Position numbers and translations under genes: made by a program. From a virus, in IMG/VR virus record IMGVR_UViG_3300020203_000040, positions 1 to 39,293 of that record: a stretch of 39,293 nt of DNA. One strand, given 5' to 3'. Below the pieces are notes generated by a model. That model was given only the letters and a program-made list of their open reading frames with translations, was not told the origin of the DNA and ran no database searches. Shown one piece after another: positions 1 to 39,293 of this stretch. Numbering within the stretch: the first letter of the stretch is position 1; every line of letters begins with the position of its first letter.

Positions 1-1
1 A

Positions 2-490
2 AAAAGCTGGGAGTATTTTGGTAAGCAGCTTTTAAAGCAGTCCCGAGGAACCGCCCGTCGGCAGGTTGCCGCTTCTGCAACGACCCTGACGCGTTATTTG
101 CCGCTGCAACAGCACGCGTTCTGTATACTGGAGAAAGTGGGCTACAGCGCAGCAGAAGCGGCCATGCACGCAAAAATCCGGCTGCCCCCAGGCATGACCG
201 GAGAGACGCTACTCAAAAACGACCAAATAGCGCTTTTTATGGGCAAGCTGAGCGAAAGCTTCGTGTTGCGTAGGCAAAACGATATAGAGCCCCACCCGGG
301 TTGGCCGGAGTTGCAAAGGTGCAACTTAACGATAAAGCAAAGCGTTTTTTGCGCGCTCGTTGCAAAAGATGTCTGCATAAAGGATGCGGCCATTTTAGCT
401 GGATATTCGCGCCCGGGATCGCAGCTACTAATCCGGCAAAATCGCGCCATAATTGCAAACCTTAAACATTTAGAAAAATCAAACTTTTAA
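2..490 (+). CDS. Terminase-small-like HTH protein (5' end off the window)
   Basis: The reading frame is open from base 2 with no stop, so the start lies outside the left edge; the TTG at 98 is not a convincing start. The visible 162 residues contain two units that align without gaps: LPLQQHAFCILEKVGYSAAE, beginning at base 98, and LTIKQSVFCALVAKDVCIKD in the C-terminal third (L, Q, FC, L, then AA-x-x-A shared). The second unit ends DAAILAGYS, the form of the N-terminal HTH of small terminase subunits. A DNA-binding role in packaging or regulation is therefore inferred. A separate canonical small terminase lies at 2294. If the window is circular, the gene starts at 39259 and encodes about 174 residues behind the promoter at 39191. 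Confidence 0.6.
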   Translation, partial: KSWEYFGKQLLKQSRGTARRQVAASATTLTRYLPLQQHAFCILEKVGYSAAEAAMHAKIRLPPGMTGETLLKNDQIALFMGKLSESFVLRRQNDIEPHPGWPELQRCNLTIKQSVFCALVAKDVCIKDAAILAGYSRPGSQLLIRQNRAIIANLKHLEKSNF

Positions 491-494
491 GAAA

Positions 495-953
495 ATGAAA
501 AACAAATTCATCGTTTTCGTAATTTCGCTATTCGCCATAATGGCAACTGCGATTATCGGTGCTGCGCAAGCGCGTTTTGTGGACTCACCCAAAGCCGCTT
601 ATGCCACCGCACTGGAGGTGGATCAGGTCATCCACCTCCAGACGTACACGCCTGAACGGGGGGACGGTGTTATATATCCGACTATGAGCATTACCGTTAC
701 GGGCGACTACGGCGGCGACCTGTTCGTAAAAGTCGAAAACTTGCGCGTTAGCACAGCCGCAATTTGTGTCGAGCTTGCAGCCCTTCCCGAATATTGGCAG
801 ACGGAAGAAGTGGATGGCGGCGTTTTGGTGCGACCCAACAAAAATAAAAACCCCTCTACCGTTTTGCGGGTTTTGTGCAATCAGCTTAAAGGCGCTTTCG
901 GGGTGTATTTCACGCACGCGATGCTGAAAGACGCAATAAAAAATAAAAAATGA
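495..953 (+). CDS. Secreted protein of unknown function
   Basis: The 152-residue product starts with Lys-rich MKNK, a hydrophobic stretch (about residues 5-22) and an AQA site near residue 26, a good Sec signal peptide. The mature part is mixed beta-like sequence with three cysteines and a Lys/Asn-rich tail. The start ATG is 5 bases after the previous stop, and the stop overlaps the next ATG. I do not recognise the family. Its place between the lysis and packaging genes makes a periplasmic or envelope role possible, but this is inference. Its last 17 codons lie in the first unit of the tandem duplication that begins near 900, and a copy of them recurs at 1704-1757. Confidence 0.7.
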   Translation: MKNKFIVFVISLFAIMATAIIGAAQARFVDSPKAAYATALEVDQVIHLQTYTPERGDGVIYPTMSITVTGDYGGDLFVKVENLRVSTAAICVELAALPEYWQTEEVDGGVLVRPNKNKNPSTVLRVLCNQLKGAFGVYFTHAMLKDAIKNKK

Positions 954-1288
954 AAAAAGCAAAAGAACACGCTTCGGAACTATTAGCAGTTTACGCTGAA
1001 GCGATTAGGCAAGAAAATTGGGAGCTCTTCACGGAAAAAGTAACGGACGTATTCTGGGAAGTGGTATTAAATGAAGTTAAGGAAATGCAAAAGGCAAGAA
1101 ACATTTCGTTGGACACAGGTTTAATACCAATTTACAAATCGCAGCGTGAAAAATATGGCGTAATTTGTAAAATTGTGAACGGGGCACACGCCAATTTACT
1201 GGCGATTACCGATTTTGATGAGGTGGTGGAAGCTATTCACCCAAAAATTTATGAGTGGTATGCGTCGGCAATATTGCTGAAAAAATAA
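950..1288 (+). CDS. Hypothetical protein, duplicated copy 1
   Basis: A 112-residue, helix-rich, charged protein that starts MKKAKEHASELLAVYAEAIR and contains LIPIYKSQREKYGVICKIVN. I do not recognise the family. The start overlaps the stop of the secreted-protein gene by 4 bases (ATGA), indicating translational coupling. It is the first gene of unit 1 of the tandem duplication. The homologous part of the unit 2 protein (1755-2270) is about 80% identical by eye and has 8 extra residues after LDTG. No signal peptide or membrane segment is visible, so a cytoplasmic product is likely. Confidence 0.7.
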   Translation: MKKAKEHASELLAVYAEAIRQENWELFTEKVTDVFWEVVLNEVKEMQKARNISLDTGLIPIYKSQREKYGVICKIVNGAHANLLAITDFDEVVEAIHPKIYEWYASAILLKK

Positions 1289-1301
1289 AAAAAACACGCC
1301 C

Positions 1302-1634
1302 ATGAAAATCTGGAAATTCTGGAAATTCACGCTAAAAAAAGCGAGAACGCAACTGGTTAAAATGCCTGTAAAATCTAAAATACTGGATATTCAGTTGCAA
1401 GAGGGCGGGCTATCCATGTGGGTACTTGTCAGCCCCGAAACGGAAGAAACGGAGATTAAAATAAATAGGTTTGGGCCTGGGGAAGAAATTCCCGAAAATG
1501 TTTTGAAAGACGACTATCTTGCACCCGTTCAGGATGGTGAATATGTCTGGCACTTTTTCCGCGCGCCCGCTATAGTTTTCTCTCGCGGGATATTTTTCTA
1601 TAGCGGGCACGCGGAAAATGGGTTTGAAGATTAA
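1302..1634 (+). CDS. DUF7352-like small phage protein
   Basis: The 110-residue product has the pattern KILDIQLQEGG...MWVLVSPE...RFGPGEEI...YLAPVQ...YVWHFFR. This matches my memory of a small phage family annotated DUF7352, whose members share a short 'Q.G...MW.LVDPE...GTG..I......VWH.FE' signature; the function is unknown. The N terminus is a short repeat of WKFWKF encoded by two copies of tggaaattc. The last 5 residues (NGFED) and the tail length recur in the unit 2 protein, where the front of this gene has been deleted. It follows the previous stop by 13 bases. The family call is from recall and unverified. Confidence 0.6.
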   Translation: MKIWKFWKFTLKKARTQLVKMPVKSKILDIQLQEGGLSMWVLVSPETEETEIKINRFGPGEEIPENVLKDDYLAPVQDGEYVWHFFRAPAIVFSRGIFFYSGHAENGFED

Positions 1635-1653
1635 ATTAATTATTGTATTTTTG
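1623..1653 (+). promoter_or_regulatory. Bacteroidota-type promoter, duplicated copy
   Basis: TTTG at 1623-1626, 19 bases, then TATTTTTG at 1646-1653, an exact match to the Bacteroidota housekeeping promoter TTTG-N19-21-TAnnTTTG. The -33 box lies inside the last codons (GFED) of the upstream ORF. It is the duplicate of the promoter at 2259 and stands in front of the truncated terS copy, so it would now transcribe the unit 2 ORF as well. Confidence 0.65.
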
Positions 1654-1657
1654 CAGA

Positions 1658-1732
1658 ATGCTTTTAGACAGCCAAAAATTAACCGAGACGCTGAATGCCC
1701 TGTTGGGGTGTATTTCACGCACGCGGTGCTGA
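1658..1732 (+). pseudogene. Truncated terS 5' copy (24 codons)
   Basis: ATG at 1658 begins a copy of the small terminase gene: MLLDSQKLTETLNALLG is identical to the true protein for 17 residues. It then crosses the duplication junction into CISRTRC and a stop at 1730-1732. It keeps the promoter and start context of terS, so a short peptide may be made. It is most simply a remnant of the duplication; a regulatory or decoy role is speculation. Confidence 0.7.
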
Positions 1733-1754
1733 AAGACGCAATAAAAAACAAAAA

Positions 1755-2270
1755 ATGAAAAAAGCAAAAGAACACGCTTCGGAACTATTAGCAGTTTACG
1801 CCGAAGCGATTAGGCGAGATAATTGGGAGCTCTTCACGGAAAAAGTAACGGACGTATTCCGGGAAGTGGCAGTAAATGAAGTGCAGGAAATGCAAAAGGC
1901 AAGAAACATTTCGTTGGACACAGGTACAGCATATAACATGCGCACCATTTTAATGCCAATTTACAAATCGCAGCGCGTAAAATATGGCGTAATTTGTAAA
2001 ATCGTGAACGGGGCACACGCCAATTCATTGGCGGTTGAAGATTTCGATAAGGTGGTGAAAGCGGTTCACCCAAAAATTTATGATTGGTATGCGTCGGACA
2101 TTTTGGAGCTCGGAAAACCAGAACTTGAAAAATGTACGTGGTCTGCGCAAAACGGGGTTGTAGATTCAGGCGACGAAGTTGTCTGGCGCTTTTTGCGCGT
2201 GCCAACCATAGAAAAATATCCGGCGATAGTAAAATATAGCTGGTACGCGCAAAACGGGTTTGAAGATTAA
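1755..2270 (+). CDS. Fused hypothetical protein, duplicated copy 2
   Basis: The 171-residue protein joins the full-length relative of the 950-1288 product (MKKAKEHASELLAVYAEAIR... to WYASDILE) to the C-terminal part of the 1302-1634 product (VVWRFLR...WYAQNGFED). The junction contains a partial repeat of its own (WSAQNG and WYAQNG). ATG at 1755 is chosen because it aligns with the copy 1 start; the in-frame ATG at 1695 belongs to the duplicated terS fragment. The front of the DUF7352-like domain is missing, so that part is probably non-functional. The fusion protein is intact and its reading frame preserved, which argues for some retained use. Confidence 0.65.
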   Translation: MKKAKEHASELLAVYAEAIRRDNWELFTEKVTDVFREVAVNEVQEMQKARNISLDTGTAYNMRTILMPIYKSQRVKYGVICKIVNGAHANSLAVEDFDKVVKAVHPKIYDWYASDILELGKPELEKCTWSAQNGVVDSGDEVVWRFLRVPTIEKYPAIVKYSWYAQNGFED

Positions 2271-2289
2271 ATTAATTATTGTATTTTTG
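2259..2289 (+). promoter_or_regulatory. terS promoter, almost leaderless
   Basis: TTTG (2259-2262), 19-base spacer, TATTTTTG (2282-2289): an exact Bacteroidota consensus promoter. The terS ATG begins at 2294, only 4 bases after the -7 element. Bacteroidota transcripts normally start about 4-8 bases after this element, so the mRNA would begin at or within a few bases of the ATG. Confidence 0.7.
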
Positions 2290-2293
2290 CAGA

Positions 2294-2890
2294 ATGCTTT
2301 TAGACAGCCAAAAATTAACCGAGACGCTGAATGCCCTGTTGGGGTACGAGGTACGGTTTTGCCGCGAATTAATGGTGGATTTTAAGCCTTTGCAAGCGCT
2401 TGCCCGGGCGCGCGTAAACGGCGGTAAAGGGAAAGCTGCTAAAGATACGCTCGTTTTAACTATATTAAACAAACCCCAGGCACAAACATACATCGCGCAT
2501 CTAAAAGCCGAAATGGAGCTGCAAACCGGCGTAACCCCAGAGCGGATATTAGACGAAGTTCGTATTATAGCGTTCCAAAATGTCCGCGATATATTAAAAA
2601 CGGAGGGGCAAAACGTTGTAATGCGCGATCTGGAAGATATGGTAAATACCGGCCAAATTAGGAAAATAAAAATTAGCAAAATTAAAACCGCAGACGGCGA
2701 AGACACGGCGGGGCAGATAATAGAGATCGAGTGTTACGACAAGCTTAAAGCGTTAGAATTGTTAGGAAAACAGGAAGGTCTGTTTATAAAGCGTGTAGAC
2801 GTTACTACAAACGCAAAAGAAATAGTAACGAGTAACGTGCAAAATTTAATTATTAACTACCGTAAAGCGGGTGAACCGTTAGCGGACTAA
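2294..2890 (+). CDS. terS: Terminase small subunit (Terminase_2 family)
   Basis: The 198-residue protein binds phage DNA and guides the large subunit in genome packaging. Family signs are the N-terminal HTH region, TPERILDEVRIIAF-QNVRDIL near the middle, the RDLEDM stretch, and the C-terminal pattern IIEIECYDKLKALELLGK, then GLF; together these are typical of Terminase_2 proteins. The start is ATG 2294; the in-frame TTG at 2279 overlaps the -7 promoter element. Two genes downstream comes the large subunit. The first 17 codons with the promoter are duplicated at 1658. Confidence 0.9.
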   Translation: MLLDSQKLTETLNALLGYEVRFCRELMVDFKPLQALARARVNGGKGKAAKDTLVLTILNKPQAQTYIAHLKAEMELQTGVTPERILDEVRIIAFQNVRDILKTEGQNVVMRDLEDMVNTGQIRKIKISKIKTADGEDTAGQIIEIECYDKLKALELLGKQEGLFIKRVDVTTNAKEIVTSNVQNLIINYRKAGEPLAD

Positions 2891-2901
2891 ATTAAAGTCT
2901 A

Positions 2902-3108
2902 ATGTTAAAATCTTGGAAAACAACGGCGTTGGGGGTATTGGCGCTTCTTACAGCCGCAACGGACACGCTTATCGCGTGGTTGGACACCGACGTCACCACA
3001 GTGCCCAATTGGTCGTTTGTGATTATGAGTGTAATTTCATTTTTCATCGGCCTATTTGCGAAAGACGCGAACGAAACGGTCATCCAACCGACGGCTACAA
3101 AGAAGTAA
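2902..3108 (+). CDS. Holin-like small membrane protein
   Basis: A 68-residue protein with two hydrophobic segments (about residues 7-26 and 39-54) separated by the short polar loop DTDVTTVPNW and ending in a charged tail. The opening LKSWKTTALGVLALL and the VPNW loop resemble small phage membrane proteins usually called holin-like. If so, it would permeabilise the inner membrane for the endolysin encoded at 38243. Its position next to the packaging genes rather than beside the endolysin makes sense only if the genome is circular. Function is inferred. Confidence 0.6.
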   Translation: MLKSWKTTALGVLALLTAATDTLIAWLDTDVTTVPNWSFVIMSVISFFIGLFAKDANETVIQPTATKK

Positions 3109-3111
3109 GGG

Positions 3112-3162
3112 GGTAAAGCAATACAATTGCTTATTACCGGGGTTGGCGTTCATGCCAGCCCC
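3112..3162 (+). terminator. Double hairpin before terL
   Basis: Two stems are adjacent. GGTAA-a-GCAAT / ATTGC-tta-TTACC spans 3112-3138. GGGGTTGGC / GCCAGCCCC spans 3139-3162 with a 6-base loop, one G-U pair, and is followed by TATTTTAAATTG. The second could be a terminator or attenuator that lowers terL expression; the first may be an alternative RNA fold. Confidence 0.5.
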
Positions 3163-3180
3163 TATTTTAAATTGTGGAGT

Positions 3181-4683
3181 ATGAAATTCAGTAAGCCGCA
3201 AGAATATATTTTAACTTCTACGCAGCCTGTAAATTTGTTTTTAGCGGGCGTGGGTAGCGGCAAAACGCATTTAGGCGGCGCGCTGAGCGGGCATTTTGTT
3301 ACCGCTTTTCCGGAAGCTTTCGGCTTTGTTGGCGCAAATACTTACAACCAATTAACCACTTCGACGCTTTATAGAATGCGCGAAGTATGGCAAATTTTAT
3401 ATGGCTGGAAGGAAGATATAGATTATACCGTTAATAAAAAACCGCCAAAATATTTTAATTTAGAGCACCATAATTTCGACGACTATAACGGTATAATATC
3501 GTTCCGGTCGGGCGCTATAATATTTAAAGGTAGCTTAGACAACTCTAAAGCGCACGACGGAAAAGAGTTTAGTTGGGCTATATTAGACGAAACAAAAGAT
3601 AGCAGGGAGGAGGACGTAAAAGATACGATTATCACCCGACTCCGCCGACCCGGTATTTATGTAGATGCGTATGGACAATTAACCTCGCAGCGTTACGGCG
3701 ATTTAGGCGAATATAATAGAGGGTTTAACCCGTTATATATTTTAACTTCGCCGGCAAAAGTCCGCTGGATAAATGAATGGTTCGATCTTCACAACCATTT
3801 TCCGGAAATAAACAATTTAATATATAACGAAGGCGAATTTTTTATAAAAGAGTTTAACGATAAATGTGTTGTAATTAGCTCGACTTACCATAATGCCGAA
3901 AACCTACCGAAAGACTATATTAATACGATAAAAAATAACAATAGCATAGAAGGCGCTAAAAAGCTAATTTTTGCAAATCCTTTCGTTAAAGCGGGGGGTG
4001 AATTTTACAGCAGCTTTGACCGGTTAAAACACGTAGGCACGGTGGATTTCGACGAAAACCTACCGATACATATAAGTTTCGACCAAAATGTTGTGCCGTA
4101 TATAACTGCTACGCTATACCAAGTTACAGATTTGCCCAGCGGCAAAAAGCTGTTTGGGCAATTCGACGAATTTTGTTTAGAAAATCCGCAGAATAAAACC
4201 GAGCGGCTTTGTTACGAAATAATTCGTAAATATGGCAGTCGTATTAAAGGGCTATTTTATTACGGCGATCCGTCAGGGCGGCACGGCGATACGCGGGGTT
4301 TAGAACACGACTACAAAATAGTTAAAAGGGTTTTTAGAAAATACCTGAACAATAATAGCGAACGCGTACCGTATAAACATCCTTCCGTAATTAATCGTAA
4401 GGACTTTATAAACAACGCTTTAGAAGGCGTTTACGATATACAAGTACTTATAGATAACCGCTGCCGCAGGTCGGTAGAAGATTTCGAGTTTCTGAAAGAG
4501 GACATTAACGGGAAAAAGAAAAAAGAGCGGGTAACCAATAAAGACAACGGAACTACCTACGAGCCGTACGGGCACACGTCGGATAGTTTCGACTATATAT
4601 TTTGCGAAGTATTTAAGCCTTTATTTACCCGGCATTTTAAAAGTATTTTAATTATATTTGCGCTATGGATAGGGAACAATTAA
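3181..4683 (+). CDS. terL: Terminase large subunit
   Basis: A 500-residue ATP-driven packaging motor and nuclease. The Walker A motif GVGSGKT is at residues 23-29, the Walker B ILDE at about 134-137, and the C-terminal RNase H-like nuclease begins near YYGDPSG (Asp363), a typical first catalytic acid of the terminase_6 type. ATG 3181 gives a protein starting MKFSKPQEYIL directly before the ATPase; upstream TTG 3127 would place the start inside the hairpin leader. The 3' end overlaps the portal gene by 19 bases. Expression may be modulated by the hairpins at 3112-3162. Confidence 0.92.
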   Translation: MKFSKPQEYILTSTQPVNLFLAGVGSGKTHLGGALSGHFVTAFPEAFGFVGANTYNQLTTSTLYRMREVWQILYGWKEDIDYTVNKKPPKYFNLEHHNFDDYNGIISFRSGAIIFKGSLDNSKAHDGKEFSWAILDETKDSREEDVKDTIITRLRRPGIYVDAYGQLTSQRYGDLGEYNRGFNPLYILTSPAKVRWINEWFDLHNHFPEINNLIYNEGEFFIKEFNDKCVVISSTYHNAENLPKDYINTIKNNNSIEGAKKLIFANPFVKAGGEFYSSFDRLKHVGTVDFDENLPIHISFDQNVVPYITATLYQVTDLPSGKKLFGQFDEFCLENPQNKTERLCYEIIRKYGSRIKGLFYYGDPSGRHGDTRGLEHDYKIVKRVFRKYLNNNSERVPYKHPSVINRKDFINNALEGVYDIQVLIDNRCRRSVEDFEFLKEDINGKKKKERVTNKDNGTTYEPYGHTSDSFDYIFCEVFKPLFTRHFKSILIIFALWIGNN

Positions 4684-6524
4684 TAAACCGCCTTTTTCAG
4701 GTCGTCGCATTTGACCTGCGACATAAGCACTACGCGTATACGGTAGATAAAGCGACTTTGTACACGCAATTAGTTGCGGGCAAAGACATAGCCAAACTAC
4801 TAAAACAGTTTGTACGCCGGGAAGATACGGCCGAATTTGCGCAGCGCGTTAACCTAACGCAGCACATTACGGTCGGAGTTTGTAAAAATCTGTTGGACAT
4901 TTTCTTTAAAATTCCGAGGTCTAATGCCGCACGAAAAACGTTAACCTATACCGGCGAAAATGCGGAAAACTTAAAACGCGAATTAGTAGACGTTTTAGGG
5001 AATTTTTGGGGTGACGCCTCGTACGATGCTTATATATATGCCCGCTATATAGAGCTAAACGCCACAGACCCAAACAGTTTTGTGGTATTCGAGTGGCAGG
5101 CATTTGACAATACGGTAGAACTTTTACAGCCTTATCCTTTCGAGGTTTCCAGCCGTGCGGCGGTTGATTATACCTACGAAAACAATACGCTACAGTATTT
5201 AATTGTCGAACAATCGCATTTATACGCCACGGATAATATGATGGCGGATAATATTCCGGTTTTGCGTCGCCCCACTGACGGTAAAACGGAAGGGAAAAAA
5301 TACACGGCATACGGAAAAAATGAAACTTTCCAGTTGCTACAAATCGCCGAAAACGACGTATCTAACGCGCTGCCGGTGGACGGTGGCGTAATAAAAACGG
5401 TTTATAAAGGCGCGATAATAAACGCTGTAAAGCTTAACGGCAAAGTGTTTCAGTTTCTCGAATCGGCGGCGCCGCACAATTTAGGCCACGTTCCGGCTTT
5501 TCGCGTGGGCTACTGCCGGGATTTGGCTACGAACGGCGAAACTATGGTTAGCATGTTATATGCTGTTGAAGCGCATCTATTAAAAACAATAAAAGCGAAT
5601 AGCGAATTTGATTTAGTCGCAGCGCTTTTAGCGTTCCCCCAGGTCGTAAAAATGAGTGAAAAGTGTGACGACGAAAGCTGCTATAAAGGTAGACATTCGA
5701 CGGATGGGAGCCTTTGCGGTACATGTTTAGGGACGGGGTTTAAAAAGACGGCATTTAGCGCTCAGGATGCAATTGTTTTAGAACTGCCGGAAAACCGGGA
5801 AAATGCGATAAAAATAACCGATGTTATTACGTACGTTTACCCCCCCGTGGAGATCGTAAAATGGCAGGAGGAATATATAGAGCGACTTACGCAAAAGTGT
5901 AAGCAAATTATGTTTAATTCGGATGTTTTTTCCCGGCAGGAAATAGCCGACACGGCGACGGGCAAAAACTTAGATATGCAAAACGTATACGATACTTTAT
6001 ACCCATTTTCGGAAGCAATAGCATATACCTGGGTATTTGGTGTTACGACAATTGCGAAATTAATAGATCGCGCGGATAATTTAGTGGTAGGGTTTAAATT
6101 CGACAAAGATTTAAAATTAAAGTCTTTGGAAGATTTAATGTTCGATTTGTCGGTAGCGGTTAACCTAAATAACCCCACGTTAACTGCGCATTTTAACGAC
6201 GACGTTGCGGGTATTATATACCACGACAGGCCAATAGAATTACTACGTTACCAAACGCAACAATTATATAACCCATTTTCCGGGAAAACGCAATCGGAAA
6301 TATTGTTGCTAATGGCGTCGGCATTCGTGCAAAATACCGATAAAATTTTGTACGCTAATTACGGCAGTATTTTCGACTTGTTGGAATTAGATTACGCGGG
6401 AAAACAGCAAAATTTTTACCTGCTACCGCGTGATAAGCAAAGACAAGCGCTTTACGCAAAAGTGGCGGAAATAAAGGCGGAAATAGACGCCGAAACGCCC
6501 GAGCCGGTGTTAGCATTAGAGTAA
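4665..6524 (+). CDS. Portal protein
   Basis: The 619-residue product lies between the large terminase and a MuF-like head protein, the standard portal position, and has the usual length of SPP1/phi29-like portals with long insertions. It forms the dodecameric ring of the capsid vertex through which DNA passes. The N-terminal part is helical; the central region includes an unusual cysteine cluster, C334-x4-C339-x11-C351-x2-C354, followed by GTGFKKTA, which looks like a zinc-binding loop. The ATG lies within the end of terL. The assignment relies on synteny, length and partial sequence character. Confidence 0.82.
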   Translation: MDREQLINRLFQVVAFDLRHKHYAYTVDKATLYTQLVAGKDIAKLLKQFVRREDTAEFAQRVNLTQHITVGVCKNLLDIFFKIPRSNAARKTLTYTGENAENLKRELVDVLGNFWGDASYDAYIYARYIELNATDPNSFVVFEWQAFDNTVELLQPYPFEVSSRAAVDYTYENNTLQYLIVEQSHLYATDNMMADNIPVLRRPTDGKTEGKKYTAYGKNETFQLLQIAENDVSNALPVDGGVIKTVYKGAIINAVKLNGKVFQFLESAAPHNLGHVPAFRVGYCRDLATNGETMVSMLYAVEAHLLKTIKANSEFDLVAALLAFPQVVKMSEKCDDESCYKGRHSTDGSLCGTCLGTGFKKTAFSAQDAIVLELPENRENAIKITDVITYVYPPVEIVKWQEEYIERLTQKCKQIMFNSDVFSRQEIADTATGKNLDMQNVYDTLYPFSEAIAYTWVFGVTTIAKLIDRADNLVVGFKFDKDLKLKSLEDLMFDLSVAVNLNNPTLTAHFNDDVAGIIYHDRPIELLRYQTQQLYNPFSGKTQSEILLLMASAFVQNTDKILYANYGSIFDLLELDYAGKQQNFYLLPRDKQRQALYAKVAEIKAEIDAETPEPVLALE

Positions 6525-6550
6525 TTTTTTAACTTTTTAAATACATACCG

Positions 6551-6937
6551 ATGGGAATTTCTGAGCAAATTACCGAGATGATTATCGCAAAAACGGACTT
6601 CACTAACGACGAAGCCGAACTCGCAACGGAGAACGTGATTAACGCCTCAGCCCGGCTTACGCGGGCGGGTATCGCGTTTGAAACGTCGGCAGACGCTAAC
6701 GAAGACACCGACGCAGACGCGCTAACGGCGGTGGGAAACGCCATTGTGCAATTTGCCGCCAACACGACAAAGCCTGAAATGTCTAAAGAAGACAGGCAAA
6801 AAATGGTGGAGCTATTCGGGGGTTTTTTTACGTCGAATATTCCCGGCTTGACCGAAGCGGGCGTAGAATTGTTCGCCGCTACGGTTGAAATCGACGGCGC
6901 AATTGACGCGCTAAACGCACTGCAAAACGAAGTATAA
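6551..6937 (+). CDS. Small acidic head-region protein
   Basis: A 128-residue, Ala/Glu/Asp-rich, helical protein with no membrane segment (MGISEQITEMIIAKTDFTND at the start). It is separated from the portal by 26 AT-rich bases containing TAACTTTT, a weak match to a -7 element, and followed by a terminator hairpin. A minor head, head-assembly or scaffold-accessory role is suggested by position alone; I recognise no family. Confidence 0.65.
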   Translation: MGISEQITEMIIAKTDFTNDEAELATENVINASARLTRAGIAFETSADANEDTDADALTAVGNAIVQFAANTTKPEMSKEDRQKMVELFGGFFTSNIPGLTEAGVELFAATVEIDGAIDALNALQNEV

Positions 6938-6943
6938 AAGGTA

Positions 6944-6973
6944 GCCCGGCAATTTACGCCTGAATTGCCGGGC
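6944..6973 (+). terminator. Hairpin terminator
   Basis: A perfect 11-bp stem GCCCGGCAATT / AATTGCCGGGC with an 8-base loop, followed by aaactgtattttta. The U-rich part is interrupted, so it may be a partial terminator or an RNA processing site between the small acidic protein and the MuF-like gene. Confidence 0.65.
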
Positions 6974-6986
6974 AAACTGTATTTTT

Positions 6987-7868
6987 ATGCCGACAGCGAT
7001 AGAAATATTTAAGGAAAAACTTAACTTAATTGCGGAGAGCGAAACGCAATTAAGTGCTAATGTATTGGCGCACCAGTTAAAAATATATTCGTTAATACTG
7101 GATGAATTTTACCCACTTTTCGACCTTAAAGACGGGGTTATAATTAGCAGCTATAAAAACGACACGCTATTAAATAGTATAGACGAATTATTCGATAAAT
7201 TAGGCAACGCCCTAAACCGGGATATATTAACACCGGTAATAAACAATATTTTAAACACCGCTAAATTAAGCGGTGAATACTACAAAGAATTAGGTTTTAC
7301 GAATAACGTAGTAAATACAATATTAAACGATAAGGTAGCATTAACGCGAAAATTGGGTTTTACGGTGGGCGGAAACCTCAATAAAAACGGGTACTTGTAC
7401 CAGTTAGGCAAAACCGCGCAGGTGCGGCAGCAGTTAAAAGATTACGTGCTTTCGAGTTTAACGGGGGACGTTCCGTTTTTGCAATTTCAGCAGGGGTTTA
7501 AAAATTTAATTGTCGGCAACAAAAACGTTTCCGGTGCGATGGCTAAATATTTCGACCAATACGCTGTAGATTCTTTTGCGCAAATTGACAGTTTTGTTAA
7601 TAAGCAAATTGCGCACGAACTTAATTTAAGCCATTTTATTTATGAGGGTTCGATAATTAAAACCACGCGAGCTTTTTGCCGAAAAAGAGCGGGGAAAGCG
7701 TATAAAGTATCGGATACAGTAACCTGGAAAGACGACTCAACATTGCCCGACCAAAAAACCAAAGCGCGCTATAATCCCCTGATAGACAGGGGGCGTTACC
7801 GATGCAGGCATGGAATAAGGTACATTACAAAAGCACTTTACGACGAATTTATTAAAAAACAAAGCTGA
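6987..7868 (+). CDS. MuF-like phage head morphogenesis protein
   Basis: A 293-residue minor head protein. The C-terminal portion has the MuF/SPP1 gp7 pattern: an aromatic-Ser segment (YEGSIIKTTRAFCRKRAGKA), a Trp in TVTWKDD, then YNPLIDRGRYRCRHG near the end. Such proteins bind the portal and help capsid assembly or are injected with DNA. The N-terminal two thirds are helical. It is next to the portal gene, in the classical order. ATG 6987 is immediately after a TATTTTTA sequence; no SD is seen. The stop overlaps the next start (TGATG). Confidence 0.82.
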   Translation: MPTAIEIFKEKLNLIAESETQLSANVLAHQLKIYSLILDEFYPLFDLKDGVIISSYKNDTLLNSIDELFDKLGNALNRDILTPVINNILNTAKLSGEYYKELGFTNNVVNTILNDKVALTRKLGFTVGGNLNKNGYLYQLGKTAQVRQQLKDYVLSSLTGDVPFLQFQQGFKNLIVGNKNVSGAMAKYFDQYAVDSFAQIDSFVNKQIAHELNLSHFIYEGSIIKTTRAFCRKRAGKAYKVSDTVTWKDDSTLPDQKTKARYNPLIDRGRYRCRHGIRYITKALYDEFIKKQS

Positions 7869-8107
7869 TGAATGGCAAGCAAGCACAAGTTTTAAAACCT
7901 ATACCGGATTTGTACAAAAAAAGCGCTTTGTCGCTTCTAATGTTCGGATTTGTCGTAGGTGCCCGCGAGGCGGTGCCGAATTTAACGGTAAAAGCGGCGA
8001 TTTTTATGTTTATGGATCGATTTGAATTAACGCACGACAATTATAATTACCAATCTGCTTTAGCGGATTTTACGCGTATGCAACAATCTTTTATTAACTT
8101 AAATTAA
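7868..8107 (+). CDS. Small hypothetical protein
   Basis: A 79-residue product whose ATG overlaps the stop of the MuF-like gene by one base, indicating coupled translation. It has a moderately hydrophobic middle (SALSLLMFGFVVGAREAVPN) and the C-terminal part is polar and aromatic. I do not recognise it; a minor structural or assembly role is suggested only by location. Confidence 0.6.
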   Translation: MNGKQAQVLKPIPDLYKKSALSLLMFGFVVGAREAVPNLTVKAAIFMFMDRFELTHDNYNYQSALADFTRMQQSFINLN

Positions 8108-8113
8108 ATTACA

Positions 8114-8524
8114 ATGGCAAAATCCACGGAATCGCCTTACGTTCACGTCACGGAGCTGGGGTCAGGGCGCCAGCGCCGCTTCACTAAATTTATTTGGGAC
8201 GGCATGAAACCCGCAACGCGGGAACAGTACCAAAACGCGGGAAACGCGGTAAATGTGAAAGATGATGTTGAGTATCAGAAGCTTGTTAAACGCGCAAGGG
8301 GGCTGGAAAAAGATAAGAAGGTTACCGCTGCGCAGGCGCTTTGGGCAAAAGCGAAAGCGCTGAAACCTGCAAAAGGGATAGACGCTGCGGTGGTAGAAGC
8401 CGATAAGGCGTATACCGAAAACGATTTTGTAGGCGCCTTGGAACTGTACGAAGCGGCGGAAGACCAGTTAAATGAACACGTAATAAACCGAATTGCAGAA
8501 CTCAGTAAAAACGTAAAAAAATGA
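8114..8524 (+). CDS. Head-region protein with TPR-like repeats (paralogue 1)
   Basis: A 136-residue protein whose N terminus (VHVTELGSGRQRRFTKFIWD) is a short beta-like segment, followed by helical hairpins: AAQALWAKAKALK and NDFVGALELYEAAEDQL-NEHVINRIAEL. The second has TPR-like spacing of small residues and aromatics. It overlaps the next gene by 4 bases (ATGA). The neighbouring protein has the same arrangement, so the two are probably old tandem paralogues. Possible role in head or connector assembly; no family recognised. Confidence 0.65.
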   Translation: MAKSTESPYVHVTELGSGRQRRFTKFIWDGMKPATREQYQNAGNAVNVKDDVEYQKLVKRARGLEKDKKVTAAQALWAKAKALKPAKGIDAAVVEADKAYTENDFVGALELYEAAEDQLNEHVINRIAELSKNVKK

Positions 8525-8868
8525 TAGTGAAAAACAGAGCGACCGGCGAAAATTACCCGATTTCGGCGGCAACGTGGGCGAAGTTGCAAAGCGACGGCAC
8601 GGCGCGACGGTACACGGTAGTAGAAGCCGATACGGCGCCGGAAGCGGCGGTAATGACGCAGGTGGCAGAATACGAAATTGCGGTAAAGCAAGGGACGCAA
8701 CTACAAAAAGTGGGCGATTTAGACGGCGCACGGCATCTTTTTCAGAAAGCCTACGCGCTAAAACAAACCACATCGCTAAAAAAACGTATGGACGAATTGG
8801 ACGCAGAACTTAACGGGGTACGAGAAGAAAACGCACTTAACGGGGTACGAGAAGAAAACGCACTGTAA
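8521..8868 (+). CDS. Head-region protein with TPR-like repeat (paralogue 2)
   Basis: A 115-residue protein with the same plan as its upstream neighbour: a short N-terminal region (NRATGENYPISAATWAKLQS) and one TPR-like unit (GDLDGARHLFQKAYALKQ). The C terminus is two identical copies of LNGVREENA encoded by an exact 27-bp tandem repeat (8809-8862). ATG overlaps the previous stop. Function unknown. The unbroken nucleotide identity of the repeat suggests a recent slippage event that has lengthened the tail. Confidence 0.65.
   Translation: MIVKNRATGENYPISAATWAKLQSDGTARRYTVVEADTAPEAAVMTQVAEYEIAVKQGTQLQKVGDLDGARHLFQKAYALKQTTSLKKRMDELDAELNGVREENALNGVREENAL
8809..8862 (+). repeat. 27-bp perfect tandem repeat, two copies
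   Basis: Units 8809-8835 and 8836-8862 are identical and encode LNGVREENA twice, just before the stop. A recent replication-slippage duplication in frame is the simplest explanation. Confidence 0.95.
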
Positions 8869-8900
8869 TTTTTTAATTAACTGAATAACGTAATACCTTT

Positions 8901-9821
8901 ATGGACTTAATTAAAATGCTTTTAGACTTTACGCAAACTGTGTACGGTTTAACGGAGGAAGCAGCGGCAGAACTGCTTACAAAAAAATCTGAGGCCGGCG
9001 AACGGGAGCTAAAACCCGACGCTTTTGAAATGCTTTTGGAGCAAGACAAATCGCGTGTTAACACGTTAAAAAAGGCGGTAGACACTACTACAATTTTTAA
9101 CGAGGCGCACGCTAAAGCGACAAAAGAGGAGCGGAGAAAAATGGAAAACGCGTTAGTAAATAAATTCGGTATTACCGGGGAGAAACTAACGTTCGACCAA
9201 ATTTTAACCGCAATTGCCGAACAGAAAATCCCTAAAACGGAGGATTTTTCGGAAGACAATATTAAAAAACACCCTTTATTTTTGCAGTTGGAAAACGCGC
9301 AAAAAGCGGAATTAGAGGCGCTGAAAGAAACGTACCAAAACGAACTTATCGAACGCGAAAAAGCCGAAAAGGCGAAGAACACGTTTGGCGAGGTTTCGGG
9401 TTTGGTGCTAAATTTTTTCGACGAACTAAAGCCGGTATTATCCACCGACGCTACGAAAGCTACAAACCAGCGAAACCGCTTTTTACACAACCTAAACGGC
9501 TACGAATTTGAAGCTGTCGAAGGTGTAAAAGACGATTTTGTTATTTTAGGTAAAGACGGTAAAAGGCTGGAAACGGTCCATGGAAACCGTGTTACGCTTA
9601 AAGATTTTACGCGGCAACGTGCGGAGATGGAATACGATTTTGCAAAACAGGAAAACAAGCAAAATGGGGGTAACAACGGCGGTGCAGGCGGTGCACACGG
9701 TACTGTAAAAGTGCCGGCAAATATGGACGAATATAATGCTGCGATTTTGCTTGCGACCACGTCGGAGGCACGAAGCGACGTACATAACGCGTACACCGCA
9801 AGTGGCGGCGTTGTGGATTAA
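8901..9821 (+). CDS. Scaffold-like protein preceding the capsid gene
   Basis: A 306-residue, charged and highly helical protein (Lys/Glu-rich; ENAQKAELEALKETYQNEL is coiled-coil-like) with a Gly/Asn-rich linker (GGNNGGAGGAHG) and a terminal region VPANMDEYNAAILLATTSEA. Length, composition and the position immediately before the major capsid gene are typical of a phage scaffolding protein that guides procapsid assembly and then leaves or is cleaved. No protease domain is evident. The call rests on synteny. Confidence 0.72.
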   Translation: MDLIKMLLDFTQTVYGLTEEAAAELLTKKSEAGERELKPDAFEMLLEQDKSRVNTLKKAVDTTTIFNEAHAKATKEERRKMENALVNKFGITGEKLTFDQILTAIAEQKIPKTEDFSEDNIKKHPLFLQLENAQKAELEALKETYQNELIEREKAEKAKNTFGEVSGLVLNFFDELKPVLSTDATKATNQRNRFLHNLNGYEFEAVEGVKDDFVILGKDGKRLETVHGNRVTLKDFTRQRAEMEYDFAKQENKQNGGNNGGAGGAHGTVKVPANMDEYNAAILLATTSEARSDVHNAYTASGGVVD

Positions 9822-9844
9822 TTCACAACAAAAAAAATAATTTT

Positions 9845-10861
9845 ATGGCTATTGTAGCAGGAACTTTTACGGCGTCAGCACTGGCAAAATCGGTCTTGCA
9901 GGCTGATCGCATGTGGGCTGATTCTATGATTAACGCCGATTTTGTGGCGGACGTTGAGGTAGTTAAAGCAATTCTCGCCGAACAGAATGCCCGTGTTAGC
10001 GAGTTGGTGGACGGGGATAAAGACCGTACTGTTCGCGTACATTGGTTAAACATGTGCGACGAAGTTCCCGTCCCATGTGATGGCGATGACTGCGATTTGG
10101 CGGGCAACCAACTGGGCAGCGACTTTAAAGATTACGCAATAACCGAGTGCCAGAAATGGAGCTTTACGGTTAACGAAAACGCGTTGCGGTCTAACGATTA
10201 CAACCTCGAAGACCTGGTTGCAAAAGGGATTTTGAAAGCAGATAAAATTCTGTCGGAAGAGATCGCAAGGTTTACAATGGAACGGCTCGAAACCTTTAAA
10301 GGTGAAAACGTCGTGTCTGACGGTACGGGATCGGTGGTTGCTGACGAAACCTACATCGAATCTGCGGATTGGAACGAGCGCCTTTTTGCGTATTTCTACC
10401 GCGTTTCAAAACAAAACAAATTTTCTTCGCCGTTTTTGCTTTCGGGCTCGAATTTGTTCGAAGAAAAGTTTATGACGATGTTAAACGCAAGTAACAGCAA
10501 CGGCAGCGGCGCAGCAGCGGCGTTTAAATTTATGCGCACATATTTCGACTTGTTTAACGTGGACGCGTACAATACGCCGGACGCGAAAACATACATGATT
10601 AACCGGGGTGCGGTGGCTTTTGCGAGCAAAAACTACTACGGTGCGGTACCTACGGTGTATAAGTCGCAAGACCGATATAGCGTAGCTTCGCGCAACCTGC
10701 CGGGGGTTCGATACGACGTGTTTTACACAAATCGTTGCTCCGGTACGACGATTATGCACGATTGGACTTTCGTAGCTAATTTCGACTTGTTCCTGAATCC
10801 GCTCGGCTGTACGGCTGAACGGACGGGGGTTCTGTCGTTTATCAACGGAACAACTCCGTAA
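9845..10861 (+). CDS. Major capsid protein
   Basis: A 338-residue soluble mixed alpha/beta protein that follows the scaffold-like gene and is followed by a strong terminator, as expected for the most abundant head protein. Its interior KILSEEIARFTMERLETFKG helix and the later TYMINRGAVAFASKNYYGAV beta segments fit an HK97-fold shell protein. The Cys-rich segment DEVPVPCDGDDCDLAG in the N-terminal third may be an exposed loop. The start ATG follows an A-rich, SD-free leader. Assignment by context and fold-like character; a search would settle it. Confidence 0.8.
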   Translation: MAIVAGTFTASALAKSVLQADRMWADSMINADFVADVEVVKAILAEQNARVSELVDGDKDRTVRVHWLNMCDEVPVPCDGDDCDLAGNQLGSDFKDYAITECQKWSFTVNENALRSNDYNLEDLVAKGILKADKILSEEIARFTMERLETFKGENVVSDGTGSVVADETYIESADWNERLFAYFYRVSKQNKFSSPFLLSGSNLFEEKFMTMLNASNSNGSGAAAAFKFMRTYFDLFNVDAYNTPDAKTYMINRGAVAFASKNYYGAVPTVYKSQDRYSVASRNLPGVRYDVFYTNRCSGTTIMHDWTFVANFDLFLNPLGCTAERTGVLSFINGTTP

Positions 10862-10877
10862 ATTTCGAGGTTTTCAT

Positions 10878-10915
10878 AAAAAGCGCGGCATCGGGAAACG
10901 GGTGCTGCGCTTTTT
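10878..10915 (+). terminator. Terminator after the capsid gene
   Basis: AAAAAGCGC-g-GCA / TGC-t-GCGCTTTTT forms a 12-bp stem with one internal mismatch and ends in TTTTTC. It is a good bidirectional-looking intrinsic terminator separating head genes from tail genes. Confidence 0.85.
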
Positions 10916-10933
10916 CATAAAAAGCACAGTGGT

Positions 10934-10965
10934 TTTAATACTTAGATAATTGCGCCTTATTTTTG
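10934..10965 (+). promoter_or_regulatory. Probable promoter for neck/tail operon
   Basis: TTTA (10934-10937), 20-base spacer, TATTTTTG (10958-10965): the -7 box is an exact TAnnTTTG match and the -33 box differs by one base. It lies between the capsid terminator and the next ATG at 10984. Confidence 0.6.
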
Positions 10966-10983
10966 CGTATAAATAATTCCCGA

Positions 10984-12087
10984 ATGTTTGAGTGTTATAA
11001 CAATATAATAGGACTGGCTAACGAGGACTGCTCCTGCCATCAAACTGGCAGACCGGAGGACTACGCTGAAAGCGCTTCCGGGCTTTACCTGTCGGAATTA
11101 GCGGATATTGGCGCGTTATTAAATAGCCCAAATTGCGGACAAACGCTTTGGGATACCTTAGTAGCAGCACGGGCGACGGCGGTAAAAATTACCGTTGCCG
11201 ACACAAACGTTTTAATGGGGCGGCAGTACAAGCTAAAGCGCGATGCAATACAGCAACAAGTTATAGGCGAAATTAAAGCGCGTGAAACGTACGACCCGGC
11301 GACTAATTACGCGGTTGTCCGCATCGCTTGTAATTCTATAAAAGGGGGGTATTTTACGCTGCGTTCGGTCGGCACTATTTTCGAGAACGTGGGCGCTTTT
11401 GACGTACTGTTGTACGACAATGTAGACGGATATTTAGAGACTTTTGCGGTAACGTCGCTCGCAAATAAGCATAAAACTAACGCGATAAATAAAAAGTACC
11501 CGGTATATTCTAAATACGCGGAATGCTTAGAATACTATTTAGTATACCAATTCGACGAAGATAACTTACCTAAAAATAATAATGTGTCGTGCGGTTGTGG
11601 CGACAATAAAATATCTTTTAACCTAAAAAATAACTATTTCGGCAGCAATTATCGAAATGCGCAGTGGGCGAAATGGGCGATGGTTGGCAGCAGCGTAATT
11701 AACAGTTTAGCCGAATTAGAAGATATGCCTAATTTTGCTTCTAATAAAATGTTAGGTTTAACTTTAGAGGCGGATTTTGCGTGCGACGTTAACGCGGTTA
11801 TTTGCGAGAGCGAATTAGACTATTTAGGCTCGAATTATGCGATGGCGTTAGCTCTCGCGGTGTTCTACCAAACTGGGGTACAAGTTGCAAACCAGTTTTT
11901 TAAAACGCCTACTTTAGACCCTAAAAAATTAATTTCTTCCGACGTTTGGGAAGAAAATTTAATCGAATGGCAGAAAAAGTACACGGATTATTTGCAGGCG
12001 GTAATTGCCGAAATACCGTTACAAAATACCGATTGCTACGGTTGTAAAGACAAAGTAGTAATTAAACGACAAGGGTTGTTCGCGTGA
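10984..12087 (+). CDS. Cys-rich neck/connector-region protein
   Basis: The 367-residue protein begins MFECYNNIIGLANEDCSCHQ and contains GRPEDYAESASGLYLSELAD. I recall this opening from conserved virion-gene proteins of Bacteroidota phages but know no function. Cysteines are grouped: C-x-C near residue 18, CGCG mid-protein and DCYGC near the end, suggesting metal binding or disulphides. Position just after the capsid gene and before a tail-completion gene favours a head-tail connector or neck role. ATG 10984 is preferred over the in-frame TTG 10963, which is part of the promoter. The last bases overlap the following GTG start. Confidence 0.65.
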   Translation: MFECYNNIIGLANEDCSCHQTGRPEDYAESASGLYLSELADIGALLNSPNCGQTLWDTLVAARATAVKITVADTNVLMGRQYKLKRDAIQQQVIGEIKARETYDPATNYAVVRIACNSIKGGYFTLRSVGTIFENVGAFDVLLYDNVDGYLETFAVTSLANKHKTNAINKKYPVYSKYAECLEYYLVYQFDEDNLPKNNNVSCGCGDNKISFNLKNNYFGSNYRNAQWAKWAMVGSSVINSLAELEDMPNFASNKMLGLTLEADFACDVNAVICESELDYLGSNYAMALALAVFYQTGVQVANQFFKTPTLDPKKLISSDVWEENLIEWQKKYTDYLQAVIAEIPLQNTDCYGCKDKVVIKRQGLFA

Positions 12088-12638
12088 CTTTAGCAGAACA
12101 AATAGCGGCATTAGATAAACTTATTATGTTTGTCGAAAATGAGCTACCTAAATACGTCGAACAGGTGGCCGCGTCGGATTTAGCGGCATTAGTAGCTAAT
12201 CGCGTAATAACGACGGGGGAGGACAGCGACGGCGCTAAATTTTCGCCGTACAGCACAAATAAAAACCGGGCGGCGGCATATATAGGCAAAAGCCGAAACC
12301 AAGCCGCAGAACGGAAAATAAAGGCTTTGCAGCGTGCCGGGACGGCGATAAGCTATACAACATTTCGCGAGTTAAATAACCTGCAAACCGATTTTAAAAG
12401 GTATGAATTTACCGGCGAAATGTGGAAAAAATTCGGGGTTACGCGATCGGATTTAACCCAGGATAGCTACAAAATAACGATAGGCGGTACAAGTACCGCA
12501 GCGCAGGAAAAAATAGACGCAAATAGCGCCTATGAAAACCAGAGCATAATCGAAGCCAGTGAGGGTGAACGAGTTACAGTACAAAACACGGCGTCTTCGT
12601 GGTTAGAAGAACAAGTTAAAAGAATTTTGATCGCATGA
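12084..12638 (+). CDS. Tail-completion/virion morphogenesis-like protein
   Basis: A 184-residue protein with a GTG start overlapping the previous stop (GTGA). The N-terminal region VITTGEDSDGAKFSPYSTNK, followed by a segment rich in aromatic and Lys residues, resembles Mu gpG-type or HK97 gp10-type neck proteins, in which an early 'F-D...G..W.PL' signature is common. Such proteins join the head to the tail or complete the tail. The identity is tentative. The stop overlaps the next ATG. Confidence 0.6.
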   Translation: MTLAEQIAALDKLIMFVENELPKYVEQVAASDLAALVANRVITTGEDSDGAKFSPYSTNKNRAAAYIGKSRNQAAERKIKALQRAGTAISYTTFRELNNLQTDFKRYEFTGEMWKKFGVTRSDLTQDSYKITIGGTSTAAQEKIDANSAYENQSIIEASEGERVTVQNTASSWLEEQVKRILIA

Positions 12639-13240
12639 ATGAGCATGTAACTAATTTACTCGCAGAACAATTAATTACTTTACCGTTTGTAACAAAAGCG
12701 GCGGGGGTGATTCAGCTTTTGAAGCTACCTAAAACAGACGGTAAAGCGCAAATTGTTCCGGTAGTTAAAGGGGTATTTAGGAAAGATGGGTACACGGAAA
12801 TTTGCGAAAATGAAGACCCTTATTTAGATGTTTTGCCGAATAGCGCGGAAACCGGCATTATTTATTTCGAGGATTTAGGCGCTAAACGCAAAAACATTAA
12901 CAATTATATTTCGCAAATTACTGGAAGGCTTAAATTAGTCGCGTGGTTCGACTTTAAAAAAATAGGTGGTACAATAACGTTAACCGATTTGCAACAAGCG
13001 GTTTTAGCTACCTTAGCAAATTACCAAATACCCAGTAGCAGCTACATTAGCAGCGCGGTTTTGGAGGTAGAAGCGATAGACCCGAAAAGACCCGACCCTT
13101 TCGATAAGTTTGGTTTAGACGAATCGAATGTACAGTATATAACGCACCCTTTCGACTATTTCAGTTTAACGATATATTATGTGGCAAACGTTTCGAGTAT
13201 GTGCGTCCCTGAAATAGAGCTAAACCCTGAAACATGCTAA
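12635..13240 (+). CDS. Tail terminator-like protein
   Basis: A 201-residue mixed alpha/beta protein in the position between a tail-completion protein and the tail chaperone. A central helix TLTDLQQAVLATLANYQ and beta-rich flanks fit small head-tail joining or tail terminator proteins, but there is no diagnostic motif. It is unlikely to be the major tail protein, because it is long in helix and short on typical Ig-like sheets. The start overlaps the preceding stop (ATGA), and its 3' end overlaps the next gene by 7 bases. Confidence 0.5.
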   Translation: MNEHVTNLLAEQLITLPFVTKAAGVIQLLKLPKTDGKAQIVPVVKGVFRKDGYTEICENEDPYLDVLPNSAETGIIYFEDLGAKRKNINNYISQITGRLKLVAWFDFKKIGGTITLTDLQQAVLATLANYQIPSSSYISSAVLEVEAIDPKRPDPFDKFGLDESNVQYITHPFDYFSLTIYYVANVSSMCVPEIELNPETC

Positions 13241-13554
13241 ACTTTTACGACATATTTTCGGCGTTGCAATTAGCGGTTTTTGCTTATGTTTTTTCGTGTA
13301 TATTAATAGCGAAAGACGGCATTTTCGATTTTTACGGCGATTTTCTTTATTACAAAATAAAGACGTTTACAAACGGCAAAGTGTCTAACGCCTTGGGTTT
13401 ATGCGAAAAATGCTTTGCAGGTCAAACAGCTTTTTGGTTTTTTATCGTAGCTAATATGCACGAATACGCTATTATAAAGCACATACTTTTCACGTGCTTC
13501 GCCATAATATTTACACAAATAATTTCCGAAACAATTAAACACTTAAACACTTAA
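13234..13554 (+). CDS. Membrane protein with CxxC, DUF1360-like
   Basis: A 106-residue protein with about three hydrophobic segments (residues 8-26, 60-76, 84-100) and a central LCEKCFAGQTAFWFF. A CxxC followed by aromatic residues and a membrane helix is reminiscent of the small DUF1360 membrane family found in some phages and Bacillus. Function is unknown. Its presence inside the tail-assembly gene block, between a tail terminator-like protein and the tail chaperone, is unusual. Confidence 0.6.
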   Translation: MLNFYDIFSALQLAVFAYVFSCILIAKDGIFDFYGDFLYYKIKTFTNGKVSNALGLCEKCFAGQTAFWFFIVANMHEYAIIKHILFTCFAIIFTQIISETIKHLNT

Positions 13555-13557
13555 AAC

Positions 13558-14157
13558 ATGAACGTTAACGACGTAAAGGCTAAGCTGGAGGCGTTAAAAA
13601 TCGAAACGCTAAGACGCGAACAGGAATTGTTAGACGGCCTAACACCTGCCGAACGGGTCGAGGTTGGCGAACCGATAAAACAAATAAAATATTTGCAAAG
13701 CTTTCAGGCTAACGGGAAAAAGTATATTATGCGTACTTCGCTAACCCTTAGCCGTTTCGAGGTGTTTCAGGATTTGCAAATTTCCGCCGCTTTTAGCGTG
13801 GATTTCGAGAATATTTTTAAGAACCTGCGACAATCTTACGATCTCTTAGACGAGGGTAAACCCGCGTCAGCGGCGGTGAAGCTGTACAATTTAATGTCGG
13901 GCGTAAAGGATAAAATGGACGGTAAAATAGACCCTATTTTATCGCTTTGTTCGCTTTTTATTTGCACCGAAGATGAGGACGTTACAAAATACGACGCAGA
14001 ACTTTGCCAAGCTAAAATAACCGATTGGAAAATAGAGGGGATAGCGGCAGAAAGTTTTTTTTCCTTAGCTTTCACTTTGGTAGACGGATATTTGACCGCT
14101 TACAACGAGATTTCCAACGTTATTTTGGTGCGCAAAATGGCGACCGAAACGACGTAG
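13558..14157 (+). CDS. Tail assembly chaperone, short form
   Basis: The 199-residue product lies directly upstream of the tape measure gene, the position of the lambda gpG class of tail chaperones, which bind the tape measure and recruit tube protein. It is helical; no motif is diagnostic. At 14055-14061 a T-TTT-TTT heptamer sits in register with its codons (AGT TTT TTT), so part of the ribosomes may slip -1 into the following ORF. Without slippage translation ends at 14157. Confidence 0.7.
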   Translation: MNVNDVKAKLEALKIETLRREQELLDGLTPAERVEVGEPIKQIKYLQSFQANGKKYIMRTSLTLSRFEVFQDLQISAAFSVDFENIFKNLRQSYDLLDEGKPASAAVKLYNLMSGVKDKMDGKIDPILSLCSLFICTEDEDVTKYDAELCQAKITDWKIEGIAAESFFSLAFTLVDGYLTAYNEISNVILVRKMATETT

Positions 14158-14345
14158 AAAAATACGTTAATATCCAAAAAAGGGATTTAAAACTATTTTG
14201 GACTAAATTAAAGCGGCAAGTTGCCCAAAGGGGCGGAATAAGTTACACCGAACTGAAAGCGTTAGACATTTTTGAGTTTTTTACGGCTTTGGCTGTGTAC
14301 GAAAATGAATTACAAGCGGAGATTGACGCGCACAACAAAAAATAG
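14025..14345 (+). CDS. -1 frameshift extension of the tail chaperone
   Basis: This frame is open over 14061-14345 and gives a C-terminal domain ending VYENELQAEIDAHNKK. After the slippery T run there is no ATG, GTG or TTG in frame until very near the end; the only ATG (14025) lies inside the upstream gene and has no sign of an initiation site. A fusion from 13558 through a slip at 14061 would be about 262 residues, the gpG-gpT arrangement that is widespread in long-tailed phages. The true independent start at 14025 therefore seems unlikely; coordinates cover the open frame. Confidence 0.65.
   Translation: MENRGDSGRKFFFLSFHFGRRIFDRLQRDFQRYFGAQNGDRNDVEKYVNIQKRDLKLFWTKLKRQVAQRGGISYTELKALDIFEFFTALAVYENELQAEIDAHNKK
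14055..14061 (+). promoter_or_regulatory. Slippery heptamer for -1 frameshift
   Basis: T TTT TTT in the register of the chaperone gene (0-frame AGT TTT TTT TCC). A clear -1 slip site within the overlap of two frames in front of the tape measure gene. Confidence 0.65.
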
Positions 14346-14350
14346 CTTTT

Positions 14351-17300
14351 ATGGCAGTTGTTCTGGATTTCGAGGGGTCTTTTAATAATCTTTTGGCGGG
14401 TTTAAAATCCGCTAAAGCCGACCTTACCGGCGTTAGCGACGGCTACGAAAAGCTCGGGGATACTGAACGAAAAGTCCTGTCGGGTGCAGCGGCTAATCAA
14501 GACCGGTTTGCCGGTGCAACCGAAAAAGCGAGCGGCGAAGTAAGGAAACAACAAAAGAGCATAGAAGCTTTAGAAAACCAGCTAAAAGGGTTAGAGACGG
14601 GACAAAAGAAAGCCACCGACCCTGAAACGGTTAAAAGATACAACACAGAGATAGCAAAAACGCAGGCTGCGATAAAGCTAACAAAAGGCGAAAGCGTAGG
14701 GTTTTTTGCCGCGTTGTCTACGGGTGCAAGCGTTTCAAAAGCGGCATTTTCGGCGTTACGCGGGGTGCTTGCCTCGACTTTCGCACCGCTTTTTGCAGTT
14801 GGCGCGGTTTTGGCGGGGCTGCGGCAGGTGGTAACACTTGCAAACGAATTCGAGCAAGGCGCTGCAGACTTATCGGCAATCACCGGCGCGACGGGCGATG
14901 CGTTGGTCTTTTTAAAGGAAGAAGCGATAGCGGTAGGAACCGAAACGACGGTAAGCGCTATACAAACTTTAGAGGCTTATAAGTTAATAGCAAGCGCAAA
15001 ACCGGAGTTATTAGCAAACGCGGACGCTTTAGCCGAATTCACCCGGCAAACCATAACGCTAACCGAAGCGATGGGGGGCGAGTTGCCGCAAGTGGCCACG
15101 GATTTGACCGACATTATGAACCAATTTAGTGCCCCCGCATCGGAGGCGGGACGATTCGTAAACACTTTAGCAGCGGGTTCTAAGGAGAGCGCTGCGGAGG
15201 TGGCAAACTTAGCGGCGGCGCTTGTTGTGTCCGGGGCGGCGGCTAAAACGGCTAACATAACTTTAGAAGAAAGCGTCGCGACTTTAGAGGCGTTAGCCGA
15301 GCAGGGGAAAAAAGGTTCGGAAGCAGGTACGGCGTTTAATAACATAGCGTTAAGACTATCGGCCACGGACGTTTTGCCGGTGGAAGCGATAAAACGATTG
15401 GAGGCGGCGGGCGTAAATATGGCGGCGTTGTCGGACACAACGTTAAGTTTTTCGGATAGGTTAAAAGCGTTAAAGCCTGTGCAAAACGACGCAAACGCCT
15501 TGGTTGCGGTGTTCGGAGATTCGAATTTTGCGGCGGCGAAGATTTTGATAGATAGTGCTGAACGTATAGACGTGTTAACCGAAGCGGTAACGGGAACAAA
15601 TACTGCGCAGGAGCAGGCGGCTATAAGAACGGCCACCGCTTCGGCGGAATGGCAAAGGCTTAAAAATACGATAGCGGCGTTAGTAGTAGGCGGAACGGGG
15701 GGATTGAGCACGTTTTTAGCGGTTATTATTCGTTTTGTTAGAGAAGGTATATTATTTGTAAAATCCGGTTTTGATGCGCTTAAACCGACCTTCGACGTAA
15801 TTTATAATGCTTTTGCGGAATTGTTTACGGTAATAGCTAAACTAATACCTGCGCAGCAAGAAGCTGGCGAAGGTGCGAGTGTTTTAACGACGATTTTTAA
15901 ATTTTTGGCTATACCGTTTAAAGTTTTAGGCTCCCTTTTGGGCTTCGTTATTACGCAATTAGCCGGAACGATAGAATTTTTCGGTAAAGCGGGAAAATCG
16001 AGCGGCTTTTTGCAGAAAGCTTTATCCAGCCTGACTTTCCCGTTTCGGTTATTGTTTTCGGTACTTTCGGAATTGCCTGCTTATGTAGACGGGGGTTTAG
16101 CGGCTATTAGCGTTTTCGTATCGGAAACGGGAAAAGCGATAGGGGGTTTAGGGCAAAAAGTCGGCGCTTTTTTTTACGAGATGTTTAACATAAAAAAATT
16201 AATTACTGAGGGCGCGGGCGATTTAAAGAAAGCGGCAAACGAGTTATTTATAGACCCGTTTAAAGGAATTGGCGAAAAATCGGCAAAAGCTTTTAGAGAC
16301 AGTTTTAATAAAGTTAGCGGTATTAAACAAAAAAACCCGGTTACTAATGTAGTTAGCGAAACCCTGCAAACAACGGGTATAACAAACCAATCTTTTTCGA
16401 GGTCGGATGAAGTAGCGGCAGCGCAGGCGAAAAAAGCAGAAGCGGCGGCGGCAAAAAAGGCCGCAGCAGAAGCGGCGGCGGCAAAAAAAGCGGCGGACGC
16501 AGAAAAAAAAGCGGCGGACGACGCTATAAAATTGGCCGAAGAGTTAGAAAAAGCGAAATTAAACGCTTTAGCCGAAGGCCGCGAAAAACAGCTAATTATC
16601 GAAGATTTTAGATACCGCGATTTATTAGCGGAACTGAACAAATTTGGCTTAGATACTTCGCAAGCTACAATACAGCACGAGACTAATAAATTCGAGATAC
16701 GGCGTAAATTTATAGAAGAAACGGCTAATTTAGAGCAACTTAGCGGGGAAGAACGTATACGGTTTATATACGAACAAAATAAAGCGGAGATAGAAGCTTT
16801 AGAGAATTCCCTTAAAATCGCCGCGCCAAACGGGGAATTAAGCGGCGACCAAACAAAACAAATAAACTTCCTAAAAAAGCAAGCCAACGACCAATTTTTA
16901 AAGGATTTAAGCGCGTTTCAGGACGACGAAATACAGAAGGCCGAAAGCCACGAAATCGCGTTATTAGAGCTACAACGAGCGGCATTTGATAGTCAAATAG
17001 CCTTCGAAGATTTTAAAGAAAAAGCTATTTTAGATATTCGACTAAAATATGCAGAGCAAGCTTTAGCCCTTTTAGAAAAAACTAAAGGTGCGGAAAGTGA
17101 TGCCGCTTTAGCCCTGCGCAAAACAATAAACGAAATTAAAGGCGACATTGCCGAATTGGGCGACACGGCAAAAGAGTTTAGTATTTATAAATTAATTGGT
17201 TTAGACCCTAACAACCCCGAAGACCAAAAAACAATAAATGGCATAAATGTAGCTGCACAAAGTGCAATAAACATTATATCGGAGGTTAACGCACGCAGGT

Positions 17301-18157
17301 TAGAAGCGGCGGAGACTGCTATTAAAGCGTCAGACGAAGAAATCGAAAATATAGATAAAAATATAAAGAAAAAAGAAGAAGAACTTAAAGACGAAAAAGA
17401 CTTAGGGCAGCAAGGTTTTGCTAATCGGCAAATCGAAGTGCAGCAGGAAATAGACGTTTTAAAGCAGCAGCAGGAGGCGGAAAAAGTAGAACGCGATAAA
17501 GCAGTAAAAGAAAAACAACGCGCGCAAAAAGCGCAAGCTATTTTAGATACGATTACGCAAGGCAGCAGTTTAATAACGGCGGCGGCGCAGATTTTCCAGT
17601 CGGTTGCCGCTATTCCTTTTGTAGGGGTAGGCATCGCGGTAGGGCTTATTGGGGCGATGTTAGGCGGTTTTATTGCGGCTAAAGCTAAGGTTTTCCAAAA
17701 TATTAATAAGCAAAAAGCTCGCCACGGCATGTCGGGCAAAGTGACCGGGCGGCTGCACACCCAGGGCGGTGAAAATTTTGGCGACCACATCGAAGTGGAA
17801 CGCGGGGAAGCGTTTGGAATACTTAGCAGGGAAGCAACGGCGGCGCATGGGGACGCGTTTACAGCGTTTGTAAACGCGGCTAATAATAACGACCTTAAAG
17901 GACTATACAAAGCCGTGCGACCCGAAAATAGGTTAAACTCCGAAATTGCAAATAATTTAGCGGCGAAAGAGGCTAAAATTATATCGCTGCAAACTACAAC
18001 CGGGGACGGGCGCGAAATAGCGGAATTACGTAAAAGTAACGAGCTATTAACAGAAATTGTTAAACTACAAAGTAAGCCAAAAACGGACTACACAGCGGAC
18101 GGCAGTAAGATAATTACGACAGGTAAAACCGTTAAAGTAATCCGTAAAACCGCATAA
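14351..18157 (+). CDS. Tail tape measure protein
   Basis: A 1268-residue protein that sets tail length; at about 1.5 angstrom per residue the tail would be near 190 nm, indicating a siphovirus. Residues about 160-420 carry the TP901-type tape measure domain (e.g. SAITGATGD, TETTVSAIQTLEA, SAEVANLAAALVVSGAAAKT). Hydrophobic stretches lie near residues 125-150, 450-560 and 1075-1118; residues 690-1000 are coiled-coil with an Ala/Lys-rich repeat. The start follows the chaperone frame by 5 bases. The C-terminal region after 1118 contains GGENFGDHIEVERGEAFGIL. Confidence 0.93.
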   Translation: MAVVLDFEGSFNNLLAGLKSAKADLTGVSDGYEKLGDTERKVLSGAAANQDRFAGATEKASGEVRKQQKSIEALENQLKGLETGQKKATDPETVKRYNTEIAKTQAAIKLTKGESVGFFAALSTGASVSKAAFSALRGVLASTFAPLFAVGAVLAGLRQVVTLANEFEQGAADLSAITGATGDALVFLKEEAIAVGTETTVSAIQTLEAYKLIASAKPELLANADALAEFTRQTITLTEAMGGELPQVATDLTDIMNQFSAPASEAGRFVNTLAAGSKESAAEVANLAAALVVSGAAAKTANITLEESVATLEALAEQGKKGSEAGTAFNNIALRLSATDVLPVEAIKRLEAAGVNMAALSDTTLSFSDRLKALKPVQNDANALVAVFGDSNFAAAKILIDSAERIDVLTEAVTGTNTAQEQAAIRTATASAEWQRLKNTIAALVVGGTGGLSTFLAVIIRFVREGILFVKSGFDALKPTFDVIYNAFAELFTVIAKLIPAQQEAGEGASVLTTIFKFLAIPFKVLGSLLGFVITQLAGTIEFFGKAGKSSGFLQKALSSLTFPFRLLFSVLSELPAYVDGGLAAISVFVSETGKAIGGLGQKVGAFFYEMFNIKKLITEGAGDLKKAANELFIDPFKGIGEKSAKAFRDSFNKVSGIKQKNPVTNVVSETLQTTGITNQSFSRSDEVAAAQAKKAEAAAAKKAAAEAAAAKKAADAEKKAADDAIKLAEELEKAKLNALAEGREKQLIIEDFRYRDLLAELNKFGLDTSQATIQHETNKFEIRRKFIEETANLEQLSGEERIRFIYEQNKAEIEALENSLKIAAPNGELSGDQTKQINFLKKQANDQFLKDLSAFQDDEIQKAESHEIALLELQRAAFDSQIAFEDFKEKAILDIRLKYAEQALALLEKTKGAESDAALALRKTINEIKGDIAELGDTAKEFSIYKLIGLDPNNPEDQKTINGINVAAQSAINIISEVNARRLEAAETAIKASDEEIENIDKNIKKKEEELKDEKDLGQQGFANRQIEVQQEIDVLKQQQEAEKVERDKAVKEKQRAQKAQAILDTITQGSSLITAAAQIFQSVAAIPFVGVGIAVGLIGAMLGGFIAAKAKVFQNINKQKARHGMSGKVTGRLHTQGGENFGDHIEVERGEAFGILSREATAAHGDAFTAFVNAANNNDLKGLYKAVRPENRLNSEIANNLAAKEAKIISLQTTTGDGREIAELRKSNELLTEIVKLQSKPKTDYTADGSKIITTGKTVKVIRKTA
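16436..16488 (+). repeat. 30-bp repeat in the tape measure gene
   Basis: The word gcagaagcggcggcggcaaa recurs with a 30-bp period (16436 and 16466), giving Ala/Lys-rich EAAAAKKA decads in the coiled-coil part. Confidence 0.9.
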
Positions 18158-18158
18158 C

Positions 18159-19823
18159 ATGAAAGAGGTTAAAATATATTTAGAGAGCGCGATTTTAGAT
18201 AAAACCGAGGTTTTCCCTAAAATAAAAGGGATTTTTGAATATATCCGCGATACGGATAAATTATACTATAAACACACGTCTAAAGATACTTTTAGATTTA
18301 GCGCTGTAAACGATTACGCGATAGTTAAAGAGCACTACGAAAACGAATGCACGGAGATTACGGTATTTGTAGAATATACCTGCGCGGGTGAAATAGTAGA
18401 ATATTGGACGGGATTTTTTACGATGTTTGAAAGTGTGGAAAATCGCGACAAATGTTATATAGACGTAAAAGTTAAGCCGTTAGACGCCTATAAATGCTTC
18501 GAAGCGGCATTAAAACTAACGGCTAATTTATTTGCCGGAACGGCGGTAACTACGCAAGCGATTGGCGGGGAAGTAGAAGAACAACTTTGCACGGCTGAAA
18601 CTTTAGACGGCGATTGTGCGGACTATTACGCAGCGTATTACGATAATTTAGACACCTGTTTAGCCGAACCGACTAATTGGTGTAAAAAGTCGAACAAAGT
18701 ATTTGTTAATAATATAGAACAAGAACCGGAATGCTATTTAAACCCCACCGGGTTGACTATTAGACAGGAAACTACGTGGCACCGGGAAACCTTTACAAAT
18801 GCTTGCGAAATAGGCGAACCGGTAGAACCTACTTTTGCCGGCGGTTGGTCGCTGCTATTAAACAGTTGCGCGGGCGACGGTACGGCGGAATGGTGGCGCT
18901 GTCCTTCGGGAAATTCGGGGATGGTTTTAGGTGCGTACACACGCGGGCGAATGTTTAACGGGGTTATCGAAAACCTGGTATCCGGTATGGGCTGTGGGCT
19001 TACGGTAAAAAGCGAATTTTTCGGCATTAACGCCATAGACGACGCACCCAATAATATAGCTTATGCCTTTGCGGAATTAAATTGCAAAAACATAACTATA
19101 CACCAAAAAAGCGATATTAAATACAAATCGGTGGTAACACCGAGCACCGCCCCGGCGTGGAATGTAAGCCTAAAAAGCTTTTTTGAAGATTTGGATTTTA
19201 TGTTTAACGTTAAAGTTGTTATAATTAACGGGGTTTTAATTTTGGAGCATTACAGTTATTTTTCCGCTAATTCAGGAATAGATTTAACGGGAAAAACTAA
19301 AAATAAGACGCTTAATTACGGCAGCGTGGATAACGTTAAAACAGAATTATTTTACTGGCCTGAAGATGTAAGTTTTGCATTTTTAGCCAATCCGATAGTT
19401 TACGATTGCGGCGAAGAAGTTAAAGAGAAACGTTGCACCGTTTTACACACCGATTTAGATTTTATCGAAAATACGGCTAATGCGGAGCGCGTAGGTAATT
19501 CGGGGTTTGTTTTAGTCTGCAACGAATTAAACGGCACGGATTTAATAATTAAAGATTCTAATTCACCTTTTAATTGGGTTAGCTTGCAGGAAAATTTGCA
19601 TAAGCATGGGAGGCTATTTAAAAGTGGAACTTTAAACGGCAACGCGCAAACCTTTCTTTCCTGGCTGCCCTACATAAAGCAGGATAAATTTAAGTTTACC
19701 CGGTGTTGCGGCGACACGTTTAACCCGGGCGACAGTGTAACGACGGATTTAGGTGTGGGCTACGTTGCGTCGGCAGAAGAGAACATATTTACCGAATCGG
19801 TAGAAATCGAAATTGCATATTAA
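18159..19823 (+). CDS. Distal tail protein, Cys-rich
   Basis: A 554-residue protein placed directly after the tape measure, the usual distal-tail (Dit) slot. The first 130 residues look like a beta-rich tail domain (IYLESAILDKTEVFPKIKGI, FFTMFESVENRDKCYIDV). A Cys-rich middle contains many Cys-Trp patterns (e.g. LDGDCADY...DTCLAE..NWCKK...ECYLN), and CCGD near the end. It may be a Dit-fused baseplate protein with an added metal or disulphide-stabilised domain. The family is not recognised. The next gene begins 2 bases after its stop. Confidence 0.65.
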   Translation: MKEVKIYLESAILDKTEVFPKIKGIFEYIRDTDKLYYKHTSKDTFRFSAVNDYAIVKEHYENECTEITVFVEYTCAGEIVEYWTGFFTMFESVENRDKCYIDVKVKPLDAYKCFEAALKLTANLFAGTAVTTQAIGGEVEEQLCTAETLDGDCADYYAAYYDNLDTCLAEPTNWCKKSNKVFVNNIEQEPECYLNPTGLTIRQETTWHRETFTNACEIGEPVEPTFAGGWSLLLNSCAGDGTAEWWRCPSGNSGMVLGAYTRGRMFNGVIENLVSGMGCGLTVKSEFFGINAIDDAPNNIAYAFAELNCKNITIHQKSDIKYKSVVTPSTAPAWNVSLKSFFEDLDFMFNVKVVIINGVLILEHYSYFSANSGIDLTGKTKNKTLNYGSVDNVKTELFYWPEDVSFAFLANPIVYDCGEEVKEKRCTVLHTDLDFIENTANAERVGNSGFVLVCNELNGTDLIIKDSNSPFNWVSLQENLHKHGRLFKSGTLNGNAQTFLSWLPYIKQDKFKFTRCCGDTFNPGDSVTTDLGVGYVASAEENIFTESVEIEIAY

Positions 19824-19824
19824 T

Positions 19825-21312
19825 ATGGAATACGGGATAAAGCAACCTTTGCGGATTTACGAAAACTTAGCCGACCGGAATGTATTTGCGCCGGGCGGCG
19901 ACAATAGCCCGTTTTGTCTAATTTGTCCGGCAAATATGCTGCTACCTTTCGAGATTAAAAGGCCGTCCGGTGCGTACCCTTTAACGTCTATAAAGTTAAT
20001 AGGAAGCAGCGAAATGGAGTTGCTCACGTATATGGATTCGGCGGATTTGCAAGTATTTTCTTTCGCCGAATTTGATTATATAGTGCATTACGGCATTTTA
20101 CCGCATACAGCAACAATACCGGCGGGTAAATATTATTTAATGCTATCGGATTCCGTAAACACCTGGTATAGTGAAGACATTAATTTTATCGCTTTTAACG
20201 GTAATACTTTAGACCTTTGCGTACCTACAAAAATAACGTATTGGGATACGTGCGACGTGGATGCTATATTTTACCGAACCGGCGAAAAGCAATACAAAAA
20301 TATTATTTATTTAGACGTAGATATAGGTAAACCGGAATACCCGGTAATTATCGAAGCCAGTGAAGACGCGTTCGGTAGCGAAGTTGTGGAATTCGCTAAA
20401 CTCGAAAAAACCTATATTTTGCAGGGGGTTTTTCCGCAGTTTATGGTAGACGCGCTTTGTTTGTTGCCGCTGCATTTTGCTGGCGTTATTGAGGTGCTTA
20501 CGCATAGAGGTTACACGGGAAACGTTTTAACGGTTACGGTAGACCCAAAATGGCAAGGCACAAACGGTGCTTTAGCTTTAACAGATATTTCGTTTGTGGT
20601 GGATCGCGTAATTAAAACTAATTGCTGCGGCGATTTAGAAACGCCGAACATTTACTGCTTAACCGGCGCTTTAGAAGCTTTAGCGGTAATTGTAGAAGGT
20701 AGCACGAATTACCTAATTTTTGAATATACCAACGCTTTAACCTCGGCGCAAGTACCGCTGGTTGATGGCGATAAAGTATTAATTAAATATTTGTCCGGTG
20801 CTACAAATTACCGGAGATATAAAGCGTCTACGGGTACTTATATACCTTCCGGCGTTTTTTTTAACGGCGGGGGCGTAATTGATTTAAACGCCCTAAACGC
20901 AGATTTACCGGATGCCGACATTTATTATTACTATAACGTTGCGGCGGGAAGGTTTTATACAGATCCTGCGATTAGTTCGATAGATACGCCGACAATTATT
21001 TCTGCCGTGGGGGACAAAACACTACAGGGGCGCGGTTTCAGGAATGCGATAATAGAAGTTTGGGAGATAATTGGGGGCACTGCCGTTAAAGTTTTTATCG
21101 CCACGGGTGAACAATTAAATACGGGGGGTATAACTTACCCGCATAACCCTGCGGCGACGGTGACGTATATAAAAGCCGTTGGGCTTAATTGCGAATTAGG
21201 GGAGAGCAAAAACTATTTTTGGGCAGGTGAACCTTTGGGCATAGGTATTATGGCAGTGGGTTCTACTTTTATTGTCGGCGAAGACGAAAGCGACGATGAT
21301 GCTACGGAATAA
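19825..21312 (+). CDS. Tail tip/baseplate-like protein
   Basis: A 495-residue, beta-rich, soluble protein (starts MEYGIKQPLRIYENLADRNV) following the distal tail candidate. It has a conserved-looking Ile-Lys-Leu-Ile-Gly segment (LTSIKLIGSSEMELLTYMDS) and a distal part with repeated Gly/Thr-rich beta strands ending in an acidic tail (GEDESDDDATE). No hydrolase motif is visible. The ATG at 19825 is chosen because it starts just after the previous stop; the earlier codons overlap the upstream gene. Tail tip or baseplate hub role inferred from order. Confidence 0.6.
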   Translation: MEYGIKQPLRIYENLADRNVFAPGGDNSPFCLICPANMLLPFEIKRPSGAYPLTSIKLIGSSEMELLTYMDSADLQVFSFAEFDYIVHYGILPHTATIPAGKYYLMLSDSVNTWYSEDINFIAFNGNTLDLCVPTKITYWDTCDVDAIFYRTGEKQYKNIIYLDVDIGKPEYPVIIEASEDAFGSEVVEFAKLEKTYILQGVFPQFMVDALCLLPLHFAGVIEVLTHRGYTGNVLTVTVDPKWQGTNGALALTDISFVVDRVIKTNCCGDLETPNIYCLTGALEALAVIVEGSTNYLIFEYTNALTSAQVPLVDGDKVLIKYLSGATNYRRYKASTGTYIPSGVFFNGGGVIDLNALNADLPDADIYYYYNVAAGRFYTDPAISSIDTPTIISAVGDKTLQGRGFRNAIIEVWEIIGGTAVKVFIATGEQLNTGGITYPHNPAATVTYIKAVGLNCELGESKNYFWAGEPLGIGIMAVGSTFIVGEDESDDDATE

Positions 21313-21315
21313 AAC

Positions 21316-21338
21316 ACGGTGCATTTTAACCGTTTTTT
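21316..21338 (+). terminator. Weak terminator
   Basis: A short stem ACGGT / ACCGT with 8-base loop followed by TTTTTT. It is short, but the U-run and intergenic site fit a weak intrinsic terminator. Confidence 0.4.
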
Positions 21339-21355
21339 CTAATACATTAATTTTA
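21325..21355 (+). promoter_or_regulatory. Possible promoter for fibre genes
   Basis: TTTA, 19-base spacer, TAATTTTA (21348-21355): two deviations from consensus. The ATG at 21361 begins 5 bases downstream, like the terS context. Low confidence, and it overlaps the weak terminator. Confidence 0.3.
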
Positions 21356-21360
21356 CAGGA

Positions 21361-21729
21361 ATGGCTACTAAAGCGGAAATAAAAGATTTTTTTCAAACGG
21401 GCGACGTACCTACGGAAGCGCAATTTTATGCGTTTTTCGATAGTATTTATTGGTACAACGACGGGTTGGCGCTTTCGGGAACGTTAAACGCGGCGGGGGT
21501 GATTAATATACCCGCAACGCGCGAGCTGCTTAAGATAACGTTTTGGAGCGCTACGGGGCAAAACGTAAAATTAGGGACTTCCGTGGGCTCTGGCAATTTA
21601 TTCGACGAAGAACTAACAGCAAACACGCCGTTTAGTTTCGATTTAAGCCGGTTCAGTATTGCCGGGGAAAACTTGCATTTAACCGGCGAAAATTTGGCCG
21701 CAATTAACTATAAATTTATACTTTTATGA
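21361..21729 (+). CDS. Tail-fibre-region protein
   Basis: A 122-residue protein with the N-terminal sequence AEIKDFFQTGDVPTEAQFYA, a linker motif ('F-x-TG-D-x-PT-x-x-Q-F-x-x-x-x-D-S') that I know from many fibre and baseplate proteins of Bacteroidota phages. The remainder is beta-rich (ALSGTLNAAGVINIPATREL). Likely a small tail fibre adaptor or tip component. The stop overlaps the next start (ATGA). Confidence 0.6.
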   Translation: MATKAEIKDFFQTGDVPTEAQFYAFFDSIYWYNDGLALSGTLNAAGVINIPATRELLKITFWSATGQNVKLGTSVGSGNLFDEELTANTPFSFDLSRFSIAGENLHLTGENLAAINYKFILL

Positions 21730-22550
21730 AAAACATTATTTTAGCGTTTATGGCGCTGTTTGTTAGTTTTACCGGCTTTTCGCAATCGGAAATCAGCCGC
21801 GATAATTTAACGGCGAAACAGAAACTGGAGATTAAAACCGGCGGCGTTTTTACGTTTAATGGCTCGCAAATTACGGGTATATCCAACGACCCGACTTTAA
21901 CCGATTCGCTACCTACGCACCTATTAACTGAAGCTGCGGCGAAAGCTTATGTAGACGCTGTAACGGGCGGATTTACGGCAAGCTACGTTTCTGGCGATTC
22001 TATTTTTCTCGTAACGCCGGCAGGCGATACTATTTTTACCGGTTCGGCTATTGCGGCAGTAGGGGGTTTAGTTACTGAAGCTGCGTTAACGGATTCTATA
22101 CAAATATTATTAGACAGTATAGCCGCTTTACGCGACGCATTGGATAATATCGGCGCTACTATTAACCAAATAACGCTAAGTGCCTCGGCGGAAACGTCTA
22201 TGCAATTACGGTATTTTGGAAGCGGAACGCCGACACTCGTAAAAACCGGCGCGGGGAATTTTACGCTAACATTGCCCGATGGGGTTTTACCTAATTCGTT
22301 TAAATGGTCGGGGAATAACACAAATTTAGACGGGGGTAACGCAATTAATTTACTTATCGTTTCGGTGTCGGGGAATAACGAGTTTTTCGGTTTAGACATA
22401 CGGGCGGCGAGTAGTGGGAATGTAGTTAATTATCCGGCGTTAAGTGTAACGGTAGACCAGGATGTAACCGTAACAGGAAGTGTTCAGGCGAAAATAACCA
22501 ATCTGAACGGTTTTGGAGGTTCAGGCTTTGTAATACTTGCAAAATTCTAA
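21726..22550 (+). CDS. Fibre-region protein with signal peptide
   Basis: A 274-residue protein with a convincing Sec signal peptide (MKNIILAFMALFVSFTGFSQ, cleavage near residue 20). It has a central region with repeated DSL/LTEAAAKAYVDAV motifs of trimeric fibre linkers and a beta-rich C terminus (VNYPALSVTVDQDVTVTGSV). A virion fibre would not need a Sec signal, so the gene may code for a secreted surface protein adopted into the fibre cassette, or the peptide may be retained as a trimerisation anchor. It overlaps its upstream neighbour by 4 bases. Confidence 0.6.
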   Translation: MKNIILAFMALFVSFTGFSQSEISRDNLTAKQKLEIKTGGVFTFNGSQITGISNDPTLTDSLPTHLLTEAAAKAYVDAVTGGFTASYVSGDSIFLVTPAGDTIFTGSAIAAVGGLVTEAALTDSIQILLDSIAALRDALDNIGATINQITLSASAETSMQLRYFGSGTPTLVKTGAGNFTLTLPDGVLPNSFKWSGNNTNLDGGNAINLLIVSVSGNNEFFGLDIRAASSGNVVNYPALSVTVDQDVTVTGSVQAKITNLNGFGGSGFVILAKF

Positions 22551-22554
22551 TTAT

Positions 22555-24897
22555 ATGCGCTATTATTTGCTATTATTTTCGCTATTATTTTGCACGGCAG
22601 TTAAGGCGCAAGTGGATACGTCTTTTGTGTTAGTTGTAGATATTACCGACGCGCAAAGCGTTACAGATTCGACTTTTCAGGTCGAAATAATTGCGCCGGC
22701 AGACCAATTAGGGTATTTTACGTCGATTAAGATAGATAGCGCGATGGGGCTTATCGATGGCAACGGCAGGCTTTTTACCGTTATAGACGTTATAGCTTCG
22801 TCTTTTTCGGATGCTACGTTATTAGTTGTTTGCGTCGAAGCTGTTTGTTTAATGCCTGCGCAAGTGGGTGCGGTTTATCGTAAACGCGCCGATAATCGAA
22901 TACCTGTACCGGCGAACGGTGCGACGGGAGTTAGCGAAGGGCTGCAAACGCGTATACATTTACATAATATTTTGCAAGCGTACGGCAGCGAAGGCGACTT
23001 TGTAACCCTACAAGATTTTGGGGATACTTTAACCGTTTTACGCGATACGCTTACGGATTTACGGTCGAGTATTACGGCGCTACAAAACGCAGGATACGTA
23101 GACGGCGTGGGCGTAAATACTCGCGTCCCGTTTTTTACGGATGCGAACACATTAAGTACTAATTCTCTATTTAATTTCGATAACGCAAACGCAAGAGTAG
23201 GGGTAGGCTTAGCTACTCCGCTGGCGCGGCTACATATACTAACTAACGGTTTAGGTACAACGCAGACTACCGCGAGCGGCTTATTGCTGCAAAACACAAC
23301 GGATGCCGCCTCCGGCGCGCAACAGAGTTCTCCGCCTATAACTTGGGATGCGCGGGGCTGGAAAACTAATACTACTGCGGGGAGTCAGTCGGTCGCTTTT
23401 CGGGCAGACGTTACGCCGGTGCAGGGTACGACTATCGCGAAAGGGAAGTGGGGTTTATCGGCGTCGATGAACGGCGGGGCGTATTTAGCCGACATAATTT
23501 CCGCCACGTCGGACGGCACCCAAAGCGGCACAACGGTAGATATAAACGGCAAGCTTACTCTTAGAATGGATGACATAGGAGCGGCTTTTAACCAAGCCAG
23601 AAGCCTCCACCTTTTAAACACCACGGGTGCTACATTAGCGGTAAATCAAGTACCGCCCCTTATAGTATATCAAGCAGACGGTTGGAAAACTGGTGCACCA
23701 GCCGGTACTTCTACTATTTTTGGAGAAATTGGGTTTGCCGCTCTTACTGGAACATTTAGAGCTTCTTCTAATTTTTTTGTTAGAGGTACAGTAGGTGCTA
23801 CAGGAGCAATAGGTGATTTAATCAATGTACAAACGGGCGCTGGTGTTGGAACTGCAAAACTTATGGTTGGAGCATATAATACTTTTAGTGCTGCTTCTGG
23901 GATTCTATTAGGTACAAGCAGTACATTGAGTTCAGCCGGTATTGCTATCGGAAGTGAAGTCCTAACAAGTGGAGGAATTTTAGCTTTAGGAAACTATGTT
24001 ATAGCCTCTCATGCCAATTCAGGAGTTCTTGGAAGTAATATTGTTTCTGGCGGTGCAGATACTTGGATATTTGGGAGGGGAAGTAGTATTGGAGAAACAG
24101 GTTTTACATCTTCTGGAACAGCTTTGATACATCTTACCGGAGGAACTGCACAATTAAGAGTACAAGGTCTACCAACAATTACAGCAAATGCTTGGACTGC
24201 GGCTGGCGCAGTAATAACTATAACTACCCCAAATGCCAATATTGCTGTTGGGCAAGGTATTGCGCTTATGGGAACTACCGGAGCTAACATAAGTTACCGT
24301 ACAGTAACAGCTGTATCTTCTACAACTGTGTTTACTGTTAGTTCCGCACCATTGGTTGCTTCTGGTACAAGTCTTAGAACCCAAACCCTTAATATTCTTG
24401 AAGTTGGAAATGGTGGGGATTCTTACAATCAACACATGATAGTTGATAAAAGTGGATTAGTAGGTCTTGGCATTACACCAACAGCAAGGTTAACTTTAGC
24501 CGCTGGAACTACACTGGTTGCTCCAGTACAACTTGCTCCTGGCACAAACTTAACCACACCTATAAATGGTGCACTTGAATTTGACGGCACTAATTATTTT
24601 GTAACAAGCTCAAGTACTCGGCATATTTTAAGTAAAACTTTAACTGGAACCGGGGTATTGAATTTCGGTAGTATAGCTTCTTTAGCTACCGAAACTTTAA
24701 CAATTACGGTAACTGGCGCTGCGATTGGAGATGTCGTTCTGGTTGGCATAGATAATGGCAGTAAATCTACTGGCTTAATTTTTGGTCAACCGTGGGTATC
24801 TGCAACAAATACAATAAGTATAGAAGCTTACAATTCCACAGGATCTGCTATTGATCCTGCAAGTGGAACTTTTAGGGCTTCTGTAATAAAATACTAA
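22555..24897 (+). CDS. Mosaic tail fibre protein with signal peptide
   Basis: A 780-residue protein. ATG 22555 begins 5 bases after the upstream stop and gives a clean signal peptide (MRYYLLLFSLLFCTAVKAQV). Residues 30-180 are linker; a repeated 'VGVG-LATPLARLHI' motif typical of phage fibres appears near residue 220 and again near residue 640 (GLGITPTARLTLAAG). The C-terminal domain (GALEFDGTNYFVTSSSTR to SGTFRASVIKY) is a beta-rich end common in Bacteroidota fibres. From about base 23560 to the stop the DNA is CpG-poor, so the receptor-binding half is probably acquired. No S74 chaperone or hydrolase signature is visible. Confidence 0.75.
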   Translation: MRYYLLLFSLLFCTAVKAQVDTSFVLVVDITDAQSVTDSTFQVEIIAPADQLGYFTSIKIDSAMGLIDGNGRLFTVIDVIASSFSDATLLVVCVEAVCLMPAQVGAVYRKRADNRIPVPANGATGVSEGLQTRIHLHNILQAYGSEGDFVTLQDFGDTLTVLRDTLTDLRSSITALQNAGYVDGVGVNTRVPFFTDANTLSTNSLFNFDNANARVGVGLATPLARLHILTNGLGTTQTTASGLLLQNTTDAASGAQQSSPPITWDARGWKTNTTAGSQSVAFRADVTPVQGTTIAKGKWGLSASMNGGAYLADIISATSDGTQSGTTVDINGKLTLRMDDIGAAFNQARSLHLLNTTGATLAVNQVPPLIVYQADGWKTGAPAGTSTIFGEIGFAALTGTFRASSNFFVRGTVGATGAIGDLINVQTGAGVGTAKLMVGAYNTFSAASGILLGTSSTLSSAGIAIGSEVLTSGGILALGNYVIASHANSGVLGSNIVSGGADTWIFGRGSSIGETGFTSSGTALIHLTGGTAQLRVQGLPTITANAWTAAGAVITITTPNANIAVGQGIALMGTTGANISYRTVTAVSSTTVFTVSSAPLVASGTSLRTQTLNILEVGNGGDSYNQHMIVDKSGLVGLGITPTARLTLAAGTTLVAPVQLAPGTNLTTPINGALEFDGTNYFVTSSSTRHILSKTLTGTGVLNFGSIASLATETLTITVTGAAIGDVVLVGIDNGSKSTGLIFGQPWVSATNTISIEAYNSTGSAIDPASGTFRASVIKY

Positions 24898-24916
24898 CCG
24901 GGGAATAGTAACCCGG
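24898..24916 (+). terminator. Short hairpin after the fibre gene
   Basis: CCGGG / CCCGG with a 9-base loop, followed only by ctgtttataa, so a weak terminator at best. Confidence 0.3.
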
Positions 24917-24959
24917 CTGTTTATAACGCTTACATTTAAAAGACCATAAAAATAATTTT

Positions 24960-25526
24960 ATGAAACGTTTATTTTTTCTTTTTTCGTTTTCGCTTTTACT
25001 CGCTGCTGCTACTGCGCAGGATGTATTAACATGCGACACAATTATTTACAAAGAATTGCCCGACGGTAATTTCGATTTAATTGCAGGTTATTTTGTGCCG
25101 GGGGTGACGCCGGAAAACCTGAAAAATATTCAGGTTGCGCGGAATAAAAAGCAGCTTTCGGATTTTGCCGCTTTAGAGCGACAATTTACGCAACTAAAAA
25201 CTAAGCTATTAGCGGATTCTGTCGCCTTAATTGCCGTACAAGTGCCGGAAATATTGGACAGCCTGTATACCGAAGAACTTAAAAAATTAGCAGGTAATTG
25301 GGATTTAATTGTTAACGACAAAAAAGATAATTTATCCCTGGATGAAAACGGGCAATTTATTACCGACAAAAGCGGCGAAGGGAAAGTATCGGTTTTAGCA
25401 GATAACGCGCGGAAAATTACCCTGAAATTGGGCGAAAGTAAGGCCATAGAAATGTACCTGGAGGGCGACGACCTGTATTTAAACGATAAAAAAAATGTTG
25501 CTTTACAACGTAAAAAAACTCGCTAA
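24960..25526 (+). CDS. Secreted protein of unknown function
   Basis: A 188-residue protein with a strong signal peptide (MKRLFFLFSFSLLLAAATAQ, cleavage after AQ). The mature part is charged: residues 60-90 are helical and the C-terminal half repeats short beta strands (NWDLIVNDKKDNLSLDENGQ, FITDKSGEGKVSVLADN, EMYLEGDDLYLNDKK). It is CpG-normal again after the fibre. It ends by overlapping the next ATG by one base, so it is coupled to it. Possibly a periplasmic lipocalin- or beta-sandwich-like effector; not recognised. Confidence 0.6.
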   Translation: MKRLFFLFSFSLLLAAATAQDVLTCDTIIYKELPDGNFDLIAGYFVPGVTPENLKNIQVARNKKQLSDFAALERQFTQLKTKLLADSVALIAVQVPEILDSLYTEELKKLAGNWDLIVNDKKDNLSLDENGQFITDKSGEGKVSVLADNARKITLKLGESKAIEMYLEGDDLYLNDKKNVALQRKKTR

Positions 25527-26074
25527 TGTGCAAAGCAAATAAAAATCGTCTTAGCGCCGCAAAAACGTATTCTGTTAAAAGGGGTAGCCACGATTTTAAA
25601 CCAACAGATAGTTTTTACCTCGTTGCGCTGTGGAGTAAAGAAGTGAATTTTAAAGTAAAATTTTCGGATAATTGCGCCTATTATTTATCGGACGGAGACC
25701 AAAAGGATTGGAATAAAGGCGGTGGTTTTAGTTTCTCGCTTTTCAGTAACCTGAAAAATTCCGTCATGTGGGCATGGCGTTATGCACCGGAAATACGAAA
25801 AATGGAATTATCTGCGTATTGGCACGAAAAGGGCAAAGCGCATTATGCCGAAACCGAAAATTTTGAACCGGTAATTGTGGATTTTAACGAAGAAATAGAA
25901 GTTAGAATTTACAAACCCGGTGTACATTGGTTTGTAGATTTTACGCGAAAAAACGGCAGCCTATACAGCGTAAATACGGAGATGAAAGGCTGGCCGATTC
26001 GCCCCATCGGTTTGTATTTTGGCGGTAATAAGCCGGCGCCGAAAGATATGGAGGTTTCGATACTGCGATATTAA
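25526..26074 (+). CDS. Hypothetical protein coupled to secreted gene
   Basis: A 182-residue, aromatic- and Gly-rich protein (FSFSLFSNLKNSVMWAWRYA; GLYFGGNKPAPKDMEVSI at the end) with a beta-sandwich look and no signal peptide. The final motif is like the carbohydrate-binding sandwiches of some Bacteroidota proteins, but that resemblance is weak and unverified. Its ATG overlaps the preceding stop. Virion decoration or fibre accessory is possible. Confidence 0.55.
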   Translation: MCKANKNRLSAAKTYSVKRGSHDFKPTDSFYLVALWSKEVNFKVKFSDNCAYYLSDGDQKDWNKGGGFSFSLFSNLKNSVMWAWRYAPEIRKMELSAYWHEKGKAHYAETENFEPVIVDFNEEIEVRIYKPGVHWFVDFTRKNGSLYSVNTEMKGWPIRPIGLYFGGNKPAPKDMEVSILRY

Positions 26075-26086
26075 AACACAGTGTTT

Positions 26087-26117
26087 TTTAGTCTCTTAAA
26101 TGTATTTTTTAACTTTG
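26087..26117 (+). promoter_or_regulatory. Probable promoter for tail tube candidate
   Basis: TTTA (26087-26090), 19-base spacer, TAACTTTG (26110-26117), exact -7 consensus. The ATG is at 26134. The AAAACACAGTGTTTT palindrome at 26073-26087 overlaps the -33 box and could be an operator or a weak terminator. Confidence 0.6.
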
Positions 26118-26133
26118 TAAAAATAATAAAGCT

Positions 26134-26673
26134 ATGCCTATACAGGATTGCATTCAGACCAATTTACCCGCAGTTAGTGCGGATTTTTGCACACCAAATA
26201 CCACTTTTGGTCAGGTGCCTGAAATTTTTATTGGCTACCCTAACCAGCCGTTCACCGATGTCGCCGATTTAGGCGAATGGACGCTCCGGGTAAATAATGC
26301 TACACTTGCCGACCTTACGATAATTCGGAAGTTGCACACGATCGGCAGCAAGCCGAAGCCGGAAAGCACGGAAATCGAATTTTCGCAGGGGCGGACGTTG
26401 CAAACGCCGAAAAAACATACTTTGCCGTTCAGGGTGGACGAAACCGACGCGGTAAATTTTGCGTTTTTGCAGTTTGTAGAAGCAAACCCGGGGCGCGTTT
26501 ACGCTTTGTGGTTTACTGGAGGTAAATACTTGTTTGGCGGGGATGACGGCGTATATTGTACAATAACGCTGGATTTGGTAATTCCGGAAAACAAGCAGGA
26601 ATTGCAATTTTTCGACGGCGTCGCAACGTGGGAAGGGGTAACACCTGCGCGTATTACAAACCCGATGGCATAA
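26134..26673 (+). CDS. Candidate major tail tube protein
   Basis: A 179-residue, compact, beta-rich, cytoplasmic protein. The size and pattern (LGEWTLRVNNATLADLTIIR, KHTLPFRVDETDAVNFAFLQ) are those of small siphovirus tail tube subunits. No other good candidate lies between the capsid and the tape measure. It has its own consensus promoter, expected for a highly abundant protein. The position behind the fibre genes is unusual. An alternative is a head decoration or fibre-associated protein. The assignment is inference; mass spectrometry of virions or structural prediction would decide. Confidence 0.45.
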   Translation: MPIQDCIQTNLPAVSADFCTPNTTFGQVPEIFIGYPNQPFTDVADLGEWTLRVNNATLADLTIIRKLHTIGSKPKPESTEIEFSQGRTLQTPKKHTLPFRVDETDAVNFAFLQFVEANPGRVYALWFTGGKYLFGGDDGVYCTITLDLVIPENKQELQFFDGVATWEGVTPARITNPMA

Positions 26674-26692
26674 CTCAAAAAACGCGTAAATT

Positions 26693-27235
26693 ATGGAATT
26701 ATCGAGTAAAATTATCGCGGCGTTGAAGTCGCTTATTGTTAAATCGGCGACTGACGGCGGTATGGCGTTACGGGTTTCGGAAATAGAAAACGTAGGCGGG
26801 CTGATACCGGGCGCAAACTCCCAAAGCGCGCGATCGTTTGAAGCGCTGGTGCAATTGTGTATCGTTAAAGATAGCGAAAACCGGAACGCGCTGCGGCTCG
26901 TTACCGAAAAAGCGTACAAGACTTACACTGTTCGTTTAGCGGCGCAGGCCAGTACCACAGCGCCCGCCGGTACGGTTTTAGGCGTAAGTGAATTAGGTAC
27001 TGCGGTAATTGCTTACGTTAGCGCAGGGCTGTATACTATTACCTTTACGGGCGATAAACTGACGGCAAACAAGACGTTTGTTAACATACTTTTGCCTGGA
27101 ACGACGGCGGAGGTAACCGCAAAGGCCGCCGTTGCAGACCTTAACGTAGTGCAATTAAGGTCGTTTGATTCAGGCACTTTGGCAAACGGCATTTTACCGG
27201 TAAATACTTTAGTAGAAATACGGGTATACAGGTAA
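26693..27235 (+). CDS. Putative virion-associated protein
   Basis: A 180-residue protein with a helical N terminus (MELSSKIIAALKSLIVKSA) and a beta-rich C terminus of short repetitive strands (AGTVLGVSELGTAVIAYVSA; ANGILPVNTLVEIRVYR). It is downstream of the tail tube candidate and upstream of a terminator, so the two may form one transcript and be made in similar amounts. A head or tail decoration or a fibre adaptor is possible. No family recognised. Confidence 0.5.
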   Translation: MELSSKIIAALKSLIVKSATDGGMALRVSEIENVGGLIPGANSQSARSFEALVQLCIVKDSENRNALRLVTEKAYKTYTVRLAAQASTTAPAGTVLGVSELGTAVIAYVSAGLYTITFTGDKLTANKTFVNILLPGTTAEVTAKAAVADLNVVQLRSFDSGTLANGILPVNTLVEIRVYR

Positions 27236-27270
27236 AATTTCGTTATTCGGAAACTTTGTGTTTAAGTGGT

Positions 27271-27305
27271 GGGCGCTAAGATGTAACTGTTTTAGCGCCC
27301 TTTTT
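27271..27305 (+). terminator. Strong intrinsic terminator
   Basis: GGGCGCTAA / TTAGCGCCC, a 9-bp stem with an 11-13-base loop, ends in TTTTT. It closes the structural transcript. Confidence 0.9.
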
Positions 27306-27316
27306 AATTCGTAAAT

Positions 27317-27886
27317 ATGAAACAGATAATACTTATTTTGGGGGCATTTATTTTAGGTTTGCTTATACAAAAAAGCTGCAACCGTAACGGCGTTACCGTT
27401 AAAACGGAAACCGTAATTAAAACCGATACCGTTTTAACGGTAAAACGTGACACTGTTTGGCAAAAAGAAATAGTACAATTACCTACAAATAAAACAGCCC
27501 AAAAACCCGATACAGTATATTTAGCCGACAGTAGCACACAATTAGTTTATACGGAAACGTCGGAAGATTCTGCAATTATAATAGGTTTTTCAGCATACGC
27601 TAAAAATGCGTTGGATTCTATACGCATTTGGTATTTATTAAAACAACCGAGAATTATAAACAACACTTTTACTAAAGAGGTTATTACCGAACGAACGATT
27701 ACAAACACGGTATATAAATCGGGCTTTTATGTTGGCGGCGGTGCGAGCTATTCAGGAGACAAAAGTTTAGATTTTAACGGTAGTGTGTTGCACACAACAA
27801 AAAAAGGTGTAGCTTTTCAGTATAGTTACGGAGTTTTGCAAAAAACGCACGCTGTAACAATGTTTTACCGTTTAACACCGAAGTGA
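27317..27886 (+). CDS. Membrane-anchored, beta-C-terminal protein (spanin-like, DUF6808-like)
   Basis: A 189-residue protein with one N-terminal membrane anchor (MKQIILILGAFILGLLIQKS), an extended Thr/Val/Lys-rich region with a repeated 'TVIKTDTVLTVKRDTV' pattern, and a C-terminal beta part (GFYVGGGASYSGDK, FQYSYGVLQKTHAV, MFYRL) that looks like the end of an outer-membrane strand. A protein spanning the periplasm from inner anchor to outer membrane would suit a unimolecular spanin acting in the last step of lysis. The resemblance to DUF6808 of Bacteroidota phages is from memory. Role inferred. Confidence 0.5.
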   Translation: MKQIILILGAFILGLLIQKSCNRNGVTVKTETVIKTDTVLTVKRDTVWQKEIVQLPTNKTAQKPDTVYLADSSTQLVYTETSEDSAIIIGFSAYAKNALDSIRIWYLLKQPRIINNTFTKEVITERTITNTVYKSGFYVGGGASYSGDKSLDFNGSVLHTTKKGVAFQYSYGVLQKTHAVTMFYRLTPK

Positions 27887-28446
27887 TGAAATACGAAAAA
27901 GTAGTTGCGATTGACTTAGAAACAACCGGATTTAGCAAAGAAAAACACCAAATTTTAGAGTTTGGCGCCGTTGCATATTTCCCGAAAACCGAAGAGCAAC
28001 GACGTTTTAGTTGCTTAGTTTTGGTGGAGGACATACCGGGAAACATAACAGCGTTAACAGGTATAGATAAAGAAACTTTAACGTTAGAAGGCGCAAAACC
28101 TTTATGCGAAGCGTTAATAGCGTTCGAGAATTTTGTTAAAGAAGATGCCGCAAAAATAATAATAGTTGGGCAAAATATACGTCATTTCGACATACCTTTT
28201 TTAGTGTTTAATGGTGGCGTAGATTGGCGCAAAAATCCTCCGTTTTATGTGGTTTGGGATACCTGCCAGTTTGAAATTATGAACGGTGGCAAGGGTCTTA
28301 GGGATTTGCATGCCCTTTGTGTAAAGTACAAAGTAGCGCACAATAAGCGGGCGCATAGGGCGCTGGCTGACGCCGAAAAAGCCTTTTACGTGTTCCTTAA
28401 ACAGTATACAAAAAACAAACAGGGGGTAAACTTCACAAAGGCTTAA
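27886..28446 (+). CDS. DnaQ-like DEDDh 3'-5' exonuclease
   Basis: A 186-residue nuclease with ExoI DLETTG (Asp10, Glu12), ExoII QNIRHFDIPFL and ExoIII HRALADAEKAF, the full DEDDh set. It would remove nucleotides from 3' ends and may proofread for the phage polymerase or process phage or host DNA. The start ATG overlaps the previous TGA (TGATG). It stands apart from the replication module, before that module's promoter, and the polymerase already has its own exonuclease domain, so a recombination or host-degradation role is also possible. Confidence 0.85.
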   Translation: MKYEKVVAIDLETTGFSKEKHQILEFGAVAYFPKTEEQRRFSCLVLVEDIPGNITALTGIDKETLTLEGAKPLCEALIAFENFVKEDAAKIIIVGQNIRHFDIPFLVFNGGVDWRKNPPFYVVWDTCQFEIMNGGKGLRDLHALCVKYKVAHNKRAHRALADAEKAFYVFLKQYTKNKQGVNFTKA

Positions 28447-28476
28447 AAAATATTTTTCTATAAAAAGGTAAAAAAA

Positions 28477-28508
28477 TTTGGCTTTTTAAAATACCCGTAT
28501 TACGTTTG
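28477..28508 (+). promoter_or_regulatory. Consensus promoter of the replication module
   Basis: TTTG (28477-28480), 20-base spacer, TACGTTTG (28501-28508): a full match to the Bacteroidota promoter. The following ATG is at 28529. This is probably an early promoter serving the genes from 28529 to 37121. Confidence 0.8.
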
Positions 28509-28528
28509 CGACACAAAAACCGCAGACG

Positions 28529-28921
28529 ATGAATTTCGATTTAAAGGGAGTATTTAAGCAGTACGATTTACAAGCAGCGGAAATAGCAATACTACTGTTT
28601 CCCGGCAATCTGCATCCGCGAAAAGCGCTAAATAGAGCGTTAAAAGGTGCGTACGTTTTAGACGCTAACCAAATAGCGCGACTCGCAGAATTTATCGGAG
28701 TTGACGTTAACGCACTGTATTCGCCAAATTGGATGAGTAAACCTTCTAAAGGGCATGTACTTAATTTTCAAAACGGCGAATATTTTGCCGAGCTTAATAC
28801 GGTTAATTTAACGACGCGTATATTCCACAAAAATACGCTTTTCCACACGTTACTATTATCCCCGGAAAGTATTACGCTTCGAGAATATTTTTTAACGCTT
28901 AATAAAATAACACATGAGTAA
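28529..28921 (+). CDS. HTH DNA-binding protein, early regulator
   Basis: A 130-residue protein. Residues 3-60 (FKQYDLQAAEIAILLFPGNL...ALNRALKGAYVLDANQIARLAEFIG) have the Cro/XRE-like helix-turn-helix arrangement seen in small Bacteroidota phage proteins. The rest is unlike known domains. As the first gene behind the consensus promoter it may be an early transcription regulator, possibly acting on its own promoter, or a replication initiator accessory. Stop and next start overlap (ATGA). Confidence 0.65.
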   Translation: MNFDLKGVFKQYDLQAAEIAILLFPGNLHPRKALNRALKGAYVLDANQIARLAEFIGVDVNALYSPNWMSKPSKGHVLNFQNGEYFAELNTVNLTTRIFHKNTLFHTLLLSPESITLREYFLTLNKITHE

Positions 28922-29291
28922 ATTTAGAGTTTCCTTAAAATTAGACGCCAACAACCCGGAACACGTTAGCGCGTTTAACAGGTTGCTTGCGGTAATTGGC
29001 GAGGCTGACAGCCAAACTACGGCTATCGAAAACGAGAAGAAGCCCAGCGCAAAACGGGCGATTAAACCGCCTACGGCTAATGCGCCCGAACAAAATACGC
29101 CGGGTGAAAGCGCCTACACCGCCGAGGAGCTGCGGGGAAAAATTACCAAAGCCGTGGACGCCGGTGTAGATCGTACCTACATCCGCAGAAAAATTAACTC
29201 CCTCGGCGCGGAAAACGTGGCGGCATTGAAACCCGAATTTTACGGCGAATTTTACACCTTTTTGCATGACCACATAGATGCTTTAGGGTAA
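28914..29291 (+). CDS. Small replication-module protein
   Basis: A 125-residue protein. The N-terminal third ends in a Lys/Pro-rich linker (EKKPSAKRAIKPPTANAPEQ); the C-terminal part (ELRGKITKAVDAG...TYIRRKINSLGA...LKPEFYGEFYTFLHDHI) is a small helical domain seen beside DUF2800, DUF2815 and polymerase genes in several phages. The function is unknown. Its stop overlaps the next start by one base. Confidence 0.65.
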   Translation: MSKFRVSLKLDANNPEHVSAFNRLLAVIGEADSQTTAIENEKKPSAKRAIKPPTANAPEQNTPGESAYTAEELRGKITKAVDAGVDRTYIRRKINSLGAENVAALKPEFYGEFYTFLHDHIDALG

Positions 29292-30472
29292 TGGCGAAAA
29301 CCCGCAAAAATCCCGCTGCGCATGCATATTTAAGCGCGTCGGGGTCGGGGAAATGGCTAAATTGCACCCCCTCCCCCCGGTTGGAAAAACCGTTCGGAGA
29401 CAGCAGTAGCAGTTATGCGGAAGAGGGTACGTTAGCGCATAAATTCGCGGAAATTGCATTGCGCTACCACCTAAACCAGGTAACTAAAAGCCGCTACGAA
29501 GCCGAAATAACGCGCCTGGAGCAAGATGAATTGTACACGCAGCAAATGCCGGGGGAGGTTGCAAAATTTACCGATTATGTGCTGGAGCGTTTACAAATCG
29601 CGGGGGGAAACACCGGGGCAAAACTGGAAATTGAAGCGCGTTTAGACTTTTCGCGGTTCGTTCCGGAAGGTTTTGGGACGGGCGACGCCGTTATAATTAG
29701 CGACAATACGCTAATTATAATCGATTTAAAATATGGCGTTGGCGTCGCAGTATCGGCGGAAAATAATAGCCAATTGATGTTGTACGGTTTAGGGGCTTTA
29801 GAGCATTACAGTCTATTTTACGACATACAAAACGTTACTGTAATTATTGTGCAACCGCGTTTAAATTCGATTTCCGAATTTACGCTTAGCACGGAAGAAT
29901 TGTACCATTGGGCGGAAAATACTGTTAAACCTTTAGCGCAAAAAGCAATATTGGGCGAAGGCGAAACGGTAGCCGGTACACACTGCAAATTTTGCCGCGC
30001 TAAACCTACCTGCCGGGCTTTTGCGGAATACGCTAACGCCGCAGCGGCATTAGATTTCGCTAAACCCGAAACACTAACGGAGGCGGAAATAGTACAAGCC
30101 TTCGAGGCCGCGCCACTTTTAGCGGAATGGCTAAAAAGCGTTTCGGAGTACATGCGCAACGAAGCGCTAACAGGGCGAAAGTGGCCGGGGTATAAATTAA
30201 TTCAAAAACCCGCGCGGCGAAAGTGGGGCGATGAAGCGGCAGTTATTAAGGCGCTAAAAGCTGCTAATATAGCCGAAGAACTGTACCTTAAATTAAAAGG
30301 AATTGGCGATGTATGCGATACCGTAACTAAAGACTTTTACGACGCGCAACTAAGCACGCACGTTGTAAAACCTACAGGGGGGCTCGCCCTCGTACTCGAA
30401 TCGAATAAAAGCCCCGCATGGGGCGCAGAACAAGCAAAGTTGGACTTTGCCGAAGAAGAAAACGAATTTTAA
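29291..30472 (+). CDS. DUF2800 Fe-S cluster PD-(D/E)XK nuclease
   Basis: A 393-residue Cas4/AddB-like nuclease of the DUF2800 family common in phage replication modules. Cys25 and the C-terminal CKFCRAKPTC (Cys232, Cys235, Cys241) can ligate a 4Fe-4S cluster; TGDAV (Asp132) and IIDLKYG (Asp145, Lys147) form the nuclease core. It probably processes DNA ends with the neighbouring single-strand binding protein. The frame is intact and the length normal. ATG 29291 overlaps the previous stop. Confidence 0.85.
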   Translation: MAKTRKNPAAHAYLSASGSGKWLNCTPSPRLEKPFGDSSSSYAEEGTLAHKFAEIALRYHLNQVTKSRYEAEITRLEQDELYTQQMPGEVAKFTDYVLERLQIAGGNTGAKLEIEARLDFSRFVPEGFGTGDAVIISDNTLIIIDLKYGVGVAVSAENNSQLMLYGLGALEHYSLFYDIQNVTVIIVQPRLNSISEFTLSTEELYHWAENTVKPLAQKAILGEGETVAGTHCKFCRAKPTCRAFAEYANAAAALDFAKPETLTEAEIVQAFEAAPLLAEWLKSVSEYMRNEALTGRKWPGYKLIQKPARRKWGDEAAVIKALKAANIAEELYLKLKGIGDVCDTVTKDFYDAQLSTHVVKPTGGLALVLESNKSPAWGAEQAKLDFAEEENEF

Positions 30473-30491
30473 ATCACTTAAATTAACACAA

Positions 30492-31046
30492 ATGTTAGTA
30501 ACTAAAAGGGTTAGATTTTCATTCCCGCACGTTTTCGAAGCGCACGCCATGGAAGAGGGGCAACAAAAAAAATACTCGGTTTGTATTATTATCCCTAAAA
30601 CGGCAACCTCCCACCTAAAAGAACTCCGCGCGGCAATTAAAGCGGCGTTTGAAAAAGGGGTATCGGAGGGAAAACTCGGGAAAAAGACGGCGGACATGAC
30701 CTGGAAAAACCCGCTGCGCGACGGGGACAAAGACCGCCCGGACGACGCGGCATATATAGACAGTTATTTTATTAACTGCACCACGAATAACAAACCCGGG
30801 GTTGTTGGTGCAGACCGCGAACCCCTGTCGGCAGCGGAATTTTACAGTGGTTGTTATGGCCGCGTTTCCCTGAATTTTTATGCCTTTAACGTGTCGGGAA
30901 ATAAGGGCATTGCTGCGGGGCTTAACAACGTGCAGAAACTCGCAGACGGCGAAAGGCTTAGCGGCGCAAGCAGCGCCGAAGACGATTTTGCCGATGAAGC
31001 GGAGGATGAAGCTGCCGATGCCGACGACTTTGACAACCAGTTTTAA
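30492..31046 (+). CDS. DUF2815 single-strand DNA-binding protein
   Basis: A 184-residue protein with VRFSFPHVFEAHAME near the start, the family motif, and an acidic end (DDFADEAEDEAADADDFDNQF spread over the last 30 residues). The acidic tail resembles the protein-interaction tails of single-strand binding proteins such as T7 gp2.5. It follows DUF2800 in the standard order. ATG 30492 is preferred over the upstream in-frame ATG 30447, which overlaps the nuclease gene. It coats single strands for the polymerase and primase-helicase. Confidence 0.85.
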   Translation: MLVTKRVRFSFPHVFEAHAMEEGQQKKYSVCIIIPKTATSHLKELRAAIKAAFEKGVSEGKLGKKTADMTWKNPLRDGDKDRPDDAAYIDSYFINCTTNNKPGVVGADREPLSAAEFYSGCYGRVSLNFYAFNVSGNKGIAAGLNNVQKLADGERLSGASSAEDDFADEAEDEAADADDFDNQF

Positions 31047-31072
31047 AAAGTTTTTTTGTTCTTTTATTAACG

Positions 31073-31105
31073 GGCTAACCGGAAAGCTAAAAGCACCGGT
31101 TAGCC
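31073..31105 (+). terminator. Hairpin between DUF2815 and polymerase
   Basis: GGCTAACCGG / CCGGTTAGCC, a perfect 10-bp stem with a 13-base loop, followed by TGATTTTTC. It may be a partial terminator that lowers polymerase expression or an mRNA stabiliser. Confidence 0.6.
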
Positions 31106-31115
31106 TGATTTTTCA

Positions 31116-31133
31116 AACTTTCCGAACTTTCCG
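31116..31133 (+). repeat. 9-bp tandem repeat before the polymerase ATG
   Basis: AACTTTCCG occurs twice end to end (31116-31124 and 31125-31133), immediately upstream of the ATG at 31137. It could be a regulator binding site; this is only a sequence observation. Confidence 0.7.
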
Positions 31134-31136
31134 AAT

Positions 31137-33104
31137 ATGCAGCGTCTACACATAGATATAGAAACTTTTAGCGGCGTTAATTTATTAACGTCGGGGGTAT
31201 ATAAATATGCAGCTTCGCCGGATTTTGAAATACTTTTATTTGCATATTGTTTTAATAGCGGCGAGGTTAAAATAGTAGATTTAGCGCGCGGCGAAAAGTT
31301 ACCCACCGCCGTGGTGGCCGCTTTAAAAAACAAAAACGTCGAAAAATGGGCGTATAATGCGGCGTTTGAGCGCGTCTGCCTGCGGGCGGCCGGCTTCGAG
31401 GTGCCGGCGGAGCAGTGGCGCTGTACCATGGTTACTGCGGCGTTTTTCGGGTTTCCGTTTGGTTTAGCCGCCTGCGGAATGGCGTTAGGACTTTCGCCGG
31501 ATAAGCAAAAAGACCCCGGCGGCGGAAGACTTATTAGTTATTTTTGTTGCCCCCTGAGGTCGGAAAAAACAGGTGAAAAGCCTGCCCTATTTCATTACGA
31601 ATCCCGAACACGAAACAGGGCAGAGGACGATTTAGAGAAATGGCAGCAGTTTAAAAATTATTGCATTCAAGATGTTATAACGGAAACCGCTATTTACAAT
31701 AAAATAGCGTATTTAATGTTCCCGGAAAGTGAATTAAAAACCTATATTTTAGACCAAAAAATAAATGACAGGGGCGTTTTGGTAGACATTAAATTAGCCG
31801 AAGGCGCTATTAAAGTAGACAAGGAAAGCCGTATAGATATAATTAGTAAATTAGAATGCATAACAGGTTTAAAAAACGTTAACAGCCCGGTGCAGTTGGT
31901 AGACTGGATAAATGCTAATTCGGAGGAAACCATTAATAGCTTAACGAAAGAATCGGTAATTAATCTACTACCGACTGTAACCGGGGATGTTAAAAAGGTT
32001 TTAGAATTGCGTTTGCGATTGGCTAAAACAAGCATAAGAAAATATATCGCTATGCTTAATTATCGCGAAAACGATAATTACGTTAGAGGGCTTTTCCAAT
32101 ATTACGGTGCAAATCGGACGGGGCGTTTTGCCGGTCGCGGCGTGCAACTGCATAATTTACCGCGAATGTATTTAAAGTATTTAGACGCAATACGCGACGT
32201 AATTAAACGCGGCGACTACGCTTTAACTGCACTACTTTACGATAATATTCCCGACACACTTTCGCAGCTTATTCGTACTGCATTTATTTGCGAAGCTGAA
32301 ACTACTTTAGCCGTAGTAGATTTTGCCGCCATAGAAGCCCGCGTTATTGCGTGGTTGGCGGGCGAACAATGGCGGCTAAAAGTTTTCGCTACACACGGTA
32401 AAATTTACGAAGCATCGGCTGCGGCGATGTTTAACGTACCGATAGAAAAAGTAGACAAACAATTAAGGCAGCAGGGCAAAGTGGCGGAGTTGGCATTAGG
32501 TTTTCAAGGCGCTGTAGGTGCGTTGTGCAAAATGGGTGCGGATAGATTTTTATCGAAACCCGAAATGCAAAAAATAGTGAAGTTGTGGCGCAAAACCAAC
32601 CCAGCCATAGTGGCGCTATGGGCGGAAGTGGAGAGTTGCGTTATTAGCGCTATAAGTTTATGCGCGAAAACGGAATTAAAAAGTAAATTAGTTAGTTTTT
32701 ATTGCGACGATAAACATTTAATTATTACGCTACCGTCAGGCCGCGAACTTTATTACGTCCAGCCGCAAATTATACACGAAATTATTAAGTACAATATTTA
32801 TTACAAAGGTTTAGACGACAAAAAGAAATGGGGTTTAATAGATACTTATGGGGGTAAATTAGTAGAAAATATTGTACAGGCAATAGCCCGCGATGCGCTT
32901 GTTGCTGCTATGCACCGTTTAGACGAAAACGGCTTTGATATTGCGCTACATGTACACGACGAAATAGCAGCACAAATACCAATTAAAAACGCCGAAACCC
33001 GGCTCGAAAAAATGATAAAATTAATGTCGGCACCGTTGCCGTGGGCACCGGGTTTGATATTAACCGCCGAAGGGTATTTAACTTCTTTTTACAAAAAAGA
33101 CTGA
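31137..33104 (+). CDS. Family A DNA polymerase with 3'-5' exonuclease
   Basis: A 655-residue replicative polymerase. The exonuclease domain begins HIDIETFSG (Asp7, Glu9). Polymerase motif A is VVDFAAIEARVIAWL (Asp395), motif B RQQGKVAELALGFQG (Arg444, Lys448) and motif C LHVHDEIA (Asp608, Glu609). All metal ligands are present, so the enzyme should be active. It lacks a 5' nuclease domain, as usual for this phage group. It would copy the phage genome with the DUF2815 protein and the VapE-like primase-helicase. Possibly under the hairpin leader. Confidence 0.95.
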   Translation: MQRLHIDIETFSGVNLLTSGVYKYAASPDFEILLFAYCFNSGEVKIVDLARGEKLPTAVVAALKNKNVEKWAYNAAFERVCLRAAGFEVPAEQWRCTMVTAAFFGFPFGLAACGMALGLSPDKQKDPGGGRLISYFCCPLRSEKTGEKPALFHYESRTRNRAEDDLEKWQQFKNYCIQDVITETAIYNKIAYLMFPESELKTYILDQKINDRGVLVDIKLAEGAIKVDKESRIDIISKLECITGLKNVNSPVQLVDWINANSEETINSLTKESVINLLPTVTGDVKKVLELRLRLAKTSIRKYIAMLNYRENDNYVRGLFQYYGANRTGRFAGRGVQLHNLPRMYLKYLDAIRDVIKRGDYALTALLYDNIPDTLSQLIRTAFICEAETTLAVVDFAAIEARVIAWLAGEQWRLKVFATHGKIYEASAAAMFNVPIEKVDKQLRQQGKVAELALGFQGAVGALCKMGADRFLSKPEMQKIVKLWRKTNPAIVALWAEVESCVISAISLCAKTELKSKLVSFYCDDKHLIITLPSGRELYYVQPQIIHEIIKYNIYYKGLDDKKKWGLIDTYGGKLVENIVQAIARDALVAAMHRLDENGFDIALHVHDEIAAQIPIKNAETRLEKMIKLMSAPLPWAPGLILTAEGYLTSFYKKD

Positions 33105-33106
33105 AA

Positions 33107-35470
33107 ATGAAGGGTAAAACGTTAAACATTGCAACTGGATTAAAGGTAGATTCGGTGGTATGGCAAAATAAAAACACAACCTGGCAGGAATTTGTAACGC
33201 GGCTTTCAACCCCGGTTAAAACCAACGAAACTTTTAAAGCTTATTGCAACGCGTCCAAAGCGGATAAAGGGAAAATTAAAGACGTTGGGGGATACGTAGC
33301 AGGGTATTTGCTTAATGGTAGACGCAAAATAGGGAATGTAGTTAGTAGGTCTATGTTAACCTTAGACTTAGATTTCGCAAACTTAGAATTTTGGGACGAC
33401 TTTACGTTATTTTTTAATAATGCGGCGGTTTTACATTCGTCGCATTCACACAGCGAAAAAAACCCGCGATACAGGTTAATATTACCTTTATCGCGAGACG
33501 TTCAACCCGACGAATATGTAGCAATAATGCGGCTTATTGCGGGCATGTTAAACATAGAGTTATTCGATAATACCACTTTCGAGACTAATCAGCTAATGTT
33601 TTGGCCTTCTACTTCTTTAGACGCAGAATATTATTTTAAGTCCCAGGAAGGTGAATTTATAGACGCGGATTATTATTTAGCACAGTATTCAGATTGGCGC
33701 GACACCTCCCTTTGGCCGTCGTCGAGTAAAGAGGTAGCGCGAATAAAAGACGCCACAGCAAAACAGCAAAACCCGACAGAAAAAAAGGGTCTTATTGGTC
33801 TATTTTGCAGGGCATATAGCATCACCGGGGCGATAGAAAAATACCTTTCGGATATTTATTCGGAAGCGGCTAACGGCTGTTATACGTATGTGCAGGGGTC
33901 GACCGCGTCGGGGTTGAAAATTTACGAGGAAGATACATTCGCCTATTCGCACCACGGAACTGACCCCTGCGGCGGCCAATTATGCAACGCCTACGATTTA
34001 GTTAGGATCCATAAATTTGGGCATTTAGACGGCGAAGACAATGCCGCTAAAAGTAGCCGCGCTATGGAGGATTTAATTAGAGAAGATACCCACGTTAAAC
34101 AATTAATAGCGCAGGAAAATATGGCGTCTGCAAATTACGATTTTGCCGACCCGGAGGAAGACCATGAAAATGAAGACTTTAGTTGGGCTACAAAATTAGA
34201 AATAGACGGAAAAGGGAAATATTTAAGCAGTTCGACAAATCTAAATTTAATATTTGCTAACGACGAACATCTAAAGCAGCGTTTTAAACACAACGAATTT
34301 GACGGAAAAAGATATATTGTTAGTTCAGTCCCGTGGCGGAAAATAAAAGAATCCGAGCCTTTTTTAAACGTAGATTATAGCGGCATAAGAAATTATATCG
34401 AAAGTATTTATGGGATTAATTCGCCTATGAAAATAGACGATAGTTTAGCTTTAGAGCTGGAAAAAAATAAATTCCACCCTATAAGAAAATATTTAAAATC
34501 CCTTACGTGGGATGGCGTCCCGCGTATAGATAAAATATTAATAGAATATTTTGGCGCGACAGATAATGCGTACCACAGGGAAGCTATTACAAAGCATTTA
34601 ATTGCAGCCGTTGCGCGGGTATTTGTGCCGGGTATAAAATACGACTACGTCTTAACGCTGGTCGGCGAACAGGGCACGGGTAAGAGTACATTTATTAAAA
34701 AATTAGGCCGTGGGTGGTCGTCGGACAGCTTTATAACGGTTCAGGGTAACCAGTCTTTCGAGCAGTTACAGGGCGCATGGCTTATTGAAATTGCCGAATT
34801 ATCCGCGCTTAAAAAGGCCGAAATCGAAATGATAAAGCACTACCTGAGCAAGCAGGAAGATATTTTCAGACCGGCGTATATGCGCGCACCGGAAACATTT
34901 AAACGGCAATGCGTATTTTTTGCGACAACGAATAAAGATATATTTTTAACCGACCCGACGGGAAACCGGCGATTTATTCCTGTAGATATATACCCCGAAA
35001 AAGCGGTTAAAAATATACACGAAATAAAAGACACCGAAATCGACAATTTTTGGGCGGAAGCGGCGGCACTATTTGCCGAAGGTGAAACGTTATTTTTGTC
35101 CAATTTAGCGGCGGAAATAGCAAGTCGCGAACAAACCGAACACACAGTATTCGACGAAAAGCAGGGAATTATAGAAGAATATTTAGCGCTCGAACTACCG
35201 GAAAATTGGGCGAGTATGGGCATTTACGAACGCCGGGCGTATATTAACGATGTAGAAGAAATAACGCAAAAACCGACGGAACGGCGCGAGGAGGTTTGCG
35301 TTGCACAGATTTGGTGCGAATGCCTAAACCGGGAAAAAGAGGCTATGCATCGTTACCACACCGGAGAGATACACGAAATTATGCGGCAATTGCCCGGATG
35401 GCGAATTGCGAAAAGCCCTAAAAAATTCCCGCTATACGGCGTACAAAAATATTACGTCCGAAAAAATTAA
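33107..35470 (+). CDS. VapE-type primase-helicase
   Basis: A 787-residue fusion. The N terminus holds an archaeo-eukaryotic primase-like part: LTLDLDFA (Asp87, Asp89) and HSHSEKNPRYRLILPLSR. A Cys/His stretch (HHGTDPCGGQLCNA) may be a zinc ribbon. The C-terminal VirE-family ATPase has GEQGTGKST (Lys526) and the WLIEIAEL Walker B. It synthesises primers and unwinds DNA. ATG 33107 starts 3 bases after the polymerase stop; the earlier ATG at 33041 lies inside the polymerase. Similar proteins occur with DUF2800/DUF2815 modules. Confidence 0.9.
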   Translation: MKGKTLNIATGLKVDSVVWQNKNTTWQEFVTRLSTPVKTNETFKAYCNASKADKGKIKDVGGYVAGYLLNGRRKIGNVVSRSMLTLDLDFANLEFWDDFTLFFNNAAVLHSSHSHSEKNPRYRLILPLSRDVQPDEYVAIMRLIAGMLNIELFDNTTFETNQLMFWPSTSLDAEYYFKSQEGEFIDADYYLAQYSDWRDTSLWPSSSKEVARIKDATAKQQNPTEKKGLIGLFCRAYSITGAIEKYLSDIYSEAANGCYTYVQGSTASGLKIYEEDTFAYSHHGTDPCGGQLCNAYDLVRIHKFGHLDGEDNAAKSSRAMEDLIREDTHVKQLIAQENMASANYDFADPEEDHENEDFSWATKLEIDGKGKYLSSSTNLNLIFANDEHLKQRFKHNEFDGKRYIVSSVPWRKIKESEPFLNVDYSGIRNYIESIYGINSPMKIDDSLALELEKNKFHPIRKYLKSLTWDGVPRIDKILIEYFGATDNAYHREAITKHLIAAVARVFVPGIKYDYVLTLVGEQGTGKSTFIKKLGRGWSSDSFITVQGNQSFEQLQGAWLIEIAELSALKKAEIEMIKHYLSKQEDIFRPAYMRAPETFKRQCVFFATTNKDIFLTDPTGNRRFIPVDIYPEKAVKNIHEIKDTEIDNFWAEAAALFAEGETLFLSNLAAEIASREQTEHTVFDEKQGIIEEYLALELPENWASMGIYERRAYINDVEEITQKPTERREEVCVAQIWCECLNREKEAMHRYHTGEIHEIMRQLPGWRIAKSPKKFPLYGVQKYYVRKN

Positions 35471-35740
35471 ATGGTGATGCGCGAAAAAACAGTAGAAACG
35501 GCATTAATAAACGCGGTAAAAGCCGCAGGGGGTTTTACTATTAAATTGGTGGCGCTTCATTTTGCCGGCATACCCGATAGGCTTTGTTTATTGCCGGGAG
35601 GGCGGGCTATTTTTGTCGAAGTTAAGGCGCCAGGTAAAGTTCCTACGCCGAGGCAATTGTGGGTACACCAACGCCTTAAAAAGTTGGGTTTCAACGTTTT
35701 AGTGATTGATAACACAGAAGACGCAAAAAATGTTAAATAA
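35471..35740 (+). CDS. VRR-NUC domain nuclease
   Basis: An 89-residue stand-alone VRR-NUC: GIPDRLCLLPGGRAIFVEVK carries Asp36, Glu50 and Lys52 of the PD-(D/E)XK fold. It resolves or cleaves branched DNA, and commonly sits with SNF2 helicases in phages. It begins immediately after the upstream stop, without spacing. Its 3' end overlaps the helicase gene by 11 bases. Confidence 0.9.
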   Translation: MVMREKTVETALINAVKAAGGFTIKLVALHFAGIPDRLCLLPGGRAIFVEVKAPGKVPTPRQLWVHQRLKKLGFNVLVIDNTEDAKNVK

Positions 35741-37121
35741 AAACGATTTACATAAATACCAATTAACTGGCGTTTCGCATATTTTAAACAATAAATATGC
35801 AGGCTTATTTTTAGACATGGGTTTAGGGAAAACCGTTACTACTTTAACAGCTGTTAATATATTAATGTACGAAGATTTCGAGGTAAATAAAATCTTACTT
35901 GTCGCGCCTAAAAGGGTGGTGGAGAGCGTTTGGAAGACCGAGACGGCTAAATGGGCGCACCTTAAAAATTTAATACTTTGCCGCGTTATCGGAACGGAAA
36001 AACAGCGGAAAAACGCATTAGCCGCTAAAGGCGATATTTATTTAATTTCGCGCGATAATTTGTCGTGGTTAATAGGGCTTTATGGCGGTACGCGCATCCC
36101 TTTCGATATGTTAATAATAGACGAAAGCAGCAGTTTTAAAAACCCCAATTCGGTACGGTTTAAGAGCCTTAAAGCTATACAGCCGTGTTTTAAGCGGGTT
36201 TTAATTTTAACGGGTACTCCGGCGCCAAACGGGTTAATAGACTTATGGACGCAGCTATATTTACTCGATAGGGGCGCGCGTTTAGGTAAGTTTATAGGCG
36301 AATACCGAGAAAACTATTTTAACGCGGGGGCACGTAATGGCGCAATTATATATAATTATAATTTAAGGAAAAACGCAGAAAAAGAAATACATAGAAAAAT
36401 AGGCGATATTTGTATAAGCATGAAAGCGGAGGATTTATTAGATTTACCCGGCAGAATAGTTAACGATATATATTTAGAATTTACGCCGCAATTACGTACG
36501 GCCTATTTAGACTTCGAAAGAGAACAAGTTTTAGAAATATTCGGAGGTGACGGCGAAGAAGCGGGTATAGTTTCTGCAACTAACGCGGCTGCGCTAACCA
36601 CAAAATTGCTGCAATTTTCCAACGGCGCGGTCTACGACGAAGATAAGAACGTACACGAAATACACACTTTAAAATTAGACGAAGCACGGCAAATAGTCGA
36701 ACAGGCGAGCGGAAAACCGGTTTTAATTGCGTGGACATTTAAGCACGATAGAGACCGATTAATTAAGCATTTAAAAGACTATAACGTTCGAGAATTAAAA
36801 ACGGAAAAAGATATACAGGACTGGAATAACGGTGAAATAGAAGTTTTGCTTATGCACCCCGCAAGCGGCGGCCACGGGCTAAATTTACAGGCCGGAGGTA
36901 ACACGATTTTATGGTTTTCGCTTACGTGGTCGCTCGAATTGTACCAGCAAGTTAATGCGCGTTTAGACCGACAAGGGCAAACCGGGGTAGTAGTAATAAA
37001 TCGTTTAATTGTTATTAATACGTTAGACGAAAATATCGTTGCAGCTTTAGCCGACAAGGGCGAAACGCAAAACGCTTTAATTAATGCGGTTAAAGCCCGC
37101 GTCGAAAAATACTTAAACTGA
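35730..37121 (+). CDS. SNF2-like DEAD/DEAH helicase
   Basis: A 463-residue superfamily 2 translocase with Walker A DMGLGKT (about residues 29-35), motif II IIDESSSF, motif III TGTPAPNGLIDLW, and motif VI QQVNARLDRQGQ. The partner VRR-NUC nuclease lies directly upstream, so the pair probably remodels and cuts branched or recombining DNA. ATG 35730 lies 11 bases before the VRR-NUC stop; the preceding in-frame ATG (35706) is deeper in that gene. Confidence 0.9.
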   Translation: MLNKNDLHKYQLTGVSHILNNKYAGLFLDMGLGKTVTTLTAVNILMYEDFEVNKILLVAPKRVVESVWKTETAKWAHLKNLILCRVIGTEKQRKNALAAKGDIYLISRDNLSWLIGLYGGTRIPFDMLIIDESSSFKNPNSVRFKSLKAIQPCFKRVLILTGTPAPNGLIDLWTQLYLLDRGARLGKFIGEYRENYFNAGARNGAIIYNYNLRKNAEKEIHRKIGDICISMKAEDLLDLPGRIVNDIYLEFTPQLRTAYLDFEREQVLEIFGGDGEEAGIVSATNAAALTTKLLQFSNGAVYDEDKNVHEIHTLKLDEARQIVEQASGKPVLIAWTFKHDRDRLIKHLKDYNVRELKTEKDIQDWNNGEIEVLLMHPASGGHGLNLQAGGNTILWFSLTWSLELYQQVNARLDRQGQTGVVVINRLIVINTLDENIVAALADKGETQNALINAVKARVEKYLN

Positions 37122-37122
37122 T

Positions 37123-37287
37123 ATGCGGTTTAAAACACTCGATAGACGCAAACAAAGCAAAACAGGTAAACGCGCTGTTCACGTTGTTAGAAGTGTTAAA
37201 GAAATGTTAAAGTACGTTTTTCGCTTGCAAAAACGACACTGGTTGCCGTACATTTGCAGCCACACATTAAACACAAAAAAGGTATGA
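37123..37287 (+). CDS. Small basic protein (54 residues)
   Basis: A short ORF starts 1 base after the helicase stop and ends in a TGA that overlaps the ATG at 37284 (ATGA), the ideal coupled geometry for this operon. The product MRFKTLDRRKQSKTGKRAVH... is strongly basic (14 Lys/Arg in the first 30 residues), perhaps DNA- or RNA-binding. The promoter at 37224-37256 lies inside it. The chance that an ORF this short fits both boundaries so well is small, but it is not proof. Confidence 0.5.
   Translation: MRFKTLDRRKQSKTGKRAVHVVRSVKEMLKYVFRLQKRHWLPYICSHTLNTKKV
37224..37256 (+). promoter_or_regulatory. Promoter for the Ala/Lys-rich protein
   Basis: CTTG (37224-37227), 21-base spacer, TACATTTG (37249-37256), exact -7 match. 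ATG at 37284. It lies within the small basic ORF. Confidence 0.65.
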
Positions 37288-38168
37288 ATGTATTTATTTA
37301 CTATCAAGATGACTTTGCTTACCGGTGCGCGGTAACTAAAAACGGCGACAGGTTACACGCCGTCCCCGGGGAGTCCGCACCGGATTTCTACGCACGTGTA
37401 ATAGCGTGGGTCGACAAAGAATTTTTGGACGATGCCAGCCTGCACAAACTTAGTGCGGGTACGGTAAAAGATTACAGCACTTTGCTGTTATCCGAAGCCA
37501 TTAAAGTCTTATCTACCGGCGTAGTCTCCAGAGCGTGCGAAGCGGTTGTAGCCCACCGAAACGAGGCTATCTTGCGCGTTTCGGAAACGCAGGCAACGGC
37601 GGACGTAAACGGCTTGCAAGCCCACGCAATCGCCGCACGAGATGCCGCAAAAACCGCACACGATGCCGCAAAAACCGCACGTGAAAACGCAAAAACGGCG
37701 CGATTGCAAGCCCGCGAAGCGGGCAAAGCCGCTAAAAAAGTGCGGCCAACACTGGAGAGCCTCGAACAGTTAGCGGCTGAAAGCGCGGCGAAGGTGGGGA
37801 AAGTGTACCCGATACAAACCCGAAACGGGGGGGCGGTTTTCGCCCTGCTGATTTCGATAATTATAGACCGGAAACGGTTGCAAGCAATGTACCGATTTCG
37901 GGAAGTTAACCCGAACAGCGGCGGGTTTGTCGAAAACCCGAAACCAAAATATCTGCACAAAGCGTTAACTACCTTTTTAGTAGCTAACAAAGCCTTAACC
38001 GAAATGGCCTCCGCGCTCGCAGAAGCGGAAAAAGCAAAGCCCGAAACCGCAAAAAAACTGATGATACTTAACGGGAAAATAGCCCGCCTCGCAATAAAAA
38101 TCGCGACGCTGAAAAGCGCCGCCGAAAAATTGGCTCACGAAGCCGCAGCCGCAGCGGTAATTGTTTAG
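37284..38168 (+). CDS. Ala/Lys-rich coiled-coil protein of unknown function
   Basis: A 294-residue protein. After a folded N terminus (MNVFIYYQDDFAYRCAVTKN) come long Ala/Lys/Arg helices: a heptad AAKTAHD/AAKTARE/NAKTARL, KAAKKVRPTLESLEQLAAES and a C-terminal AEKLAHEAAAAAVIV, interrupted by a hydrophobic GGAVFALLISIIIDRK segment. Histone-like or nucleoid binding is conceivable from the composition, as is an anti-host role, but neither is demonstrated. It has its own promoter and is followed by a terminator, so it forms a one-gene unit. Confidence 0.7.
   Translation: MNVFIYYQDDFAYRCAVTKNGDRLHAVPGESAPDFYARVIAWVDKEFLDDASLHKLSAGTVKDYSTLLLSEAIKVLSTGVVSRACEAVVAHRNEAILRVSETQATADVNGLQAHAIAARDAAKTAHDAAKTARENAKTARLQAREAGKAAKKVRPTLESLEQLAAESAAKVGKVYPIQTRNGGAVFALLISIIIDRKRLQAMYRFREVNPNSGGFVENPKPKYLHKALTTFLVANKALTEMASALAEAEKAKPETAKKLMILNGKIARLAIKIATLKSAAEKLAHEAAAAAVIV
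37641..37682 (+). repeat. 21-bp repeat encoding a coiled-coil heptad
   Basis: gatgccgcaaaaaccgcac occurs at 37641 and 37662, a 21-bp period equal to 7 codons (AAKTAHD). Confidence 0.9.
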
Positions 38169-38201
38169 CTTAGATTGTTTAGATTGTAAGTTGATTGGTA
38201 G

Positions 38202-38234
38202 AGCCTGCTGCACTTTTGTAGCAGGCTTTTTTTG
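38202..38234 (+). terminator. Strong intrinsic terminator
   Basis: AGCCTGCT / AGCAGGCT with a 10-base loop, followed by TTTTTTT. Confidence 0.9.
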
Positions 38235-38242
38235 TAACGAAA

Positions 38243-38833
38243 ATGAATTTTATGTCAATCTTTTTTTTACTCTTCGTACATTTTTACGGTTCGCCGAAAC
38301 CGCTAATGCCGAACGACTGTTTAGCCGAACCGCTAACAAGTTATTATTACGTTTTTGAGTCCTACCGGCCAAAAAACGCCGCTAATAAACGCGACGTAGC
38401 CTATTTTCGACAACATTACGCCGCCGCGCAATCGGCAGAACGGCAAACAGGCATACCCGCGTCAGTCACGCTCGCACAAGCGAAAATAGAAAGCGCAGCA
38501 GGTAGCAGCCGCTTAGCGCAAAAAGCAAATAACCATTTTGGCGTTAAGTGTTTCAATCGCGGATGCGCAAGCGGACACTGCATTAAAGCAAAAGAAGGGA
38601 TGTTTAGGCGTTACAAAAATGCTGCCGAATCATTCACCCATCGCGCTAAAGTGCTGCAAAAGCCGCGCTATGTAGCCTGTACAGGTTTAACCGCAAACGC
38701 TTTTTGCGACTGCTTGCAGGAAAAAGGCTACGCCACCGATAAAAATTACGCAAAACTGCTAAAAGCGGTTATTAAGCAGTACAAACTGTCCGAATTCGAC
38801 GCAAAAAATTTAGTATATTCACCTCCGGATTAA
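38243..38833 (+). CDS. Glucosaminidase-type endolysin
   Basis: A 196-residue cell-wall hydrolase. The N terminus (MNFMSIFFLLFVHFYGSP) is a signal peptide or signal-anchor. The catalytic region GIPASVTLAQAKIESAAG has the family Glu (Glu83), followed by NNHFGVKC and, later, the conserved Tyr in KPRYVACTG, as in endo-beta-N-acetylglucosaminidases. It cleaves the glycan strands of host peptidoglycan. Export by Sec would bring it to the periplasm, partly independent of the holin. ATG 38243 is used; a downstream ATG at 38252 is possible. Confidence 0.85.
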   Translation: MNFMSIFFLLFVHFYGSPKPLMPNDCLAEPLTSYYYVFESYRPKNAANKRDVAYFRQHYAAAQSAERQTGIPASVTLAQAKIESAAGSSRLAQKANNHFGVKCFNRGCASGHCIKAKEGMFRRYKNAAESFTHRAKVLQKPRYVACTGLTANAFCDCLQEKGYATDKNYAKLLKAVIKQYKLSEFDAKNLVYSPPD

Positions 38834-38852
38834 TAGCTACTAACTAAAAAAA

Positions 38853-39164
38853 ATGCTGGTAAATATATTCGACGCGAACGGGCAACTGCTTGCGTCTAAA
38901 CACGTCTATGAATTGCTTCGAGAGCAGTTAGCAGAGTGGGCATTAGAGCAAGCGCAAAAAGGCTATAAAGTAGTTCATGTGCGCGAAGCCGGCGACGACA
39001 AACCCGCTTTAGAGAAGCCGATGTGCATAACAATACGAAAACCAGACGGTTCCGTATTGTCCGTCCGAGCATTTCGCGCCGACGGACGCATAAAGTATTT
39101 GGATTTGTGGATTTGGGGTTTGGTAGCGCAGGGCTACGAAGTGCTTTTCAGCGAAAAATGTTAG
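38853..39164 (+). CDS. Hypothetical protein downstream of endolysin
   Basis: A 103-residue soluble protein (MLVNIFDANGQLLASKHVYE). The first half includes a helical stretch (LREQLAEWALEQAQKGYKVV), the second half is basic and aromatic. No recognised motif. It is 19 bases after the endolysin and probably on the same transcript. Confidence 0.6.
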   Translation: MLVNIFDANGQLLASKHVYELLREQLAEWALEQAQKGYKVVHVREAGDDKPALEKPMCITIRKPDGSVLSVRAFRADGRIKYLDLWIWGLVAQGYEVLFSEKC

Positions 39165-39190
39165 AAAAATAAAAAAAAGTAAGAAAAGAC

Positions 39191-39221
39191 TTGACAAGTA
39201 ATAAAAAGTACCGTATCTTTG
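39191..39221 (+). promoter_or_regulatory. Strong promoter near the right edge
   Basis: TTG (39191-39193), 20-base spacer, TATCTTTG (39214-39221), matching the Bacteroidota promoter. It would drive the gene at 39259, and in a circular genome the packaging and head genes from 2 onward. Confidence 0.75.
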
Positions 39222-39230
39222 TGGGGTACT
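39208..39230 (+). promoter_or_regulatory. Candidate operator over the -7 box
   Basis: AGTACC (39208-39213) and its inverse GGTACT (39225-39230) flank the TATCTTTG element exactly. A repressor or activator at this place would control the promoter directly. A second inverted pair, TACCGTATCTTT and AAAGATGGTA, overlaps it. Confidence 0.5.
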
Positions 39231-39258
39231 AAAGATGGTACGACAAAAAAACAAAAAA

Positions 39259-39293
39259 ATGAATCCTACTCAAAATCTTGACGCTGCAATGAA
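39259..39293 (+). CDS. Start of partial ORF (joins 2-490 if circular)
   Basis: ATG at 39259 begins MNPTQNLDAAM and runs off the right edge 2 bases into a codon. Joined to base 1, the codon becomes AAA and the frame then equals the open frame at 2-490, without a stop. This would give a 174-residue terminase-small-like protein with a proper promoter upstream. Confidence 0.6.
   Translation, partial: MNPTQNLDAAM

Follow-up and report, generated by a model that had tools for sequence, protein, structure and literature searches.

Comparison of the window (the whole stretch of DNA analysed, 39,293 bases, IMG/VR virus record IMGVR_UViG_3300020203_000040) with itself revealed a single large direct duplication in front of terS, the gene for the terminase small subunit. 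The locus is an ordinary head-to-tail duplication made by known mutation processes, and no new system. It probably arose by duplication in place at the short word GGGGT, after which the copies would have diverged partly by template switches. The features of the locus and of the neighbouring genes were as follows.

495–953, forward strand: gene for a 152-aa protein that seems by eye to carry a signal peptide
900–1704, forward strand: copy 1 of the tandem unit, 805 bp, beginning with GGGGT
950–1288, forward strand: gene A, copy 1 (A1, 112 aa), of an orphan family
1302–1634, forward strand: gene B (110 aa), DUF7352 (PF24043, 1.4e-14; PHROG 3848) plus a 22-aa tail
1555–1618, no strand: hairpin 1, with 21-nt arms (95% complementary) and a 22-nt loop
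1623–1653, forward strand: promoter-like site P1 (TTTG, 19 nt, TATTTTTG), of the Bacteroidota -33/-7 type
1658–1732, forward strand: terS stub, 17 terS codons followed by 7 foreign codons and a stop
1705–2340, forward strand: copy 2 of the tandem unit, 636 bp, with the closing GGGGT at 2341–2345
1755–2270, forward strand: gene A, copy 2 (A2, 171 aa), fused in frame to the tail of gene B
1925–1948, forward strand: 24-bp insertion in A2
2129–2166, forward strand: extra piece of the gene B tail, 38 nt, 82% identical to 2231–2268, located where the DUF7352 body is missing
2191–2254, no strand: hairpin 2, paralogous to hairpin 1 but with its loop in inverted orientation
2259–2289, forward strand: promoter-like site P2, identical to P1
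2294–2890, forward strand: terS (Terminase_2, PF03592, 9.8e-13)
3181–4683: the large terminase gene (TerL), downstream of terS
4665–6524: portal-like gene, named only from its position after terL
5544–5567, reverse strand: likely template of the 24-bp insertion, within the portal-like gene

The two copies were adjacent and in the same orientation. In the self-comparison, 889–1276 matched 1694–2105 at 86% identity (E 2e-143) and 1544–1709 matched 2180–2345, also at 86% (E 2e-49). The first-pass annotation had proposed a tandem duplication before terS with units at 900–1703 and 1704–2344; the duplication proved to be real, and these borders were right to within 1–4 bases. The microhomology that it had placed at the junction was found as well: GGGGT occurred at 900–904, at 1705–1709 (the junction) and at 2341–2345, thus at both ends of the unit and between the copies. 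By our own estimate, a microhomology of at least 5 bases is expected at about 0.5% of random tandem junctions.

The left end of the unit consisted of the last bases of the gene for the 152-aa secreted-type protein (900–953), which recurred at 1705–1758. This protein had no significant family match in Pfam, PHROGs or NCBIfam. As had been listed earlier, the 3' end of this gene, gene A, the promoter-like site and the terS start were all present twice, but the second ORF of the block (gene B) was intact only in copy 1. Gene B scored 54.5 bits against PF24043 (curated cut-off 27) and was the only DUF7352 match in the window. To our knowledge, DUF7352 is a family without a known function. The 22-aa C-terminal tail of gene B held most of hairpin 1. 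In copy 2 the DUF7352 body was lost and gene A was joined in frame to the tail of gene B; the 171-aa product had no Pfam match, and so falls outside DUF7352.

Members of the gene A family were found in the window phage and in two other viral contigs only (L008 and L009), which carried single-copy relatives with 64–66% identity in different gene surroundings. A search of phage records returned no relatives of gene A. There was no match worth reporting in Pfam, PHROGs, PDB or NCBIfam, and PADLOC returned no match to a known defence protein. The AlphaFold model of gene A had a mean pLDDT of 61, too low for a fold search.

The Terminase_2 match just upstream of TerL identified the gene at 2294–2890 as a member of the terS family. 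This gene was intact only after copy 2, and copy 1 retained the 17-codon stub; under the favoured reading terS would have survived because the right side of the unit preserved the whole of its 5' end. Among related phages the ground before terS was variable, and this region therefore looks like an accessory slot.

Site P1 preceded A2, and site P2 preceded terS. The Bacteroidota -33/-7 promoter consensus and its spacing were taken from Flavobacterium johnsoniae (PMC6847099). The spacing of P2 was the same as in that species and placed the predicted +1 at the first base of the terS start codon (the A of ATG), so that a leaderless terS message is predicted. Both sites are putative promoters, and their -33/-7 type suggests that the host of the window phage belongs to the Bacteroidota. 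The present effect of the duplication is likely to be the possession of two A variants and two identical promoters, with a modest change in dosage presumed.

Four other viral contigs aligned without gaps over the region, with identities of 99.47% (L004), 99.70% (L005), 99.87% (L006) and 99.23% (L007). They came from IMG datasets 3300020057, 3300020180, 3300020219 and 3300021515, whose samples are possibly related. A scan of IMG/VR with the P1/P2 promoter sequence returned exactly these four other contigs, each with two copies 636 bp apart. The sister contigs differed by SNPs and thus did not represent one assembly repeated. False repeats can occur in metagenomic contigs, but here the copies differed by about 12% and by rearrangements, and the same ungapped structure was present in five SNP-distinct contigs from separate IMG datasets. 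An artefact of assembly or chimera formation is practically negligible as an explanation, and assembly error was rejected, as the first-pass annotation had argued.

Several other observations were made on the upstream side of the locus. Within 43–845 of the window, the SNPs between sister strains formed clusters and often fell on every third base, which hints at recombination with other alleles. In L006, which is of the same phage species, the part upstream of the window contained six copies of a repeat of about 64 nt with a GGTGG/CCACC hairpin (L006:768–3548), none of which occurred in the window; most of these repeats had their end no more than about 10 nt from an ORF start, and the repeat looks like a leader or promoter that the small upstream genes have in common. 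A stretch of about 400 bp (L006:3905–4307) was dense in inverted and short direct repeats and might serve as an origin of replication or for control. It lay just before a gene for a 196-aa protein, the 3' part of which opens the window (1–490; L006:4362–4952). This protein is encoded upstream of the real terS, and its C-terminal part looks, by eye, like a small-terminase helix-turn-helix.

Copy 1 and copy 2 were 94–95% identical in their leftmost 222 bp and 88% identical across the latter half of gene A. Identity was 66% at the hairpin, and the final 89 bp (1620–1708 and 2256–2344) matched completely, compared with a divergence of 5–12% elsewhere. Under steady drift of one copy, the chance of such an 89-base identity was about 0.1–10%, depending on the rate. 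Both A frames were open. Comparison of A1 with A2 gave Ka 0.073, Ks 0.145 and Ka/Ks 0.50, while the Ka/Ks between the two single-copy relatives (L008 and L009) was 0.07, which points to relaxed constraint on the A copies; to judge from these ratios, selection on gene A is relaxed, yet present. Unique changes numbered 12–14 in A2 and 6–7 in A1 (14 and 6, respectively, against L008). Each copy differed between sister strains by 0–4 bases. Set against a Ks of about 0.15 between the copies, these small differences support the view that the copies parted long before the sampled strains did; this date belongs to the split and does not by itself prove the age of the tandem. The earlier description of the duplication as old is right in this sense. 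Its description as maintained stands for the open A frames and a Ka/Ks of about 0.5, but has to be qualified by the relaxed constraint and by the loss of the DUF7352 body from copy 2. The strain SNPs were also examined for gene conversion between the copies and were too few to decide.

The first-pass annotation had attributed the differences between the copies to substitutions and separate indels. Both occurred, but the main differences were an inversion of the hairpin loop, an insertion matching the portal-like gene in inverted orientation, and a tail repeat. Hairpin 1 was the strongest inverted repeat in the window (z -6.9 / -8.9); the second strongest was at 27393–27443, with 15-nt arms and a 21-nt loop. 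Over the whole 64 bp, hairpin 1 matched hairpin 2 at 52/64 positions when inverted and at 42/64 when compared directly. For the 24-nt loop the values were 20/24 inverted and 10/24 direct, and a match of 20 was reached by none of 200,000 shuffles; the spacer of the inverted repeat matched its homologue better inverted than direct. Flipping the loop of copy 1 in silico turned APAIVFSRGIFFYSGHAENGFED into APAIEKYPARENYSGHAENGFED, and the counterpart in copy 2 was VPTIEKYPAIVKYSWYAQNGFED. The flipped loop encoded IEKYPA, which is also what copy 2 reads, so the inversion was visible at the protein level too. Both copies retained a hairpin that can fold, and at least one of the changes in it was two-sided. 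To judge from these matches, the low identity of the hairpin patch is explained by inversion, and the inversion fits template-switch mutagenesis as its presumed cause. Template switching by polymerases has been described to invert spacers and homogenise arms at inverted repeats in coding DNA (PMC8604942, according to which Ripley first proposed the idea in 1982, in bacteriophages), and loop inversion by the same process has been described in RNA genes (PMC8794818).

The 24-bp insertion of A2 was missing from A1, L008 and L009 and is therefore derived in copy 2. It matched the reverse complement of 5544–5567 at 21/24 positions, and the match filled the insertion and ended at its borders. Among 1,500 other 24-mers of the window used as controls, the best off-site match was 19/24. 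The segment in the portal-like gene was identical in L004, L006 and L007. The insertion fits a template switch with the portal-like gene, again as the presumed cause, and the distance between the two (3.6 kb) would make it longer-range than typical template-switch cases. For the tail repeat at 2129–2166, no source was found other than copy 2's own tail.

Under the reading that we favour, illegitimate recombination at the 5-bp GGGGT would have doubled about 800 bp before terS in an ancestor of this presumed Bacteroidota phage species. The duplicated unit would have comprised the end of the secreted-protein gene, gene A, the DUF7352 gene, the hairpin, the promoter and the first 17 terS codons. 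The copies would then have diverged under relaxed selection, in part through template-switch errors: the hairpin loop would have been inverted in one copy, and the portal-like gene would have served, in inverted orientation, as the template for the 24 bp of A2. Once the DUF7352 body had gone from copy 2 and the partial tail repeat had been added, A2 would have been fused to the tail of gene B. The 89 identical bases over a dead stub and a promoter argue against simple drift in place; a later gene conversion, or a different origin, may have to be invoked to explain them.

One such origin is illegitimate recombination at GGGGT between two related phages that had already diverged, in which case the divergence of the copies would not date the event. 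A functional promoter and terS start in both parents would account for the 89 identical bases beside 5–12% divergence, the clustered SNPs of the sister strains point to frequent recombination, and the stub of L007 carried three mild changes that made it look like an allele rather than a decaying remnant. But neither parent turned up in single-copy form in IMG/VR, among phage records or beside related terminases, and both the relaxed Ka/Ks and the larger number of changes in A2 are better explained by divergence that followed a duplication; we consider this origin rather unlikely. With terS, terL, A, B, the secreted protein and the promoter DNA as bait, the same search (IMG/VR, phage records and the neighbourhoods of related terminases) yielded no single-copy close relative, and the phage records held no DNA relatives of the region. 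The terminase relatives (41–64% TerL identity) had neither gene A nor DUF7352 near their terminases, and several of their contigs began too late to tell; these relatives therefore do not polarise the event.

The cos or pac sites of phages are often situated before terS, and the hairpin could have a working role, an unsupported possibility. Together with the DNA around it, the hairpin might be an element for packaging, replication or regulation, the duplication having been kept because it doubled that site. The hairpin is the strongest of the window, is placed before terS, folds in both copies and has at least one two-sided change, and P1 and P2 are identical. Against this, template switching preserves hairpins without any selection by homogenising their arms (PMC8604942, PMC8794818), the related phages that were examined had no comparable hairpin immediately in front of their terminases, Rfam gave no match, and exact promoter matches in the window (4, compared with 1.5 expected) were only slightly above chance. 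Retention for the sake of such a site is improbable. More improbable still is a working element that flips repeatedly before terS, with opposite loop orientations kept and packaging or terS expression altered by them. Among the related phages, no outgroup carrying this hairpin was found.

With duplication in place at GGGGT as the preferred reading, the locus is a concise natural example of how a phage locus evolves: a microhomology duplication came first, and then apparent template switches, each of which rewrote protein sequence in one step. In an alignment of paralogues, a short patch of high divergence may conceal an inversion, and not fast point mutation or selection.

The locus resembles microhomology-mediated tandem duplications in its head-to-tail arrangement, in the short word shared by its borders, and in having an intact gene on one side and a truncated gene on the other. 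It differs from them in that the copies were strongly diverged and rearranged and the single-copy ancestor was not found. As in spacer inversion by template switching, arms flanked a reverse-complement spacer in coding DNA and several residues were changed together. The reported cases are 2–5 bp substitutions in yeast spacers and rRNA loops of mostly 4 and up to 8 nt (PMC8604942, PMC8794818), whereas the loop in the window was longer (22–24 nt) and its inversion was seen between paralogues. Compared with the DUF7352 family (PHROG 3848), gene B was well over the Pfam cut-off and had an extra tail bearing the hairpin, and in copy 2 only this tail was present, fused to gene A.
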